NCBI RefSeq assembly: GCF_000550785.1
Contig: NZ_CP004350.1
Span: 1,344,009 to 1,408,008 of the forward strand
Source: Corynebacterium casei LMG S-19264
Lineage (GTDB): Bacteria > Actinomycetota > Actinomycetes > Mycobacteriales > Mycobacteriaceae
Length of the DNA stretch: 64,000 bases
Direction of reading: 5' to 3'
Within the stretch, counting starts at the first letter, position 1. Every line of letters starts with the position of its first letter. The notes under the pieces were generated by a model, which saw nothing but the letters and a program-made list of their open reading frames with translations, did no database searches and was not told the origin of the DNA. This document shows positions 1 through 64,000 of the stretch, one piece after another. A program made the position numbers and the translations under genes.

Positions 1-1221
1 ATCCGTGCTGCATACAACCAGCTGATGAAGGAAATCGTGCGTGAGAAGATCCTCACCGAAGGTTTCCGCATTGATGGCCGTGCAGCAGAGGACATCCGTG
101 ACTTGGGCGCTGAAATCGGACTTATTCCACGCGTTCATGGTTCGGCACTGTTTGAGCGCGGTGAGACCCAGATTCTTGGTGTGACCACTTTGGACATGCT
201 GAAGATGGAGCAGACCATTGACTCCCTGACCCCAGTTGAGTCCAAGCGCTACATCCACCACTACAACTTCCCTCCATACTCCACCGGTGAGACCGGCCGC
301 GTTGGTTCTCCAAAGCGCCGCGAAATCGGCCACGGTGCACTTGCGGAGCGCGCACTCTTGCCAGTTATCCCTTCCCGTGAGGAGTTCCCATACACCATCC
401 GCCAGGTATCTGAGGCGCTTGGTTCCAACGGTTCTACCTCCATGGGTTCTGTCTGTGCATCCACCATGTCCCTGTACAACGCAGGTGTTCCACTGAAGGC
501 ACCAGTTGCAGGTATCGCGATGGGCTTGGTTTCCGGTGAGGTCAAGGGCGAAGAGCGCTTCGTTGCTTTGACTGACATCCTCGGCGCTGAGGACGCATTC
601 GGCGACATGGACTTTAAGGTTGCCGGCACCAGCGACTACATCACTGCACTGCAGCTGGACACCAAGTTGGACGGTATTCCTTCTGAGGTTCTGGCTAACG
701 CTTTGCAGCAGGCACGCAACGCGCGTGAGGAAATCTTGGACATCATGGCTGAGGGCATTGATGGTCCAGATGAGATGTCCCCACAGGCGCCAAAGATCAC
801 CTCCATCAAGATTCCAGTTTCTAAGATTGGTGAGCTGATCGGCCCTAAGGGCAAGACCATCAACACCATCACCGAAGAAACCGGCGCTGACGTTTCCATC
901 GAAGATGACGGTACTGTTTACGTTTCTGCTACCACCGGTGAAGCGGCTGACGCGGCAATTGAGAAGGTCAACGCTATCGCGAACCCTCAGCTGCCGAAGG
1001 TCGGCGAGCGTTTCTTGGGCACCGTTGTAAAGACCGTTGCCTTCGGCGCATTCGTGTCCATCACCCCGGGCCGTGACGGTCTGATTCACATCTCCAACCT
1101 CGGTGGCGATGAGCGAATTGAAAAGGTCGAGGACGTTGTCAACGTTGGCGACAAGATCCAGGTTGAAATCGCGGACATTGACAACCGCGGCAAGATCTCC
1201 CTGGTTCCAGTCGAGGAATAA
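1..1221 (+). CDS. pnp: Polynucleotide phosphorylase (PNPase), C-terminal part; 5' end outside window
   Basis: 3'-to-5' exoribonuclease that degrades RNA by phosphorolysis, usually as a trimer. The reading frame is open from base 1, so the start codon lies upstream of the window; 406 residues are visible. They cover most of the second RNase PH core domain, including the DxxxxD-type catalytic stretch [12 protein letters not shown] near visible residue 200. A KH domain follows with its [16 protein letters not shown] core, then a C-terminal S1 domain beginning [18 protein letters not shown]. This is the family's usual domain order, so nothing is missing at the C-terminus. In corynebacteria the gene is often called gpsI. 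A strong hairpin terminator follows the stop. The RNase J gene lies 4 kb downstream on the same strand, so two RNA-decay enzymes are in one neighbourhood. Confidence 0.97.
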
Positions 1222-1243
1222 AAGCCTTAATCTGGCCTAAATG

Positions 1244-1293
1244 ACAAGCAGTGCTCCTGAGCGATTGATTCCGCTAGGAGCACTGCTTGTTTT
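1244..1293 (+). terminator. Rho-independent terminator after pnp
   Basis: A perfect 15-bp stem (1244-1258 with 1276-1290) has a 17-nt loop and runs into TGTTTTC. It separates pnp from the convergent lipoprotein gene and could also serve that gene from the other side. Confidence 0.85.
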
Positions 1294-1337
1294 CATGTGA
1301 AGGCGCCGTAGCATCCTGCGGGCGGCACTTCAACTGG

Positions 1338-2012
1338 TTAGTTCAAGATGTCAATGACAACGCGCGGTGGGCCTTCAAGAGAGGTGACTGAGTAGGCGGA
1401 TTCCTTGTTGAGGCCAATGACGTATTGGGATTGAGCTTCAAAGGTGTTGACATACTCGACGCCTGTGACAACGCCGGCGGCAGTGCCCTCAACCTTGCCG
1501 GAGTCCATGTAGGCCTCTTCCAACTCAGGAGTGGATGGCCATGGCGTGGATTCAACACCGATAACGATGGCGGTGGCGCCGTCATATTCAATGGGAAAGC
1601 CGGATGCTTGCTGTGCTGGCTCAGCCGTCAACTGTGTGTACCAGCCGGCCTTACCTTCGCCTTCATAATCCAAGACAACGCGGGTGAAAGCGCCGTGATC
1701 GGCAACGCGTACGCCCTTCGGAATCAGGCTGGTGCCTTCTGATGGACGGGCTTGCTTATCGGTCACATCTGGCGAGCCCAGGGGAGTGATGGCTTGTGAA
1801 CCATCGGTGGTTGCCTCAACGGTGCTTGGAGTAGGCGAAGTCTGCTCTTCAAGTGTTGTCTCTGACGCTGCTGTGTCGGAGGTTGATTCTTCTGATGTAG
1901 CAGGGGAAATAGAACTAGCCGCAGTCTCATCAGCAGGGGATGAGCATGCGGCAAGCAAAGTGGTGGCTGTTACCAAGCCCAGAGCGGATAGGGAAATACG
2001 GCGAATAGACAT
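1338..2012 (-). CDS. Secreted lipoprotein with AMIN-like C-terminal domain
   Basis: 224-residue exported protein. The N-terminus is a classic lipoprotein signal: MSIRR, a hydrophobic stretch, then the lipobox LLAAC with Cys near residue 23. A Ser/Thr/Glu-rich low-complexity linker follows to about residue 90 and would act as a spacer from the membrane. The last 130 residues form a beta-rich domain (GVRVADHGAFTRVVLDYEG ... PPRVVIDIL) resembling the AMIN-like domains of actinobacterial cell-wall lipoproteins. Function is unknown; a role in binding envelope glycans is inference. It is transcribed alone, convergent with pnp. The lipobox makes location at the outer face of the membrane secure, but the domain assignment is less so. 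Confidence 0.75.
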   Translation of the reverse strand: MSIRRISLSALGLVTATTLLAACSSPADETAASSISPATSEESTSDTAASETTLEEQTSPTPSTVEATTDGSQAITPLGSPDVTDKQARPSEGTSLIPKGVRVADHGAFTRVVLDYEGEGKAGWYTQLTAEPAQQASGFPIEYDGATAIVIGVESTPWPSTPELEEAYMDSGKVEGTAAGVVTGVEYVNTFEAQSQYVIGLNKESAYSVTSLEGPPRVVIDILN

Positions 2013-2075
2013 ACTCCCAGTTTAGCTGTTTAAGAAGTGTCTATTGAGACAAATTGGTAACAGTGAGGTTGAGAT

Positions 2076-2462
2076 TTACTGGTTCTTCAGCTGCACCAGT
2101 TGAATCAAGTTGCCACAGGTGTCATCAAAAGCAGAGACCACAGAGTGGCCGTAGTCAGTTGGTTCGGTGGTGAATTCAACGCCTTTTTCTTTGAGCGCTG
2201 CGGTTTCTGCCTCAACATCATCGGAAAGGAACTGTGTGGCAGGGATACCGTCCTTGCGCAACGCCTCGGTGTAAGCCTGCGCTGCTGGGTGGCCGTTTGG
2301 TTCCAGAAGCAGTTCGGTACCACCGTCTGGGTTGGTGACGGTCAGCCACCAGAAGTGCTCATTTTTAACGCTGTCTTTGACAACGAAACCGAGCTTATTG
2401 ACGTAGAAATCTTGGGCCTTTTCAAGGTCATCAACGAATACGGAAGCAATATAAATGCGCAT
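2076..2462 (-). CDS. VOC (glyoxalase/bleomycin-resistance fold) protein
   Basis: 128 residues, the normal size for a single-module pair of beta-alpha-beta-beta-beta units. The N-terminus MRIYIASVFVDDLEKAQDFYVNKLGF is typical of the fold, and the central EHFWWLTVTNPDGGTELLLEPN has the usual strand and metal-side Glu pattern. The C-terminal half ends DTCGNLIQLVQL, also characteristic. Members include lyases, dioxygenases and binding proteins, and the substrate cannot be read from sequence. It sits alone between the lipoprotein gene and dapB, divergent from dapB. Confidence 0.8.
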   Translation of the reverse strand: MRIYIASVFVDDLEKAQDFYVNKLGFVVKDSVKNEHFWWLTVTNPDGGTELLLEPNGHPAAQAYTEALRKDGIPATQFLSDDVEAETAALKEKGVEFTTEPTDYGHSVVSAFDDTCGNLIQLVQLKNQ

Positions 2463-2560
2463 GGTTAAAACCTTAGCAGCGCATCTCGCTACACTGGAGC
2501 GCTAGAGAAAAAGAACTTTCAACCAAACCATTTCATGCTTGATTCAAGGAGAAGGTGTAG

Positions 2561-3307
<747 letters not shown>

Positions 3308-4057
3308 ATGGCTGAGCAAGTCAACCTAGATGTACAGCTGATAGCTGCAACGCAGTTTCACAAACCCCCGCAGCCAGCATGGGAACGCGATGAGAAGGCG
3401 TCGGATGCAGAAGCGCTCGTAGAGTTTGCTGGGCGTGCCTGCTATGACTCCTTCGACAAGCCGAATCCGCGTACGCAAACCAATGAGTCCTACTTGCGGC
3501 ATCTGCTGGAGGTGGGCCATGAGGCGCTGTTAGAACACGCCACCGCGACGTTATATATTCAAGGCATTTCCCGCTCGGCATGTCACGAGCTGGTACGTCA
3601 CCGTCACTTTTCTTTCTCGCAGCTTTCGCAGCGCTTTGTGCATCCGGAGGATGCGGAAGTAGTAGTTCCGAAGTCCATTGCAGATGATGAGCAATTGTCG
3701 CGGCTGCTCCTAGAAGCTGTTGATGATACGCGTTTTGTGTATGAGGAGCTGTTGCGTTCGCTTGAAGAGAAGCTTGCCGATGAACCCAATGCCATATTGC
3801 GCATGAAACAAGCACGTCAGGCGGCACGAGCGATTCTTCCTAATGCCACCGAATCACGCATTGTTGTGACTGGAAACTATCGTGCCTGGCGGCACTTTAT
3901 CGGCGCGCGAGCAACAGAGTATGCAGATGTGGAAATTCGCAGTGTAGCTATCGCTTGTTTGCGCTTGTTAAAGGCACAAGCACCGGTGCTTTTTGATGAT
4001 TTTAATATCTCCACGCTGGCAGATGGTACGGAGATGGCATCCTCGCCTTATGCCTAG
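3308..4057 (+). CDS. thyX: FAD-dependent thymidylate synthase ThyX
   Basis: Makes dTMP from dUMP with methylene-tetrahydrofolate and reduced flavin, without producing dihydrofolate. The 249-residue protein has the diagnostic ThyX motif [14 protein letters not shown] at about residues 97-110 (consensus RHRxxSxxxxSxR). The ATG directly follows the dapB stop, so the gene is in the dapB operon. Its position between dapB and dapA is a conserved corynebacterial arrangement with no obvious metabolic logic. The stop codon lies inside a hairpin that probably ends the dapB-thyX transcript before the separate dapA promoter. Confidence 0.97.
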
Positions 4058-4080
4058 CCTAGTGCCAGGCTAGGGCCCGA
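4053..4080 (+). terminator. Hairpin overlapping the thyX stop codon
   Basis: Perfect 8-bp stem CCTAGCCT (4053-4060) with AGGCTAGG (4067-4074), loop agtgcc, followed by GCCCGATTTT. The thyX TAG is part of the left arm. It is probably a weak terminator separating dapB-thyX from dapA. Confidence 0.55.
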
Positions 4081-4128
4081 TTTTCGCCACACACGGGCAC
4101 CGATATGCCGAAATGATGGGCAAGCGGG

Positions 4129-4142
4129 TAATCTTGATTGCC
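4129..4142 (+). promoter_or_regulatory. -10-like hexamer placed for a leaderless dapA transcript
   Basis: TAATCT at 4129-4134 ends 8 bases before the dapA ATG at 4143. No Shine-Dalgarno sequence is visible, so transcription may start at or next to the start codon. Confidence 0.4.
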
Positions 4143-5057
4143 ATGAGCACAGGTATGACAGCAAGGACAGGTGTCGAGCACTTTGGCCGCGTTGGTGTCG
4201 CTATGGTCACTCCCTTTGATGGTGACGGCGCACTCGACGTGGAGAAGGCTCGGCAGCTAGCCGCACACCTGGTGGACAACGGCTTGGATTCTTTGATCCT
4301 GTCTGGCACCACTGGAGAATCACCCACTACTACTGTGGATGAGAAGCTGGAACTGCTCAAAGCTGTAAAGGATGAAGTAGGAGACCGGGCCAAGATCACC
4401 GCCGGCGCAGGCACGAATAACACTGCGAGCTCGGTTGAGCTGGTAAAGAAGTGTGCTGATGCTGGCGCGGATGGCCTGTTGATTGTGACGCCGTATTACT
4501 CGAAGCCGTCACAAGAAGGTGTCTACGCGCACTTTGCAGCGATAGCGAATGCCACAGACTTACCTATCTGTGTCTATGACATCCCTGGACGCTCAGGTAT
4601 CCCAGTTGAGACTGATACCTTGCTGCGTTTGTCAGAACTTCCCACCGTTAAGGCTGTAAAAGACGCAAAGGGCGATTTTGCAGCTGCCTCACGTTTGATC
4701 GCAGAAACTGATCTTGCGTGGTACTCCGGTGATGACCCACTCAACCTGCCATGGTTGTCTGTTGGCGCATCCGGATTTATTTCAGTAGTGGGCCATGCAG
4801 CTCCACGCGAGCTGGCTGAACTGTGGGACGCTTTTGACCGCGGCGACATTGAGCGTGCACGGGAGATTAACGCACAAACTCTTATCCCTCTGGCGGAGCA
4901 ACAGGCCCGTCTCGGAGGCGTAACACTTGCAAAAGAAGCCCTGCGACTGCAGGGCATTGAAGTTGGAGATCCACGTTTGCCAGTAGTCGGCGCAAGCGCC
5001 GATGAGCTCGAGGATCTCCGCAGGACAATGAAGAAGGCTGGAGTCCTTAAAGAATGA
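4143..5057 (+). CDS. dapA: 4-hydroxy-tetrahydrodipicolinate synthase
   Basis: Condenses pyruvate with aspartate semialdehyde, the committed and usually flux-controlling step toward diaminopimelate and lysine. 304 residues, the normal family length. The Schiff-base Lys is in AVKDAKGD at about residue 172, the substrate-side GTTGESPTT near residue 55 and the [10 protein letters not shown] segment near 147. ATG 4143 is chosen because the protein then begins [15 protein letters not shown], matching my memory of C. glutamicum DapA; an ATG 30 bases upstream is in frame but adds an unconserved extension. The gene ends in an ATGA overlap with the RNase J gene, implying translational coupling. Confidence 0.96.
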
Positions 5058-7222
5058 ATGAATCCCGTAACCGTCCCCGTAAGGTAACCCGAAAGGCGGG
5101 TCCACCAGCGGAGGTGCAGGAAACCGCTTCGAATGAATCGGCTTCGCCTGTTTTCCAGGCCCCAGATAACTCTGCAAACGCGGTATCAAACAATGCCCCT
5201 GCTGAGCAGAAGTCTGAAAATTCCGGCAACGCTGGAAACTCCGAGAAGAACTCCTCGGACAACAACCAGGGTGGCAACAACAACCGTCGCTCCCGTTCCC
5301 GTGGTTCCCGCGGTCGTGGCCGTGGCGGCAATGGCCAGAACAACAATGGTCAAAACAACGGCCAGAACAACCAAGGCGGCAACAATAACCAGGGCGGTGG
5401 CAACCAGGGTGGCCGCAACAACCGTCGTGGTGGAAACAACAACAACCGTCGCAACGTTCCTAAGTCCATGCAGGGTGCGGATCTGACCAAGCGTCTGCCA
5501 CAACCACCAAAGCAGGCTAACGGCTCTTTGCGTATTTACGCATTGGGCGGCATTTCTGAAATTGGCCGCAACATGACCGTCTTTGAATATGACGGCAAGC
5601 TGTTGGTTATCGACTGTGGTGTGCTCTTCCCATCCTCCGGCGAGCCAGGCGTCGACCTGATTCTGCCTGACTTTGGGCCAATCGAGAACAAAATTGACAA
5701 GATTGAAGCCTTGATTGTCACCCACGCACACGAGGATCACATTGGTGCGATTCCATGGCTGCTGAAGCTGCGCTCCGATATCCCAATCGTTGCATCCCGT
5801 TTCACCATCGCGCTGATTGCTGCGAAGTGTAAGGAACACCGTCAGCGTCCAAAGTTCATTGAGGTTAATGAGAAGTCCGATGTTAGCTACGGTCCATTCC
5901 GTGCACGCTTCTGGGCAGTTAACCACTCTGTTCCAGATGCACTTGGCGTCATGCTGGGCACTCCAGCTGGCAACGTCATCCACACCGGTGACATCAAGCT
6001 GGACCAGACCCCACTTGATGGTCGTCCAACCGACCTGCCTGCGCTGTCTCGTTTCGGTGATGAGGGCGTTGACCTCATGCTGTGTGACTCGACGAATGCA
6101 AACATCCCAGGTGTTTCCGCATCTGAGGGTGACATCCCGGCAACCTTCAACCGTCTGGTTGCCGGAGCTCGCCAGCGTGTCATCATCGCGACCTTCGCTT
6201 CCAATGTTTACCGTGTTCAGGCGGCAATTGATGCTGCAGTGAAGGCTGGCCGTAAGGTCGCTTTCAATGGCCGTTCCATGATGCGCAACATGGAAATCGC
6301 TGAGAAGATGGGCTTCTTGAAGGTGCCACGCGGCACCATCATCTCCATTGAAGACGCAGCAAAGATGGCTCCGCACAAGGTTGTTCTGATTACCACCGGT
6401 ACCCAGGGCGAGCCAATGGCGGCATTGTCACGCATGGCGCGCAGTGAGCACCGTCAGATCACTGTTCGCGATGGCGACATGATTATCTTCTCTTCCTCCC
6501 TGATTCCGGGGAACGAGGAAGCCGTCTACGGTGTTATGAACATGCTGTCCCAGATTGGTGCGGAAGTTATCACCAACAAGGAAGCAAAGGTTCACGCTTC
6601 AGGCCACGGCTACGGCGGCGAGCTTCTGTTCCTGTACAACGCAGCGCGTCCCAAGAATGCGATGCCAGTACACGGCGAGTGGCGCCACCTGCGCGCCAAC
6701 AAGGAACTGGCTATCTCCACCGGTGTTGACCGCGACCGCGTTGTGCTTGCACAAGATGGTGTGGTTGTTGACCTGCAAGATGGTCGCGCACAGGTTGTTG
6801 GTCAGCTCACCGTTGGTCACCTCTACGTTGACGGTGTCAACATGGGCGATGTCGACGCAGATACCCTCGCGGACCGCACCAACCTTGGTTCCGGCGGCGT
6901 TGTATCCATCACCTGTGTCATTGATAACCGCACTTCGCGTCTGCTGGAGCACCCAACCGTGTCCACCACGGGCTTTAGCGATGATGACCGCGGCATCATT
7001 CCAGAGGTAGCCGAACTGGTCGAAAGCACCATGAACGACTTGGCTTCTGAAGGTGAGAACGACACTTACCGTATGGTTCAGCGTCTGCGCCGCAAGGTGT
7101 CCAAGCTTATGGATTCCCAGTACAAGCGTGAGCCAGTTATTTTGCCAACCATTATCGCCACTTCCCGCGAAGTATTGGTTGCAGATGATGAGGACGTCAA
7201 GGCAACCCGTCCTTCCCAGTAA
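5054..7222 (+). CDS. rnj: Ribonuclease J
   Basis: Metallo-beta-lactamase/beta-CASP ribonuclease with 5'-3' exo- and endonuclease activity, a main enzyme of rRNA processing and mRNA decay in actinobacteria. 722 residues. The zinc-binding HAHEDH motif is at about residues 224-229, and the core starts near residue 155 ([17 protein letters not shown]). The first ~140 residues are a low-complexity tail: an acidic/polar stretch, then Asn-Gly-Gln-Arg repeats with NNRR and RGRG clusters, likely disordered and RNA-binding. This tail is absent from Bacillus RNase J but usual in corynebacteria. The start ATG overlaps the dapA stop by 4 bases. A long hairpin follows the stop and covers the start of the next gene. 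Confidence 0.95.
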
Positions 7223-7245
7223 TCTCCTAGGACTGCTTCAGCTCA

Positions 7246-7285
7246 ATGTCCCCCAGCATGTCTATGCTGGGGGACATGACTTTTT
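7246..7285 (+). terminator. 14-bp hairpin and T-run after rnj, covering the next start codon
   Basis: Perfect stem ATGTCCCCCAGCAT (7246-7259) with ATGCTGGGGGACAT (7264-7277), loop GTCT, then GACTTTTT. It looks like a strong rnj terminator, but its right arm contains the first two bases of the ATG (7276-7278) of the downstream gene. Confidence 0.75.
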
Positions 7286-7887
7286 CCAATGCTCAACGAA
7301 GCCAATTAGCAGCTCTTCTCATTGACCTTGGTCCTAATTCTCCAACACTGTGCGAAGGTTGGGAGACCAAAGATCTTGCGGCACACTTATGGATCCGGGA
7401 AAACCGCATTGACGCTGCGGGCGGAATGTTTATCTCCAAACTAGAACCGCGCCTAGAAGACTTAACGCAGAAAACCTTAGAGCGTGATTATGAAGAAGTA
7501 GTTAAGGAATGGGCTGCTGGACCACCGAAGCCTGTTAAGTTCATTGATAAACAAATGAATACGTCGGAGAACTTTATCCACCACGAGGATGTGCGCCGGG
7601 CTAATGGCAGGACCACGCCTCAACCATTATCCCAGGAAGCGCAGAAGCAGCTTTACGGATCGCTGAAAATGATGGCGCCGATGATGCTGAAGAAATCACA
7701 CAGCCCAGTTGTGCTTCATCCTCGTGGTTTTGATCGAATCGTTGCAGCGGACAAGAAGGGCGTTGCGCGCAACGGCAACGATGTCATCCGCGTCAGTGGT
7801 GAAGTAGGGGAGTTGTTGCTCTGGGCTTCAGGCCGTGATGTCGTCGATGTGACAATCAATGGGGATGAATCCAAGATCGTCCGTTAA
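7276..7887 (+). CDS. TIGR03085-type metal-binding protein (mycothiol-transferase/DinB-like fold)
   Basis: 203 residues. The N-terminal helical part contains the metal-site His of [10 protein letters not shown] (about residue 36), and the middle has the signature [12 protein letters not shown] (about residue 98). Both are typical of the actinobacterial TIGR03085 family, related to mycothiol-dependent maleylpyruvate isomerases. These proteins probably use a divalent metal and a thiol cofactor, but substrates are unknown. Start: ATG 7276, reading [11 protein letters not shown]. Upstream in-frame starts would place the coding region inside the terminator-like hairpin that also covers ATG 7276. 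No Shine-Dalgarno sequence is visible, so how translation starts is unclear. Confidence 0.75.
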
Positions 7888-7952
7888 GTATTGAGCGATA
7901 CTTTCGCCCAGAATCTAGTTTCAGGAAATCCTGCGATCTCCGTGTGGCTAAT

Positions 7953-7988
7953 GTGACGAGAGGTGTTTCTGCGGCTAAAGTTACAAGC
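7953..7988 (+). promoter_or_regulatory. Candidate ftsK promoter for a leaderless mRNA
   Basis: GTGACG (7953-7958) and TAAAGT (7976-7981) are 17 bp apart and the -10 hexamer ends 7 bases before ATG 7989. This supports 7989 over the in-frame GTG at 7944 or 7953, none of which has a clear ribosome binding site. Confidence 0.35.
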
Positions 7989-10900
7989 ATGTCTGTCAAG
8001 AATGCTTCTCGCTCGTCACGCCGGCCACGTTCTAGCACCAAGAGTGCTAACCGGTCTCGGCCTGCTCGCGCGCGAGGCGGATCCGCCGCAGAAACCAAAC
8101 TGCAAGTAACCCCAAGCGCTACCAACTCGCATCAGCGAACCGGTAGCGCCTTTGGTGCGGTTGGACGTGGCTTGTCCAAAGCTCTTGGTGCAACAGCCCG
8201 GGGCGTTGGAAGTGTGACACGCTCAGTAGGCGACGGAATGGCGAGTCTGAAACCGTCTAAAGATTATGACGGTGACAATGACCGCGAATTAAATGAAGAT
8301 GATGATCAGTTCGGACATGCAAGGGAGTATGACGACATTTCGAACAAACCCGCACGGCGCAAGCGCCGCAAATCAAGCGTGACTTCTAAGGCGCGCCAAG
8401 AGCCAATTCAGGAAGAGCTTTCCCTCGATGACTTTGGTGATGTCGATGAGGTAGAAGAAGACACCGTAGAGAAGGCAGACTCGCCAGGCTGGCGCGTAAG
8501 CAACCCGGATGCTGTCGGCCTGATCCTGTTGGGCATTGCCGCTATCGTTGGTGCATCCGTGTGGCTGGATATTGCTGGCCCGATTGGTGCCGCGGTTGCC
8601 CATGCCATTCACTTGGTCATCGGCGCTGGTGCATTGGTGCTTCCAGTTGCACTAATCGCGTTAGCTCTAGCCCTGATGCTTGACATTAGCGCTCCGGAGA
8701 CGGGTATCCCGACTCGCGTCATCATTGGCACCACAATGATCATCGTGGCCATGTTGGGTCTCATTCACCTGTTTGCAGGCAATCCGAGTGCGTGGGATGA
8801 GCGCATCGCTGCCGGCGGCGCGGTCGGTGCCTGGACCGGTGGATTGTTGGCAGCAGGCTTTTCTTCCTACGTTGCTGTCCCACTGCTTATCCTCGTCATT
8901 ATCTACGGCGCACTGCGCGTCACCGGCATCACCGTGCGCGAGGCGATTGATTACATCACAGCACTTATTAAGCAGACCATGTCGCCTGCTGACGCAGAGG
9001 ACGAGTATGACGAGGACGAGGGCGATGACCTTTATGGCTCTGTCAGCGATGACATCGCGGATATCGAACGCGGACGCGAACGCACCCGCACTACACGCGT
9101 AAGCCCGCGGGTTAGTCCACGTCCAACTTCTCGTTCCGCACCGCGCAGCCCAATGGAGGCATATCCGACCGAGGATCTACCACAAGACGCGCCGGAACCA
9201 GGCCGCTACCCGGTTGATGAAGGCCCGTCTGAAAATGACACGCAGGTTCTACCGGCAATGACCACGCCGACCCCATCTAAGCCAGCTCCTGCCAACCCGG
9301 TGCAGAAGGCTGAGCCTACGCGGATCATCGACAAGCCAAGTGCGACGCCTACTAGAGCTGCTGAACCGGCGAGCGAAGGCAGCGGCGATGGCGATGTTGT
9401 GTCGTCTTCCCAAGACGCCATGCGTCAAGCTATCTTGGCCCGATCTGGTATTGATCCTGTCACCGGTAAGCCAACTGCCGATCCACATACTGAGGATAAA
9501 GACGAGGCCTTCGGTAGCGAATCTGCTGCATTCGAGGCGCCCGATTACGTAATCCCAGAGACCAACTTGTTGACCCCGGGCGCGCCGTCGAAGGGGCGCA
9601 CGGAAGTTAATGACCGCACTATTGAAGCGATCACGGACGTCTTTGAAGAGTTCAAGATCAACGCTGCGGTCACCGGCTTTAGCCGCGGCCCAACAGTGAC
9701 CCGCTACGAAATCGAGCTGGGACCTGGCGTCAAGGTATCGAAGATTACGAACCTGCAGTCCAACCTGGCTTATGCCGTTGCGACCGAGAATGTGCGTCTT
9801 TTGACCCCAATTCCGGGCAAGTCTGCTGTAGGTATTGAGGTTCCGAACCCAGACCGCGAGATGGTGCGTTTGCGTGAGGTGCTGGAAGCCCCAGCGACTA
9901 TCGCGGACCACGACCCAATGCTGATTGGTCTGGGCAAGGACATTGAGGGTGAGTTTATCTCAGCCTCCGTGCAGAAGATGCCGCACCTGCTGGTTGCGGG
10001 TGCCACTGGTTCCGGTAAATCGGCGTTTGTGAACTCGCTGTTGGTCTCGTTGCTGACTCGTGCGACCCCAGAAGACGTTCGTCTGATTCTGGTAGACCCG
10101 AAGATGGTGGAGCTGACTCCTTATGAAGGCATCCCGCACCTGATTACCCCAATCATTACTCAGCCAAAGAAGGCTGCCGCTGCGCTGCAGTGGCTGGTGG
10201 AGGAGATGGAACAGCGCTACATGGACATGAAGTCCGCGCGTGTTCGCCACATCAAGGACTTCAATCGCAAGGTTCGCTCAGGTGAGCTGACCGCCCCTCC
10301 GGGGTCGCAGCGCGAAATGCGTCCGTACCCATTTATCGTGTGTGTGGTGGACGAGCTGGCTGACTTGATGATGACTGCGCCGAAGGAGATTGAGGACTCC
10401 ATCGTGCGTATTACTCAGAAGGCACGTGCGGCAGGTATCCACCTGGTGCTGGCAACCCAGCGTCCATCCGTGGATGTTGTTACTGGTCTGATTAAGACCA
10501 ACGTTCCATCCCGTCTGGCATTTGCGACATCTTCTTTGACTGACTCCCGAGTCATCCTGGACCAGGGTGGTGCTGAGAAGCTCATCGGTATGGGTGACGC
10601 GTTGTTTATCCCACAGGGTGGCCGTCCGGTGCGTGTTCAGGGCGCTTTCGTTGCTGACGAAGAAGTCCACGCTGTGGTTGAAGCCGCCAAGGATCAGGCG
10701 CAGCCGAACTACACCGAGGGCGTTACCGAAGAGAAGGCATCGGCAGCCAAGAAGGAAATCGATGACGACATTGGTAAGGACATGGACGACCTGCTTGAGG
10801 CAGTCGACCTGGTTGTTACCTCCCAGTTGGGCTCCACGTCCATGCTGCAGCGCAAGCTGCGCATCGGCTTCGCTAAGGCCGGCCGCTTGATGGACTTGAT

Positions 10901-11153
10901 GGAATCACGTGGCGTGGTCGGACCTTCTGAAGGTTCCAAGGCTCGTGAGGTTCTGGTCAAACCTGAAGAGCTCGAAACCATCGTCTGGATGATCAAGGGC
11001 GCGGACCCAGCGGATGCGCCGAAGGAAGTCCAGGACGAAATGGCTGCTGAGGCTGAAGCCAACAGCGCTGCAGAGGAGGACCCTGCATCCGGTGATGAGG
11101 GGGATGCCCGCACCGTGCAGGCGACTTACAACCCCACTTCAGGCGCGTTCTAG
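7989..11153 (+). CDS. ftsK: DNA translocase FtsK/SpoIIIE
   Basis: Septum-anchored ATPase that pumps chromosomal DNA during division and activates XerCD at dif. 1054 residues from ATG 7989 (1069 from GTG 7944). Order: basic Ser/Arg-rich N-tail; acidic linker; four hydrophobic membrane segments between about residues 180 and 325; a long Pro/Thr/Asp-rich linker; the motor domain, with Walker A GATGSGKS near residue 670 and Walker B region [10 protein letters not shown] near 785; and a C-terminal winged-helix gamma domain ([26 protein letters not shown]) that reads KOPS sites. All expected parts are present. It is followed by a strong terminator and then the terC riboswitch. Confidence 0.95.
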
Positions 11154-11160
11154 TCCGAGA

Positions 11161-11200
11161 CCCCACCCAAATGTTGAGACGTTGATTGGGTGGGGTTTTC
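11161..11200 (+). terminator. Rho-independent terminator after ftsK
   Basis: Perfect 10-bp stem CCCCACCCAA (11161-11170) with TTGGGTGGGG (11186-11195), followed by TTTTC. The right arm overlaps the probable -35 region of the terC promoter. Confidence 0.85.
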
Positions 11201-11209
11201 GTGTAGAGT
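11182..11209 (+). promoter_or_regulatory. Probable terC promoter
   Basis: TTGATT at 11182-11187, a 16-bp spacer, and TAGAGT at 11204-11209. This would start transcription near 11216, just before the riboswitch aptamer. Confidence 0.5.
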
Positions 11210-11219
11210 GTAAGAAGTC

Positions 11220-11382
11220 TTGGAGGGGAGTACCCCGTTAATTGGCACTGATCGTCAACACGGCAGAATTTGATTGCGTCACCATTGATGCAGGATAGAT
11301 TCTCCCGGTCGTGTCGGCCCGCGAATGCAGGCGGGGGAGACCTCCGGTCAATCTAAGTTTCCTGAGACCGGAGGATAAAACC
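11220..11382 (+). promoter_or_regulatory. yybP-ykoY manganese riboswitch controlling terC, with Shine-Dalgarno-sequestering platform
   Basis: The aptamer opens with GGAGGGGAGTA (11222-11232), the L1 signature of the yybP-ykoY family. The GTCAACACGG segment (11254-11263) corresponds to the partner loop strand. It closes with GGGGGAGACCTCC, where CCTCC (11341-11345) pairs with GGAGG (11222-11226) to form P1. The expression platform is a perfect 9-bp stem, CCTCCGGTC (11341-11349) with GACCGGAGG (11366-11374), which hides the terC Shine-Dalgarno sequence. The CCTCC strand is shared, so P1 formation (Mn2+ bound) should free the ribosome site: an ON switch acting on translation. Family identity is from recognised motifs; the mechanism is inferred from the pairing. 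Confidence 0.85.
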
Positions 11383-12507
11383 ATGGGTGTACCTTTGTGG
11401 ATTTGGCTTCTGACGGGTGCCGTCATTGCCGGATTCTTTATTTTTGATTTCTATTCCCACGTTAAAACGCCACACGAACCAACCCTGAAAGAATCGGGTA
11501 CGTGGACCGCGTTCTACGTTGCCATTGCATTGCTCTTCGGCCTGTTGGTCTGGGGTCTGTGGGACCAAGAGCACGCGATGCAGTACTACACGGGTTATGT
11601 GACAGAAAAGGCTCTGTCGGTTGATAACCTGTTCGTCTTCGCTCTGATTATGGGCGCGTTTAAGATTCCGCGTAAGTACCAGCAGAAGGTGCTTCTCATC
11701 GGTATCGTGCTGGCGCTGATTTTCCGCTTGATCTTCATTTTGCTGGGCGCAGCAGTCATTGCTGCTTGGTCGGACGTGTTCTACCTGTTCGCAATCTTCC
11801 TGCTGTTTACCGCAGTCAAGCTCATCATCGATGAGATTCGTGATGCGGAAGAGACCGACCCTAATGACATGATGATCATTAAGTGGCTGCGCAAGGTAGT
11901 TCACGTGACTCCGCGCTACCACGGCGACAAGCTGACCCACCGCGAAGAGTCTGGACCTAAGAAGGGCAAGCTTGCGCTGACTCCACTGTTTATCGCGCTG
12001 ATTGCTATTGGCCTGATTGACATCATGTTTGCGTTTGACTCCATTCCTGCTATCTACGGTATTACTTCGGAGCCATTCCTGGTGTTCACCACCAACGCGT
12101 TCTCTCTGATGGGTCTTCGCCAGATGTACTTCCTTCTGGATGGCCTGCTGGACCGCCTGGTCTTCTTGTCCTACGGTCTGGGCATCATCTTGGGCTTCAT
12201 TGGCGTCAAGCTGCTGCTGCACGCATTGCACGAGAACAATCTGCCTTTTATTAACGGTGGCGAAAATGTTGCTGTGCCTGAGGTGGGCACCACCACATCG
12301 CTGTTGGTCATCGTCGGTGTGCTTGTGGTGACCGTCGTTGCTTCCATCATCAAGAACAAGCGTGATGAAGCACAAGGCGGCATCCACATTTCCCACAACC
12401 ACTATGACTGGGATGAGGAGGCCAACAAGATTGTCCGCAACATGAAGGGTGACTTGGTTGGTTATGCTTCTGAGCTTCCAGCAAGCGAATTGCCAAACGG
12501 TAAGTAG
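11383..12507 (+). CDS. terC: TerC-family membrane protein, probable manganese exporter
   Basis: 374-residue integral membrane protein with about nine hydrophobic segments and conserved acidic intramembrane sites: WDQEHAMQYYTGYVTEKALSVDNLFVF (residues about 55-85) and IGLIDIMFAFDSIPAI (about 207-222). Recent work on TerC/Alx-type proteins supports Mn2+ export, often to load secreted metalloproteins. The upstream manganese riboswitch agrees with this. The start is ATG 11383, eight bases after GGAGG, not the longer upstream frame that would cross the riboswitch. The name comes from tellurite resistance in other bacteria; tellurite has no demonstrated role here. Confidence 0.9.
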   Translation: MGVPLWIWLLTGAVIAGFFIFDFYSHVKTPHEPTLKESGTWTAFYVAIALLFGLLVWGLWDQEHAMQYYTGYVTEKALSVDNLFVFALIMGAFKIPRKYQQKVLLIGIVLALIFRLIFILLGAAVIAAWSDVFYLFAIFLLFTAVKLIIDEIRDAEETDPNDMMIIKWLRKVVHVTPRYHGDKLTHREESGPKKGKLALTPLFIALIAIGLIDIMFAFDSIPAIYGITSEPFLVFTTNAFSLMGLRQMYFLLDGLLDRLVFLSYGLGIILGFIGVKLLLHALHENNLPFINGGENVAVPEVGTTTSLLVIVGVLVVTVVASIIKNKRDEAQGGIHISHNHYDWDEEANKIVRNMKGDLVGYASELPASELPNGK

Positions 12508-12553
12508 CCAATTACTTCGGTGAGCTCAAGCAACCGAGGCAATAAAACACTTC

Positions 12554-12604
12554 AAGGCGGGCACCAGCTCTACATCGTGTAGAGACTGGTGCCCGCCTTT
12601 CTTT
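12554..12604 (+). terminator. Terminator after terC
   Basis: A 14-bp stem (12554-12567 with 12586-12599) is extended by an inner 6-bp CTCTAC/GTAGAG hairpin and followed by TCTTTG. It faces the convergent YciI gene. Confidence 0.85.
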
Positions 12605-12631
12605 GCCTATTGGGGGTGTGAGTAGCTGTGC

Positions 12632-12925
12632 CTAGTCTTCGAAGGAGTTAATGACCGGGTTCCATTCGCGGATTTCGCGCTTTTGCACTAGCTCCTCGAT
12701 CCAGTAGGGGTCACCGTCCATGATGGTGATGACGTCTTCGAGGACGGTGTCTTCATCGAGCTGGAGCACGATGAGTGCGCCGCCCTTGGAATCAGTGAAA
12801 GGACCGGAACCCAGGATCTGTTCCTGGTTGTTCAAAGTAGAAATAAACTCGCGGTGTTCAGGGCGAACTTCATCCAGGCGAGGGTGATTTGGGTTGTACT
12901 CGTATGTAACTGCGAAGAACTTCAT
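12632..12925 (-). CDS. YciI-family protein
   Basis: 97-residue single-domain protein of the ferredoxin-like YciI fold. It has the N-terminal strand MKFFAVTYEY, a conserved His-region (VRPEHREFI near residue 25) and GSGPFTDSKGGALIVL near residue 40, with the Asp that is conserved in the family. The C-terminal WNPVINSF matches typical members. YciI proteins are small enzymes or dehalogenase-like proteins, mostly uncharacterised. It is transcribed alone, divergent from pgsA. Confidence 0.8.
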   Translation of the reverse strand: MKFFAVTYEYNPNHPRLDEVRPEHREFISTLNNQEQILGSGPFTDSKGGALIVLQLDEDTVLEDVITIMDGDPYWIEELVQKREIREWNPVINSFED

Positions 12926-12990
12926 CTGTCCGATTGTACGGATTTCTCAGCCCATGTCGGTGGGGTGGTTCGTTAATAATTCATGCACGG

Positions 12991-13003
12991 TATTATGTTT
13001 TGT
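12991..13003 (+). promoter_or_regulatory. -10 element placed for leaderless pgsA
   Basis: TATTAT (12991-12996) ends 7 bases before GTG 13004. There is no Shine-Dalgarno sequence for GTG 13004 and none convincing for ATG 12983 or 12995, which this hexamer would overlap. Confidence 0.45.
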
Positions 13004-13573
13004 GTGACCACTCCAAAAGATAGCGCGAATTCAGGTTCCGGGGCAGCAAAGCCATCCAACTGGAACCTGCCAAATGTTCTGACCAGTTTGCGCATCTTAT
13101 TTATCCCCGTCTTCGTGTGGCTGGTGCTATCCGGACAACAGTGGTGGGCTTTCGGTCTGTTCGCTGTCCTGATGGCCACTGACAAGCTCGACGGCGACAT
13201 TGCGCGAGCACGTGGTCTGGTAACTGACTTCGGAAAGATTGCTGACCCAATCGCTGATAAAGCGTTGATGACGGCCGCTTTGGTGTCTTTGAACATCATT
13301 GGTGTGCTTCCCGTCTGGATCACCGTTGTCATCTTGTTCCGCGAGTTCGGCATCACCTTGTGGCGCATGTGGATGTTGCGCAACGGCAAGGTCGTGCCTG
13401 CATCAAAGGGCGGCAAGCTCAAGACAGTTCTTCAGTCTTTGGCTGTTGCACTTTACCTGTGCCCATTGCCGGGCTGGATGGACATCCCGTCCTACGTTGT
13501 TATGCTGCTAGCGGTTGCCGTGACGGTTGTTACCGGTGCGCAGTATCTCATGGATGCAAGAAGGCACAACTAG
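13004..13573 (+). CDS. pgsA: CDP-diacylglycerol-glycerol-3-phosphate 3-phosphatidyltransferase
   Basis: CDP-alcohol phosphotransferase making phosphatidylglycerol-phosphate from CDP-diacylglycerol and glycerol-3-phosphate in the membrane. The family motif DxxDGxxARxxxxxxxxGxxxDxxxD is complete (DKLDGDIAR ... DFGKIADPIADK, about residues 59-83). Several hydrophobic segments surround it and the length of 189 is normal. Start GTG 13004 is chosen from the -10 position; ATG 12983 would add seven residues. The stop codon is directly followed by the cinA start, a common actinobacterial pair. A related reaction with inositol phosphate uses the same motif, but the sequence around it fits PgsA better. 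Confidence 0.9.
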   Translation: MTTPKDSANSGSGAAKPSNWNLPNVLTSLRILFIPVFVWLVLSGQQWWAFGLFAVLMATDKLDGDIARARGLVTDFGKIADPIADKALMTAALVSLNIIGVLPVWITVVILFREFGITLWRMWMLRNGKVVPASKGGKLKTVLQSLAVALYLCPLPGWMDIPSYVVMLLAVAVTVVTGAQYLMDARRHN

Positions 13574-14086
13574 ATGCGTGCCGCCCAGGTTGTTCGTCAG
13601 CTTACTGAGCGTGGAGAAACCCTAGCTTTTTGCGAGTCTCTCTCAGCGGGCTTAGCAAGTGCAACCATTGCGCAGGTACCAGGCTCATCGGCGGTGCTGC
13701 GGGGCGGGCTTGTCACGTATGCGAGTGACCTCAAGGTGGCTTTGGCTCATGTGCCGCAAGAGTTTGTCGATGAATTCGGGGTAGTCTCCGCCGAAGTCGC
13801 CGCGGCGATGGCCAAGGGCACACGACTGGTTTGTGATGCCACATGGGCCGTGGCCCTGACTGGTGTGGCAGGTCCTGATTCCCAGGACGGTCATCCTGTC
13901 GGGGAGGTGTTTCTTGCCTGCGCCGGCCCTGAGGGCGTCGAGGTAATTCGGGCCGAAAATGACACGTCGGTGCAAGCACTGTGCGAAGTTGAGTCTGCCA
14001 CCATCAAGGTGCTGAGTGGTCAGCGCAATGAGATACGAGAGCAAGCTGTGGAATGCGCGCTGCAGCTGTTGCTAGATAGTATCTGA
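13574..14086 (+). CDS. cinA: CinA C-terminal domain protein (nicotinamide-nucleotide amidase family)
   Basis: 170 residues, corresponding only to the C-terminal amidase domain of longer CinA proteins; the N-terminal MoaB-like domain is absent, as in E. coli YgaD/PncC. Conserved features are the N-terminal TLAFCESLSAGLASATIAQVPG (about 14-35) with catalytic Ser, the VVSAEVAAAMAKGTR helix, and TGVAGPDS near 96. The enzyme would deamidate nicotinamide mononucleotide for pyridine recycling. It starts directly after the pgsA stop and precedes clgR, a conserved actinobacterial order. Confidence 0.88.
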   Translation: MRAAQVVRQLTERGETLAFCESLSAGLASATIAQVPGSSAVLRGGLVTYASDLKVALAHVPQEFVDEFGVVSAEVAAAMAKGTRLVCDATWAVALTGVAGPDSQDGHPVGEVFLACAGPEGVEVIRAENDTSVQALCEVESATIKVLSGQRNEIREQAVECALQLLLDSI

Positions 14087-14152
14087 GCTCGGCAAAGGTT
14101 AATTTTTAACAACGCGGGAACAAATTAAAGTTGAGCGTCGTTATACCAAGTA

Positions 14153-14518
14153 ATGAACACTACAACTGCACTCCTCGAAAAAACCACTGGTTCCCACGGA
14201 GCTTCCGCACCGCACAGTGCTCGTGTTCGTCATCCCGAGCCGCTTCTGCGTGAGGCACTTGGCCTGACATTGCGCGCATTCCGTGCTGACAAGGGCGTCA
14301 CCTTGCGTGAGCTCGCCGCTAGCGCACACGTGTCCCCGGGCTATCTCTCTGAGCTCGAGCGCGGCCGCAAGGAAGTATCTTCTGAGATGCTTGCTGCTGT
14401 GTGCCATGCACTTGGCGCTTCAGTTTCTGACGTTCTCATTGAGGCGGCTGGCAACATGTCGCTGCCGACTGTGAACGAAGAGCTTGCCTCTACTGCTCCG
14501 GCAGCTTCTGAATTCTAG
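14153..14518 (+). CDS. clgR: ClgR, XRE-type activator of clp protease and stress genes
   Basis: 121-residue regulator with a Cro/C1-type helix-turn-helix: LGLTLRAFRADKGVTLRELAASAHVSPGYLSELERGRKEVS, about residues 36-78, the last part being the recognition helix region. ClgR activates clpC, clpP1P2 and other stress genes in corynebacteria and is itself degraded by ClpCP. The disordered C-terminal tail ending AASEF is compatible with protease recognition. Position after pgsA-cinA and before pspA matches the actinobacterial pattern in which ClgR and PspA respond to envelope stress. A terminator follows, so pspA has its own promoter. Confidence 0.9.
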   Translation: MNTTTALLEKTTGSHGASAPHSARVRHPEPLLREALGLTLRAFRADKGVTLRELAASAHVSPGYLSELERGRKEVSSEMLAAVCHALGASVSDVLIEAAGNMSLPTVNEELASTAPAASEF

Positions 14519-14519
14519 T

Positions 14520-14570
14520 CACACGGTGGGGACCGCGCCTTTCGGCGTGCGTTTGCCCCGTGTGTCTTTT
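14520..14570 (+). terminator. Terminator after clgR
   Basis: Outer stem CACACGG...CCGTGTG (14520-14526 with 14558-14564, extended by GGGG/CCCC) encloses a second hairpin CGCGCC-tttc-GGCGTG. It is followed by TCTTTT. Confidence 0.8.
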
Positions 14571-14739
14571 GCATGTCCACTGTGCTGTTTCGTGATTGAA
14601 CTTTTACTCGATTCGCGCGGCACTGTGAGCATGACTTCGCTACCATTGTGGCTGTAGAATTCTAAGGTAGTTTTAAACTTAGTAAGCTTAGTAAATAGAC
14701 AATCCGAATCTCGTAGATTTGAATGAAAGGCCTGGGACT

Positions 14740-15582
14740 ATGGCTAACCCTTTTGTTAAGGCGTGGAAGTACTTGATGGCGCTGTTTGACTCCAAGATCG
14801 AGGAGAACGCAGACCCAAAGGTGCAGATCGAGCAGGCAATTCAGGATGCTCAGCGTCAGCACCAGGAATTGTCCCAGCAGGCTGCAGCAGTTATTGGTAA
14901 CCAGCGTCAGCTGGAAATGCAGCTAAACCGCCGCCTCAGTGAGATTGAGAAGCTGCAGGGTAACACCCGTCAGGCGCTTGAGCTGGCAGATAAGGCTCGC
15001 GCTGATGGTGATGAGAGCAAGGCAGTTGAGTATGAGAATGCTGCTGAGGCATTCGCTGCGCAGCTGGTTACCGCTGAGCAGTCCGTAGAAGATTCCAAGC
15101 GTCTGCACGACCAGGCTCTGCAACAGGCAGACCAGGCTAAGAAGGCAGTGGAGCGCAACGCTGGCACCTTGCGTGAAAAGGTTGCTGAGCGTTCCAAGCT
15201 GCTGAGCCAGCTGGAGCAGGCCAAGATGCAGGAGAAGGTATCTGATTCTCTGTCCAGCATGAATGAGCTGACCAACACCTCTGGTCCTACCTTGGACTCT
15301 GTACGCGACAAGATTGAGCGTCGCTACTCCAAGGCCCTGGGGCAGGCTGAGTTGGCTTCCAACTCTGTTGAAGGCCGCATGGCCGAGGTGCAGCAGGCTG
15401 GTATCCAGATGGCTGGTCACTCCCGCCTGGAGCAGATTCGTTCTGAGATGAACGCTGGTAAGGCTGTTGAGTCCGGTAACTCCGCATCCAACAAGTCCAT
15501 CGAGTCCGGTGCCAATGATTCTGCGCCTTCTGCGTCCGATGATGCAGTCCAAGCGCGCCTGCGCGAGCTTCGCGGAGAGTAA
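14740..15582 (+). CDS. pspA: PspA/IM30-family membrane-stress protein
   Basis: 280 residues, almost entirely coiled coil, with the N-terminal helix [34 protein letters not shown] typical of PspA/IM30. PspA binds and stabilises damaged cytoplasmic membrane and forms ESCRT-III-like assemblies. In mycobacteria the homologous 35-kDa protein follows clgR and is under its control, so shared regulation here is likely. The C-terminus (residues about 245-280) is Ser/Asn/Ala-rich and unstructured. Start ATG 14740 is preceded by AAAGG at about 11 bases; an in-frame ATG at 14719 has no such site. The mycobacterial companions Rv2743c/Rv2742c (PspM, PspN) are absent. Confidence 0.88.
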
Positions 15583-15607
15583 TTACTCGACGTAGCTGAG
15601 AAGTGTT

Positions 15608-15653
15608 AGTCAAAGGAGCTGTTCTCCCGGCTGGGAGAACAGCTCCTTTGACT
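15608..15653. terminator. Bidirectional hairpin between pspA and bioY
   Basis: A perfect 21-bp stem (15608-15628 with 15633-15653) has a 4-nt loop GGCT and lies between two convergent genes. No strong T-run follows on either strand. Confidence 0.7.
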
Positions 15654-15668
15654 GTGCTTAAACTGTTT

Positions 15669-16271
15669 TTAAGACGTTGCCATCGCCTGCGATTGCGCCG
15701 GAGCGGCTTTCTTTGGCTGCCGGCGAATCAGGTCAGGGAATGCGGCGTGCACGCCTAAAGCGATGATGATGACCACGGTCATTTCAATGCTGGCCGCGGG
15801 GATGAAGGCGAGCTGCGCAGCAATCGCCTCAACCACACCCAAGCCGGATCGCACCATCAACCCAATCGCGCCGAAGACGTATTGCGTGAACAGCCCGGCA
15901 AATGCGGCGACGATAAATACAGCAACCATGCCAATCTTCTTGCGCGGCGCACGGTAGGCGATAAGCCCGGCGATAGCAGGGGAGAACACGTAGCCGATGA
16001 TGTAGCCCGCTGTAGGTCCGGCGAGCGCACGCAGCGTGGTGCCACCGCCCGCGAGGACGGGAAGGGCTAGGCCAATGGTGAGGAACAGCAGGCCGACGTA
16101 GAGCCCACGGCGCCCGCCGATGATAAGTCCGGTCAGAATCAGTGCTGAGTTCTGCACAACGATGGGTACGCCAGCGGTGCCGACTGGGATAGCGACGAAG
16201 GCGAGGACGATGATCAACGTGGTAAAGACCGCGACATAAGCGAGGTCAGTGGCAACAGAATTCTTTTTCAT
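15669..16271 (-). CDS. bioY: Biotin ECF transporter substrate-binding subunit BioY (copy 1, distal)
   Basis: 200-residue, six-segment membrane protein that binds biotin as the S-component of an energy-coupling-factor transporter. It has the family's N-terminal ATDLAYVAVFTTLIIVLAF, the conserved GGRRGLYVGLLFL near residue 55, the LPVLAGGGTTLRALAGPTAGYIIGY segment near 70-95, and HAAFPDL near the C-terminus. It is nearly identical over long stretches to the other BioY at 17707-18276 but has a longer Ala/Gln tail. It lies last in the bioY-bioM-bioN-bioY cluster, after a 126-bp gap with its own possible promoter. Biotin uptake matters here because Corynebacterium strains are often biotin auxotrophs. 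Confidence 0.93.
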   Translation of the reverse strand: MKKNSVATDLAYVAVFTTLIIVLAFVAIPVGTAGVPIVVQNSALILTGLIIGGRRGLYVGLLFLTIGLALPVLAGGGTTLRALAGPTAGYIIGYVFSPAIAGLIAYRAPRKKIGMVAVFIVAAFAGLFTQYVFGAIGLMVRSGLGVVEAIAAQLAFIPAASIEMTVVIIIALGVHAAFPDLIRRQPKKAAPAQSQAMATS

Positions 16272-16397
16272 GTGAGTATTCCTTGATTAGATATATGTTT
16301 GAGTAGCTAACTAGGTTTTGGGTACGGCAAATCCACCTGGTTGTAGTGTTTGTAAAAATCCCCCCGAAACCTCCCCGAAATTTCCCCCGGATTGCTT
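16272..16397 (-). other. Gap between bioN and the second bioY with G-tract repeats and a possible promoter
   Basis: On the minus strand, just after the bioN stop, three G-tracts (GGGGG, GGGGAGG, GGGGGG) are separated by short A/T-rich spacers such as AAATTTC and TTTC, ending in ATTTTTAC (plus-strand positions about 16357-16390). Nearer to bioY is an A/T-rich stretch with TATATCT, a candidate -10. This suggests that the distal bioY is partly uncoupled from bioN. Confidence 0.4.
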
Positions 16398-17018
16398 TTA
16401 GTCGCCGACGCCGCGGGCTTGCAGTGCTTCGCCGATGGAGCGGGCGCGGCGAATGGAGCGAATCAGAACCGGGGTGCCAAAAGCTGCGAAGGAAAAGCCA
16501 GCGCCACGGGCTTTGCGGGCATCTAAGACTTCACCGACAGTGGCGAACATCAGGGGGATAAGCCGGATGGTCAGAGACATCGCGAGGGTCACGGTATCGA
16601 CGGGGAAACCAAATCGCTCCAGTGGAGCAAGGGAGGTTTCAACCGATTCCATGATGTCATCGACCGTGGAGGTTAAGGTGAGCAAGAAAGCCACCAAGAT
16701 GGCAGAGAAGATGGACAGGAACATCGCCAGGGCATAGTCCAAGTCCCGTGCCCACCATTGGAAACCGGCGAGCGGCACCAAGATGATGAGCGGTGGCCAC
16801 AACTGTGAGAACGCCACGCGCGGAGGGATCTGCGCGAGAAAGTACAGTGATGCTGCAATCGCGCATACGATGAGACCGCGAACCGGAGTAGTAGACAATA
16901 TGGAGCTGGTGATGATGAAGACGAAGATAAACAGCAGCTTCCAGCTCGGGCGCATCCGGTGGATGATGGTGTCTTTATCAACATAGACAGCCAGGGGGAT
17001 GTTCTTCGTCTTCATCAC
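16398..17018 (-). CDS. bioN: ECF transporter transmembrane (T) component BioN
   Basis: 206-residue EcfT-type scaffold linking the biotin S-component to the ATPase. It has about five hydrophobic segments. Two C-terminal Ala-Arg-Gly motifs, DARKARGAG and EALQARG, near residues 167 and 200, are the coupling motifs that touch the ATPase. The start overlaps the bioM stop by 4 bases (ATGA), so translation is coupled. It is shorter than group-II EcfT proteins (about 260) but normal for the dedicated BioN type. Confidence 0.92.
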   Translation of the reverse strand: MMKTKNIPLAVYVDKDTIIHRMRPSWKLLFIFVFIITSSILSTTPVRGLIVCAIAASLYFLAQIPPRVAFSQLWPPLIILVPLAGFQWWARDLDYALAMFLSIFSAILVAFLLTLTSTVDDIMESVETSLAPLERFGFPVDTVTLAMSLTIRLIPLMFATVGEVLDARKARGAGFSFAAFGTPVLIRSIRRARSIGEALQARGVGD

Positions 17019-17707
17019 ATCGCCCGCTGCTGCATCAAATCGGTATAGAAACCAATGGTGTCATCCGGTGTGCCGTCATAAGCAACAGCATGATTATCAA
17101 TGCAGATGACGCGGTCGAAATCAGATAAGAATTCCAGATCGTGAGTAACAACAATGACTTGCTGCTCAAGTTCAGCAAACTCTCGGCGAATCCGGTTGCG
17201 GTTGATCAAATCCAGCAAGGTGGTTGGCTCATCGGCCAGGATCAAGATGGGGTCAATGACCAGTACGGCTGCCATAGCCAACATCTGCTTTTGGCCACCA
17301 GAAAGGGTGTGCGGTGAGTTGCCCGCGAGGTCTGTGAGTTTGAAGCGCTCCAGTGCGGCATCGACAAGCTCAATGCGTTGCTGCTTGGGCAACTTGAAAC
17401 GGCGAAGGGAAAATGCCACGTCATCGCGCACATTAGGCATCACAATCTGATTCTCTGCATCAGAGAAAATGAACCCAATCTTCTTGCGCAGCTCCTTGCC
17501 ATTTTCGGACACATCCAAGCCATCGACAGAAACCGAACCTGAAGTAGGCTCACCCAAACCATTGATCAACCGGGTCATGGTGGACTTACCGGAGCCGTTG
17601 GAGCCGATGATGCCAATGCGGTGCTCGGTGAGATCCAAGTTGATGCCATTGAGAACAGGCGTCTCATCAAAAGAGACATCAACATTGCTGAACTTGATGT
17701 GCGGCAC
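17015..17707 (-). CDS. bioM: ECF transporter ATPase BioM
   Basis: 230-residue ABC ATPase that energises biotin uptake. Walker A is GSNGSGKST (about residues 34-42), the signature LSGGQ about 138, and Walker B with its catalytic Glu ILADEP about 160, followed by the switch His in VVTHD. It is a dedicated single ATPase, unlike group-II systems with two. It overlaps both bioN (4 bp) and the upstream bioY (1 bp), so bioY-bioM-bioN is one tightly coupled operon on the minus strand. Confidence 0.94.
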   Translation of the reverse strand: MPHIKFSNVDVSFDETPVLNGINLDLTEHRIGIIGSNGSGKSTMTRLINGLGEPTSGSVSVDGLDVSENGKELRKKIGFIFSDAENQIVMPNVRDDVAFSLRRFKLPKQQRIELVDAALERFKLTDLAGNSPHTLSGGQKQMLAMAAVLVIDPILILADEPTTLLDLINRNRIRREFAELEQQVIVVTHDLEFLSDFDRVICIDNHAVAYDGTPDDTIGFYTDLMQQRAM

Positions 17708-18276
17708 TACACGGTCTTTCGTTTCCGGGAAATGAGGTCAGGGAACGCGGCATGGACGCCGAGCGCGATGATGATTGCTACAACAATCTTTGCACTATCT
17801 GGCAGAAGGAATGGAACCTGCGCGGCAAAAGCTGGTCCCAACTCCAAACCGGAACGAACCATCAGACCGAAAGCGCCGCACACGTACTGCACGGCGAGTG
17901 CTGCGAAAGCCGCGATGATAAGCGTGATAGCCATGCCAGCCTTCTTGCGTGGCGCACGGTAAGCAATCAGGCCAGCCACAGCAGGGGAGAGGACGTAGCC
18001 GATGATGTAGCCGACTGTTGGTCCTGCCAAGGCGCGCAGTGTGGTGCCGCCGCCGGCTAAGACCGGCAACGCAAGTCCCAATACTAAGAAAAGCAATCCG
18101 ACGTAGAGACCACGGCGGCCGCCCAGGACGAGCCCGGCTAGAATGATGGCAGCATTCTGCATGACGATGGGCACGCCGGCGGCGCCAACAGGGATGGATA
18201 CGAACGCGAGGACAATGATGAGCGCGGTGAAGACCGCGACATATGCCAGGTCCGTGGCGAGGGAATTCTTCTTCAT
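17707..18276 (-). CDS. bioY: Biotin ECF transporter substrate-binding subunit BioY (copy 2, promoter-proximal)
   Basis: 189-residue BioY that heads the operon and shares most residues with the copy at 15669-16271, including MKKNS.ATDLAYVAVFT, GGRRGLYVGLLFL and AGGGTTLRALAGPT.GYIIGY. Differences gather in the last third (TLIIAAFAALAVQYV and LGPAFAAQVPFLLPDSAK) and in the shorter, basic C-terminus. It lies in the canonical position upstream of bioM and is probably the ancestral copy. An imperfect palindrome resembling the BioQ operator lies upstream. Confidence 0.94.
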   Translation of the reverse strand: MKKNSLATDLAYVAVFTALIIVLAFVSIPVGAAGVPIVMQNAAIILAGLVLGGRRGLYVGLLFLVLGLALPVLAGGGTTLRALAGPTVGYIIGYVLSPAVAGLIAYRAPRKKAGMAITLIIAAFAALAVQYVCGAFGLMVRSGLELGPAFAAQVPFLLPDSAKIVVAIIIALGVHAAFPDLISRKRKTV

Positions 18277-18323
18277 GGGAGATAACTGTAGAGTAAGGTT
18301 ATTATTGCTGGCAAACCCATCTT

Positions 18324-18338
18324 TTGAACAGTGTTTAA
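18324..18338. promoter_or_regulatory. Candidate BioQ-type operator
   Basis: TTGAAC-AGT-GTTTAA is a near-perfect palindrome with one mismatched pair, lying between bioY and the divergent DUF3046 gene. It resembles the reported corynebacterial BioQ site (TGAAC-N3-GTTAC type). No bioQ gene is in the window. Confidence 0.4.
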
Positions 18339-18374
18339 GCAGGCGTTTTGTAGTGCTGCGTTATGATAGTCCCC

Positions 18375-18590
18375 ATGCGACTAACGGAGTTTGAGCAATT
18401 ATTGGAGGATGTTTTTGGATCCCTGCAAGGTCGGTGGATCGCGCATTCGCACGTGGTCTCTACTTTGGGCGGAACTCCGGATGATTTAATCGAACGCGGA
18501 TACGATCCGGCGAAGGTGTGGAAAGAATTGTGCGATGATTTTTCGATTCCCGAAGATAGGCGCCTGGGCATAGATAGACCTGGAAAATAG
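18375..18590 (+). CDS. DUF3046 family protein
   Basis: 71-residue small acidic protein. From ATG 18375 it begins MRLTEFEQLLEDVFG, and the middle has LGGTPDDLIERGYDPAKVWKELCDDF. Both are the standard DUF3046 pattern found just upstream of recA in many actinobacteria. Function is unknown. The in-frame ATG at 18363 would add MIVP and is less likely. It is divergent from the bioY operon and sits in front of the recA control region. Confidence 0.85.
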   Translation: MRLTEFEQLLEDVFGSLQGRWIAHSHVVSTLGGTPDDLIERGYDPAKVWKELCDDFSIPEDRRLGIDRPGK

Positions 18591-18633
18591 CCTTAAATCA
18601 AGTCTCGAACAATTTGGAGACAACACGCCCTAT

Positions 18634-18649
18634 TCGAATATGCAATCGA
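18634..18649. promoter_or_regulatory. LexA (SOS) box upstream of recA
   Basis: TCGAAT-ATGC-AATCGA is an imperfect 16-bp palindrome matching the Gram-positive/corynebacterial LexA operator form (TCGAAC-N4-GTTCGA). It lies about 165 bp before the recA start. A further half-site-like TTCGAAATGT is near 18668. Confidence 0.65.
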
Positions 18650-18812
18650 ATGATGGTGCGTGTACTATTCGAAATGTCAGACGCGGATATTAGTGTAAAC
18701 CGCGTAATGGGCTTCGGCGTGGGAACCTAACGCCAAACGGTTAAGTCTAGAAACTACAGTGGTCATCAAACTGTGTGACCAACATGAAGTGAATTTAAAT
18801 TAAGGAAGACAC

Positions 18813-19955
18813 ATGGCTGCAAAGAAGAAGGCAACGGCAACCAAGCCTGGTGAAGACCGTAAGAAGGCACTAGATGCCGCAATGTCCATGATTGAAAAGG
18901 ACTTCGGCAAGGGTGCCATTATGCGCCTAGGTGAGGAAAACCGCCCACCAATTCAGGCCATCTCCTCGGGTAACACCGCTATTGATATTGCCCTGGGTAT
19001 CGGTGGATTCCCGCGTGGCCGTGTGGTTGAGGTTTATGGCCCAGAATCTTCCGGTAAGACCACTGTGGCGCTGCACGCTATTGCAGAAGCTCAAAAGTCC
19101 GGCGGCATTGCGGCTTTCATTGACGCCGAGCACGCGCTCGATCCTGAATACGCACGTCTGTTGGGCGTTGACACTGATAACCTGCTGGTTTCTCAGCCTG
19201 ACACAGGTGAGCAGGCGCTAGAGATCGCTGACATGCTGGTGCGCTCCGGCGCGATTGACATTATCGTCATTGACTCGGTTGCAGCTTTGACCCCGAAGGC
19301 TGAAATCGAGGGCGAAATGGGTGACTCGCACGTTGGTTTGCAGGCGCGTTTGATGTCGCAGGCGCTGCGTAAGATGACTGGTGCTTTGTATAATTCGGGC
19401 ACCACCGCCATCTTTATTAACCAGCTGCGTGAGAAGATCGGCGTTATGTTTGGCTCACCTGAAACCACCACGGGTGGTAAGGCGCTGAAGTTCTATGCTT
19501 CTGTCCGTTGTGACATCCGTCGAATCCAGACCTTGAAAGATGGTCAGGACGCGATTGGTAACCGTACCCGCATCAAGATTGTGAAGAACAAGGTTTCTCC
19601 GCCATTTAAGATCGCAGAGTTTGACATCATGTACGGCGAGGGAATCTCCCGTGAGTCTTCCATCATTGACCTTGGTGTTGAACACGGCTTTATCAAGAAG
19701 TCTGGTTCTTGGTTCACCTATGAAGGCGACCAGCTCGGCCAAGGTAAGGAAAAGGCTCGCATGTTCTTGAAGAGCAACAAGGACTTGGCTGATGAGATTG
19801 AGAAGAAGATCTTCCAGAAGCTTGGCGTTGGTGAATATGCTCAGACCACCGGCGAAGAGACTCCGATGGATGTTCCTGGGGCAGAAGACCCATTGACTGA
19901 TGATCCAGCGGGCTTTGTACCAAACGTCGATTTCGACGATGAGGACGAAGAGTAA
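18813..19955 (+). CDS. recA: RecA recombinase
   Basis: ATP-dependent strand-exchange protein and coprotease that triggers LexA self-cleavage. 380 residues. Walker A is GPESSGKT at about residues 76-83, and Walker B is within [11 protein letters not shown] near 150. The L2 loop region is [26 protein letters not shown], and the C-terminal tail is acidic (DDEDEE) as usual. No intein interrupts the gene, unlike some mycobacterial recA. The start is ATG 18813, preceded by AAGGAAG. Regulation by LexA is supported by the upstream box. recX follows after a hairpin. Confidence 0.98.
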
Positions 19956-19974
19956 AGCCCAGAAGTAAGACACG

Positions 19975-20027
19975 ATACGCGGTACCAAAGTCCCACAGAC
20001 CGGGGATGGAAGTACCGCGTATTTTTC
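19975..20027 (+). terminator. Hairpin between recA and recX
   Basis: Perfect 11-bp stem ATACGCGGTAC (19975-19985) with GTACCGCGTAT (20012-20022), loop 26 nt, followed by TTTTC. It is probably a partial terminator that keeps recX expression below recA, as known for recA-recX in other bacteria. Confidence 0.65.
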
Positions 20028-20078
20028 ATCGAGCACTCGGCGACGTACCGGTGCAGGGGCAGAAGGGGATAAAGAGCA

Positions 20079-20681
20079 ATGGCGCAAGAGCCTAGTCCAG
20101 AGAAGCTGGCCAAGCTACGGCAGGCCTTGGAAGACTATGCCGAAGGCAATGTGGAAAATCCTCTTATTGACCATGAGGCTGAGGAAGCAAAGGCAGATGT
20201 TCGAGCTCGTGCACTACGGCTGTTGGATGAGCGTGCACGTTCGCGGCACGAGCTCAAAGAGCGGCTGCTGAAACTGGAGTATGCCGAGCCCGTTATTGAA
20301 GAAGTTCTGGATGACCTCTCAGGCGTCGGGCTCATTAATGATGAACTCTTTGCTTCGGAATGGGTGCGCCAGCGCCACGCACGACGCGGGAAATCTTCGC
20401 GTGCCCTCAATCAGGAATTGGTGCGCAAAGGCATTTCTTCCGCAGTTCGTGCGCAGGCGCTCGAACAAATAGACCAGGAAGACGAAGAGGACATGGCCTG
20501 GAAGCTGGCAGTCAAGAAGGCCAGGTCCATCAAACATGTCCCTGAAGACCGCGGCGAGCGTGACAAGGCCCTGCGCCGAATCGTTGGTGTGCTTGCGCGC
20601 AGGGGCTTTAACGAAGGAATGTCCCTATCTCTTGCACGCCGCGCATTGGATGAGCGGTGTGAAGAGCTAGGGACATCCTAG
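20079..20681 (+). CDS. recX: Regulatory protein RecX
   Basis: 200-residue all-helical modulator that binds RecA filaments and limits recombinase and coprotease activity. It has the RecX repeats: ADVRARALRLLDERARSRHELKERLLKLEY near residues 26-55, LINDELFASEWVRQRHARRGKSSRALNQELVRKGI near 83-115, and a C-terminal third repeat. The N-terminal 20 residues are variable. The only gene between recA and the convergent glu operon, it ends 12 bp from gluD. Confidence 0.93.
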   Translation: MAQEPSPEKLAKLRQALEDYAEGNVENPLIDHEAEEAKADVRARALRLLDERARSRHELKERLLKLEYAEPVIEEVLDDLSGVGLINDELFASEWVRQRHARRGKSSRALNQELVRKGISSAVRAQALEQIDQEDEEDMAWKLAVKKARSIKHVPEDRGERDKALRRIVGVLARRGFNEGMSLSLARRALDERCEELGTS

Positions 20682-20693
20682 GGCCTCAAAAGA

Positions 20694-21632
20694 TTATTCC
20701 GAAGGGTTCCTAACTTGCTTGTAGTTAGGGTTGTGCCAGTCAACGTTGACGTTGTCCTTGGTGTCTAGACCCTGATCTGGTTCTTCCGGAACCTTGGCAA
20801 TGATGTTCTTGCGGGCACGGCCAGCGCGCAGCTGACGCTCGATGCGCTGTGCCAGGGTGGTAAGACCCCAGTTGATGAGCACCATGATGATACCGACAAT
20901 GACCAGCGATGCCAGGAAGTTCTGGTTGTAAGACGCAGACTGTATACCGGAACGAACAATTTCGATGTAGCCAATCTGGTAGCCCAGAGCGGAGTCCTTC
21001 AGAGCAATGACCATCTGTGCAATCAGTGCTGGCAGCATGGCTGCAATAGCCTGCGGCAGCAGAACGCGGTACATGGTCAAGCGGTGGGACAATCCCAGTG
21101 CCTTAGCCGCTTCAGTCTGACCCTTTGGCAGGGAACGAATACCGGAACGCAGAATCTCCGCGATAACAGAACCGTTGTACAAGGTCAAAGCGAAGACAAC
21201 CGCGGAGAAGGCCAGGTGGCGGGATGGCACGACGTTGTAGACCGCGAATAGCTGGTAAGCGAAAATCATGAGCAACAGCACCGGGATGGCGCGGAAGAAC
21301 TCAACGATTACGCCGCAGATCCAGCGGACAAGGCGGTTTTCAGACAGTCGGCCCAGGCCCAAGACCACGCCGAACACACAAGCCAGCAAAATGGATGCAA
21401 ATGCCGAGAATAGTGTGCCGCGAAGACCCGGCAGTAGGTAGGTCGTCCAGGTTTGAATATCGAGGAACGGTGTCCATAGACGGCCTTCAAACTGGCCGTT
21501 GTTGTTTAGCGTCCACGCAACCCAGCCGATGATGGCCAAGAAGATGATGCCGGCAATCAGTGAGTAAATGCGGTTATTGCGGCGGCCCTTTGGGCCGGGC
21601 GCGTCATAAAGGACTGTAGCGCGTACAGACAT
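20694..21632 (-). CDS. gluD: Glutamate ABC transporter permease GluD
   Basis: 312-residue membrane permease of the HisM/polar amino-acid class. The EAA loop that contacts the ATPase is [23 protein letters not shown], near residue 165. There is one N-terminal anchor plus about five further segments, and a basic cytosolic tail ([15 protein letters not shown]) longer than in GluC. Its start codon shares one base with the gluC stop. It is the last gene of gluABCD, which imports glutamate in C. glutamicum. Confidence 0.94.
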
Positions 21633-22318
21633 TACTTGTTCACCGCCATTCTCTCAGAGAGCTTGCCCAATCCCAGGCCCATTGGCAGCGTCAGGATGAT
21701 GAAGCCGAGTGCGAAGATGAAGAAGATGATGAACAGCTGATTAGCGTGGTTCTCAATCGTGGACTTCATCAACAGCGAGGCCTCAGCAACACCAATGGTG
21801 GATGCAATCGTGGTGTTCTTCGTCAACGCGATAAGCGTGTTGCCCAACGGCACAATGGCCGCGCGCACAGCTTGAGGGAAGACAATCTTTCGGAACATGT
21901 CTCCAAAGCTCAAGCCCAAGGATCGGGCTGCTTCGGCTTGCCCGAAATCAACAGTGTTGATGCCGGAACGTAGAGATTCCGCAACGAAGGCCGAGGTGTA
22001 CAAAATGAAGCCCACGATGGCCAAACGGAAGTTGTTGTCCACCAGGAAGGTGCCGGATTCGCGACTTGCCAGAGCCATGCCCAGGTTTTGGTACAAACCA
22101 AAGGAACAGAGCAAGACGATGAGCGTCAGGGGAGTATTGCGCACCACGGAAATGTAGAACGTGGAAATCGTGCGCAAAATTGACACGGGTGAGACCCTCA
22201 TGGCGGTGAGGATGGTTCCGAAGATGACAGAACCAATTGCTGACCAGAATGTCAGTTGAATGGTGAGCCAAAACGCAGGCCATAAGTCCGGTAATAGCTG
22301 ATCCCACATGGCGTTCAT
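21632..22318 (-). CDS. gluC: Glutamate ABC transporter permease GluC
   Basis: 228-residue partner permease with five hydrophobic segments. The EAA loop [26 protein letters not shown] is near residue 128. The N-terminus [26 protein letters not shown] is typical of GlnP/HisQ-type proteins. It is separated from gluB by a 104-bp spacer containing a stem-loop and is coupled to gluD by a stop/start overlap. Confidence 0.94.
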
Positions 22319-22364
22319 AGTTCTCCTTGCATACTTTTCAAACGCGAAATGTGTGGTGAGTGAG

Positions 22365-22400
22365 AATAGCCCCGGCTATGTGCTTCTCGCGGGGGCTATT
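22365..22400 (-). other. Intercistronic stem-loop between gluB and gluC
   Basis: AATAGCCCC (22365-22373) pairs with GGGGCTATT (22392-22400), a 9-bp stem. No T-run follows on the minus strand, so it may protect the 3' end of a gluAB message and keep the binding protein more abundant than the permeases. Confidence 0.5.
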
Positions 22401-22422
22401 CAGTAACAGTTAAGCGTTTGAA

Positions 22423-23301
22423 TTACTCATCCAAGAAGGACAGGTCACCAGGGGTGCCCGGAGTAATTGCATCGCCTTCGCCTAGGTTGTCAGAGATGAA
22501 CTGGTCGTAGGAACCGTCATCGAACATTGCTTCCAGAGCGGTGTTGATTGCGTCGGTGCCCTCAGTGTCATCCTTAGCCAAGCCGATCCCGTAGTACTCG
22601 TTGGTGAATGGCTCGCCGTCCTGCTCCAGCTCAACCACGCGGAAGTTGCCTGGGGACTGTGCGGAGTAGCCATTGAGGATGGTCGCGTCAGTGGTCAGCG
22701 CGTCAACGTTGCCCTGGCGTAGTGCTTCAGTACAGCTGGAGTAGGTGTCGTATTCCTGCAACTGAACGGAAGGAAGTGCTTCCTTGACCTTCTGCGCTGG
22801 GGTAGAACCGGTAACGGAGCACAGGATCTTGCCGTCCAGGTCATCCAAGCCAGAGATTTCAGAGTTGGACTCCTGAACCAGCAATGCCTGGTGAGTCAGC
22901 AAGTATGGACCACCGAAGTTGACGGACTCAGAACGACCTGGGTTGATGGAGTAGGTCGCGGTAATGAGGTCAACCTCGCCGTTTTGGATGAGGGTCTCAC
23001 GCTGTGCGGAAGGGGTTTCACGCCAGTCGATGGTTGGCTCCTCCCAGCCGTTTTCAGCCGCGATGGAGTTCACGACGTAGGTCGCAACATCAATGTCCAG
23101 ACCGGTCATGGATCCGTCTGGCTCACGAAGACCTAGACCTGGCTGGTCGAACTTGGTGCCAAGGGTGACATTGCCGGACTCGATAGCGCCCAGCAGGCCG
23201 TCGGAATCGCCGCCAGCGGAGTCGCCACAAGCTGCGAGAATGCTGGCAGATACGGCAACGGTGCCGAGGATTGCTGCGATGCGAGTGATTGAACGGGACA
23301 T
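22423..23301 (-). CDS. gluB: Glutamate-binding lipoprotein GluB
   Basis: 292-residue solute-binding protein of the polar amino-acid family (SBP_bac_3). The signal peptide ends in the lipobox ILAAC at about residue 24, so the protein is tethered outside the membrane. Family marks include GTKFDQPGLGLREPDGSMTGLDIDVATYV and EVDLITATYSINPGR, the latter a ligand-binding stretch. ATG 23301, reading MSRSITRIAAILG, is preceded by AAGGAG and is preferred to the ATG 33 bases upstream, which would put polar residues before the signal peptide. Confidence 0.95.
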   Translation of the reverse strand: MSRSITRIAAILGTVAVSASILAACGDSAGGDSDGLLGAIESGNVTLGTKFDQPGLGLREPDGSMTGLDIDVATYVVNSIAAENGWEEPTIDWRETPSAQRETLIQNGEVDLITATYSINPGRSESVNFGGPYLLTHQALLVQESNSEISGLDDLDGKILCSVTGSTPAQKVKEALPSVQLQEYDTYSSCTEALRQGNVDALTTDATILNGYSAQSPGNFRVVELEQDGEPFTNEYYGIGLAKDDTEGTDAINTALEAMFDDGSYDQFISDNLGEGDAITPGTPGDLSFLDE

Positions 23302-23343
23302 GATTTTCTCCTTAGATGAAATGTGGGGACGCAAATACAGGGA

Positions 23344-24087
23344 TTAGTGGGAAAGAATCTTGCCGAGGAAGTCCTTGGCACGATCGGACTGTGGATTATT
23401 GAAGAAGGACTCAGGGTCTGTGTCTTCTACAATTTCTCCATCGGCCATGAACAGGATTCGGTCGGCTGCGCGGCGGGCGAAGCCCATTTCGTGCGTCACA
23501 ACCACCATGGTCATGCCTTCTTTGGCCAAAGACGTCATAACGTCCAAAACCTCATTGACCATTTCCGGGTCAAGTGCTGAAGTTGGCTCATCGAAAAGCA
23601 TGATCTTTGGCGTCATTGCCAACGCGCGAGCGATAGCAACACGCTGCTGCTGACCACCCGAAAGCTGCGCCGGGTACTTATTTGCCTGGTTGCCAATTCC
23701 GACGCGGTCAAGAAGCTGCATGGCGCGCTCTTCAGCGGCGGCCTTCTTCATCTTGCGGACCTTGATGGGGCCCAAGGTGACGTTGTCCAAAATGGTGAGG
23801 TGGGGGAAGAGATTGAATTGCTGGAAAACCATGCCCACATCGGCGCGAAGCTTGGCCAGCTGGCCACCTTCCTCCGGGAGGACGGTCCCATCAATTTCAA
23901 TGGTTCCTTCTTTAATTGTCTCGAGTCGATTGATGGTTCGGCAGAGCGTTGACTTACCTGAACCCGATGGGCCAAGAACCACAACTACCTCGCCGTGCTT
24001 AACCTCAAGGTCAATATCCGTCAGTGCTTGGAAGTCATCAAAGAACTTCTGCACGCCGCTCATGCGAATCATCGGAGTGTCTGTCAC
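23344..24087 (-). CDS. gluA: Glutamate ABC transporter ATPase GluA
   Basis: 247-residue ABC ATPase. Walker A is GPSGSGKST about residue 39, the Q-loop [11 protein letters not shown] follows, the signature LSGGQQQR is near 142, and Walker [14 protein letters not shown] near 163. GTG 24087 is chosen because GGGAG lies 9-10 bases upstream; an ATG five codons later (MIRMSGVQ) is the alternative and matches the C. glutamicum protein start. It is the first gene of gluABCD. The region upstream has three inverted repeats. Confidence 0.95.
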
Positions 24088-24417
24088 TTCACTGTTCTCC
24101 CTTCGCGTGTGTGTTGCAACATACTCAGAATGTTAGGCGGTGAAGTTTGCAAGCGTGTGATTGTTGAAATAACAACTTGGTAAACTTTGCCGAAATTGCA
24201 AAGGTTTTGTGTGGAGGCCTATGCGTTAGCGCAGGTTGTGGGGTGTGAAATCTATGTTTGCGAACAAAGCTAATCTGTAAAGTTGGCCAGTGAATGGGGT
24301 TCAAATGACCCCCAATGTTGCCCCCGTCATACCGTGTTCGATGTCCGCACGAACATATTTTCTACCGATATTCAGATGGTTAGGCACTACTGCAAAGGCC
24401 CACTACAATATTTAGAC
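24088..24417. promoter_or_regulatory. Divergent control region between gluA and miaB
   Basis: 330 bp without a gene. Near gluA there are three inverted repeats: the palindrome TGTTGCAACA (24112-24121), TTGTT-gaaat-AACAA (24161-24175) and TTTGC-N7-GCAAA (24186-24202). They are candidate operators for gluABCD, whose homologue responds to carbon and nitrogen status. At the right end TACAAT (24404-24409) ends 8 bases before GTG 24418 and fits a leaderless miaB message. Confidence 0.45.
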
Positions 24418-25998
24418 GTGGAAACCATGCGCGAAACCCCCAATGAAAACCCCGTGACCTCAAATGATGCCGCATCCCCAGCGGCAGCATCGGCAGTTCG
24501 TACCTATGAAGTGCGGACCTTCGGCTGTCAGATGAACGTTCATGACTCTGAACGTATCTCTGGCTTATTGGAAGAAGCTGGCTATGTCGCGGCGCCAGAA
24601 GAGGCTGAACCCGATCTGGTCGTGTTCAATACTTGTGCTGTGCGTGAAAACGCTGACAAGCGTCTTTATGGCTCTCTCGGCGCATTGAAGAAGACCAAGG
24701 ATAATCATCCCGGCATGCAGATTGCCGTGGGCGGTTGCTTGGCGCAAAAAGACAAAGATACGGTTATCTCCAATGCCCCATGGGTGGATGCTGTATTCGG
24801 TACCCACAACATGGCGGCGTTGCCTGCCTTGCTGGAGCGTGCGCGCCACAATGAGGAAGCGCAGATTGAGATTGTTGATTCGCTAGAGGCATTTCCTTCG
24901 GTGCTACCTGCCAAGCGTGAGTCCGCCTATGCAGGTTGGGTGTCTATCTCGGTGGGCTGCAACAACACCTGTACTTTCTGTATTGTTCCTTCACTGCGCG
25001 GTAAGGAAGAAGACCGCCGCCCAGGTGACATCCTGGCTGAGGTTCAAGCGCTGGTGGACCAGGGAGTTACAGAAGTGACTCTGCTGGGGCAGAACGTGAA
25101 CTCTTATGGTGTGAACTTCGCTGACCCGGATATGCCACGTGACAAGTTCGCCTTCTCCAAACTACTGCGTGAAGTTGGTGCAATTGAAGGACTGGAACGT
25201 CTGCGCTTTACCTCCCCGCACCCAGCGGAGTTCACCTCCGATGTCATTGATGCAATGGCGGACACCCCGGCGGTGTGCCCACAGCTACACATGCCTTTGC
25301 AGTCTGGTTCGGACAAGGTGCTCAAGGACATGCGCCGTTCCTACCGCACGAAGAAATACATGGGCATTGTTGATGAAGTGCGTGAGAAGATGCCGCATGC
25401 TGCAATCACTACCGATATCATCGTTGGCTTCCCAGGAGAGACTGAAGAAGATTTCCAGGGCACCTTGGATATTGTTCGGCGTGCACGTTTCTCTGCTGCT
25501 TATACCTTCCAATATTCGCCGCGCCCAGGCACTCCTGCTGCAACCATGGAAAATCAAGTCCCGAAGGAAGTTGTGCAGGACCGCTTTGAGCGCCTGATTG
25601 CTTTGCAGGATGAGATTGCCGCGACAGAGAACGCCACACTGGTGGGCATCGATGTAGAGCTTTTGGTGCAGGCCGATGGCCGCAAGAATGATAAGACTCA
25701 CCGCCTCAGCGGGCGTGCGCGTGATGGCCGCTTGGTGCACTTTGCCCCAGTTCAAGATGGCAAGGACATATCTTCAGAGATTCGCCCCGGCGATGTCGTG
25801 CACACGACTATTACTGATTCCGGGTCTTTCTTCCTCATCGCTGATTCTGGGGTTGCGTCGCATCGCCGAACCAAGGCTGGTGACATGTCTGCTTTGGGCC
25901 AGACCCCAACCACGCAACCGATTGGCGTGGGTTTGGGCTTGCCACAGATTGGCAAGCCGGCGCAGGAGCCAGCACCCGTCAACGCGTGCGGTTTGTAA
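24418..25998 (+). CDS. miaB: tRNA-2-methylthio-N6-dimethylallyladenosine synthase MiaB
   Basis: Radical-SAM methylthiotransferase converting i6A37 to ms2i6A37 in tRNA. 526 residues from GTG 24418. The N-terminal UPF0004 domain has its three cluster cysteines in [15 protein letters not shown] and VGGCLAQ. The radical-SAM motif is GCNNTCTFC (CxxxCxxC) near residue 180. A TRAM domain is at about 400-470 and a Gly/Pro-rich tail follows. GTG 24418 is preferred from a -10 hexamer placed for a leaderless start; ATG 24427 is three codons later. MiaA, which makes its substrate i6A37, is 4 kb downstream. Confidence 0.95.
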
Positions 25999-26031
25999 AC
26001 CGACAAAAATTTTCTAACGAGCAAGCAAGAG

Positions 26032-26045
26032 TAAGCTAGGTAATT
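26032..26045 (+). promoter_or_regulatory. -10-like hexamer for a possibly leaderless membrane-protein gene
   Basis: TAAGCT (26032-26037) ends 8 bases before GTG 26046. The only purine-rich stretch is AGG, five to seven bases from the start, which is too short and close to be a convincing ribosome site. Confidence 0.3.
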
Positions 26046-26702
26046 GTGTCTAAGCAGCAGTTAAATCCGATTCAGGCTGAGCGAAAGATTGCTCAAACAA
26101 TGGACTTGAGAAATCAGGTTATTCCGCTCATTATCGCCGACGCGTTTTATGTTGCGTGGCTGCTTTTGCCGCAGGCGGCCGGACTGCGTGGTTTTCAGAT
26201 CATTACCTTTTCCGCCGCAGCGCGAGAGACCATGTCAATTGCTGAGTTTGTCTTTGCTATTTTGGCTACCTTGGGCGTGGGTATTTGCACGACTTTGGTC
26301 TTGATCACCCGCAAGGCTGTATTCGGGCTGGTTGGCTGGATGTTCGTCACCGTAGGCTTTGCCTATTCATTGTTTATGGTGTGGATGCGCGGTACTCGTA
26401 CTGATAGCGCGGAAATCGGCATGTGGTGCGGAATCATTGCAGTGGCAATCGCGACTGTCTCTTACTCACTTGTGGCACTGCGCCGCAACCCAGAACAGCT
26501 TGAAGCAGCACAACGCGCCCGCGAAGCCGCGGCGGAGCTCGATTCTGTGGGGCAAGCGCAGATGGATATCCGCAAGGAAGCTGCACCCGAAGTTAATCAT
26601 TTGCTTGTTGATGACCGCCGTGCCCGCGCCGCTGAGCGACACCAAGACGTACAGAAATCTAAGAAACCACGCGAGCCTAAGCAGGGCCCGGCAGAGGACT
26701 AA
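26046..26702 (+). CDS. Conserved corynebacterial membrane protein of unknown function
   Basis: 218 residues. A short polar N-terminus is followed by four hydrophobic segments between about residues 24 and 150. The ~70-residue cytosolic tail is highly charged, helical and Ala/Arg/Glu-rich (AAQRAREAAAELDSVG), ending in Lys/Pro/Arg repeats. I recognise no enzymatic motif. It follows miaB by 47 bp. Its stop codon overlaps that of the convergent GNAT gene by 3 bp (TAA against TAG within CTAA). Confidence 0.7.
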   Translation: MSKQQLNPIQAERKIAQTMDLRNQVIPLIIADAFYVAWLLLPQAAGLRGFQIITFSAAARETMSIAEFVFAILATLGVGICTTLVLITRKAVFGLVGWMFVTVGFAYSLFMVWMRGTRTDSAEIGMWCGIIAVAIATVSYSLVALRRNPEQLEAAQRAREAAAELDSVGQAQMDIRKEAAPEVNHLLVDDRRARAAERHQDVQKSKKPREPKQGPAED

Positions 26703-27877
26703 TTTAGCGCGAGCTCCCAGGCTTCGGACTGAGAGATTCCTTCGGCGTTGAGCCCGCTGTAGATGCGGTTCATTGCCTCATCATCAACACCGATGGATGA
26801 ATAGGTGCGTTCTACTTCCGGCCACCTATCCCGCAGGGCTGTCAAGGCTAATAACTTGAGTCGGCTCGCGTATTGGTGACGTCGGCGCTCACGGTGGGTG
26901 ACCGTCATGGTCCATTCGGCAACTTCAGGGTCAGATGCCGCATGCCGGCCAATCTCGGTGAGAGCTACGACGGCGGATGAAGCTTCATCGACAAGAGCGA
27001 TGATCAACGTATGCGCGTTGCGTGAGCGCAGCCGACCATGCGCTTCCTCGAGCCGCTGACGGTTCCACTGAATCGGCTCAACACTCAAATCGCCCGTCAA
27101 TGAGTCCTCAGAAGCCACGCTAAGCAGAGCAATGACATCATCAACATACTCATCCGGGATGTCATAATCCGGCCAGACGTGTGTGCCAAGACCAGCTGGA
27201 ACCAGCGCCGTGGCAGGCTGTTCGGGTACTGGAACCACAATCTGGCGTTCAGCATGCTTAATGCTAAAGCCTGCCTGGCGGTAAAACGCAGTGAAAGGAT
27301 CGGCATCCGCGGTGGTATCGTCCGAATGCAGCGATCCTGTTTGCACGGTCGTGCGCCCCAGCTTGCGGGAGATGTCCAGGCCGTGTTTTACCAACGTCGC
27401 AGCAATGTGCTGAGCATCGTCGTCCATTTCTTCACCTGGTAAGGGAAGAAAGTTCACGTCCAGGACAAAATCCACGTCCGCCGTATTTCTCTCTTCCAGC
27501 AGCGGGATACTGACGTGGATGAAACCGACATAGTCATAGTCCGGGCACTCACCAGTGGAAGGAATTTGTGGCAGGCCAAGCGCAGAGACTTCTCCCAGCG
27601 GTGGCTTTCCTTGGACCAGGGCAAAGATATAGGTTAGTGACTCATTGGAGCCGCGAAGGCGGTGAACTACGCGTTCAGGGGAGGCAGAGGCAGCTGGGTC
27701 ACCTGTTGCTTCCTGGGCATAAAGATTAGCCATGAACACAAAGGTGCGAATGGCGTCGGAGGGCTCAGGAACAAATCCCTCCAGCCGTGCCGACGCCGGT
27801 GAGGTACTTACCGGGCCGCTGGCGGTGGTGGAGGGAAATGAAGGTGGCGCAAACTGCACGAGGTGCAGATTATCCAC
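26699..27877 (-). CDS. GNAT-family N-acetyltransferase, two tandem domains
   Basis: 392 residues, the length of a double-GNAT protein. The C-terminal half carries the recognisable acetyl-CoA region: ALVDEASSAVVALTEIG, then WTMTVTHRERRRHQYASRLKLLALTALRDRWPEVERTYSSI, about residues 290-360, with an R-R-x-x-x-A-type pyrophosphate loop. The N-terminal half (DYDYVGFIHVSIPLLEER) has the fold but no clear loop, so it may be structural. The substrate is unknown. The start is GTG 27877, inside the sequence of a consensus DnaA box. It lies 5 bp downstream of the DUF349 gene start side in the same orientation, suggesting co-transcription. Confidence 0.7.
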   Translation of the reverse strand: MDNLHLVQFAPPSFPSTTASGPVSTSPASARLEGFVPEPSDAIRTFVFMANLYAQEATGDPAASASPERVVHRLRGSNESLTYIFALVQGKPPLGEVSALGLPQIPSTGECPDYDYVGFIHVSIPLLEERNTADVDFVLDVNFLPLPGEEMDDDAQHIAATLVKHGLDISRKLGRTTVQTGSLHSDDTTADADPFTAFYRQAGFSIKHAERQIVVPVPEQPATALVPAGLGTHVWPDYDIPDEYVDDVIALLSVASEDSLTGDLSVEPIQWNRQRLEEAHGRLRSRNAHTLIIALVDEASSAVVALTEIGRHAASDPEVAEWTMTVTHRERRRHQYASRLKLLALTALRDRWPEVERTYSSIGVDDEAMNRIYSGLNAEGISQSEAWELALN

Positions 27878-27878
27878 A
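27870..27878 (+). promoter_or_regulatory. Consensus DnaA box at the GNAT start codon
   Basis: TTATCCACA, an exact match to the 9-bp DnaA box, overlaps the GTG start (minus strand) of the acetyltransferase gene. A single box inside coding sequence could be chance. Confidence 0.4.
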
Positions 27879-27882
27879 GTGA

Positions 27883-29211
27883 TTAGTTTTCTACGGCTGC
27901 TTCAGCCGTCTTTGCCCACTCAGCCCACTGCGCAGCTTGTGCGCGCAGTTCTTCTGCCTTCTTGGTCTTGCCCTTTGCCTCAGCGGCTTCAGCCTGGGCG
28001 GTAAACTCATCAACCTTGACCTTGAACTGGTTTACACGTGCCTGAACTTCAGGGTCGGTGCGGCGCCAGTTGGATTCTTCGGCATCAGAGACGCGGTTTT
28101 CCAAGGCGCCAATCTTGTCCTCGTACTCACGGACCTGATCGCGTGGAACAAAGCCAACCTCTTCCCACTTATCCTGCAGCTCGCGCAGCTTGGCCTTGGC
28201 GCCTTCGACGTTCTTTGCGGGATCAATAAGTCCGTCATATTCAGCGATGAGTTCGTCTTTAGCCTTCGCATTAGCGGCGAACTCTTGATCGCGTTCATTA
28301 TTAACGGCGTCACGCGCTGCGAAGAAGTGATCCTGGGCGCCGCGGAATGCTGCCCACAGCTTGTCATCTACTTCGCGTGGTGCGCGACCGGCTGCCTTCC
28401 ACTCCGTCATCAAATCACGGTAGGCGCGCGCGGTCTCACCCCAGTCGGTGGAGGTCTTGAGAGCCTCAGCGCGCTCAACCAGCTCTTCTTTCTTCTTGCG
28501 TGCAGCAGCACGGCCACGGTCGAGCTCTGCGAAGTGCGCGCCGCGGCGGCGGTTGAAGGCATCACGTGCGCGGGAGTAGCGCTTCCACAAACCATCATCG
28601 GTCTTGCGGTCAATGCCCTTAATTTGCTTCCACTCGTTGAGGATCTCGCGGATGCGGTCACCGGCAGACTTCCAGTCGGTGGAGTTCTCCGCCAATTCCT
28701 CGGCTTCAGCAGCAAGGACTTCCTTAGCGGCAATAGCTTCTTCGCGGCGGCGCGCCTTATCGGCTGCAGCTTGCTCGCCAGCTTTGATGGAGTGCTCTTG
28801 GATGGCATCCAGACGGGATTCTAGGGCCGCCAAGTCACCGACAACAGCGGCGGTAGGAACGGTTGTCTTCAGTTCGGCAGCAGTTTTCTTGATGGCTTCA
28901 GCTTCGTCCGGATGCGCTTTCAGGCGTGCTTCCAGCAGCTCAACCTCAGTTGCCAAGTCGTCGTAGCGGGCACCAAAGTGCGCCAGGCCCTCTTCCGGAG
29001 TGCCAGCCTGCCAGCTTCCAACTTCGCGCTCACCGGTGGCGGTGGTGACAAAGACTGTGCCGTTGTCATCAATGCGGCCCCACTTAGCTGGGTCGGATTG
29101 TGGAGGTTTATTCATCACAACCACTGGCTGCGCCTGTGCTGGCTGTGGCTTCGCACCTGGGCGAGGGCCTGGCTTCGGCATGTTGGCAGGGGATGGGGTA
29201 GAAGTTGCCAT
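27883..29211 (-). CDS. DUF349 domain-containing protein
   Basis: 442 residues, highly helical and charged. After a Pro-rich N-terminal ~50 residues, there are four to five repeats of the DUF349 unit. Their hallmark is a Trp followed by xxAGxxxREID or similar, for example TDWKSAGDRIREILNEWKQI, DWGETARAYRDLMTEWKAAG and DKWEEVGFVPRDQVREYEDKI. ATG 29211 (MATSTPSPANM) is chosen because upstream residues are basic and unconserved. Function is not established; the repeats suggest a long coiled rod. The gene is upstream of, and 5 bp from, the GNAT gene. Confidence 0.8.
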   Translation of the reverse strand: MATSTPSPANMPKPGPRPGAKPQPAQAQPVVVMNKPPQSDPAKWGRIDDNGTVFVTTATGEREVGSWQAGTPEEGLAHFGARYDDLATEVELLEARLKAHPDEAEAIKKTAAELKTTVPTAAVVGDLAALESRLDAIQEHSIKAGEQAAADKARRREEAIAAKEVLAAEAEELAENSTDWKSAGDRIREILNEWKQIKGIDRKTDDGLWKRYSRARDAFNRRRGAHFAELDRGRAAARKKKEELVERAEALKTSTDWGETARAYRDLMTEWKAAGRAPREVDDKLWAAFRGAQDHFFAARDAVNNERDQEFAANAKAKDELIAEYDGLIDPAKNVEGAKAKLRELQDKWEEVGFVPRDQVREYEDKIGALENRVSDAEESNWRRTDPEVQARVNQFKVKVDEFTAQAEAAEAKGKTKKAEELRAQAAQWAEWAKTAEAAVEN

Positions 29212-29393
29212 GAGATAAACTCCGTCCTTACTTTTGAGGGCTGTGCCGCGCGACACGGCTGCCTAGAAATTAAATGACGAACGCTCCACAATATGCGAGA
29301 CGAACGTGTCTTATTACACAATACCGGTATAGGTGCGGTGATGTCAGGGTTAATGATACTAATTCCACCGACGGGCTTAGGATGGGAGACACA
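29212..29393. other. Divergent promoter region with direct and inverted repeats
   Basis: 182 bp between DUF349 and the 29394 gene. It contains a direct repeat GACGAACG (29276-29283 and 29299-29306) 23 bp apart and the palindrome ATACCGGTAT (29322-29331). TGATACTAAT near 29355 could be a -10 for the plus-strand gene. No factor is assigned. Confidence 0.35.
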
Positions 29394-30017
29394 ATGAAAA
29401 ATGTTGTCTTTCTTCCCGGTTCGCCCGCTCTCATTCCCGAGCTTTCACCCAGTGATGAAGCCTCCCGCTGGTTGCTGAGCAGCGCGGTTGAAGTGATATC
29501 TCATGCTACAACGCCATCAGATCGCCCCATCCATGTGGTCAGCTCGCGAGATAAGCGCTGGTACACCGCTCACAAGGGCTCGCTTCGGGCGTGGGGTGCG
29601 CCGCAGGTAAACGTCGAGGATGGTCATTATCTGGGTGAGCTTGTTGCCCGTTATGTGCTGAGCCACGCGAATATTTCTCAGTCTGCGGTGGCAGAGGTTC
29701 GGGCGCATATTGGTGAATTGAATTCTGAAGCGCTGACCATCATCGTCGTCGATGGCAGCGCGGGTTTGACCGCGCGTGCGCCGTTGGCACTGTTGGATTC
29801 AGCCGAAGAAATTAACCAGTGGTGCCAAGAGGTTTTGAGCGGCAACAATGCACAGGTGGGCACAGAAGCGATTAGTGAGCACAAACTTGTCGATGCCGGG
29901 GTGGTCGAGCCACAGCTATGGCAGGAATTAGCAGCTGTGCAGCCGCGCAAAGCAGAGCTTATCGATGTCGATGTCACGCTGGGTGTCGGTCGCTACGTCG
30001 CAGCGTGGGAGGTGTAG
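29394..30017 (+). CDS. Conserved protein resembling class III extradiol dioxygenases
   Basis: 207 residues from ATG 29394 (MKNVVFLPGSPALIPELSPSD), which follows GGGAG by 5-6 bases. The N-terminal AFLPGSPALIPEL-type start and the VVDGSAGLTARAPLALLDSA block near residue 120 are typical of a small actinobacterial family placed just before miaA and annotated in mycobacteria as dioxygenase-fold proteins. The metal ligands of true LigB enzymes are not convincingly present, so catalysis is doubtful. It ends 3 bp before miaA and must be co-transcribed with it. Confidence 0.6.
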   Translation: MKNVVFLPGSPALIPELSPSDEASRWLLSSAVEVISHATTPSDRPIHVVSSRDKRWYTAHKGSLRAWGAPQVNVEDGHYLGELVARYVLSHANISQSAVAEVRAHIGELNSEALTIIVVDGSAGLTARAPLALLDSAEEINQWCQEVLSGNNAQVGTEAISEHKLVDAGVVEPQLWQELAAVQPRKAELIDVDVTLGVGRYVAAWEV

Positions 30018-30020
30018 TTA

Positions 30021-30953
30021 ATGGAAGCAGTGGAAGCAAGAGACGTGGCTGAGCAATTGCGGCCCATCGTGGTTGTGGGGCCAACCGCATCAGGTAAATC
30101 AGCTCTGTCTTTGGAACTTGCCCATCATTTTGGGGGCGAAGTAGTCAATTGTGACTCCATGCAGCTTTATCGCGGCATGGATATCGGAACAGCAAAGCTT
30201 AAGCCGGAAGAGCGTGAAGGTATCCCGCACCACCAGCTTGATGTATGGGACATTACGGATACGGCTTCCGTCGCGCGCTATCAAGAAGATGCGGTGCGTG
30301 ATGCTGAAGAGATCATGTCGCGTGGAAAGCGCCCGATCATCGTTGGCGGCTCCATGCTGTATGTGCAGTCTTTGGTTGACGCGTGGGCCTTTCCGCCCAC
30401 CGACCCTGCGGTGCGTGCGAAATACGAGGCACAACTGCAGGAAGTCGGTGTGGATGAGATGCATGCCAAGCTCGCCCACGTCGATCCGCAAGCAGCTTCG
30501 ATTATTGAAGATAAGGATCCACGCCGAACCGTGCGCGCTCTGGAAGTCATTGAGCTTACCGGCAAGCCTTTTCAGGCCAGCCAGCCGCCAAAAGATGCGC
30601 CGCCTCGGTGGAATGCTCAGCTTTTAGGACTAGAAACCAATCCGGAGTGGCTGAATCCGCGCATTGAGCTTCGTACCAATCTGATGTTTGAACAGGGATT
30701 GGTCAAAGAAGTTGAAGGGCTCATTGAACAAGGCCTAGTGCGGGATTCGACGGCGGGGCGCGCGATTGGTTATGCCCAGGTATTCCAAGCCATGGAAGGT
30801 GAGTTGAGCTGGGAAGAGGCAGTCGATCGCACCGTCATCGGCACGCGGCGCTACGTGCGCCGTCAACGCTCGTGGTTCCACCGCGACAAGCGTATTACCT
30901 GGCTTGATGCCACTGCACCTACCTTGCCGCAGGCACTTGACGCACTGCACTAG
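30021..30953 (+). CDS. miaA: tRNA dimethylallyltransferase MiaA
   Basis: Adds the dimethylallyl group from DMAPP to A37 of UNN-reading tRNAs. 310 residues. The P-loop is [17 protein letters not shown] (about residues 17-33). Further family motifs are [39 protein letters not shown] and the C-terminal [13 protein letters not shown]. It sits between the dioxygenase-like gene and dapF, and MiaB, its pathway partner, is upstream. The frame ends directly at the dapF promoter-like sequence. Confidence 0.96.
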
Positions 30954-30963
30954 TATGAAAGTC
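30951..30963 (+). promoter_or_regulatory. -10-like hexamer overlapping the miaA stop codon
   Basis: TAGTAT (30951-30956) includes the miaA TAG and ends 7 bases before ATG 30964. This would give dapF its own leaderless transcript besides readthrough from miaA. Confidence 0.3.
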
Positions 30964-31860
30964 ATGTCTACTATTTCCACCGCATCACTTCCGTTCGCAA
31001 AAGGTCATGGCACGGAGAATGACTTCATTATTGTCAATGATCCACAAGGTGAGCTGACGCTCGACGCCGATCGCGTCGCAGCGTTGTGCGACCGTCGAGC
31101 GGGTATCGGTGCTGATGGTCTGCTGCGCGTTATTCGCGCACAAGCCCTGGTGGATAATGGCGAAATTACTGAGCTCGCCGAGGGCATTGCTGGTGATGAC
31201 TGGTTCATGGACTACCGCAACGCTGACGGATCGATTGCAGAGATGTGTGGCAACGGCACCCGCGTGTTCGCCCACTGGGTAGTGGTGCAAGGCTTGGTGC
31301 GTTTCCCATCTGATGCTTCTGATGACGGAGAAGTTTCGTTCACCGTTGGTACTCGCGCTGGTGTAAAGCCAATCACCGTGCATTCTTTCAACTCCCGCCG
31401 GGCTGAAGTCAGCGTAGAAATGGGAGCGCCCGAAGTCATGGGGCTATCCACCGCGAATATGGCAGGGCAGTCCTATGCCGGTCTTGGCGTAGACATGGGC
31501 AACCCGCATCTCGCCGCAACCATTCCGGGACTAACTTCTGAGTCCTTGGCAGAACTTATTCTTGAACAGCCAGAGTTCGATCCGGAATTCTTCCCTCACG
31601 GCCTCAACCTCGAGGTGGTGACTCCGCTGAAAGACGGCGAGGTACACATGCGCGTCTTCGAACGTGGTGTGGGGGAGACTCGCTCTTGCGGAACCGGAAC
31701 GGTCGCAGCCGCTGTATCGGCACTCGCCGATGCCGGGGCGGTCACAGGTTCCGTGAAAGTCAACGTCCCTGGCGGACAGGTGCTTGTTGACGTTCGTGAA
31801 GATGGTTCCACTCTGCGTGGCCCATCTGAAATTGTGGCAACTGGCCTAGCTGCAATCTAA
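30964..31860 (+). CDS. dapF: Diaminopimelate epimerase
   Basis: Converts LL- to meso-diaminopimelate, cofactor-free, using two cysteines. 298 residues. The first active Cys is in [14 protein letters not shown] (about residue 95), the second in [12 protein letters not shown] (about 242). The N-terminal [16 protein letters not shown] is diagnostic. ATG 30964 is chosen; ATG 30955 adds three residues. It is the third lysine-pathway gene in the window, after dapB and dapA. The TAA overlaps the stop codon of the convergent gene (CTAA shared). Confidence 0.96.
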
Positions 31861-32411
31861 GCTTCGCCCTCGATATCGCGGCGGTAGTTCGGTCCCAGCG
31901 CAAGTGCTGCGCGGCGAGCTACCAGCCACGATTCTTTCAGTTCCAGCGCGCGCTGATCGGTGATCTTGAGCAATTGCTCAAACTCGCTGGTTTCCATATT
32001 GGCCTTTGCCAAACGGGCATCCAAGCGGCGCAAATAGCGCTTCGCGGTGGAGAGCTGATAGTGGAATTGTTCCACAGCTGGGTCTTCACACTCAGTGTCC
32101 ATCAACGCGGGGCGGTGAAGGGTACGGTCTGCAATCGCAGCAGTATCAACTGAGTGCGCAAAGTGCTCGTATTCATCAACTACGTCCTGGATATCATCCG
32201 CGGAGAGAGAAATTGATGAACGCAGAGTCTTTTGCTCTGAAGCATCCGGGCGCGAATATAGCATAAACAGCGCGATCGGAAGAATGATCAGGCAAATAAT
32301 TACACCGGGGAGGCGGAGCACACTGAGCACGACGAAAGCCGCGACCACAATGGCAATGCTGCCAAATATGGTGCGCTGACGTGATGTAAATCCGCTAGGT
32401 CCCCACTGCAT
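31857..32411 (-). CDS. Two-segment membrane protein with helical tail, unknown function
   Basis: 184 residues from the ATG at 32411, reading [17 protein letters not shown]. Two adjacent hydrophobic segments ([14 protein letters not shown] and [17 protein letters not shown], about residues 16-52) form a short hairpin in the membrane. The remaining 130 residues are charged and helical with no motif I know. The start comes right after the stop of the Cys-tail gene upstream, so the two are co-transcribed and possibly act together. Confidence 0.65.
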
Positions 32412-32413
32412 GA

Positions 32414-33184
32414 CTAGTGACCGCCGCAACCGCCTGAGCCGCAGGAGCATCCGCCGCCTGAGCCACAGCCGGACATTGGGGTCAAGACACTTGCTGTCAT
32501 CAAAGCGGCTCCGGCCAAGACGGTGTCCTTCTCCGGCAATTCACCGAAGGATTCTGGCAGACACAGATCGAAGGGGAATGCGCCGTCAAGAACAACGTGC
32601 ATGAACTTCTTGCCACTGAGCTGGTTGTGGCGCCAGCTAGATTCCAAGACACGCGCCGCGAAGCGAGCGCCTGGGGTTGGGGCTGCGCCACCGTTGCCGG
32701 AGTTAATAACTTCCGCGCCATCGGATTCAAACAGCGCAGGGTACATTCCCTCTGCTGATTCGAAGGCTTCCGCTGAGTCATAGGACTGTACCGACAGACC
32801 CATAGCGGTGATGCCAACCTGCTGCCATTGCTGTTCTTCAACCTCAGCAAGAAGCGGGCCCTGCGCCAGGTTCGCAGTAATCTCCGCAATGGTGTCACCG
32901 GTTGGGGTGATGATGTTCATGTAGCTCAGCACATCATTAACCATGGAGACGTGGGCAAATGCTTGGGTAATGCCTTCAAAACCGATGAAGGTGGAGAAAG
33001 GCTCCACAGCAAGAATATTGAGCTGTGCGCCGGAGGCATCTGCAAATTGGATCAACTGTCCGCCACGAACTTCACCGGTCACGGTGAGCTGATTGGTGGC
33101 GATGGCTGCTTCCACAACGTCTTGCCAGTGCTCAAAATTGAAACCGAGTGCGAGCATCTCTGAGTGGGTCTGGGCGGTAGTCAT
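32414..33184 (-). CDS. Conserved hypothetical protein with Cys/Gly-rich C-terminal tail
   Basis: 256 residues, mostly soluble alpha/beta sequence with no motif I can assign. The last ~20 residues are striking: SGCGSGGGCSCGSGGCGGH, four cysteines in Gly/Ser spacing with a terminal His. Such tails bind metals or metal clusters in other proteins. One further Cys (FDLCLPESFG) is near residue 212. The start follows no strong ribosome site. The gene is the first of a two-gene unit with the membrane protein that follows it by 2 bp. The preceding hydrophobic TVLAGAALMTASVLTP is too short to be a confident membrane anchor. Confidence 0.65.
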   Translation of the reverse strand: MTTAQTHSEMLALGFNFEHWQDVVEAAIATNQLTVTGEVRGGQLIQFADASGAQLNILAVEPFSTFIGFEGITQAFAHVSMVNDVLSYMNIITPTGDTIAEITANLAQGPLLAEVEEQQWQQVGITAMGLSVQSYDSAEAFESAEGMYPALFESDGAEVINSGNGGAAPTPGARFAARVLESSWRHNQLSGKKFMHVVLDGAFPFDLCLPESFGELPEKDTVLAGAALMTASVLTPMSGCGSGGGCSCGSGGCGGH

Positions 33185-33288
33185 GACTTTGATTCTAGTC
33201 CCAAATGTGCGTTATCGAAAATGCATTGGTGTCATTTACCTGTGACTTCTAGCCAAGGGCAGGTCATTCGTGCGATACTGGGGAGACA

Positions 33289-34866
33289 ATGACAGATTTT
33301 TCTAACCGATTTAATAGTGAAAAAGAGCGTGACGAGCTGTTGGCACGTGCTTTTTCAGAAAACACCCCGCAGCCCCGTTCAGGTGAGCGCGATGATGAAG
33401 ATTTAACCCTGGGTGAACTAGAACTCGCAGAGCGCAATGCTTTTAGGCGAGTTACACGTGATACCGAAATTCGAGCTGAGGACACCACCGACGGCTATGA
33501 GGTGGAGTACCGAAAGCTCCGCCTTGAACAAGTCGTCCTCGTTGGTGTGTGGACCGAAGGCACGGCAGCAGAAGTAGAAGCCACGATGTCTGAGCTCGCA
33601 GCATTGACGGAGACTGCCGGCGCAGAGATTGTGCAGATGCTGTACCAAAAGCGTGATCGTCCGGATCCCGGCACCTTTATTGGCTCCGGCAAGGTCAAAG
33701 AACTCAAGCAAATCATTGAGTCCACCGGCGCTGATACGGTCGTGTGCGATGGTGAGCTCAACCCTGGTCAGCTGTCCGCTTTGGAGCGCGAACTTAACAC
33801 CAAGGTGATTGACCGCACCATGCTGATTTTGGATATCTTCGCTCAGCACGCGAAGTCCAAAGAAGGTAAAGCGCAGGTTTCACTGGCCCAACTGGAATAC
33901 CTCTATACCCACACTCGTGGTTGGGGTGGCAACCTGTCCCGTCAGGGCGGCGGCCGCGCTGGCTCGAATGGCGGCGTTGGTCTGCGTGGTCCTGGTGAAA
34001 CCAAGATTGAGTCTGACCGTCGCCGAATCCGTACGGAAATGTCGCGTCTGCGCAAAGAACTTAAAGGCATGCAGACCGCACGTGACGTTAAGCGTGCGAA
34101 CCGTCAGCGCTCGACTGTGCCGCAGATTGCTATCGCTGGTTACACCAACGCTGGTAAATCTTCGCTCATCAACGCTTTGACCGGCGCTGGTGTCTTGGTC
34201 GAAGATGCGCTCTTTGCCACCTTGGATCCCACCACGCGTAAAGCAGAGCTCGGCGATGGCCGCCACGTAGTTCTCACGGACACCGTTGGTTTCGTCCGCC
34301 ACCTGCCAACTCAGTTGGTTGAAGCATTCAAGTCCACCCTGGAAGAAGTCTTCAACGCTGATTTGATGCTGCATGTGGTTGACGGCGCAGATCCATTCCC
34401 ACTGAAGCAGATTGACGCTGTTAATAAGGTCATCTATGACATTGCTAAGGAAACAGGGGAGACCCCGCCACCAGAAATCATTGTCATCAACAAGATTGAT
34501 GCTGCTGATGAGCTCGCGCTAGCGGAGATTCGCCACGTTCTCGACCGTGACAATGTCGTCTATGTTTCAGCTTTTACTGGTGAGGGCATTAGTGAGCTGA
34601 CCACGCGCATTGAGCTGTTTTTGAACTCGCTGGATTCTCACGTGCAGCTTCTGGTGCCGTTTACCCGCGGTGATGTCATCGCCCGGGTTCATGACTTGGG
34701 CACGGTCTTGGATGAGTCTTACGTTGAAGAGGGCACTTTCGTTGATGTTCGCCTGCCGGCGCAGCTAGCTGGTGAGCTTGAAGAGTTCATCATTGGCGAA
34801 GAAGAGGCGACCAAGCTCATGAACAAAGATTCTTCTGCCACAGACTCGGACCGCAGCGCTTCCTAG
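33289..34866 (+). CDS. hflX: GTPase HflX
   Basis: Ribosome-associated GTPase that rescues or splits stalled 70S/100S ribosomes. 525 residues. An actinobacterial N-terminal extension of about 60 residues precedes the HflX domain (EQVVLVGVWTEG, RDRPDPGTFIGSGKVKEL). A Gly-rich linker GGRAGSNGGVGLRGPGETKIE follows, then the G domain with G1 GYTNAGKSS at about 283, G3 DTVGFVRHLP and G4 NKID. The C-terminal domain completes the normal architecture. ATG 33289 is preceded by GGGAG. Confidence 0.95.
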   Translation: MTDFSNRFNSEKERDELLARAFSENTPQPRSGERDDEDLTLGELELAERNAFRRVTRDTEIRAEDTTDGYEVEYRKLRLEQVVLVGVWTEGTAAEVEATMSELAALTETAGAEIVQMLYQKRDRPDPGTFIGSGKVKELKQIIESTGADTVVCDGELNPGQLSALERELNTKVIDRTMLILDIFAQHAKSKEGKAQVSLAQLEYLYTHTRGWGGNLSRQGGGRAGSNGGVGLRGPGETKIESDRRRIRTEMSRLRKELKGMQTARDVKRANRQRSTVPQIAIAGYTNAGKSSLINALTGAGVLVEDALFATLDPTTRKAELGDGRHVVLTDTVGFVRHLPTQLVEAFKSTLEEVFNADLMLHVVDGADPFPLKQIDAVNKVIYDIAKETGETPPPEIIVINKIDAADELALAEIRHVLDRDNVVYVSAFTGEGISELTTRIELFLNSLDSHVQLLVPFTRGDVIARVHDLGTVLDESYVEEGTFVDVRLPAQLAGELEEFIIGEEEATKLMNKDSSATDSDRSAS

Positions 34867-34949
34867 GATGCACCTGTTCTTCTGAAGTATTCCCACACCT
34901 GCAGAAATTAGTTTGGCAAATGGTTAGGTGAATTGCTGGGGATAGACAA

Positions 34950-34961
34950 TAATAGTGTTTC
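34950..34961 (+). promoter_or_regulatory. -10-like hexamer for a leaderless permease mRNA
   Basis: TAATAG (34950-34955) ends 6 bases before the GTG at 34962 and there is no ribosome binding site in between. Confidence 0.35.
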
Positions 34962-36245
34962 GTGAGTTCATTAATTGGCTGGAAGCTGCACGGAGACGGT
35001 AAGAAGATTCAACCAGGGGCAGTAGTAGCTCCTGAGGAGCGCCTGAATTGGCCGCGGACCATCGGCATTGGCATGCAGCACGTTGTTGCCATGTTCGGTG
35101 CAACGCTGCTGGTTCCAACGCTGACTGGATTCCCAGTTAACACCACGCTGTTGTTCTCCGGTGTCGGCACGATCCTGTTCTTGCTGATCACCCGCAACCG
35201 CCTCCCGTCCTACCTCGGCTCCTCCTTCGCCTTCATTGCGCCGCTCGCTGCTTCCCAGCAGTACGGTATCGGTGCACAGGCTGGTTCCATTCTTGTCACC
35301 GGTGTCTGTCTCATGGTCGTCGGCTTCATTGTGAAGATGGCCGGCCGCAAAGTGGTAGATGCGGTTATGCCGCCGGCTGTTACCGGTGCCATCGTGGCGT
35401 TGATCGGCCTTAACCTGGCGCCAACGGCAGCATCAAACTTCCAAACCCAGCCAGGGGTTGCGGCCGTCACCTTGCTGGCCATCGCCCTGTGCACCATCGG
35501 CGGACGCGGAATGGTCTCACGCCTCGGCATCCTCATCGGTGTCATCATCGGCTGGATTTTCGCCGCTGTGACCGGAAACCTGAGTGAAGGCGCTGCGGAA
35601 TCCATTGCTGATGCGGCATGGATTGGTCTGCCACAGTTCCATGCACCGGAGTTCAACTTCTCCGCGATTGCAGTCGCCTTGCCAGTGCTTGTTGTTCTCG
35701 TTGCTGAAAATGTCGGCCACGTGAAGGCTGTCAGTGAGATGACCAAGCGGGACTTGGATGATCTTGCTGGCGACGCGCTGATTGCAGATGGTCTTGCTAC
35801 GGGGCTTGCGGGTGGCTTCGGCGGCTCTGCAACCACAACTTACGCGGAAAACATTGGTGTGATGGCGGCAACCCGCGTGTATTCCACTGCTGCCTACTGG
35901 GTCGCTGCTTTCACCGCGATTGCACTCGCGTTCATTCCAAAGTTCGGTGCACTGATTTTCACCATCCCAACCGGTGTGCTGGGTGGAGCTACCCTGGTGC
36001 TTTACGGCCTCATCGGCATGCTGGGTATCCGCATCTGGATGGATAACAAGGTCAACTTCAACAATCCGGTCAACCTCACTTGTGCTGCAGTTGCGCTTGT
36101 CGCAGGTATCGGCAACCTAACGCTGACGGTCTTTGGCATCTCACTCGAAGGCATTGCCTGGGGTTCCGTTGGTATCATCGTCGCCTACCCAATTTTGAAG
36201 AAGCTGTACGAAACCCTTGGTGAGGGCCAGCACGCAAAGTACTAA
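34962..36245 (+). CDS. Uracil/xanthine permease (NCS2 family)
   Basis: 427-residue membrane protein with about 12-14 hydrophobic segments. NCS2 marks are the N-terminal GIGMQHVVAMFGATLLVPTLTGFP (about 36-60), the mid-protein VLVVLVAENVGHVKAV (about 245-260) with its conserved Glu, and the substrate-helix stretch GGFGGSATTTYAENIGVMA near 285-303. The TTYAENIG sequence favours uracil-type carriers (UraA/PyrP) over xanthine ones. It is transcribed alone. GTG 34962 is the start, giving MSSLIGWKLHGDGK. Confidence 0.88.
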   Translation: MSSLIGWKLHGDGKKIQPGAVVAPEERLNWPRTIGIGMQHVVAMFGATLLVPTLTGFPVNTTLLFSGVGTILFLLITRNRLPSYLGSSFAFIAPLAASQQYGIGAQAGSILVTGVCLMVVGFIVKMAGRKVVDAVMPPAVTGAIVALIGLNLAPTAASNFQTQPGVAAVTLLAIALCTIGGRGMVSRLGILIGVIIGWIFAAVTGNLSEGAAESIADAAWIGLPQFHAPEFNFSAIAVALPVLVVLVAENVGHVKAVSEMTKRDLDDLAGDALIADGLATGLAGGFGGSATTTYAENIGVMAATRVYSTAAYWVAAFTAIALAFIPKFGALIFTIPTGVLGGATLVLYGLIGMLGIRIWMDNKVNFNNPVNLTCAAVALVAGIGNLTLTVFGISLEGIAWGSVGIIVAYPILKKLYETLGEGQHAKY

Positions 36246-36337
36246 CAGCAAACGGTGGTAGCCTGTGCCCTATATCACCAATAAGTGGAGTTCTGGCAGA
36301 GAAATTCTCGCGCGGAATTCAGAGTAGGAATCAGCAC

Positions 36338-36841
36338 ATGAAGATCGAAATGACCACCGTTCCAGCTCACCATATTCTTTCAATCCGCGACACCGTCCCG
36401 CTGGACAGCATCCCAACTTTCCTCAAGCCCTCCTATGAACGCATCGAAGCGCTCGTGAACGAGGCTGGCATAAAAGAAGAGGCATGCCGCGCATATACAT
36501 ATTCAATGTCGCCCGATGAGATTGATATTGCCGCGGCATATGTCATCGCTGAGCAAGACCTCGACGTCATCCGCGCAGCGGTAGAAGAATCCAACAACAG
36601 TGACTCCAATGGAGCGTTTGGCGGCTTGGAGCTCATCGAGTTTGATGAGCGCAATGCAGCGATGACCGTGCACCACGGCAGCTACAACAAGCTTGGAGAT
36701 TCCTGGTCTGCCTTCGCCCAAGAACTCGCGACTGAAGGCTTCAAAGTCTCCGAGCCGACCTTTGAAGATTATGTGGACAGGGGAGATGACAGCAGCACCG
36801 CTGAAGCTGTGACCAATTTGTACTGGTACTTGTCGCACTAG
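36338..36841 (+). CDS. GyrI-like / AraC effector-binding domain protein
   Basis: 167 residues forming a single GyrI-like (SHS2) domain. The N-terminal MKIEMTTVPAHHILSIRDTVPLDSIPTFL, the central YTYSMSPDEIDIAAAYVI and AMTVHHGSYNKLGDSWSAF, and the C-terminal NLYWYLSH follow the family pattern. Such domains bind amphipathic small molecules and, when alone, occur as drug-binding or gyrase-modulating proteins. No DNA-binding domain is attached. Ligand unknown. Confidence 0.8.
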   Translation: MKIEMTTVPAHHILSIRDTVPLDSIPTFLKPSYERIEALVNEAGIKEEACRAYTYSMSPDEIDIAAAYVIAEQDLDVIRAAVEESNNSDSNGAFGGLELIEFDERNAAMTVHHGSYNKLGDSWSAFAQELATEGFKVSEPTFEDYVDRGDDSSTAEAVTNLYWYLSH

Positions 36842-36858
36842 CGAGCATAGGCAGACAA

Positions 36859-36909
36859 AAGCAGAGGGTCTGAGTACTTCCTACTGGAAGTTTCTCAGAC
36901 CCTCTGCTT
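36859..36909. terminator. Bidirectional terminator between the GyrI-like gene and ptsH
   Basis: 16-bp stem (36859-36874 with 36894-36909) plus an inner 6-bp hairpin ACTTCC-tact-GGAAGT. It faces convergent genes on both sides. Confidence 0.8.
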
Positions 36910-36934
36910 GGTATTGCGAGGTCTTGGGTAGCGC

Positions 36935-37201
36935 TTAGGCGTCGAGGTCCTGCTCAATGAGACCGGCAATCTTCTCAACGGCTTCAGCGTTGTCAGAAGT
37001 GACGGTGACTTCGTCACCTTGCTCGGCACCCAATGCCATGATCATCAAAGAAGATGCGGCATCGGTTTCATCGTCGTCTTCTTCGCCTACGAGAGCCAGG
37101 AAGATGTCCTCATCGTACTCTGCTGCAGCATCCGCGATGACGGAAGCTGGACGTGCGTGCAGGCCTACGGAGGAGCCGACTTTTACTGTCTTAGAAGCCA
37201 T
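36935..37201 (-). CDS. ptsH: Phosphocarrier protein HPr
   Basis: 88-residue general PTS protein that passes phosphate from enzyme I to sugar-specific EIIA domains. The phosphorylated His15 is in VGLHARPAS, and the region of the regulatory Ser is DAASSLMIM near residue 50. Compared with typical HPr the loop before it is longer and very acidic (GEEDDDETD). ATG 37201 (MASKTVKVG) is preceded by GGAAAGG; the upstream in-frame extension is not conserved. It follows ptsF on the minus strand after a 135-bp gap and may have its own promoter. Confidence 0.95.
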   Translation of the reverse strand: MASKTVKVGSSVGLHARPASVIADAAAEYDEDIFLALVGEEDDDETDAASSLMIMALGAEQGDEVTVTSDNAEAVEKIAGLIEQDLDA

Positions 37202-37336
37202 GATTAGTAAATCCTTTCCAGAATTAAAATTTCTCACACCAGTTTAAAGACGAATCCGAAACTCTGCCACGAATGGTCCCGCGAAGGGCCCAGAATGATT
37301 CAAAGTCGAGGCAAGGTCACGGATTTTGTCCAGGTA

Positions 37337-39466
37337 TTAGGCAGCTGCGGCAGCGGCCTTTTCCTTCTCATTCTTAGCTGCTGCTTCTTGAATGGTCTTG
37401 TTAGGCCAGAACTGTTTCAAGGTGATAACCAGTACGGTTGCCACGAGAGTGCCGCCCAAGATTGCGGCGATGTAGCCCCAAATTGGATCGATAGCGAACA
37501 GTACGAAAATGCCGCCGTGTGGCGCGCGGGAGCCGACGCCGAACGCCATGATGATTGCGCCGGTCGTTGCGCCACCAGCCATCATTGCTGGAATGACGCG
37601 GAATGGGTCGGCGGCAGCGAATGGAATAGCGCCTTCAGACACGAATGCCAGACCCATGAGCCAGGAAGACTTACCGTTTTCCTGCTCAGCTGGAGTGAAC
37701 AGATTCTTGCGCACGAAGGTTGCGATGGATAGTGCGATTGGTGGAACCATGCCGGAAGCCATAACCGCAGCCATGATCTGCAGGGAAGCTTGGTCACCTG
37801 TGGACAGACCGGCGGTGCCGAAGAGGTACGCCGCCTTATTGATTGGTCCGCCAAGGTCGGAACACATCATCAAACCAAGCACGATGCCCAACAGAATTGC
37901 AGAGGATCCAGACATTCCGCCCAGCATGTTCTGCAGGCCGGTCATCAGTGCGGCTAGCGGTGCGCCCAGCACGAAGTACATGGCAAGGCCAACCACCAGG
38001 GTGGTTAGCAGTGGAATCAACATGACTGGCATCAGAGAAACCATCCAACGTGGAACCTTCCAGGAGCCGATCCACATTGCGATGAGACCTGCAAGCAGAC
38101 CAGTCACCAGACCACCGATGAAGCCAGCACCAACCACAACAGCGATCGCGCCACCAGCGAAACCAGGGGCAATACCTGGGCGGCCGGCAAGAGCGTAGGA
38201 AATGTAGCCAGACAGTGCGGAGACAATGAAGCCCATCGCGGCTTGGCCAGTAGCGAAGAGAACAGCACCGATGTAGAGCAGCATGCCAGAACGCTCAAAA
38301 GTCATGGTCGCGCCATCAACTTCAACGTCATGACCTGGCAGGTTGGTCAGGGAATACTCCGTGGAGATCACCTGCCAGCCATTGGCCATATCGGCGCCGC
38401 CGAAGAGGAAGCCTAGGGCCAGCAGCAGACCACCGGCAGCAACGAAAGGCACCATGTAAGACACACCGGTCATAATGGCCTGCTGGATGCGCTTGCCCCA
38501 GCTCAGTTGTCCGCCGGCTTCTTCGCTGCTTGACGATGCCGCCGCACCAGAACCCGTGACCTTACGAGCATTCGGATTCTTTGCAGCCGCGACAGCCTCG
38601 TTGAGCATCACATCAGGTTCATTGATGGCGCGTTTTGCGCCCGATTCAATGACTGGCTTGCCCGCGAAGCGTTCACGGTCGCGCACCCCGACGTCAGTAG
38701 CGAAGATGACTGCATCGGCTGCATCAATGACAGACTGCGCCACGGGAGTGTTGTTGGAGGAACCCTGAGTTTCGACCGTCAGATTTACATCGTCGCGGCC
38801 TTCAGCGGTCTGCGTCAAAGCATCGGCAGCCATGTACGTGTGCGCAATGCCGGTGGGGCAGGCGGTAACCGCAACAACATTCAAGGTTGAGCCCTTGTCC
38901 GTGGATGCTGCGGTGGATGCTCCGGTGGTTGCAGCGGTGCCCGCTGCTGCGGTGCCAGCCGCGGCGCTTGCAGACTCAGCTGCAGGTGTAGCTTGTGCCT
39001 TTGGCTTCTTCTCTGCGTTGACAACCTCGAGGACGAGGGAGACAATCTCTTCCTTGCTGGTTGCGGTGCGAAGCGCTTCTAGGAAATCCTTGCGAACCAG
39101 CGCGCGAGCCAGCTTGGACAAAATCTTTAGGTGTTCTTTGCCGCCGCCAGCTGGCGCTGCAATGAGGAAAACCAATTGGGCGTCACCGTCAGGACCAGAG
39201 AAGTCCACTGGATTGGACAGGCGCGCGAAAGCCAAGGTGGGTTCGCTGATTGCCTCAGAACGGCAATGAGGGATTGCGACCTGGCCAGGCACGCCAGTGC
39301 CAGCCTGAGATTCACGCTCGATTGCAGGCTGTGCCAAGCCCTCGATGTCGTTGGCACGCCCTGCGCCATGCACGAGCGCAGCGAGCTGGGTAATGACAGT
39401 ATCAACGGACGAACCAAAGTCAGCGTCTAACGCGACTAAGTCCGTAGTAATGAGATCGGATGCCAT
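37337..39466 (-). CDS. ptsF: Fructose-specific PTS enzyme EIIABC
   Basis: 709-residue permease that imports fructose and phosphorylates it to fructose-1-phosphate. Order: EIIA with phospho-His at about 67 in VAIPHCRSEA; an Ala/Thr-rich linker (about 155-190); EIIB with phospho-Cys at about 203 in TACPTGIAHTYMAADAL; and EIIC with eight to nine membrane segments from about residue 330. The length matches corynebacterial PtsF. ATG 39466 has GGAGAG upstream. It lies 40 bp downstream of fruK, so fruK-ptsF are one operon. Confidence 0.95.
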   Translation of the reverse strand: MASDLITTDLVALDADFGSSVDTVITQLAALVHGAGRANDIEGLAQPAIERESQAGTGVPGQVAIPHCRSEAISEPTLAFARLSNPVDFSGPDGDAQLVFLIAAPAGGGKEHLKILSKLARALVRKDFLEALRTATSKEEIVSLVLEVVNAEKKPKAQATPAAESASAAAGTAAAGTAATTGASTAASTDKGSTLNVVAVTACPTGIAHTYMAADALTQTAEGRDDVNLTVETQGSSNNTPVAQSVIDAADAVIFATDVGVRDRERFAGKPVIESGAKRAINEPDVMLNEAVAAAKNPNARKVTGSGAAASSSSEEAGGQLSWGKRIQQAIMTGVSYMVPFVAAGGLLLALGFLFGGADMANGWQVISTEYSLTNLPGHDVEVDGATMTFERSGMLLYIGAVLFATGQAAMGFIVSALSGYISYALAGRPGIAPGFAGGAIAVVVGAGFIGGLVTGLLAGLIAMWIGSWKVPRWMVSLMPVMLIPLLTTLVVGLAMYFVLGAPLAALMTGLQNMLGGMSGSSAILLGIVLGLMMCSDLGGPINKAAYLFGTAGLSTGDQASLQIMAAVMASGMVPPIALSIATFVRKNLFTPAEQENGKSSWLMGLAFVSEGAIPFAAADPFRVIPAMMAGGATTGAIIMAFGVGSRAPHGGIFVLFAIDPIWGYIAAILGGTLVATVLVITLKQFWPNKTIQEAAAKNEKEKAAAAAA

Positions 39467-39506
39467 GAGAGGTCTCTCCTTGATTTATAAGGGAAGGAAT
39501 ATGAAA

Positions 39507-40472
39507 CTAATTCAGTTCACTGACTTCGGTCTGTTCCAGATTCAGCATATCCGGAGTCGGAATAGTTGTACCCGGCAATGAGGTTGCGGCGGAACCATAC
39601 GCTACGGATTGTTGTAGAGATTCAGCCAAGCTCTTGCCAGCCGCCTGGGCCAACAAGAATCCAGCAAGTGAGCTATCGCCCGCGCCAACAGTGGAGACCA
39701 CGTCGATCGGTGGCGGACTAGCCAACCACGCGCCCGACTCAGTGACCAACAGTGCACCCGCAGCGCCGAGCGTCACCAGTACGTAGGCAACACCCTGAGC
39801 GTTGACCTTGCGTGCTGCAGCAATCACACCAGAAAAGTCACCTTGTTCAGCTGCTTCTTCTAGTGCAAGACCGTCCTCACCGACGAGCTGACCCAGCTCC
39901 AGGCCGTTTGGCTTGATTAAATCAGGTGCCGCGGTAGAGAGATTCTTTGCAATCTCTTCCATCGGCTTGTCGGAAGTGTCCAAAGCAATTCGGACATTCG
40001 GTGCTGATTCACGCAGAGACTTGATGGCCGTGACATAGAAATCAGACGGCACGCCATTCGGCAAGGAACCGGCCATAACTACCCACGCGGCATCGGCAGC
40101 CGCGGCGGAGGTGGCGTCAATCAGCAGTTGCTGTGCCTTCTCATCCACCAACGGACCTTTGCCATTGAGCTTGGTTGTGCGCCCGGATTGTTCCGTAACG
40201 GTGGTGTTGGTGCGGATGGGTTCATCAATGGAAACTGTCTTGATCTTGACGTTAATGTCACGAACCAAAGGAACGAAAGGATCATTGTCGGCAGCCGGGA
40301 AAACTGCGATGTTGGGCTGGTGTGCCAGCGTGACTGCGTGGGCCACATTGATGCCCTTGCCGCCGGCAACGTGGGTCATACTGTGGGCCCGGTGCACAGT
40401 GCCGGGTTCAAGGGCGGAATCCAACGCGATAGTGGCATCGATACTTGGATTCGGAGTTAGAGTCACAATCAT
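39507..40472 (-). CDS. fruK: 1-phosphofructokinase
   Basis: PfkB-family kinase making fructose-1,6-bisphosphate from the product of PtsF. 321 residues from ATG 40472 (MIVTLTPNPSIDATI). PfkB marks are HVAGGKGINVA near residue 36 and VVSTVGAGDSSLAGFL near 255-270, with the catalytic Asp in GAGDS. The longer in-frame extension to 40565 would run into the promoter region and is rejected. In C. glutamicum a DeoR-type regulator gene, fruR, lies upstream in this operon; here it is missing. Confidence 0.93.
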   Translation of the reverse strand: MIVTLTPNPSIDATIALDSALEPGTVHRAHSMTHVAGGKGINVAHAVTLAHQPNIAVFPAADNDPFVPLVRDINVKIKTVSIDEPIRTNTTVTEQSGRTTKLNGKGPLVDEKAQQLLIDATSAAAADAAWVVMAGSLPNGVPSDFYVTAIKSLRESAPNVRIALDTSDKPMEEIAKNLSTAAPDLIKPNGLELGQLVGEDGLALEEAAEQGDFSGVIAAARKVNAQGVAYVLVTLGAAGALLVTESGAWLASPPPIDVVSTVGAGDSSLAGFLLAQAAGKSLAESLQQSVAYGSAATSLPGTTIPTPDMLNLEQTEVSELN

Positions 40473-40743
40473 TTTGTGCGGGGTTCTCCAAAAATTAGCT
40501 ATATTGGCACAAAGCCCGAGTAAATGGCGATTACTTGGGAAATTGCATGGATAAATACTCGACAATGTTGATTGTTGCCCGAATATGTCCGATTGTCAAT
40601 GATATTCTGTGGCTAATCTGTGGAATATTGTTTCCCAAACCCATTTACAACTTCACACCTCTAATCCGCATCACTGTTTCGCATGGCGCAGGCATAAAGC
40701 GCAGCGCACAGCATGCAAGAAAGACAAGGGAGAAGAACACACC
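40473..40743. promoter_or_regulatory. Divergent fruK/ptsI control region with a SugR-type motif
   Basis: 271 bp. TGTCCGA at 40586-40592 is the complement of TCGGACA, which fits the SugR motif reported in C. glutamicum (TCRRACA). It lies within the repeat-like stretch GATTGTTGCCCGAATATG ... CCGATTGTCA. The region feeds both the fructose operon and ptsI, so SugR could control both from one place. Confidence 0.5.
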
Positions 40744-42423
40744 ATGTCAAAGTCCATCAACGGTACTGGCGTCGTTGCAGGCGTCGCTTATGCTCCAGCC
40801 GTTTGGGTGCGTCCGCGTCCAGAACTTCCGCAACCAGGCCAATCCATCGCGGAAGATGCACGTGACGCCGAATTTGAACGTTTCCAGCAAGCAGCAGAAG
40901 TGGTGTCCACACGTCTAAATGACCGTGCCGCACAAGCCGAAGGTCATGCGCAGGAAGTTCTCAACGTGACCGCCGGAATGGTCAAAGACCGTGGGTGGCA
41001 AAAGGCCGTCAAGAAGAATATCTTCGGTGGACACAATGCAGAGTATGCGGTTGTCGGCGCGACCGATAAGTTCGTTGCCATGTTTGAGGCCGCTGGTGGC
41101 GTCATGGCAGAACGCACGACTGACCTGCGCGATGTGCGCGATCGTGTCATCGCTGAGTTGCGGGGGGAAGAGGAACCGGGCCTTCCTCACATTGAGGGTG
41201 AGGCAATTTTGCTTGCCGATGATTTGGCGCCAGCCGACACAGCCACCCTTGATACCTCCCACGTGAAGGCTTTGGTGACTGAGCTTGGTGGCCCAACCAG
41301 CCACACCGCGATTATTGCCCGTCAGCTGGATATCCCTTGTATCGTCGCCGTGGGCAAGTCTCTTCGTGAGATTGAAGCGTCGACAGTGCTGTTTATTGAT
41401 GGTGCTTTGGGCACTGTGAGCACTGACGCTGATGAGAACGAAGCTCGTCAGGCTGTTGAGGAATACAAAGAACGTGCCGAGAAAGTTGCGCAGTGGACCG
41501 GTCCCGCGCAGACCAAAGACGGTCACTCCATTCAGGTTCTTGCCAATGTTGCCGATGGCAATGCAGCACGTCTTGCCGCCCAGTCTCAGGCAGAAGGTGT
41601 TGGCCTGTACCGCACCGAGCTGTCATTCCTCTCTGCTAGTTCCGAGCCTTCGGTTGATGAGCAAGCCAAGATCTACAGCAAGGTGTTCCAAGCATTCCCT
41701 GATTCCAAGGTCGTTGTCCGAACCTTGGATGCGGGCTCTGATAAGCCAATTTCCTATGCAACCTTGAGCGAAGAAGAAAACCCAGCCCTGGGTGTTCGTG
41801 GTCTGCGTATTGCACGGGATAACGAGTCTTTGCTGACTCGCCAGCTCGATGCTATCGCCCAAGCCGCAGCAGAGCGTAATGAAGGCGCTCAAACCTGGGT
41901 TATGGCACCCATGGTGGCGACTTCCACTGAGGCGAAGTGGTTTGCGGAGCTATGCCGTGAGCGCGGCCTAGTGCCAGGTGCAATGGTTGAAGTTCCAGCT
42001 GCTGCTTTGATGGCCGATACCATCATGCCGCACCTGGACTTCGTATCCATCGGTACCAATGACCTCACTCAGTACACAATGGCTGCAGACCGTTTGTCTC
42101 CACAGCTGGCATACCTGACGGACCCGTGGCAGCCTGCAGTTCTGCGCTTGATTCAGCACACCTGCATTGGCGGCGTTGACAACAACGTCCCCGTTGGTGT
42201 GTGCGGTGAGGCTGCAGCAGACCCACTATTGGCCTGCGTTCTTGTAGGACTTGGCGTCAATTCCTTGTCCGCGGCCTCGACGGCAATCGCTGGCGTGGGT
42301 GCTCAGCTCGCTGAAGTGACCCTGGAGCAGTGCCAGAAGATGGCCGAGGCAGCCATCTACTCCGTGGGCGCACCAGAGGCACGCGAAGCTGTCCGCGCAC
42401 TGTTGGATGAATACAACTCTTAA
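40744..42423 (+). CDS. ptsI: PTS enzyme I
   Basis: 559-residue phosphoenolpyruvate-protein phosphotransferase, first step of all PTS uptake. The phosphorylated His (about residue 187) is in LGGPTSHTAIIARQ. The PEP-binding barrel has GVGLYRTELSFL, MAPMVATSTEAKWF and IGTNDLTQYTMAADRL, followed by the Cys of GVCGEAAADP. ATG 40744 has GGGAG upstream. It is divergent from fruK-ptsF and convergent with sugR, as in C. glutamicum. Confidence 0.96.
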   Translation: MSKSINGTGVVAGVAYAPAVWVRPRPELPQPGQSIAEDARDAEFERFQQAAEVVSTRLNDRAAQAEGHAQEVLNVTAGMVKDRGWQKAVKKNIFGGHNAEYAVVGATDKFVAMFEAAGGVMAERTTDLRDVRDRVIAELRGEEEPGLPHIEGEAILLADDLAPADTATLDTSHVKALVTELGGPTSHTAIIARQLDIPCIVAVGKSLREIEASTVLFIDGALGTVSTDADENEARQAVEEYKERAEKVAQWTGPAQTKDGHSIQVLANVADGNAARLAAQSQAEGVGLYRTELSFLSASSEPSVDEQAKIYSKVFQAFPDSKVVVRTLDAGSDKPISYATLSEEENPALGVRGLRIARDNESLLTRQLDAIAQAAAERNEGAQTWVMAPMVATSTEAKWFAELCRERGLVPGAMVEVPAAALMADTIMPHLDFVSIGTNDLTQYTMAADRLSPQLAYLTDPWQPAVLRLIQHTCIGGVDNNVPVGVCGEAAADPLLACVLVGLGVNSLSAASTAIAGVGAQLAEVTLEQCQKMAEAAIYSVGAPEAREAVRALLDEYNS

Positions 42424-42446
42424 AACACGAGCTTGAACTCATCACC

Positions 42447-42498
42447 AACAAGCCGGTCAAAGCAGTAACTGTTCTGCTCTGACCGGCTTGTTTGTTTT
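42447..42498. terminator. Terminator between ptsI and sugR
   Basis: 13-bp stem AACAAGCCGGTCA / TGACCGGCTTGTT (42447-42459 with 42480-42492) with an inner AGCAG/CTGCT stem, followed by TGTTTTA. Confidence 0.8.
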
Positions 42499-42507
42499 AG
42501 CGTTTGA

Positions 42508-43302
42508 CTAAGAACGGTGTGCATCAGGAACAACGACTACTTCAATCTCGCGATCACGCAGGGAGTTCAAGAAGACCTCAGATGCGCCGCTATCAGTGAT
42601 AACGACATCGACCTCAGAAATTGGGGCGAAACTAACTAAGTAGTCCGTGCCCAACTTCGATGAGTCACACAAGACAACTACCTTGTGGGCGTTGGTAACG
42701 AAGGCAGACTTGATGGCTGCTTCCTGCGCATCCGCAGTGGACAACCCATGGTCCAAAGTGAGGGCGTTGGTGCCGATGAAAGCGACATCTGCACGAAGCA
42801 ACGCCATCGTGCGCAGTGCCGTATCGCCCACAACAGCCTGCGTGATGGCGCGAACCGTGCCGCCAAGCAGCTGGACATACTGCACACCGTTATTCGCCAG
42901 CGATAATGCAATGGGCAGACTATTCGAGACGATAGACAACTGATGCGCAGCAGGGGATTGACCAATCAGATCCGCCACTGCGCTCGTGGTTGTACCCGCG
43001 TCGAGAAAGATACTGCCGTGGCCCTGGGGGAGAAATTCCATAGCGGCACGGGCGATCGCCATCTTTGCGGTGGTTGCTGAACGCAGACGCGTGTCAAGAG
43101 TCAATTCAGAAGTTTGGAAAGACTGTGATGCCACGGCGCCACCGTGGACACGATGCACAACGCCTTCTCGGTCGAGTACCGCAAGGTCACGACGGATGGT
43201 TTCAGCAGTGACATCGAAGCGCTCAGACAGCTCGGTGACGTTGACACGACCCTCTACTGCAGTCAATGAAGCAATTTGTCGGCGACGCTCCTCAGCGTAC
43301 AT
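42508..43302 (-). CDS. sugR: DeoR-family regulator SugR
   Basis: 264 residues. The N-terminal DeoR helix-turn-helix is MYAEERRRQIASLTAVEGRVNVTELSERFDVTAETIRRDLAVLDREGVVHRVHGGAV. The C-terminal phosphosugar-sensing domain has FLDAGTTTSAVADLI and TNALTLDHGLST. Its place between ptsI and lexA is that of C. glutamicum SugR, the repressor of ptsG, ptsF, ptsS, ptsI and ptsH. The other C. glutamicum DeoR protein here, FruR, lies between ptsI and fruK, where this genome has only a promoter region. Confidence 0.85.
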   Translation of the reverse strand: MYAEERRRQIASLTAVEGRVNVTELSERFDVTAETIRRDLAVLDREGVVHRVHGGAVASQSFQTSELTLDTRLRSATTAKMAIARAAMEFLPQGHGSIFLDAGTTTSAVADLIGQSPAAHQLSIVSNSLPIALSLANNGVQYVQLLGGTVRAITQAVVGDTALRTMALLRADVAFIGTNALTLDHGLSTADAQEAAIKSAFVTNAHKVVVLCDSSKLGTDYLVSFAPISEVDVVITDSGASEVFLNSLRDREIEVVVVPDAHRS

Positions 43303-43645
43303 ATGGCATTCCCTTCCATCACGGGCCTAGGTCGAATCAGTCAAGGTCAATTCCCCCACCCGATAATGAGATGCGCAAGAAATTTAAACGGAGGGCGGAA
43401 ATGTGGAGTTATGTCCTAATTTGGCAGCCTTAACTCCAGAATGCCATGGTTTTCAGAACTAAACACAGATTCAGCATCAACGGCATAATCACTTGTAGCC
43501 CGCTGTACAGTATTGTTGCTGCTATTAATAGCGGTCAGCGGGTTAATATCGGACACAGAATGTGGGAATACCTGCGATTTAAGAGCCAAAGGAAATTACC
43601 CTTTCGGGGGGAGTAGATTTCCGATATCCCACAAACTGAGAACAC
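43303..43645 (+). other. Gene-free region with nested inverted repeats (possible structured RNA) and a SugR-type motif
   Basis: About 340 bp with no convincing coding frame. Positions 43499-43633 hold ordered repeats. First, CCCGCTG (43499-43505) pairs with CAGCGGG (43536-43542), enclosing the 12-bp palindrome GCTATTAATAGC (43521-43532). Then TGTGGGA (43561-43567) pairs with TCCCACA (43627-43633), enclosing GGAAAT (43591-43596) with ATTTCC (43617-43622), which in turn encloses CCC-tttc-GGG. A -10-like TACAGT is at 43506-43511, and TCGGACA (SugR-type) is at 43549-43555. Either a small RNA or a compound operator would explain it. Confidence 0.4.
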
Positions 43646-43685
43646 AAAAAGAGGCCGCGTCCTCCTTGGGTAGAGGGCGCAGCCT
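43646..43685 (-). terminator. Terminator after lexA
   Basis: On the minus strand, AGGCTGCGCCCTC pairs with GAGGACGCGGCCT (one mismatch, one G-T pair) and runs into CTTTTTG. Confidence 0.75.
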
Positions 43686-43706
43686 AGGTTCTAGCGAGTG
43701 CTCGTG

Positions 43707-44414
43707 TTAAATCTTGCGGATTACAGAGACAACCTTGCCCATAATCTTGGCGTCATCACCTGGAATAGGTGCAAATGCCTCATTGTGGGGAAGTAGCCAC
43801 ACGCCACTGGAGTCCTGGTGGAATTCCTTGACTGTGGCTTCCTCATTGTCCAGGAGTGCCGCGACGAAGTCGCCGGATTCCGCGGTGGGCTGGGAACGGA
43901 TAATTACCCAGTCGCCGTCAAGGATGGCTGCGTCCTTCATGGATTCGCCAACGACCTTGAGCATGTAGAGCTCGCCCTTGCCCACAATCTCATCGGGGAG
44001 AGGGTAGTAGGAGTCCACATTCTCTTCTGCCGTAATCGGAGCACCCGCAGCAATACGACCGACAACCGGGATGTAGCTAACGCCTGCTGCACCTTCCGGA
44101 AGGGTGGCGTCAATCGGAGCCTCTGCGGTGCTCTTGCGTCCTGGCTTCGGCTCATCATCCATTGCAAACTGGCGAAGATCCACAGCGCGTGGCTTGTTTG
44201 GATCTCGACGAAGGAAGCCCTTCTGCTCCAGCTGGTTCAGCTGGTAAGCAACGGAAGAGGTGGACTGAAGTCCAACCGCGTCACCGATTTCGCGAATGCT
44301 TGGCGGATAACCGCGCAAAACAACAGCATCTTTGATGACTTCGAGGATCCGGCGCTGTCGCGGCGACAGCTCGGAAATATCTGGACGGGGAGTAACTCCT
44401 CGTGGTTTGGCCAT
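43707..44414 (-). CDS. lexA: SOS repressor LexA
   Basis: 235 residues. The N-terminal winged helix-turn-helix covers [42 protein letters not shown] (about 18-60). The cleavage bond is Ala-Gly in GRIAAGAPI (about residue 120). The catalytic Ser is in [10 protein letters not shown] (about 157) and the Lys in EATVKEFH (about 194). ATG 44414 is preceded by AAGGAG and gives a protein of the usual length; an ATG 12 codons upstream is less likely. It is divergent from divS, an arrangement shared with C. glutamicum. Confidence 0.96.
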
Positions 44415-44604
44415 TTTCTTAGCTCCTTGGACATCTAAGCCTGCATCCAAATTGCGTGATGCTTTAGCGGCTTAGTTCGACTGAACTTACGTCAAGTGGA
44501 CTGCGGGTAATCGGTGAAAGTGAAATAGCTATAAAAGCGATACCGTATTTGTATCACGTTTTTCACCGATGTTCGACTATTTCCGGCTATTTCTGGACAA
44601 ACTT

Positions 44605-44655
44605 TCGAAATCCTGTTATAAATCGAACATACAAAGAAAATCGAACAGTTGCGCT
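44605..44655. promoter_or_regulatory. Candidate LexA-site cluster between lexA and divS-like gene
   Basis: TTTCGAAA (44604-44610 region), TCGAACA (44623-44629) and TCGAACA (44641-44647) resemble SOS half-sites, the last two 18 bp apart. None is a full palindrome, so LexA binding is likely but weaker evidence than at recA. Confidence 0.45.
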
Positions 44656-44719
44656 AATGGCAAGCTTCAGTGTCTGGATAGATGGATAGTGTTACATGCG
44701 TGACCGAAAGGAAATTACT

Positions 44720-45106
44720 ATGGCTATCGCTCTTAACCGCGGAAACGCAAATTCAGCACGTACTTCTACCTTCTCCCCGCATCGCGTGAATCGTGTTCCA
44801 TCCGTATCTGTGTGGGAACCTTCACTTCGGGAACCGCGTGTAAACAATGTTCGCACTTTAGGGACCGCCCCTAGAACAGTGCAGCGAAACACTTTCGAAC
44901 ATCATGCTTCAAATCCAGAATTATCTACTCCCGAAAATGGTGGACGCGCTGCAAGTGTTCGAAGCAACATCGCGCTGGGCGCAGTATTTGGCGCTGCCGT
45001 ATTCATGGGCACTCTTTTCGCCGGATTCAATACATCAGAAGAGCCAATGTCGCAGGTTACCTCCGTTAGCAGCTCGCCTGCGGCCGGTGAGGTTATTGCT
45101 CGATAA
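44720..45106 (+). CDS. DivS-like SOS cell-division suppressor (putative)
   Basis: 128-residue small protein. A basic, polar N-terminal ~80 residues precede one membrane segment (SNIALGAVFGAAVFMGTLFAGF, about 84-105) and a short Ser/Pro-rich outside tail. No catalytic motif. ATG 44720 has GAAAGGAAA upstream, and the in-frame ATG at 44696 does not. The assignment rests on position: divergent from lexA and followed by nrdR, where C. glutamicum has divS, an SOS-induced division inhibitor. Sequence support is limited to the one-membrane-span layout and size. Confidence 0.5.
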   Translation: MAIALNRGNANSARTSTFSPHRVNRVPSVSVWEPSLREPRVNNVRTLGTAPRTVQRNTFEHHASNPELSTPENGGRAASVRSNIALGAVFGAAVFMGTLFAGFNTSEEPMSQVTSVSSSPAAGEVIAR

Positions 45107-45184
45107 GGTGAGCGACAAAGCATTCGGATTTGTGCAACATCGCTGGCCATAGCGGCACATTGGGCAGTCTGAATAAGTTTTCTT

Positions 45185-45274
45185 AAGGGCAGTACACTAG
45201 TTCTAGTTAAGTATTCATCACGCTTTAATTTGGCGTGAGAATCCCACAGTTAGGACCTTTGGTGTACTGCCCTT
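45185..45274 (+). promoter_or_regulatory. 13-bp inverted repeat spanning the nrdR leader and start codon
   Basis: AAGGGCAGTACAC (45185-45197) is exactly complementary to GTGTACTGCCCTT (45262-45274), whose first three bases are the nrdR start. The 64-bp interval includes ACACTAGTTCTAGTTA (45194-45209), a near-palindrome similar in layout to an NrdR box, a -10-like TAAGTAT and the AGGA ribosome site. It is either an RNA hairpin over the start codon or a pair of protein sites. Confidence 0.5.
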
Positions 45275-45717
45275 TTTGCCATTACGAACAATCCCGTGTG
45301 ATCGACTCCCGCGTTATCGATGCAGGCTCAGCTATACGCCGTCGCCGTGAGTGCGCCTCATGCCAGGGACGTTTCACCACCATTGAAAAAGCCATCCTCT
45401 TGGTGGTCAAGCGTAATGGTTTGGCTGAACCGTTTAGCCGTGACAAACTGATTCGCGGTGTTCGTCGAGCTTGCCAGGGGCGCGACGTCTCCGATGATGC
45501 TTTGAAGCGCCTAGCGCAGGAGGTAGAGGAGCGGGTGCGTAGTCACGGCAGCTCCCAGGTCAACGCTAATGATGTCGGCCTAGCCATCCTGGAGCCGCTC
45601 CGCGACTTGGATGAGGTTGCGTATTTGCGCTTTGCTTCCGTCTACAAGTCTTTCGATAGCGCGGATGACTTCGAGTCTGAGATTCGCCTCATGCGTCGCC
45701 GCGAACGCGACGTTTGA
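45262..45717 (+). CDS. nrdR: Transcriptional repressor NrdR
   Basis: 151-residue nucleotide-sensing repressor of ribonucleotide reductase genes. The N-terminal zinc ribbon begins [20 protein letters not shown] with a second Cys pair in [10 protein letters not shown]. The ATP-cone starts at about residue 48 ([26 protein letters not shown]). GTG 45262 is chosen because NrdR proteins start one residue before the YCPFC motif; AGGA lies about 6 bases upstream. It is 6 bp from the convergent hrpA stop. Autoregulation is possible through the upstream repeat. Confidence 0.95.
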
Positions 45718-45723
45718 TTATCG

Positions 45724-48700
45724 TTAGAGCTTGTCGACGGCCTTTTGGATTCGGCGTAACGAGACCGCGTGAGCGGTTCCAAGGCGTTGTGCGAAGAGGG
45801 AAACGCGGAGCTCTTCGATCATCCAACGGATGTCTTTGACCTCCCGTGACTTCGCACGACCGGCCGGTAGATTGCGCAGCCTGTTGTTGAGGTATGCATG
45901 AGCATTTTCTACTTCTGCTTGGCGGTCCGCGTCTTTGTCTGGGTCAATTCCCATCTCATCCATTCGGATATTCATGGCCTGCAGATACCTCGGTAGGTGC
46001 TTGAGATGCTGGATGCCGTGGACCGTAATGGCATGCTTCGGGAGCAAGAAGTCCAGCTGCTTCTTCATGTCATCAATAGCTGGGCCGGTCCACTTCTTGA
46101 GCTCATCACTAACATGAGCAAACTGCACCATTGCCGGAGCCAGAGCGACAATGGATTGGCGAACACGCACTGGAACTTCCGGCTTCACCTTCATTTTGAG
46201 TTCTTGGAACTCATCAGGCGAGCGCACTGGACCGCCTGATTCCATCATGACATCGCGGATGGCAGCGACTCGAGCATCATTGACTAACTCTTCAGCACCG
46301 TAGTTGTCGATGGCAACACGTTGCTGCAAGGGCAGGCCCTTGACCATCTGCGTCGTATTGACGGTGATATCGCGCATGAGCAAAGTCAGCGTCGTCGTAA
46401 TCATCGCCGAATCCGCAGCTGCTTTAGTCGCGTGCACTTTGACCTCAACGCCATCTGGGGTGGCAACCAGCGCGGGATAAGCAACCACATCATGGCCATC
46501 AACAACGGTTGCCACTTCTTCCTCGATCTCACCAATCGTGTCAGTCGTCCATTCGGATACAGCTGCAGACTCCTTGGCACGGCCCAATTGTGACACCGAA
46601 GAGGTAATCGATCCAGCTTGGCGCTTGACCAGCAGCGCCAAATCTCGATCTGAGTCGATGATGTCGCCCTTCTTGTCCACCGCAGCGAAGTTGAACTTCA
46701 GGTGAGGCGGTAGTGCTTCTGGACGGAAATCAGATGCAGAGATGCCCGATCCGCCGAGTTCGCGCAATACATCAGAAAGCTGTTGGACCAAACTGCCCTG
46801 ATATGGAATGAGTTTGTCCATCGCCCGACTAGCGAACTCTGGAACCGGGACGACAGAGCGACGCAGAGCCTTAGGAAGGGTGCGCAGTAACTCCGTGACA
46901 AGTTCTTCGCGAAGTCCCGGCACCAGCCAATCGAAATGTTCTTTCTCCAGCCCCGCCAGCAGCGGAACCGGAATCATCAAGGTCACACCATCGAGAGGGT
47001 CGCCCGGCTCAAAACGATAAGTCAGCTCATAGTCAATCGAGCCCTGCTTCCAGTGATCAGGGAACGCTTCTTCGGTGACCGCCGAATCATCATTGATGAG
47101 GCTTTCGGGATCAAAATCTAGAAGTGTTGGATTCTTATGACGCTCCTTCTTCCACCACGTGTCAAAGTTGCGGCCTGTGGTTGCTTTGGCAGGCAGTCTC
47201 TGGTCGTAGAAATCGAAGAGCGTATCTTCATCCACAACAATTCCGCGGCGACGCGCCCTTTCCTCATACTGGCTCGCGTCCTCGAGCTTCTTCACGTTGT
47301 CATGGAAGAAGTGGTGGTGCGTGTTCCAATTGCCGCCAATGAGCGCCTCGCGGATAAACATGTCCCGGGCAGCTACAGGGGCGATGCGGTGATAAGGCAC
47401 GCTGCGATCGGCCACCACGGTGACCCCGTAGAGAGTTGAGCGCTGCGTAGCCATCGCGGCAGCACGCTTGCTCGACCACGTAGGTTCCGAATAGTTATGT
47501 CGCAGCAGCTTCTCCGCAAGCTTTTCTACCCAAGCCGGATCAATCTTGGCAACATCGCGAGCCCACAAACGTGAAGTCTCCACGAGCTCAGCCGCCATGA
47601 TGAACTCAGGCGGCTTCTTCGCCAGGGCAGAACCGGGGAAGATGAGGAACTTGGTGTTGCGTGTGCCGAAGAACTCCTTTGAGTTCCCGTCGCGTGCGCC
47701 AATATTGGACAGTAGGCCAGACAGCAGCGACTGGTGAATGCTGTCCTCTTGGCGTTGAGTTTGAGTAGCCGTCCAGCCCATCTGCTTGGTGACATTCTGG
47801 AGCTGTCGCACCAGATCGAACCATTCGCGGATGCGCATGTAGTGCAAGAACTCTTTCTTCATACGCTTGCGGAATGCATTTCCCGACATTTCATCGCGGG
47901 AGTCCTGGATGTAATCCCACAACTTCAGCATGGAGATGAAATCTGAGGTCTTGTCCTTAAACCGAGCATGCGCCTGGTCGGCTTGGGCCTGGAACTCGAG
48001 TGGGCGCTCGCGAACATCTTGCACTGTCATCGCAGCCACGATGACGGTCACGTCGCTCAGAGCACCGAGTTTCTGTGCCTCGACAAGCATACGTGCCATT
48101 CGCGGATCCACAGGAATGCGCGCTAAGTCTTGACCAATCTCAGTAAGTTTGGGCAGCCCTTCGTCTTCTGTGTCCTGCAATGCAGAGAGCTCATGCAGCA
48201 CCATCAAGCCATCACGAATAGATTTTGCCTCGGGCGGCTGGACAAAGGGGAACTCTTCGATTGCGCCCAAACGCAGGGAAACCATCTGCAAGATGACGCT
48301 GGCAAGGTTGGTGCGCAGAATCTCTGGGTCGGTAAATTCTGGACGGGACTCGAAGTCTTCCTCGGAATAGAGGCGAATAGCAATACCATCGGCGATACGA
48401 CCACAACGACCCGAACGCTGATTTGCCGACGCCTGTGAGATTGGCTGAATGGGAAGTCGCTGCACTTTGGTGCGCGTGGAATAGCGGGAGATACGCGCAG
48501 TGCCGGTATCGACCACGTAGTGGATCCCCGGGACAGTGAGTGACGTCTCGGCAATATTGGTTGCCAGGACAACGCGGCGTCCCGAGTGAGGGCTAAAGAC
48601 ACGGTGCTGTTCCTGATTGGATAGACGGCCGAACAATGGAGTTACCTCCACACCCCGCCAGCGCCGCGCTTCGATTGCTTCCATGGCATCACGAATGTCG

Positions 48701-49653
48701 CGCTCACCAGGGAAGAAGCACAAGATATCGCCGTCGCCCTCCTTCATGAGCTCCTCAATTGCCTCGCACAGGCCGTCGAGGGGATCCTGGTCTACTAGTT
48801 TACCTGCGGCTTCAAACTGGAGGGGGCGGTAGCGAATCTCCACGGGATAGGTGCGGCCCGAGACTTCGATGATTGGCGCAGGATTGCCTTCTTTATCCGC
48901 GAAGTGCTCAGCAAACCGTTCCGGGTCAATCGTTGCCGAGGTGATGATGACCTTCAGGTCTGGGCGGCGGGGAAGAAGTCGCTTCAAATAGCCCAGCAGG
49001 AAGTCGATGTTGAGCGAACGCTCATGGGCTTCATCGATGATGATGGTGTCATAAGCGTTGAGGAAACGGTCACGCTGCATCTCCGCGAGCAAAATACCGT
49101 CGGTCATGAGCTTGACCGCGGTTGTTTTGGTGACGCGATCATCGAAACGAATGGCATAGCCAACGGACTCGCCCAAGTCTTGGCCCAGCTCATCAGCGAT
49201 ACGCTCAGCGACAGTGCGGGCTGCCAGACGCCGGGGCTGAGTATGGCCAATAAGTCCTCGACGTCCGCGTCCAAGCTCTAAGCAGATTTTTGGGATCTGA
49301 GTGGTCTTACCCGAACCAGTTTCACCAGCAATGATGACAACCTGGTTATTGGCTATGGCCTCTGCAATATCGTCTTTGCAGTCACTGACAGGTAGTGCCT
49401 CGGGGTATTCGAGCTCCGGCACGTGAGCATCGATAAGCTCTACCCGCGAAGCAGCTTTATCTATGTCGACACCGATAGCTGCCAGTGCCTTCTGTGTACG
49501 TGCTTTGGACAGGCGACGGCGAAAAGAACGTTCCTCAGTTAGCACAACGCGCTCTAGACGCTCATACAACTCTTGGCGAGTTGGAGCGTCGATAGAATCA
49601 TCCTGGGACTTCTGTGAATTTTCTGCGGCATTATCGCGGTGTGAATTACTCAT
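45724..49653 (-). CDS. hrpA: ATP-dependent RNA helicase HrpA
   Basis: 1309-residue DEAH-box RNA helicase. Walker A is GETGSGKTTQ at about residues 110-119, DEAH near 210, SATI (motif III) near 240, and the motif VI stretch QRSGRCGRIADG near 415. Winged-helix, HA2 and OB-fold parts follow, then the long C-terminal DUF3418 region typical of HrpA. The length is normal for this family (about 1300). In E. coli HrpA rescues collided ribosomes. A 330-bp spacer divides it from the divergent membrane-protein gene. Confidence 0.95.
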   Translation of the reverse strand: MSNSHRDNAAENSQKSQDDSIDAPTRQELYERLERVVLTEERSFRRRLSKARTQKALAAIGVDIDKAASRVELIDAHVPELEYPEALPVSDCKDDIAEAIANNQVVIIAGETGSGKTTQIPKICLELGRGRRGLIGHTQPRRLAARTVAERIADELGQDLGESVGYAIRFDDRVTKTTAVKLMTDGILLAEMQRDRFLNAYDTIIIDEAHERSLNIDFLLGYLKRLLPRRPDLKVIITSATIDPERFAEHFADKEGNPAPIIEVSGRTYPVEIRYRPLQFEAAGKLVDQDPLDGLCEAIEELMKEGDGDILCFFPGERDIRDAMEAIEARRWRGVEVTPLFGRLSNQEQHRVFSPHSGRRVVLATNIAETSLTVPGIHYVVDTGTARISRYSTRTKVQRLPIQPISQASANQRSGRCGRIADGIAIRLYSEEDFESRPEFTDPEILRTNLASVILQMVSLRLGAIEEFPFVQPPEAKSIRDGLMVLHELSALQDTEDEGLPKLTEIGQDLARIPVDPRMARMLVEAQKLGALSDVTVIVAAMTVQDVRERPLEFQAQADQAHARFKDKTSDFISMLKLWDYIQDSRDEMSGNAFRKRMKKEFLHYMRIREWFDLVRQLQNVTKQMGWTATQTQRQEDSIHQSLLSGLLSNIGARDGNSKEFFGTRNTKFLIFPGSALAKKPPEFIMAAELVETSRLWARDVAKIDPAWVEKLAEKLLRHNYSEPTWSSKRAAAMATQRSTLYGVTVVADRSVPYHRIAPVAARDMFIREALIGGNWNTHHHFFHDNVKKLEDASQYEERARRRGIVVDEDTLFDFYDQRLPAKATTGRNFDTWWKKERHKNPTLLDFDPESLINDDSAVTEEAFPDHWKQGSIDYELTYRFEPGDPLDGVTLMIPVPLLAGLEKEHFDWLVPGLREELVTELLRTLPKALRRSVVPVPEFASRAMDKLIPYQGSLVQQLSDVLRELGGSGISASDFRPEALPPHLKFNFAAVDKKGDIIDSDRDLALLVKRQAGSITSSVSQLGRAKESAAVSEWTTDTIGEIEEEVATVVDGHDVVAYPALVATPDGVEVKVHATKAAADSAMITTTLTLLMRDITVNTTQMVKGLPLQQRVAIDNYGAEELVNDARVAAIRDVMMESGGPVRSPDEFQELKMKVKPEVPVRVRQSIVALAPAMVQFAHVSDELKKWTGPAIDDMKKQLDFLLPKHAITVHGIQHLKHLPRYLQAMNIRMDEMGIDPDKDADRQAEVENAHAYLNNRLRNLPAGRAKSREVKDIRWMIEELRVSLFAQRLGTAHAVSLRRIQKAVDKL

Positions 49654-49984
49654 GACTAGTGGGAAATCATACCCGTTATCATTGCCTTTACCCAGTTGGT
49701 TTGGGCGCTTGAGACTGAACAGGCATTTGAACTGGCCGATGTGTAGCCTGAGAATTTTTCAGTTTTGTAATGAGTTGGAGGCTCAAGGCCTATAAATACT
49801 GCTCTACCTCGCTCAACGCTAATCCTTTGTGGCTAAGAGCGTTTCCAAATCTCTCGGCGGGGGAGTATAATGTTGTATGCGGTAGTGCGGGCTGTGAAAG
49901 TACACGGTAGCGTTGAACAGGAATTACTTTCGAGGTTGTGTTTATCCTGTGAAGTAGAGCTTTTATTTAAGAAGGGGACGGCAA
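49654..49984 (+). promoter_or_regulatory. Intergenic region with consensus promoter and long 5' leader
   Basis: A perfect -10 TATAAT lies at 49866-49871 with weak -35 TTTCCA 17 bp upstream (49843-49848), giving a start near 49878 and a leader of about 105 nt before ATG 49985. Within the leader ACAGGA and TCCTGT form a 6-bp stem. The ribosome site is AAGGGGA. The 170 bp nearer to hrpA show nothing else I can name. Confidence 0.55.
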
Positions 49985-51046
49985 ATGAGCACTCCATACA
50001 ACGGTAACGAGGATGACTTCTGGGACAAGGAGAATGAAGGATCTGGGGACTTGCCACGATACGGGTCCACAAATCATCCCGAAGACCGTCCTGACTATGG
50101 TCAAGGCGGATACGCGCAGAGCGGCAACGGCCAACCGTATTCCTCAGGGTATGACTCCAATTATGGAAACGCTGGCTACAGCGGCGCGCAATTCGGCGGC
50201 GCAGGTTACTCAGAGAATCTTTTTAACAATGGCTCAGGCCAGCGTGATTTGGTAGAGACCGACGGCAAGCTACAGGTATTTAGCGCAATTGGCTTCGGCT
50301 TCAAGCGCACTTTCTCCAACGCCAAGCTATGGCTGTTGGGCTCCTTGGCCTTCATCGTTGTTTCGTTCATCCTGGGTGGAATCGTCGGCGCGATTTTCGG
50401 AAACGATGCTGGACAAACAGGTGGCGGTTTCGAGCTCGGTACCGACCTTGCCGGCAATATTGTTAGCCTCATTTCCCTGGCTCTGATGCCATTTGTCTAC
50501 CGCCTTGCAACCAAGGAAGTGGACTCCCGCTCCACCGGCTGGTCAACTCTGGGCAAGGATGTTCACTATTTCCCAACGCTGGCCATCACGTTTATTCTCT
50601 GGCTCATCAGCCTCGTGTTCTCGTTCTTTGTCGTCACAATGATTCTCGGAAGCTTCTTCGCGCAGCTTGAAGCGGCTGGCACTGATGAAGTTGAGTTCTA
50701 CAACTCCTTGGCTGCGAACATTGGCACATTCTTGGGCATCCTCATGCTGATTATGGTCGGATATTTGCTGGTAACCCCGCTGTACCAGCTGATGGTGTGG
50801 TACGCAGCTGACGGCCGCGCTGGTATTGGACAGTCCATCGTGCAGGGCTTCCGGTCTGGCGCCGCGAACTACTTCCGTCTAATCGGATTTAACATCGCGA
50901 TCAGCGTTGTGATGGTCTTTATTACCTTGGTAACGCTTGGACTCGGCATGATTATTGCGCTGCCTGTGTACCTGCTGGCGCAAGCCCATGCTTACCGCCA
51001 GATTGCCGGTGGACCAGTTCCATTCGGCAGCATAGACCGCAGTTAA
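49985..51046 (+). CDS. Membrane protein with Gly/Tyr/Asn-rich N-terminal tail
   Basis: 353 residues. The first ~85 residues are a low-complexity, acidic Gly-Tyr-Asn-Ser-Gln tail (repeats such as YGNAGYSG and GGAGYS), likely cytosolic and disordered. About six hydrophobic segments follow, several rich in Gly, Ile and Val (LWLLGSLAFIVVSFILGGIVG, FILWLISLVFSFFVV, LGLGMIIALPVYLLAQAHAYR). The layout recalls small integral-membrane families such as DUF975 and corynebacterial proteins of unknown role; no catalytic motif is visible. It has a strong TATAAT promoter, so it is probably well expressed. Confidence 0.65.
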   Translation: MSTPYNGNEDDFWDKENEGSGDLPRYGSTNHPEDRPDYGQGGYAQSGNGQPYSSGYDSNYGNAGYSGAQFGGAGYSENLFNNGSGQRDLVETDGKLQVFSAIGFGFKRTFSNAKLWLLGSLAFIVVSFILGGIVGAIFGNDAGQTGGGFELGTDLAGNIVSLISLALMPFVYRLATKEVDSRSTGWSTLGKDVHYFPTLAITFILWLISLVFSFFVVTMILGSFFAQLEAAGTDEVEFYNSLAANIGTFLGILMLIMVGYLLVTPLYQLMVWYAADGRAGIGQSIVQGFRSGAANYFRLIGFNIAISVVMVFITLVTLGLGMIIALPVYLLAQAHAYRQIAGGPVPFGSIDRS

Positions 51047-51064
51047 AGGTAGATACCTAACTTA

Positions 51065-51118
51065 AGCGCAAAGCAACGGCCCAACCACATCATCCTGGTT
51101 GGGCCGTTGCTTTGCGCT
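51065..51118. terminator. Bidirectional hairpin, 23-bp perfect stem
   Basis: Arms at 51065-51087 and 51096-51118 are exact complements with an 8-nt loop CATCATCC. It lies between convergent genes (membrane protein and oxyR) and has no T-run on the plus side. Confidence 0.75.
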
Positions 51119-51139
51119 GGGGGGAGTTGGGGGACTTAG

Positions 51140-52105
51140 CTATCCGACTTTTTCAGCGAGCACGCTGCGTGAGCGCGCGACTGCAGCCTCATATGCCTGC
51201 ACGACCAGCTCGCCAAAGTGACGGAATTCTTCACCACGGGCAGCAGAAGCACGGAAGACCAAGCCAATCTCGCGCTCAGCGATGACATCATCCCGGAAAG
51301 TAGCAAGCTTCAACTTGTCGTTGGAGTACTCCGTAGCAATCGCGGATTCTGGCAGCAGCGTTGACCCCAAGCCGCCGAGCACTAGCTGGATGATGGTGGT
51401 CAGTGACGATGCACGGGTGATGGAATTCGTGGCGTCAGAAGGATTCACATCCGCGCGACGACACAGGTCCATGATCTGATCACGCAGGCAATGACCGTCA
51501 TCGAGAAGCAAAAGCTCTAGGTTCTTGATCTCGTCCAATGAAACATCATTATGGCCCGCCAAGGAATGGCCATCCGGCAGGACAATGGAGAAACGTTCAC
51601 GATAAAGAGGGACAGACACCAGCCCTGAACCTTCTGCAGGAAGCGCAATGATCGCCATATCCAGCTGACCATCACGAAGTTCTTGCGTCAGGTGAGTAGT
51701 CTGTTCTTCCACGATACGTGGCTCAAGCCCTGGGAACTGGGTCTGGATTTCAGTCAGGATCTGCGGCAACACGTAAGGCGCGACCGTAGGGATCATGCCA
51801 ATAGTTAAGGGACCTGCGAGCTCACCGTGCGTGCCTCGTGCGTGCGTCAGGAAGATATCTGCCGCCTCGAGGGTGGCTTTCGCGTAGGGGAGCAGACGTT
51901 CCCCAGCAGAGGTCACGATGACTTTGCGGGTGGAGCGTTCAATAAGTTGAATCTCGAGTCCTTGCTCGAGTGCAACCAGCGCCTGCGATAGGGAGGGCTG
52001 GGAAATTTTGAGCTTTTGGGCTGCTGTACCGAAATGCTTGTTCTCCGCAATGGTCACGAAGGTTCGCAACTGCGCCAGGGTGGGGCGGTACTCTTTATCG
52101 AACAT
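51140..52105 (-). CDS. oxyR: Hydrogen-peroxide regulator OxyR
   Basis: 321-residue LysR-type regulator. The helix-turn-helix is in LAQLRTFVTIAENKHFGTAAQKLKISQPSLSQALVALEQ (about 8-47). The two redox cysteines are in DDGHCLRDQIMDLC (about 206 and 215), with the nine-residue offset of C199/C208 in E. coli OxyR. Start ATG 52105 (MFDKEYRPTLAQLR) is preferred to the upstream frame, which encodes an unlikely extension. In C. glutamicum OxyR represses katA, dps and others. It is divergent from ahpD. Confidence 0.93.
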   Translation of the reverse strand: MFDKEYRPTLAQLRTFVTIAENKHFGTAAQKLKISQPSLSQALVALEQGLEIQLIERSTRKVIVTSAGERLLPYAKATLEAADIFLTHARGTHGELAGPLTIGMIPTVAPYVLPQILTEIQTQFPGLEPRIVEEQTTHLTQELRDGQLDMAIIALPAEGSGLVSVPLYRERFSIVLPDGHSLAGHNDVSLDEIKNLELLLLDDGHCLRDQIMDLCRRADVNPSDATNSITRASSLTTIIQLVLGGLGSTLLPESAIATEYSNDKLKLATFRDDVIAEREIGLVFRASAARGEEFRHFGELVVQAYEAAVARSRSVLAEKVG

Positions 52106-52308
52106 GCCTATAACTCTACACCTACTGTTAAAGAAATCTATAAATCCAATTACTATTGATAACCATTTCAACTAGATGCAGGTTAATGGCAATAGTTAGG
52201 CGATTGAAGGAGTGGCTTCAATGGGCGGATTCGCCTATTGGTTTTGGCCTGTCACTACTATTAATGCCAGAAAACCACTCATATCCACGTTAAAGGACGG
52301 CCGTCGTA
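52106..52308. promoter_or_regulatory. oxyR-ahpD intergenic region with nested inverted repeat
   Basis: 203 bp. TTGAAG-gagtgg-CTTCAA (52204-52221) is a perfect 6-bp inverted repeat and is enclosed by AGGCGA (52198-52203) and TCGCCT (52231-52236). It is a candidate OxyR operator or a leader hairpin for ahpD. No ahpC remnant can be recognised. Confidence 0.4.
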
Positions 52309-52854
52309 ATGGCTTTGGACAACCTTAAGCATTTGATTCCCGACTACGCCAAGGATCAGCGGCGCAACCTCGATGCTCTCATCAAGTCTTCGGTACTGAC
52401 GCAGCAACAGTTGTGGGGTTGCTTGCTTGTCTCTGCCGCGACGTCGCGCAACGATGTGGTGTTAAAACAGGTCCACGCTGAAGCCCGCGAGCATTTAAGT
52501 GAAAACGCTGTTGACGTGGCACTGGCGTGTACAACTGCGATGACTTTGAATAACTATGGGTTCCGGACCAAGCATTGGTTGGGCCACGACTTTGAATCCC
52601 TACGCTTCGGACTACGCAATGGTGTCTTCCTAAAACCTGGTGTCACCCAAGCAGACTATGAGCTTTGGGCAGTTGCTGTTTCGATAGTTAATGGCTGCGA
52701 ACAATGCACGCAAGCACACTCCCGCGATGTCCAAGAACAGGGGCTGAGTACGCTGCAGGTATGGGAAGCCGTCAAGATCGCTTCTGTTATCCAAGCTATT
52801 GCGCAAACCATTCACATAGAGACGGCTCTAAAAACTGAGAACCTTCCTGAATGA
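52309..52854 (+). CDS. ahpD: Alkylhydroperoxidase AhpD
   Basis: 181-residue helical protein of the carboxymuconolactone decarboxylase/AhpD family. The redox and proton-relay motif is VNGCEQCTQAHSRDV, with Cys about 129, Cys 132 and His 136, matching mycobacterial AhpD C130/C133/H137. AhpD normally recycles the peroxidase AhpC using lipoyl proteins. Here AhpC, usually encoded between oxyR and ahpD, is absent. The protein could serve another peroxidase or act alone weakly. ATG 52309 has a purine-rich AAAGGA upstream. Confidence 0.9.
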   Translation: MALDNLKHLIPDYAKDQRRNLDALIKSSVLTQQQLWGCLLVSAATSRNDVVLKQVHAEAREHLSENAVDVALACTTAMTLNNYGFRTKHWLGHDFESLRFGLRNGVFLKPGVTQADYELWAVAVSIVNGCEQCTQAHSRDVQEQGLSTLQVWEAVKIASVIQAIAQTIHIETALKTENLPE

Positions 52855-52956
52855 ATTAAAAGTTTTTTATCGTCCTCGCGCGTTAGCATGGCAATTTGCG
52901 CTATTGACAGTGCAACCACTTTGCAAGTTGAGGTCCACAATGAATGAGTGGGGGAT

Positions 52957-53148
52957 ATGAATACGTCGAATAAGACGATGACTGGAGCGGTCATTGTTGC
53001 TGTTGCCGTCATTTGGCAGGGAATCGGTACCGCTGTGGTTGGTATGCGGGTTGAGCCGGATCTATCTACTTTCACGACGTTTTCGGCCTTCCTCATTGCT
53101 GCAGTGCTTTCAACCATTGGCTACTTCGCTGTAAATCATCGAAAGTAG
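52957..53148 (+). CDS. Small two-segment membrane protein
   Basis: 63 residues from ATG 52957 (MNTSNKTMTGAVIVAV), or 66 from GTG 52948. Two hydrophobic helices, GAVIVAVAVIWQGIGTAVVGM and FTTFSAFLIAAVLSTIGYFAV, with short polar ends. A GTGGGGGAT sequence precedes ATG. It is followed by the decayed transporter in the same orientation, and may have been its partner. Composition and hydrophobicity favour a real protein. Function unknown. Confidence 0.5.
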   Translation: MNTSNKTMTGAVIVAVAVIWQGIGTAVVGMRVEPDLSTFTTFSAFLIAAVLSTIGYFAVNHRK

Positions 53149-53169
53149 AATGCGAGTTCAGAGCGTGTA

Positions 53170-53850
53170 GTGGAAGTGCCAAGTGCAACGAAGTCGCAGC
53201 GGGTTAAGTCCGCACTGGCGTTGAACCTGTTCTCGGCTGGTGCATTTTGTCTGTTCTATATCTCCGCCACGATGATCCAGCCAACGGCGGCGAGTGTGAT
53301 TGAGACAGGGGTCGGTCCCTTCGTGGTTGCCGTGCTTCTAGCGCTCACGGCCAAAGGTTTAACAGCACTCTGATTCCGACGTTTGCCATCGTCGCTTTGG
53401 CTTTCGCCTTCTTTTTCATAGGAGATGTTAGTGCCACGAGTGAAACTTATGCTGGCGTGTTGCTTGCGGTGGGTGCTGGTATTTCGGCAGTCGGCGTACT
53501 ACATTCGCCGCGCTGGGCGTCAAGCCAAGGCCTGGGCGTGCTTACAATTGCCGCGATCCGCTTCCACCTGGCATGGATTTTAAGTGGGATAATCGCTATT
53601 ACTTCAGTGGATTTCACAGAACTGCAGGGCAACAACGGACAGCTGATTATACTGTCGACGCTGTGCATTACGCTTCCCATCTTGTTGCTGCAATGGGGAG
53701 TCATCCTGGCACCGCCGTTTATCTCTGCGTTGATTCTCGCCACATTGCCAGCTGTCGTTATGGCTACTGAGACGCTGCTGGGGTCAACTATTAACCCGGT
53801 TCAGATCATGCTGCTTGTACTCTTCGTGGTTATCCACGATGGGCCAAGCA
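53170..53850 (+). pseudogene. Frameshifted EamA/DMT-type transporter remnant
   Basis: The first frame (53170-53373, VEVPSATKSQRVKSALALNL...) reads into a stop at 53371-53373. The next frame, from about 53364, carries on the same kind of hydrophobic protein (TLIPTFAIVALAFAFFFIGD...) to about 53840. A loss of one base near 53355-53365 joins them. The joined protein is about 220 residues with roughly seven hydrophobic segments, shorter than the ten of intact EamA proteins, and lacks much of the usual first repeat. After 53850 the frame runs on into the antisense of the helicase gene. A programmed frameshift is unlikely because no slippery heptamer is seen. Confidence 0.6.
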
Positions 53851-53885
53851 ATACATGGCACGAGGCAGAGTTAAAAGAGCCGAGC

Positions 53886-56429
53886 TTAGTATTCGATATG
53901 AAGGCTGGAGAGGCGAACTTCTCCTGCTTCATCCGAGGCATCAAGATCGATGGTTGCAACGAGCTGGTAGCCGAGATCGCCAGCTGGATCCTTAATAATC
54001 TGGCGGACTTCCCAGCTGCGGCCGGAAGTATCACCGAGGCGGAAGAACTCCTTTCCGCGCGCTTCTGGCCCGGTTTCCATGTCGTCATATTCGTCGAAGT
54101 AGCTATCCAACGCGGCGCCGAAGTCTGGCATGTCCTCGAGGTATTCCAGCATCTCTTCCAAGCGGTCTTCCTTTTCGAAGGCAAAGAGATGGACAATACG
54201 GAAGAGATAATTTCGCACCATGATAGTAAACGCTCTGCGGTTTGAGGTCAGAAGCGATGGATCTTCCACGCCGAAGGCAAGCTCGCGGTCGAGGGTCTCC
54301 TGCGAAATCGGCGAATCCTCACCGGTCATCTCAGCCCATTCATCAACCAAAGATGAGTCCACTTGGCGGATCATCTCGCCGAGCCATTCGATGACATCGG
54401 CGAGCTCGTCGGTCATGTATTCATCCGGAATGGACTGCCGCAGCGTGCGCCAGGCGTCCGTGAGATAGCGCAGGATAACGCCTTCGGACCGTGCCAACCC
54501 ATAAGTGGCCACCAAGTCCGAAAACGTCATCGCGTTTTCCAACATGTCGCGAACGACCGCCTTGGGGGAAAGCTCAAACTCCTTCACCCACGGGTTGGAT
54601 TCCGCGAACGTGTCATAGCCTTGCTCAAGAAGCTCTTCGAGTGGCTTTGGCCAGGTGACATCCTCAACAATGGCCATGCGTTCGGTGTAGTCCACGCCCT
54701 CGGCCTTCAGCGCAGCAATTTCCTCACCGCGGCGCTGTGACTGCTGTGCCTGGAGCACCTGGCGGGGATTATCCAAGATTGACTCGAAGACAGAGATCAC
54801 GTCGAGGTAGAAAGTGGGGGACTCTTTGTCCAACAGCGATAGTGCTGCGAGCGCGAAGGGGGACAGCGGCTGGTTCAGTGCGAAGTCACGGGGGAGTTCA
54901 CGCACCAAGTGATACGGCCGGCCGTAGATATCCAGGCCCTTGGTGGAGCGCTGCACCAAACCAGCATTGAGGAGGCCTCGGAACAGGTCTAGCGCAGTCA
55001 AGATGTGCTTGTTTTGCTGGGTGCGGGTGTCATGATTGGTGCGCAGAAGGTGCTTCATGTGCTCATAGCCGTTGCCATGGCGCGCCAGGACATTGAGCAG
55101 CATCGAGTTCGACACCCGGAATTGGGACGTTAACTGTTCTGGCTCGGCATTAATAATGCGGTCAAAAGTTTGCTCCGACCAGGTTACAGAACCTTCCCGG
55201 GCGGACTTCTTCTTGAGTTTCTTCAGCTTCGCAGGATCAGTGGACAGCTTTTGGCGTGCCTTGGCATTTTCAATCTCGTGTTCTGGTGCCTCAACTACCA
55301 CGGTGCCTTCGGTGTCATATCCAGCACGCCCGGCGCGACCAGCGATCTGATGAAATTCGCGGGACTTGAGAATACGTTCCCGGCGGCCATCGTATTTGGC
55401 CAGGCCAGTCATGAGCACCGTGCGAATGGGGACGTTGATGCCAACGCCTAGGGTGTCGGTGCCGCAGATGACTTTGAGTAAGCCTTTCTGAGCAAGTCGC
55501 TCTACCAGGCGGCGGTATTTGGGGAGCATGCCGGCATGGTGCACGCCGATGCCCCGTCGTACGAGCTTGGAGAGGTCTTTGCCGAAGGTGGTGGTGAAGC
55601 GGAAGGTGCCTATTTCTTGGGCGATGAGCTCTTTTTCTTCCGGCGTAATGAGCCCAGACAGAGAGGTTAGGGCCTGTGCGCGTTCAGAGGCTTCGCGTTG
55701 GGAAAAGTGGACGATATAGATTGGTGCTTTGCCGGAGTCCAGCAGTTCCTGGACTGTTTCATGGACCGCGAGGAAGGTATAGGAGAAGTCCAAGGGGACG
55801 GGCCGAGTGGTGCCGCCAACGAAGGTGGTTTCGCGTCCAGTGCGTGAGGTGAGATCCTTTTCCAACCATTCGGTGTCGCCCAATGTCGCAGACATCAAAA
55901 GGAACTGGGCTTTGGGCAGCTCGAGCAGCGGTACTTGCCAGGCCCAGCCGCGGTCAGGTTCGGAGTAGTAGTGGAATTCATCCATCACTACTTGGTCGAT
56001 GTTTGCCTCAGCGCCGTCGCGCAGGGCGATGTTCGCGACGATTTCCGCAGTCGCGGCGATGATCGGTGCGTTGCCGTTTACGGTGGCATCACCGGTCATC
56101 ATGCCGACGTTTTCTGGGCCGAAGATTTCACACAGCGCGAAGAACTTCTCACTTACCAACGCCTTAATCGGAGCGGTGTAGAAGGAACGCTGTCCACGCG
56201 CCATGGCTACAAAGTGCGCAGCGTTGGCAACCATGGATTTACCAGAGCCGGTTGGGGTCGCAAGAATAACGTTGTCACCGGCGAGCAAGGCTAACGATGC
56301 TTCCTCTTGCGCGGGATACAAAGAAATCCCTCGTTGGCTAGTCCAGGACACAAAGGTGTCCCATACCGCGTCCTCAACGAGGGATTCGGGTACTTCTTCC
56401 AAGTCAGGCAACATCTGGGATAAGTTCAC
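53886..56429 (-). CDS. Ski2-like DEAD/DEAH-box helicase
   Basis: 847 residues. Walker A ATPTGSGKS (about 58-66), motif II DEFHYY (about 151), SATL (about 177), and the motif V-VI region HHAGMLPKYRRLVERLAQKGLLKVICGTDTLGVGINVP plus QIAGRAGRAGYDTEG (about 360). The C-terminal half is a long helical DUF3516-like region common to actinobacterial relatives. DNA or RNA substrate is unknown; its closest well-known relatives remodel RNA. It is the second helicase in the region besides HrpA. The stop is 36 bp from the decayed transporter on the other strand. Confidence 0.85.
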   Translation of the reverse strand: MNLSQMLPDLEEVPESLVEDAVWDTFVSWTSQRGISLYPAQEEASLALLAGDNVILATPTGSGKSMVANAAHFVAMARGQRSFYTAPIKALVSEKFFALCEIFGPENVGMMTGDATVNGNAPIIAATAEIVANIALRDGAEANIDQVVMDEFHYYSEPDRGWAWQVPLLELPKAQFLLMSATLGDTEWLEKDLTSRTGRETTFVGGTTRPVPLDFSYTFLAVHETVQELLDSGKAPIYIVHFSQREASERAQALTSLSGLITPEEKELIAQEIGTFRFTTTFGKDLSKLVRRGIGVHHAGMLPKYRRLVERLAQKGLLKVICGTDTLGVGINVPIRTVLMTGLAKYDGRRERILKSREFHQIAGRAGRAGYDTEGTVVVEAPEHEIENAKARQKLSTDPAKLKKLKKKSAREGSVTWSEQTFDRIINAEPEQLTSQFRVSNSMLLNVLARHGNGYEHMKHLLRTNHDTRTQQNKHILTALDLFRGLLNAGLVQRSTKGLDIYGRPYHLVRELPRDFALNQPLSPFALAALSLLDKESPTFYLDVISVFESILDNPRQVLQAQQSQRRGEEIAALKAEGVDYTERMAIVEDVTWPKPLEELLEQGYDTFAESNPWVKEFELSPKAVVRDMLENAMTFSDLVATYGLARSEGVILRYLTDAWRTLRQSIPDEYMTDELADVIEWLGEMIRQVDSSLVDEWAEMTGEDSPISQETLDRELAFGVEDPSLLTSNRRAFTIMVRNYLFRIVHLFAFEKEDRLEEMLEYLEDMPDFGAALDSYFDEYDDMETGPEARGKEFFRLGDTSGRSWEVRQIIKDPAGDLGYQLVATIDLDASDEAGEVRLSSLHIEY

Positions 56430-56471
56430 CCGTCCCAGCTTAGCTACCTCAGTTGCTAGAAGTCATCCTGA

Positions 56472-57446
56472 CTAGATGTCGTCTTCTGGGCCGGAGTCCT
56501 CACGGTCATCAATATCCTCGGACAAGAAGTCATCCACAGTGTCCAAGTCCGCGAGGAAGCGCTGGAACTCTTCACTAATTTCCTCGCCGGTTGGAACATT
56601 TTGCTCACCCGGCATAATCGCCTGCGGATGTTCGTGGCGGTAACGCTCCATGTAGGCGTCATACTGCTCTTCCAAGGAGTGAACAACCTGAACGATTTCT
56701 TCAGAGTCATTTACCTGCTCTTCAAGCTGGGTATTAACGCGCTCGATGTCGTGCTCCAAAGACTTCAGCGGCAGGGTTAATCCTGCAACCTCTGAGATAG
56801 CATCCAGCAACTCATGGGTCGCGTGAGGGTATGGCGAAGACGCCAAGTAGTGCGGTACATGCGCGGTATAGCCTGCGACGTTGCGGCCACGTTTTGCCAG
56901 TTCCTTTTCGATGAACAAGGAAGCAGAACCCGGAACAATCATCTTGGATTCCATACGCACCATGCGTGAGACCAATTCCGCAGGGTTACCATGTGCAGTC
57001 ACAACCAGCGGACGCGTGTGCGGCACTGGCATAGGAGCTGCGTAAAGGCAGATGGTGTTTTTCACATCAAAGCGAGTCACTAGCTCGGATACGGCCTTGG
57101 TGAAAGACTCCCAACGCAAATCTGGCTCTGGGCCAGACAGCAACAAGAAAGGTTTGCCATCGGTGTCTTTGAGGACACGAATGTCCAAGTCCATTGATTC
57201 CACTTCGACCGGCTGATCAATATCAATAGTCACAGCAGGACGACGTGAGCGGTAGTCAATGAGCTCATCAGCGTTAAATGTTGCTAGCGGGCGTGAATCC
57301 AGGGCAGCCTTGAGGTGATCAGCGCTGGATTCAACCGCGAGTCCGGCATCGGCGTAGCCGTGCATTGCCACCACTAATGTTGGCCCCTCGTCTACCGGTG
57401 GTGCGGGATATTCCAATTCATACATGCGACGTTCGTTATCTTGCAT
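56472..57446 (-). CDS. PAC2-family protein
   Basis: 324 residues from ATG 57446, preceded by AGGAGG. PAC2 features are VAMHGYADAGLAVESSADHLKAAL near 25-50, FNADELIDYRSRRPAVTID near 65-85, and the central LLLSGPEPDLRWESFTKAVSELV and GSASLFIEKELAKRGRNVAGYTAHVPHYLA. Archaeal and eukaryotic relatives are proteasome-assembly chaperones. The role in this actinobacterial branch is not settled, but the genome group carries Pup/proteasome-like functions. The C-terminal 60 residues are acidic and helical. Confidence 0.85.
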   Translation of the reverse strand: MQDNERRMYELEYPAPPVDEGPTLVVAMHGYADAGLAVESSADHLKAALDSRPLATFNADELIDYRSRRPAVTIDIDQPVEVESMDLDIRVLKDTDGKPFLLLSGPEPDLRWESFTKAVSELVTRFDVKNTICLYAAPMPVPHTRPLVVTAHGNPAELVSRMVRMESKMIVPGSASLFIEKELAKRGRNVAGYTAHVPHYLASSPYPHATHELLDAISEVAGLTLPLKSLEHDIERVNTQLEEQVNDSEEIVQVVHSLEEQYDAYMERYRHEHPQAIMPGEQNVPTGEEISEEFQRFLADLDTVDDFLSEDIDDREDSGPEDDI

Positions 57447-57717
57447 GATTAACCTCCTCTTACTACCACGTTCAACACACTTCACGGATAAAGTATTCCG
57501 AGCATTGGCTGCATGCAATCCGCGGCGCTTGTCCAACTATTCTAGGCCATTCGTTCGCGAATATGTGCCAAGCTGTGAAGGATTCGCCCGCGCCAGCCTC
57601 CGTGCCTGTGGATAACTATGATGACACGTCAATGAACTGGCCAAGTTATCCACAGATTGATAGGGCTAAGGACTTTTGCTCTGGTGTGGGCTTGCGTGAT
57701 TTACGAAGCTTAAAACT
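57447..57717. promoter_or_regulatory. Divergent region with two consensus DnaA boxes as a 12-bp inverted repeat
   Basis: CTGTGGATAACT (57606-57617) and AGTTATCCACAG (57644-57655) are exact complements and each contains the 9-bp DnaA box TTATCCACA, in opposite orientations, 26 bp apart. They lie about 65-110 bp before ATG 57718. The region may also fold as an RNA hairpin if transcribed. Confidence 0.65.
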
Positions 57718-58911
57718 ATGACAAACTCATCTACTCTTCGTACACCAGGACAGCTACTATCCAACATTCCCGGAATCCTGGGATTCTATCCTTCAGACTC
57801 TATAGTCCTCATGGCTTTTGAAGAAAGCGACGGGGCGCTCACCCTTGGCCCGACCCTTCGATTCGACATCGCAGATGTCAGCTCCACATTGACTGAAGCT
57901 CTCACAGCCATCGACTATCACCGTTGCGTTTTTATCATGCCCTTTGCCATCACGACTTCTGCCAACACAGACCTGCACAGCATCGCCAACGAAATCTTCA
58001 ATCAGGCAGCCTTGTTGGAAATGCCCATCACGGGGATGTGGCACACCACCGAGATTGCAGAGGGAGAGCCCTTTGGAATGATTGCCCGGGACTTGAACGA
58101 TATCCACCCAGACTTCATCGACATGGAAGAACTCCCTGAACACTGGAAGAGGGGACGCATTGAGAACATCGTGAACTCAGCAACAATGGAGCCTTTCATC
58201 CGCGAAGGCCGCCTGCCAGGTTTTGACCGTGATGAAGCGCACGCGCCACTGCACACGCGCAATCACATCATCGATGCCGACACCTTGGAACTCACTCGAG
58301 CTCAGGCACTGCATGCAGCAATGATCATGCAAGACAAAAACACTCTTGACAATCCACGTTATGGCTACGACTTGGCAGACCTGCTCGATGAATGCGAGGA
58401 GCTCATCTTCCAGGCGTCTACCTATGGATATGATGCGGCCGATAGCTGCCTGCATGACATTGGGCTGCTTGGAGTTGCCGCGATGACAATGGCAAATAAC
58501 TACGTCCGTGACCTCACCGCAGCGACATATCTTGACCACCCTGAGCAAACCGCAGCGATCATGCTCGCGACCTCACAATCGTTCACCGGAGAAATCCGCA
58601 ACAATGCCCTGTGTATCTACGCAGCGGCACAGATCAAACGTGGCATGCCGATGTACGCGGGAATGGCACTCGGAGCTTCCCAAGGAGCAGACCGGAGTCA
58701 CTCTCTGACCACACTGATGTTGCAGTGCTACCTCAACGGCCTAGCTAATAACTGCGTGGACAATATCTACCAGGGAAGCACGAATGCCCGCAGCCATCAT
58801 TACAGGCAACGGGCGCAGAAAAATCAGGGCAAGAAAAACCCTCCAAGCTCAGGCGATTCCTCCCGTGAATCACGGGAGTCTGACACACCTGATTTCGACG
58901 ACGCAGCCTAG
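57718..58911 (+). CDS. DUF4192 domain protein
   Basis: 397 residues. The DUF4192 start STLRTPGQLLSNIPGILGFYPSDSIVLMAF is diagnostic, and a second block, LTRAQALHAAMIMQDKNTLDN ... GVAAMTMANNYVRDLTAATYLDHPEQTAAI, follows at about 190-280. The C-terminus (about 360-397) is Gln/Lys/Ser-rich and unstructured. The family is widespread in actinobacteria with no known function. The ATG is preceded by no clear ribosome site (GCTTAAAACT), so the leader is short or absent. It is followed by the convergent galE. Confidence 0.8.
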   Translation: MTNSSTLRTPGQLLSNIPGILGFYPSDSIVLMAFEESDGALTLGPTLRFDIADVSSTLTEALTAIDYHRCVFIMPFAITTSANTDLHSIANEIFNQAALLEMPITGMWHTTEIAEGEPFGMIARDLNDIHPDFIDMEELPEHWKRGRIENIVNSATMEPFIREGRLPGFDRDEAHAPLHTRNHIIDADTLELTRAQALHAAMIMQDKNTLDNPRYGYDLADLLDECEELIFQASTYGYDAADSCLHDIGLLGVAAMTMANNYVRDLTAATYLDHPEQTAAIMLATSQSFTGEIRNNALCIYAAAQIKRGMPMYAGMALGASQGADRSHSLTTLMLQCYLNGLANNCVDNIYQGSTNARSHHYRQRAQKNQGKKNPPSSGDSSRESRESDTPDFDDAA

Positions 58912-58944
58912 CGCGCCGGGCTCGGCGCGGTGACTCTTTGACTC

Positions 58945-59934
58945 TTACTTAACGCGCTTGGCGGAGTGCGCGCGATCTCCGAGCTGGCGAGTAAACTCCC
59001 ACGCGTCGGAGACAATAGTGTGAAGATCCGTGCGCTGCGGGTTCCAGCCCAGCTCAGACTTTATGCGCTCAGAAGAGGCAATCAAGGTTGCTGGGTCTCC
59101 CGCACGGCGCGGAGCCACCTCTGCAGGGATAGGATGCCCGGTAACTTCCCGGCAGGTTTCAATAACCTGCTTGACCGAGTAACCATCACCGGAGCCCAGG
59201 TTGAAGATTCGGTGCTCACCGGCAGCGTTCGCTTCCAGCGCCAACATGTGGGCATCAGCCAGATCGCGAACGTGGATGTAGTCGCGCACCGCCGTGCCAT
59301 CGATGGTGCCCCAGTCATCACCGAACATGAAAATCTTGTCGCGGTGGCCCAGTGCAACCTGCAGCACGATTGGGATGAGGTGGGTTTCAACCTCACGGTT
59401 TTCACCGATCTGGCCATAAGCGCCGGCAACATTGAAGTAGCGCAGCGAAGTCGCACCCAGGCCATAAGCCTTGGCATAAGAGGTGATCATGTAATCAATG
59501 GCTAGCTTTGACGCACCATAAGGGTTGGTTGGCTGGGTCGGCATATCCTCAGTAATTGGAACCTGCTCAGGCTCGCCATACGTAGCGGCGGTGGAGGAGA
59601 ACACCAAGTTCTTCACCTCATTGGCGCGCATTGCTTCCAGCAGCGTCAAGGTCGTGACAACATTGTGCTGCCAATATTCCGCTGGCATCTCAACTGACTC
59701 ACCAACAAGTGAACGTGCTGCGAAGTGCACAACACCATCAAAGCCACCCTGGCCGAGTACTTCTGCCACTACGTCGGCAACGTCGCCTTCCACCAGTGTC
59801 GCCTCGGCAGGAACCGCTTCCCGGTTACCAGTCGAAAAATTATCAATGATGGTGACATCGTGGCCAGCTTCCACCAGAGTCGCGGCGCACACGCTGCCGA
59901 CATATCCGGCGCCACCAGTAACGAGCAATTTCAT
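58945..59934 (-). CDS. galE: UDP-glucose 4-epimerase
   Basis: 329-residue short-chain dehydrogenase-type epimerase interconverting UDP-glucose and UDP-galactose for the arabinogalactan cell wall. NAD-binding GGAGYVGS is at about 7-14, the catalytic Tyr-x3-Lys is in [12 protein letters not shown] near 140, and the substrate-side [10 protein letters not shown] near 165. ATG 59934 ([14 protein letters not shown]) is chosen; the upstream frame is unconserved. It lies next to dtxR, as in C. glutamicum. Confidence 0.95.
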
Positions 59935-60047
59935 GTCAGACCTACCAAACACATTGGAAACAAAGGAAAGAAAACTACGCTGCGCTGAAGCTTCACTTAA
60001 AAACCACAAGGGGCCCGAACCCCGTTAAAGGTTCGAACCCCAGAGCA

Positions 60048-60066
60048 CTAGGGCAGTGAGCCCTAA
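60048..60066. terminator. Possible terminator between dtxR and galE
   Basis: TAGGGC (60049-60054) pairs with GCCCTA (60060-60065) with loop agtga. Further toward galE, GGGG-cccgaa-CCCC (60010-60023) is followed on the minus strand by TTGTGGTTTTT. One of these probably ends the dtxR transcript. Confidence 0.35.
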
Positions 60067-60084
60067 GAATTGAGCGGGGGAAGA

Positions 60085-60765
60085 CTAGCGTACTGCCACG
60101 CGAATCGCGTGGGCGTAATCGTCTTTCAATTGTACCGTTTCACCCTCAGCATTGGTGAGAGTGACAACGCCGCCTTCTTGACGCACCGTCACAGTCGCGC
60201 CCACATTCATGCCGGCGGCGTGCAGGTTCTTAAATGCATCACCGTCGTACTGGATGATCTCATTGATCTGCGTGATGGTTGCCTCAACGTCCTCACCATG
60301 CGGCAGGTCAATCGCGCGCTTATCGTCATTAAACGGCGCAGAGACTGCTCCGAGCTTTTCCAAACCTGGAATTGGGTTACCAAATGGAGAAAGCGATGGA
60401 TCCTCGATAACGGCAACCACGCGGCGCTCCACGTCTTCACTCATTACGTGTTCCCAACGGCACGCCTCATCATGCACCTGGTGAATATCAAGGCCCAAGA
60501 CATCTGTGAGCAGGCGCTCTGCCAGACGGTGCTTACGCATAACGGAGGTAGCGTGCTCGCGACCCTCGGTGGTTAAGTCAAGGCTGCGGTCTGGAAGCAC
60601 GTGCAGCAAGCCGTCTCGCTCCATGCGGGCGACCGTCTGGGATACGGTTGGGCCGGACTGCTCGAGGCGCTCGGCAATGCGCGCGCGCAGAGGGGTAATG
60701 CCTTCTTCTTCAAGTTCATAGATGGTGCGCAGATACATCTCAGTGGTATCGACTAAGTCCCTCAC
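60085..60765 (-). CDS. dtxR: Iron-dependent regulator DtxR
   Basis: 226-residue iron-activated repressor of siderophore, heme and toxin-type genes. The winged helix covers residues 1-73. The metal sites of diphtheria DtxR are all at the same numbers: Met10, Cys102, Glu105, His106 (primary) and His79, Glu83, His98 (ancillary). An SH3-like C-terminal domain follows. Conservation at identical positions makes the assignment firm. It is divergent in direction from nothing; sigB precedes it on the same strand after 320 bp. The ATG is at 60765, with a GAAAGGG upstream. Confidence 0.97.
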
Positions 60766-61085
60766 GTGGCGACCCTTTCAGCAACAAAGAAAATAGTTAA
60801 TTACTTACACACTAGCGCACTTTTCCCGCAGAGACTTTTAGGACTGACTTTTAGTCTCAGCGCAAAAGTTGTGCCTATGTGGTGTTATTGGATTGTTTGA
60901 TAGATGACGGCGGATATAAAAGCTTTTCCTTAAATTTAGCACACAGGGGCGAATCAGTGCCATTGTGTGGGATGCGCTGGACTTTATGCCGATAAGTCCT
61001 CACTGGAACGGAAAATCCACCGGCACTCACCGTGAAGTGGCGCCGATGGACAGTTTGTTCTAAGCGAAGATTTGCCGTCTGTAGT
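60766..61085 (-). other. 320-bp gap between sigB and dtxR
   Basis: It holds the dtxR promoter region: an A/T-rich stretch at 60780-60830 and an inverted repeat GAGACT (60831-60836) with AGTCTC (60855-60860). Nearer sigB are CTGTA-aac-TACAG after the stop (about 61074-61086) and A/T-rich DNA around 60920-60950. A frame crossing this gap and the sigB end is not supported. Confidence 0.4.
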
Positions 61086-62090
61086 TTACAGAGCGTACTC
61101 CCGCAGACGTGCGGCACGGTTACCGTCACGCAGCTTGGCCATTACTTCACGCTCTATCTGGCGCACGCGCTCACGGGATAGGCCGAACTTGCGGCCAATT
61201 TGGTCTAAAGTGCGAGGCACACCGTCATCGAGGCCGTAGCGCAAGCGGATAACATCCTGCTCACGTTCCTCGAGGGTTTCGATGACATCGCGGATATCGG
61301 AGTGGCGCATGGAAGCTACAACCGCAGTTTCAGCATCGGTAGCCTCGGCGTCTTCAATGAAGTCACCCAGTGGTGCTTCTTCATCTGCGCCGACCGGCAT
61401 GTCGAGTGACACTGGGTCACGGGACTGGCGAAGCAACATTTCAATCTTGTTCTCTTCGATACCGGACTCTTCTGCCAGTTCCTCATTCGTAGCCTCACGG
61501 CCCAGGGACTGGTACATCTCGCGCTTGATGCGGGAGAGCTTGTTGACCTGTTCAACGAGGTGGACTGGGAGGCGGATGGTGCGTGACTGGTCAGCCATGC
61601 CGCGGGTAATAGCCTGACGAATCCACCAGGTTGCGTAAGTGGAGAACTTAAAGCCCTTGGCGTAGTCGAACTTCTCCATTGCGCGGATAAGGCCGAGGTT
61701 TCCCTCCTGGATAAGATCTAGCAGCGGCATGCCGCGGCCGGTGTAGCGCTTGGCCAAAGAAACTACGAGGCGCAGGTTTGCTTCCAGTAGGTGGGAGCGC
61801 GCCTTCTTGCCTTCCTTCACCAAAATCTTCATGTCGCGCTTTTCTGCGCGGGTGAGCTTGTCTGCATTTGCAAGCTTGTACTCGGCGTAAAGGCCGATTT
61901 CAATCGCCTGTGCCAGCTCAACTTCATCTTCTGCAGAAAGCAGTGCCGTCTTACCAATTCCGTTGAGGTAAACACGCACTAGGTCTGCGGAAGGATTGTC
62001 ATTGGTTTGGCCACGGCGGGAACCGCGGTCAACTTCCTTTTCGTTCTTCTCTGAAGCGTCATGGGAATTCTGGGCAGATGCGTCTGTCAT
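61086..62090 (-). CDS. sigB: Primary-like sigma factor SigB
   Basis: 334-residue group 2 sigma-70 factor for stationary phase and stress. Region 1.2 is [26 protein letters not shown], the core region 2 is [57 protein letters not shown] (2.1-2.4), and region 4 ends [23 protein letters not shown]. It lacks the long region 1.1 of SigA. The ribosome site AGGAGG lies 8 bases upstream of ATG 62090. The promoter upstream resembles SigH-type sequences. Confidence 0.95.
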
Positions 62091-62126
62091 CGTTGGCCTC
62101 CTGAATTAATCGCCGGTTACATAATA

Positions 62127-62155
62127 TCCAACGGCACTGAAAGCTGATTAGTTCC
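62127..62155 (-). promoter_or_regulatory. SigH-type promoter of sigB
   Basis: On the minus strand GGAACT (62150-62155) and CGTTGG (62128-62133) are 16 bp apart and match the C. glutamicum SigH consensus form (GGAAT-N16-18-GTT). SigH control of sigB is known there. Confidence 0.55.
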
Positions 62156-62192
62156 CACGCGATAAAAATTGTTCTCCCACACCGGAAAAAGA

Positions 62193-62220
62193 CACCCTAA
62201 TTTGGGGTAAGGGTTACCTA
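62193..62220. promoter_or_regulatory. Weak DtxR-like palindrome upstream of sigB
   Basis: GGTAA-ggg-TTACC inside TTTGGGGTAAGGGTTACCTAAA resembles the 19-bp DtxR operator (TTAGGNTAGNCTAACCTAA) but only in part. Iron control is speculative. Confidence 0.2.
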
Positions 62221-62226
62221 AATTGT

Positions 62227-62691
62227 TTACGTCTCAACAAGAACAGTAAAGGGGCCATCGTTGACAGAAGCGACTTTCATCATCGCGCCAAAGCGTCCCT
62301 CTTCGACATGAATATCCCGCGCACGCAGACTTTCAATCACTTTATTGATGATTGGTTCGGCGTCAGAACCAGGCGCCGCATCGGACCATGACGGGCGACG
62401 GCCTTTGGCAGTGCGGCCATATAGGGTGAATTGACTCACTACCAGGACGGGGGCGCCCGCGGACTCCACGGAAGTCTCGCCATCGAGGATTCGAAGCTCG
62501 GCAATTTTGCGAGCCATGGTGGAAATCTTATTGTCCAACACCGCCGGATCGTCTTTACCCGCCTCGACATCTTCGATGGAGACTCCGATGAGCGCCAGCA
62601 GCCCGCCAGTCTCCGGAGCGTCGAAAGAGCCAACGACTTCATCGTCGACTGTGACAGAAGCAGAAAGACAACGGGTTAGTACTGCACGCAC
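62227..62691 (-). CDS. dtd: D-aminoacyl-tRNA deacylase
   Basis: 154-residue proofreading enzyme that hydrolyses D-aminoacyl (and Gly-tRNA-Ala) linkages. The N-terminal [21 protein letters not shown] is characteristic, and the two active-site motifs are SQFTLYGR near residue 86 and NDGPFT near 147 (family NxGPxT). It lies upstream of sigB and downstream of the methyltransferase gene on the same strand; a common transcript is possible. Confidence 0.94.
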
Positions 62692-62740
62692 GTGGAAGAG
62701 CGTCCTTTCTTAGGAACTTAGGTGGTCAGAGTTTGGGATG

Positions 62741-64000
62741 TTAGAGAACCGGGCCGAGTTCGGTGGGGTAGAGGAAGCCATGGCGCACGAGGTCGGTGAT
62801 GGCCGGCAGCGCTGCGGTGAGGAGCTCCTCAGAGTCGTAGTCATTGGCCACGGCATATAGCTCGATGGTCTCGCGCAGGTTGAGCCCTTGGGGGTTGAGT
62901 CCGGCGACGATGGAGGCAACGTGTTCATCCACTTCATGGGTCCACCGTGGTCCCTCGGTGCGGGTTAAGCGCATGGTTGTGCGGCTGAAACCGAAGCCGA
63001 CTTCAGCATTGGCCAAGGCAATGTCCTCGCGGGCAACACCCGGGCGCAGGCCAAATTGCTTATCCCCAATTTCATCAGGCAGGAGATTGCGCAGCCAGGC
63101 AGAGCGCATGAAGTGCTCCTCGATTTCTGGCCCTAGGGCGTCGTCGAAAGCCTGCGAAATTTCTTCCGCCGTGACCTCAGAAGTCAAAGAGTCATCGATC
63201 CGCTGCAAGGCGACGAATCCGAAGCCAATTCCGGTGACGTCATTGTCGCGGAAGTGCTCCAGCCACAGCCGGGCGCGTTCACGGCCTTCATCGCTGCGCG
63301 GGTCGATGGATTCATCTTTGAGCCAGGTGGACACATACAGTGCTGGGTCTGCGACATCGCGCTGCAAGATCCAAGCGCTCACCCCGGTCTTCGGAATCCA
63401 GGAAGCAACGCGCTGCTGCCATGCACCATCGGAGGTGTGCACCCAGGCAGCTAACAAGTGCGCGGTACCACCGGGGTTGAGGTGCTCAGCGGCTTCGGAG
63501 ATAACCAGCTCGCTGGCACCATCTAGATTGAGGCCAGAATCGCGATAGACGTGGCCTACTTCTGGCAGACCGACCACGAATGGTGGGTTGGCCACAATGC
63601 GGTCAAAGTGCTCTCCTGCGACTGGCTCAAACCAGCTGCCGTGGCGAAAGTCCACGTTCTTCGCACCCGTAGTGGCAATCGTTGCCTGCGCTAAGGCCAG
63701 CGCTCGCTCGTGGACGTCAGTGGCCACGATATTCTCCGCGCTGCCAAGCTGACCGAGTAGCTGCACACCAGAACCAGTGCCTAAGTCCAGCACGGAGTGA
63801 ACCGGGGTGGTTGGGGTGGTGCGCAGCAGGGACAAACTCGCCGCCCCAACGCCGAGGACGTGGTCAGGGCCAGGGACATGCTCGACTACCGATGCATCAA
63901 CGTCGGAGAACACCCAGCGGTTAGTGCCATCGATGATGTGGGACCGAATATCCAAAGCAATGCGGATTACCCCGTTGGGATCAGCAAGGGCAATGTTGGC
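62741..64000 (-). CDS. SAM-dependent methyltransferase, 5' end outside window
   Basis: The reading frame stays open past base 64000, so the start codon is missing; about 419 residues are visible. The SAM-binding motif I is VLDLGTGSGVQLL near visible residue 75, and the catalytic NPPF motif is in DRIVANPPFVVGLPEVGH near 135. The NPPF/Y motif indicates N-methylation of a nucleobase or glutamine, as in RsmC, HemK or small-subunit rRNA enzymes. The N-terminal part and the ~200-residue C-terminus form the extra domains of a larger actinobacterial family. Target unknown. Confidence 0.8.
   Translation of the reverse strand, partial: ANIALADPNGVIRIALDIRSHIIDGTNRWVFSDVDASVVEHVPGPDHVLGVGAASLSLLRTTPTTPVHSVLDLGTGSGVQLLGQLGSAENIVATDVHERALALAQATIATTGAKNVDFRHGSWFEPVAGEHFDRIVANPPFVVGLPEVGHVYRDSGLNLDGASELVISEAAEHLNPGGTAHLLAAWVHTSDGAWQQRVASWIPKTGVSAWILQRDVADPALYVSTWLKDESIDPRSDEGRERARLWLEHFRDNDVTGIGFGFVALQRIDDSLTSEVTAEEISQAFDDALGPEIEEHFMRSAWLRNLLPDEIGDKQFGLRPGVAREDIALANAEVGFGFSRTTMRLTRTEGPRWTHEVDEHVASIVAGLNPQGLNLRETIELYAVANDYDSEELLTAALPAITDLVRHGFLYPTELGPVL

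Follow-up and report, generated by a model that had tools for sequence, protein, structure and literature searches.

We analyzed a 64,000-nt stretch of the Corynebacterium casei chromosome (the window) and found that the start of nrdR is one arm of a perfect inverted repeat. As the first-pass annotation had described, the 13-nt sequence AAGGGCAGTACAC at 45185-45197 fully complements GTGTACTGCCCTT at 45262-45274, the two lie 64 nt apart, and the 3′ arm is the GTG start of nrdR with the codons VYCP. We consider it about an even bet (probability roughly 0.5) that this repeat is an RNA element that would silence nrdR on read-through mRNA, i.e., an insulator of the T4 gene e type. In the proposed mechanism, the -10 of the nrdR promoter would lie within the 5′ arm, so that RNA beginning at about 45205 would leave the Shine-Dalgarno sequence and start codon free. 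RNA from an upstream, LexA-linked promoter of a divS-like gene would instead carry the 5′ strand and form a 22-pair hairpin over the Shine-Dalgarno sequence, the GTG and the first codons, and nrdR would be poorly translated from it. DNA damage would then raise divS-nrdR RNA, and NrdR, which represses ribonucleotide reductase genes, would not follow.

The Corynebacterium genome comprises 3.13 Mb in three contigs, with a chromosome of 3,113,488 bp, and the window has a G+C content of 55%. The gene order is lexA (43707-44450, minus strand; Pfam LexA_DNA_bind and Peptidase_S24), its divergent neighbor the divS-like gene (44720-45106, plus strand), nrdR (45262-45717, plus strand; Pfam Zn_ribbon_NrdR, 1.7e-20, and ATP-cone, 2.4e-18) and a large helicase gene on the minus strand, whose hrpA label comes from reading the sequence by eye. 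NrdR opens at the GTG at 45262 and reads VYCPFC. The 128-aa divS-like protein had no Pfam match, and we presume its identity from its position between lexA and nrdR. A tblastn match to it with 33-61% identity lies upstream of nrdR at all eight hairpin-type loci examined (L003-L007, L031, L321, and L320), and the match is weak (27%, E 0.036) at the G212 locus (L276/L325), which we take to be that of C. glutamicum. When the corynebacterial SOS box was compared with the lexA-divS stretch, the best matches, at 44605 and 44641, had three mismatches; the best LexA-box matches within 1.5 kb upstream of nrdR at 11 loci agreed at 12-14 of 16 positions. Several TTCGA/TCGAA half-sites are visible by eye between lexA and the divS-like gene (44570-44660).

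Nine perfect inverted repeats of at least 13 nt with loops of up to 100 nt occur in the window, vs. a mean of 0.03 per window expected by chance (first-order Markov resampling, 30 runs). Seven of them have terminator-like loops of 4-20 nt, and only the nrdR repeat (64 nt) and a GAAGA-rich pair at 16913-17017 (75 nt) have loops longer than 20 nt. At 51065-51118, a 23-nt inverted repeat without mismatches and with a loop of 8 nt (AGCGCAAAGCAACGGCCCAACCA) is terminator-like but has no T run behind it.

The 13-bp repeat is part of a longer predicted fold of 22 pairs, in which 45185-45206 pairs with 45250-45274. In the predicted stem, 15 uninterrupted pairs (45185-45199 with 45260-45274) are followed by a 3-nt bulge and a further seven pairs (45200-45206 with 45250-45256); the 5′ strand of the stem comprises the perfect arm and an extension at 45198-45206, and its 3′ strand at 45260-45274 covers the GTG and the codons VYCP. 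The Shine-Dalgarno region, TTAGGAC at 45250-45256, is predicted to pair with 45200-45206 in the long RNA, and the 22-pair fold would close both it and the GTG. This contradicts the earlier suggestion that the ribosome site sits in an open loop. The loop holds an inner hairpin at 45213-45242 (11 pairs, a one-base bulge and the core TCACGCT/GGCGTGA), located between the promoter and the Shine-Dalgarno sequence and predicted in read-through and own-promoter RNA alike. For RNA spanning 45180-45300 the predicted folding energy is -44.7 kcal/mol (z -6.0), a value reached by none of 200 shuffles, vs. a fold z of only -0.67 for RNA from 45204 onward, and the stem is retained when the 721 nt beginning at 44680 are folded to minimum energy. 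Freeing positions -13 to +13 is predicted to cost 25-26 kcal/mol in RNA beginning at 45185 or earlier and 5.6-5.8 kcal/mol in RNA beginning at 45202 or later. By energy, z score and opening cost, the prediction that any RNA with both arms folds into a hairpin over the start codon has good support. When upstream-to-start pairing was compared across 51 gene starts of the window, nrdR was the most extreme, with none of 300 shuffles as good.

Within the 5′ arm lies the plus-strand hexamer TACACT (45193-45198), the proposed sigma-A-type -10 of nrdR; across much of the genus, inspection by eye shows a TANACT, TAGAAT or TAGGAT hexamer ahead of nrdR. An account of C. glutamicum promoters gives TANANT as the published -10 and TAnnnT, with a weak -35, as that study's own finding (PMC3890552). 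A transcript from the TACACT promoter is predicted to start at about 45205 and to lack the 5′ arm. Since this start lies past the arm, the hairpin would be possible only in RNA from further upstream, read-through from the divS-like gene being the simplest source. The alternative -10 that had been proposed between the arms (TAAGTAT) was not seen in the relatives compared by eye. Translational control by a start-covering hairpin, as put forward by the first-pass annotation, survives in part: the predicted fold agrees with it, but the ordinary transcript should lack the 5′ arm, and the hairpin would matter for divS read-through RNA, a case outside that annotation. A terminator scan covering loops of 3-8 nt found no terminator-like site between the divS-like gene and nrdR. 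The same scan did list a weak terminator-like site where the divS-like gene ends (45073-45091), which might limit read-through into nrdR. In C. glutamicum, antisense transcription at cg2112 (nrdR) has been reported (PMC4046766).

The proposed arrangement resembles that of T4 gene e (lysozyme) and I-TevI, in which a hairpin in early read-through RNA controls translation (PMC3014915, PMC2988022). In these, the long RNA initiated upstream hides the Shine-Dalgarno sequence and/or start codon, and the DNA encoding the 5′ strand contains a late promoter, whose RNA is without that strand and translatable. The phage system, however, uses a late promoter and timing, whereas nrdR has a sigma-A-type candidate beside an SOS-linked gene; moreover, the nrdR product represses ribonucleotide reductase genes, and silencing in the present case is a prediction. 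If the silencing reading is true, it would explain how a repressor gene can stand behind a damage-induced gene without being co-induced, and it would provide a bacterial chromosomal counterpart to the T4 lysozyme switch. It would also offer a rule that can be searched genome-wide, namely a promoter inside an anti-start arm, and a caution for RNA-seq, as nrdR RNA could climb in the SOS response with NrdR protein staying flat. In IS10 and IS50, a hairpin that hides the start protects the transposase genes against transcription entering from outside; their read-through RNA likewise folds over the start region and own-promoter RNA does not, although these are the ends of mobile elements and nrdR is a core chromosomal regulator. 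Closer to hand, Jochmann et al. are reported to have described in 2009 that divS-nrdR of C. glutamicum is an operon whose promoter use differs between SOS conditions and normal growth. Gene order is shared, and one unit with different promoter use in the two states would be too, but the presumed C. glutamicum locus lacks such a hairpin. Among the matches listed, no title or abstract opening indicated a published nrdR hairpin.

The upstream arm recurs in relatives. The sequence GGGCAGTA(C/G)ACT is present in at least eight Corynebacterium species at four separate places on a tree of LexA, NrdR, and HrpA (76 loci, 805 columns). The pattern GGGCAGTANACT-N50..80-TGTWYTGYCC was matched by 7 of 242 genus genomes, and G143, in which the gap is shorter than the pattern allows, is the eighth arm-bearing genome. 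At seven of the eight arm loci the arm reads exactly GGGCAGTACACT; among these, GTGTACTGCCC is present at five, and the other two (L007 and L164) have one G-U pair. GGGCAG is identical at the four tree places (the casei-like group, G143, G036/G051, and G011), species without the arm sit between them, and other relatives differ in the hexamer preceding the -10 (by eye). The simplest account of this distribution would be that an ancestral arm survived in some lines and disappeared from others. The complementarity is preserved in the close relatives G150 and G178 but is largely gone in a third, L005 (G110), which has GGGCAGTAGAC and TTGTTCTGCCC (TAGAC/TTGTTC), three core pairs lost and an opening cost of 12.1 (rank 58 of 185). 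Together with a predicted start beyond 45197, this loss counts in part against hairpin control as it was originally conceived.

Opening costs in read-through RNA were ranked over 185 loci, which derive from 191 of the 241 nrdR loci found, six having been dropped with an unrecognized start pattern. The seven exact-arm loci and L157 occupy ranks 1-8, the median of all 185 being 10.3, and the presumed C. glutamicum locus has a cost of 8.5 (rank 143). L157, which was picked out by the duplex screen, i.e., chosen for its hairpin, carries a variant arm, GGGCGCTACACT, extended as TACACTGGGAC/GTCCCAGTGTA and again with a -10-like hexamer inside. A high opening cost is not in itself diagnostic, since costs reach 21.3 in the outgroup set, where the start was recognized in 79 of 80 loci: the 71 non-Corynebacterium loci have a median of 14.0, and the eight Corynebacterium loci included with them range from 6.9 to 14.3.

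The main rival, which we judge unlikely but weigh seriously, is coincidence: the 5′ arm would be a conserved promoter (extended -10, GGGCAGTACACT), the 3′ arm would be conserved VYCP coding sequence, and their complementarity would have no function. It draws strength from the recurrence of -10-like hexamers in relatives without pairing, from the reverse complement of GTGTA, which is already -10-like, and from L005, where both arms are altered and the pairing breaks but the -10 (TAGACT) and the reading frame stay. Against this, GGGCAG lies outside the known -10, other relatives whose -10 is good do not retain it (by eye), several lineages extend the pairing past the core with different letters, eight loci are the opening-cost extremes among 185, and a 13-nt match is rare by chance.

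The covariation signal is weak, as coincidence would have it. Swapping 5′ and 3′ strands among seven species gave pairing as good in 191 of 5040 permutations, and in 330 of 5040 once the cores had been equalized; in consensus fold A1 (seven sequences, with L164 left out), a double change that preserves pairing is seen in 1 of 13 pairs, and covariation contributes a slightly unfavorable term (+0.31). Shuffling of the inner flanks yielded single p-values of 0.006-0.49 (0.16 for the window) and a combined p of 0.045 for four lineages without L157, or 0.022 with G051 replacing G036; inclusion of L157, itself picked for its hairpin, gave 0.0037. Compared with 135 foreign flanks, the native flank ranks unremarkably in the window (73), G150 (105), and G110 (108), at 18-20 in G036, G051, and G143, third in G137 and first in G011. 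Selection on the pairing is suggested by these sequence comparisons. Across the genus, duplex energy vs. 300 shuffles reached p < 0.01 at 13 of 185 nrdR loci and p < 0.05 at 26; the remaining 159, including the presumed C. glutamicum locus, have no pairing at p < 0.05. Among control starts, p < 0.01 was reached by 2 of 51 window genes (one being nrdR, leaving 1 of 50 others) and by 0 of 23 nrdH starts. By Fisher's test, the nrdR loci do not significantly exceed the control genes (13/185 vs. 1/73, p 0.12), and the loci are related to one another.

A different hairpin over the Shine-Dalgarno sequence and nrdR start is found in the L008/L009 group (12 loci aligned; L259 and relatives), where CRGTGGTC pairs with GACCACYG from about -78 to +12 of nrdR. 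The -10 of this group is TAAACT at -38, and the 5′ arm of the hairpin lies upstream of it. Pair 27-90 appears as A-U, G-U, and G-C variants across the 12 loci, and apparent mismatches in the stem can be read as a bulge. In the shuffle test, L013, L260, and L268 were not significant singly; three members of the group have opening costs of 19.0, 13.0, and 14.6. This second hairpin is what selection for read-through silence, rather than for sequence, might give. On a fuller reading, which we find possible and offer tentatively, the -10/spacer DNA would double as the anti-start strand, so that SOS mRNA would yield DivS without extra NrdR and dNTP synthesis would stay open; the element would go back to the ancestor of a large Corynebacterium clade, having persisted in several lineages and been swapped for the other hairpin in the L008/L009 group. 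Single-species pairings between upstream sequence and the nrdR start were also seen in L271, L223, L156, L167, L240, and L286 (shuffle p 0.007-0.03). L271 ranks 9 of 185 for opening cost, and L223 has a -10-like TACATT inside its arm and a read-through opening cost that is not high (12.1).

The same hairpin could terminate or attenuate divS read-through at the nrdR start by means of the T run after the stem (CTGCCCTTTTTG), as its GC-containing stem is followed by five T in the window and by four T in six relatives. We regard this as improbable: with 64 nt separating the perfect arms and 43 nt enclosed by the extended stem, an intrinsic terminator would have an unusually long loop, and the T run comes from a Phe codon, which is TTT at 119 of 185 loci. 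The terminator scan did not list the hairpin either, its coverage being loops of 3-8 nt only. Slighter still is the chance that nrdR RNA normally begins upstream of 45185 and that the hairpin is a switch operated by a protein, a ligand or temperature. TAAGTT at 45174-45179 could act as a -10 just ahead of the arm, but by eye no such hexamer was seen there in G150, G178, or G110, and some 25 kcal/mol would be a very deep trap for a regulated switch. Rfam searches produced no match at gathering score in the window and none at E up to 1 in 45050-45350, which also speaks against a switch of a known family.

Last, the arms have been considered as DNA sites, for NrdR autoregulation or for another regulator, possibly through looping. 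A matrix was built from 46 NrdR boxes in 23 nrdH promoter pairs (23 of 30 loci); in the genus, these boxes are paired 16-mers, 31-32 nt apart, with scores of at least 10.6 and a median of 19.1. The internal near-palindrome ACACTAGTTCTAGTTA, thought earlier to resemble NrdR boxes, is the most NrdR-like 16-mer in the region, yet it scores 2.5 bits, a value equaled or exceeded at 21 of 63985 window positions, has no partner box and is replaced in L006, L007, and L031; we rejected it as an NrdR box. Between the 5′ arm and the start codon there are 55, 75, 76, 81, or 91 nt, depending on the species, and looping is unlikely because this spacing varies without a common helical phase. With so poor a box match and no fixed phase, the DNA-site explanation is very improbable, and the suggestion that the repeats act in this way is disfavored. 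Upstream of nrdE, where the 1.5 kb of L127, L129, L131, L138, L139, and L151 hold no such box pair and that of L135 a weaker one, NrdR box pairs are present in most of loci L122-L151, often with the spacer GTTGC.
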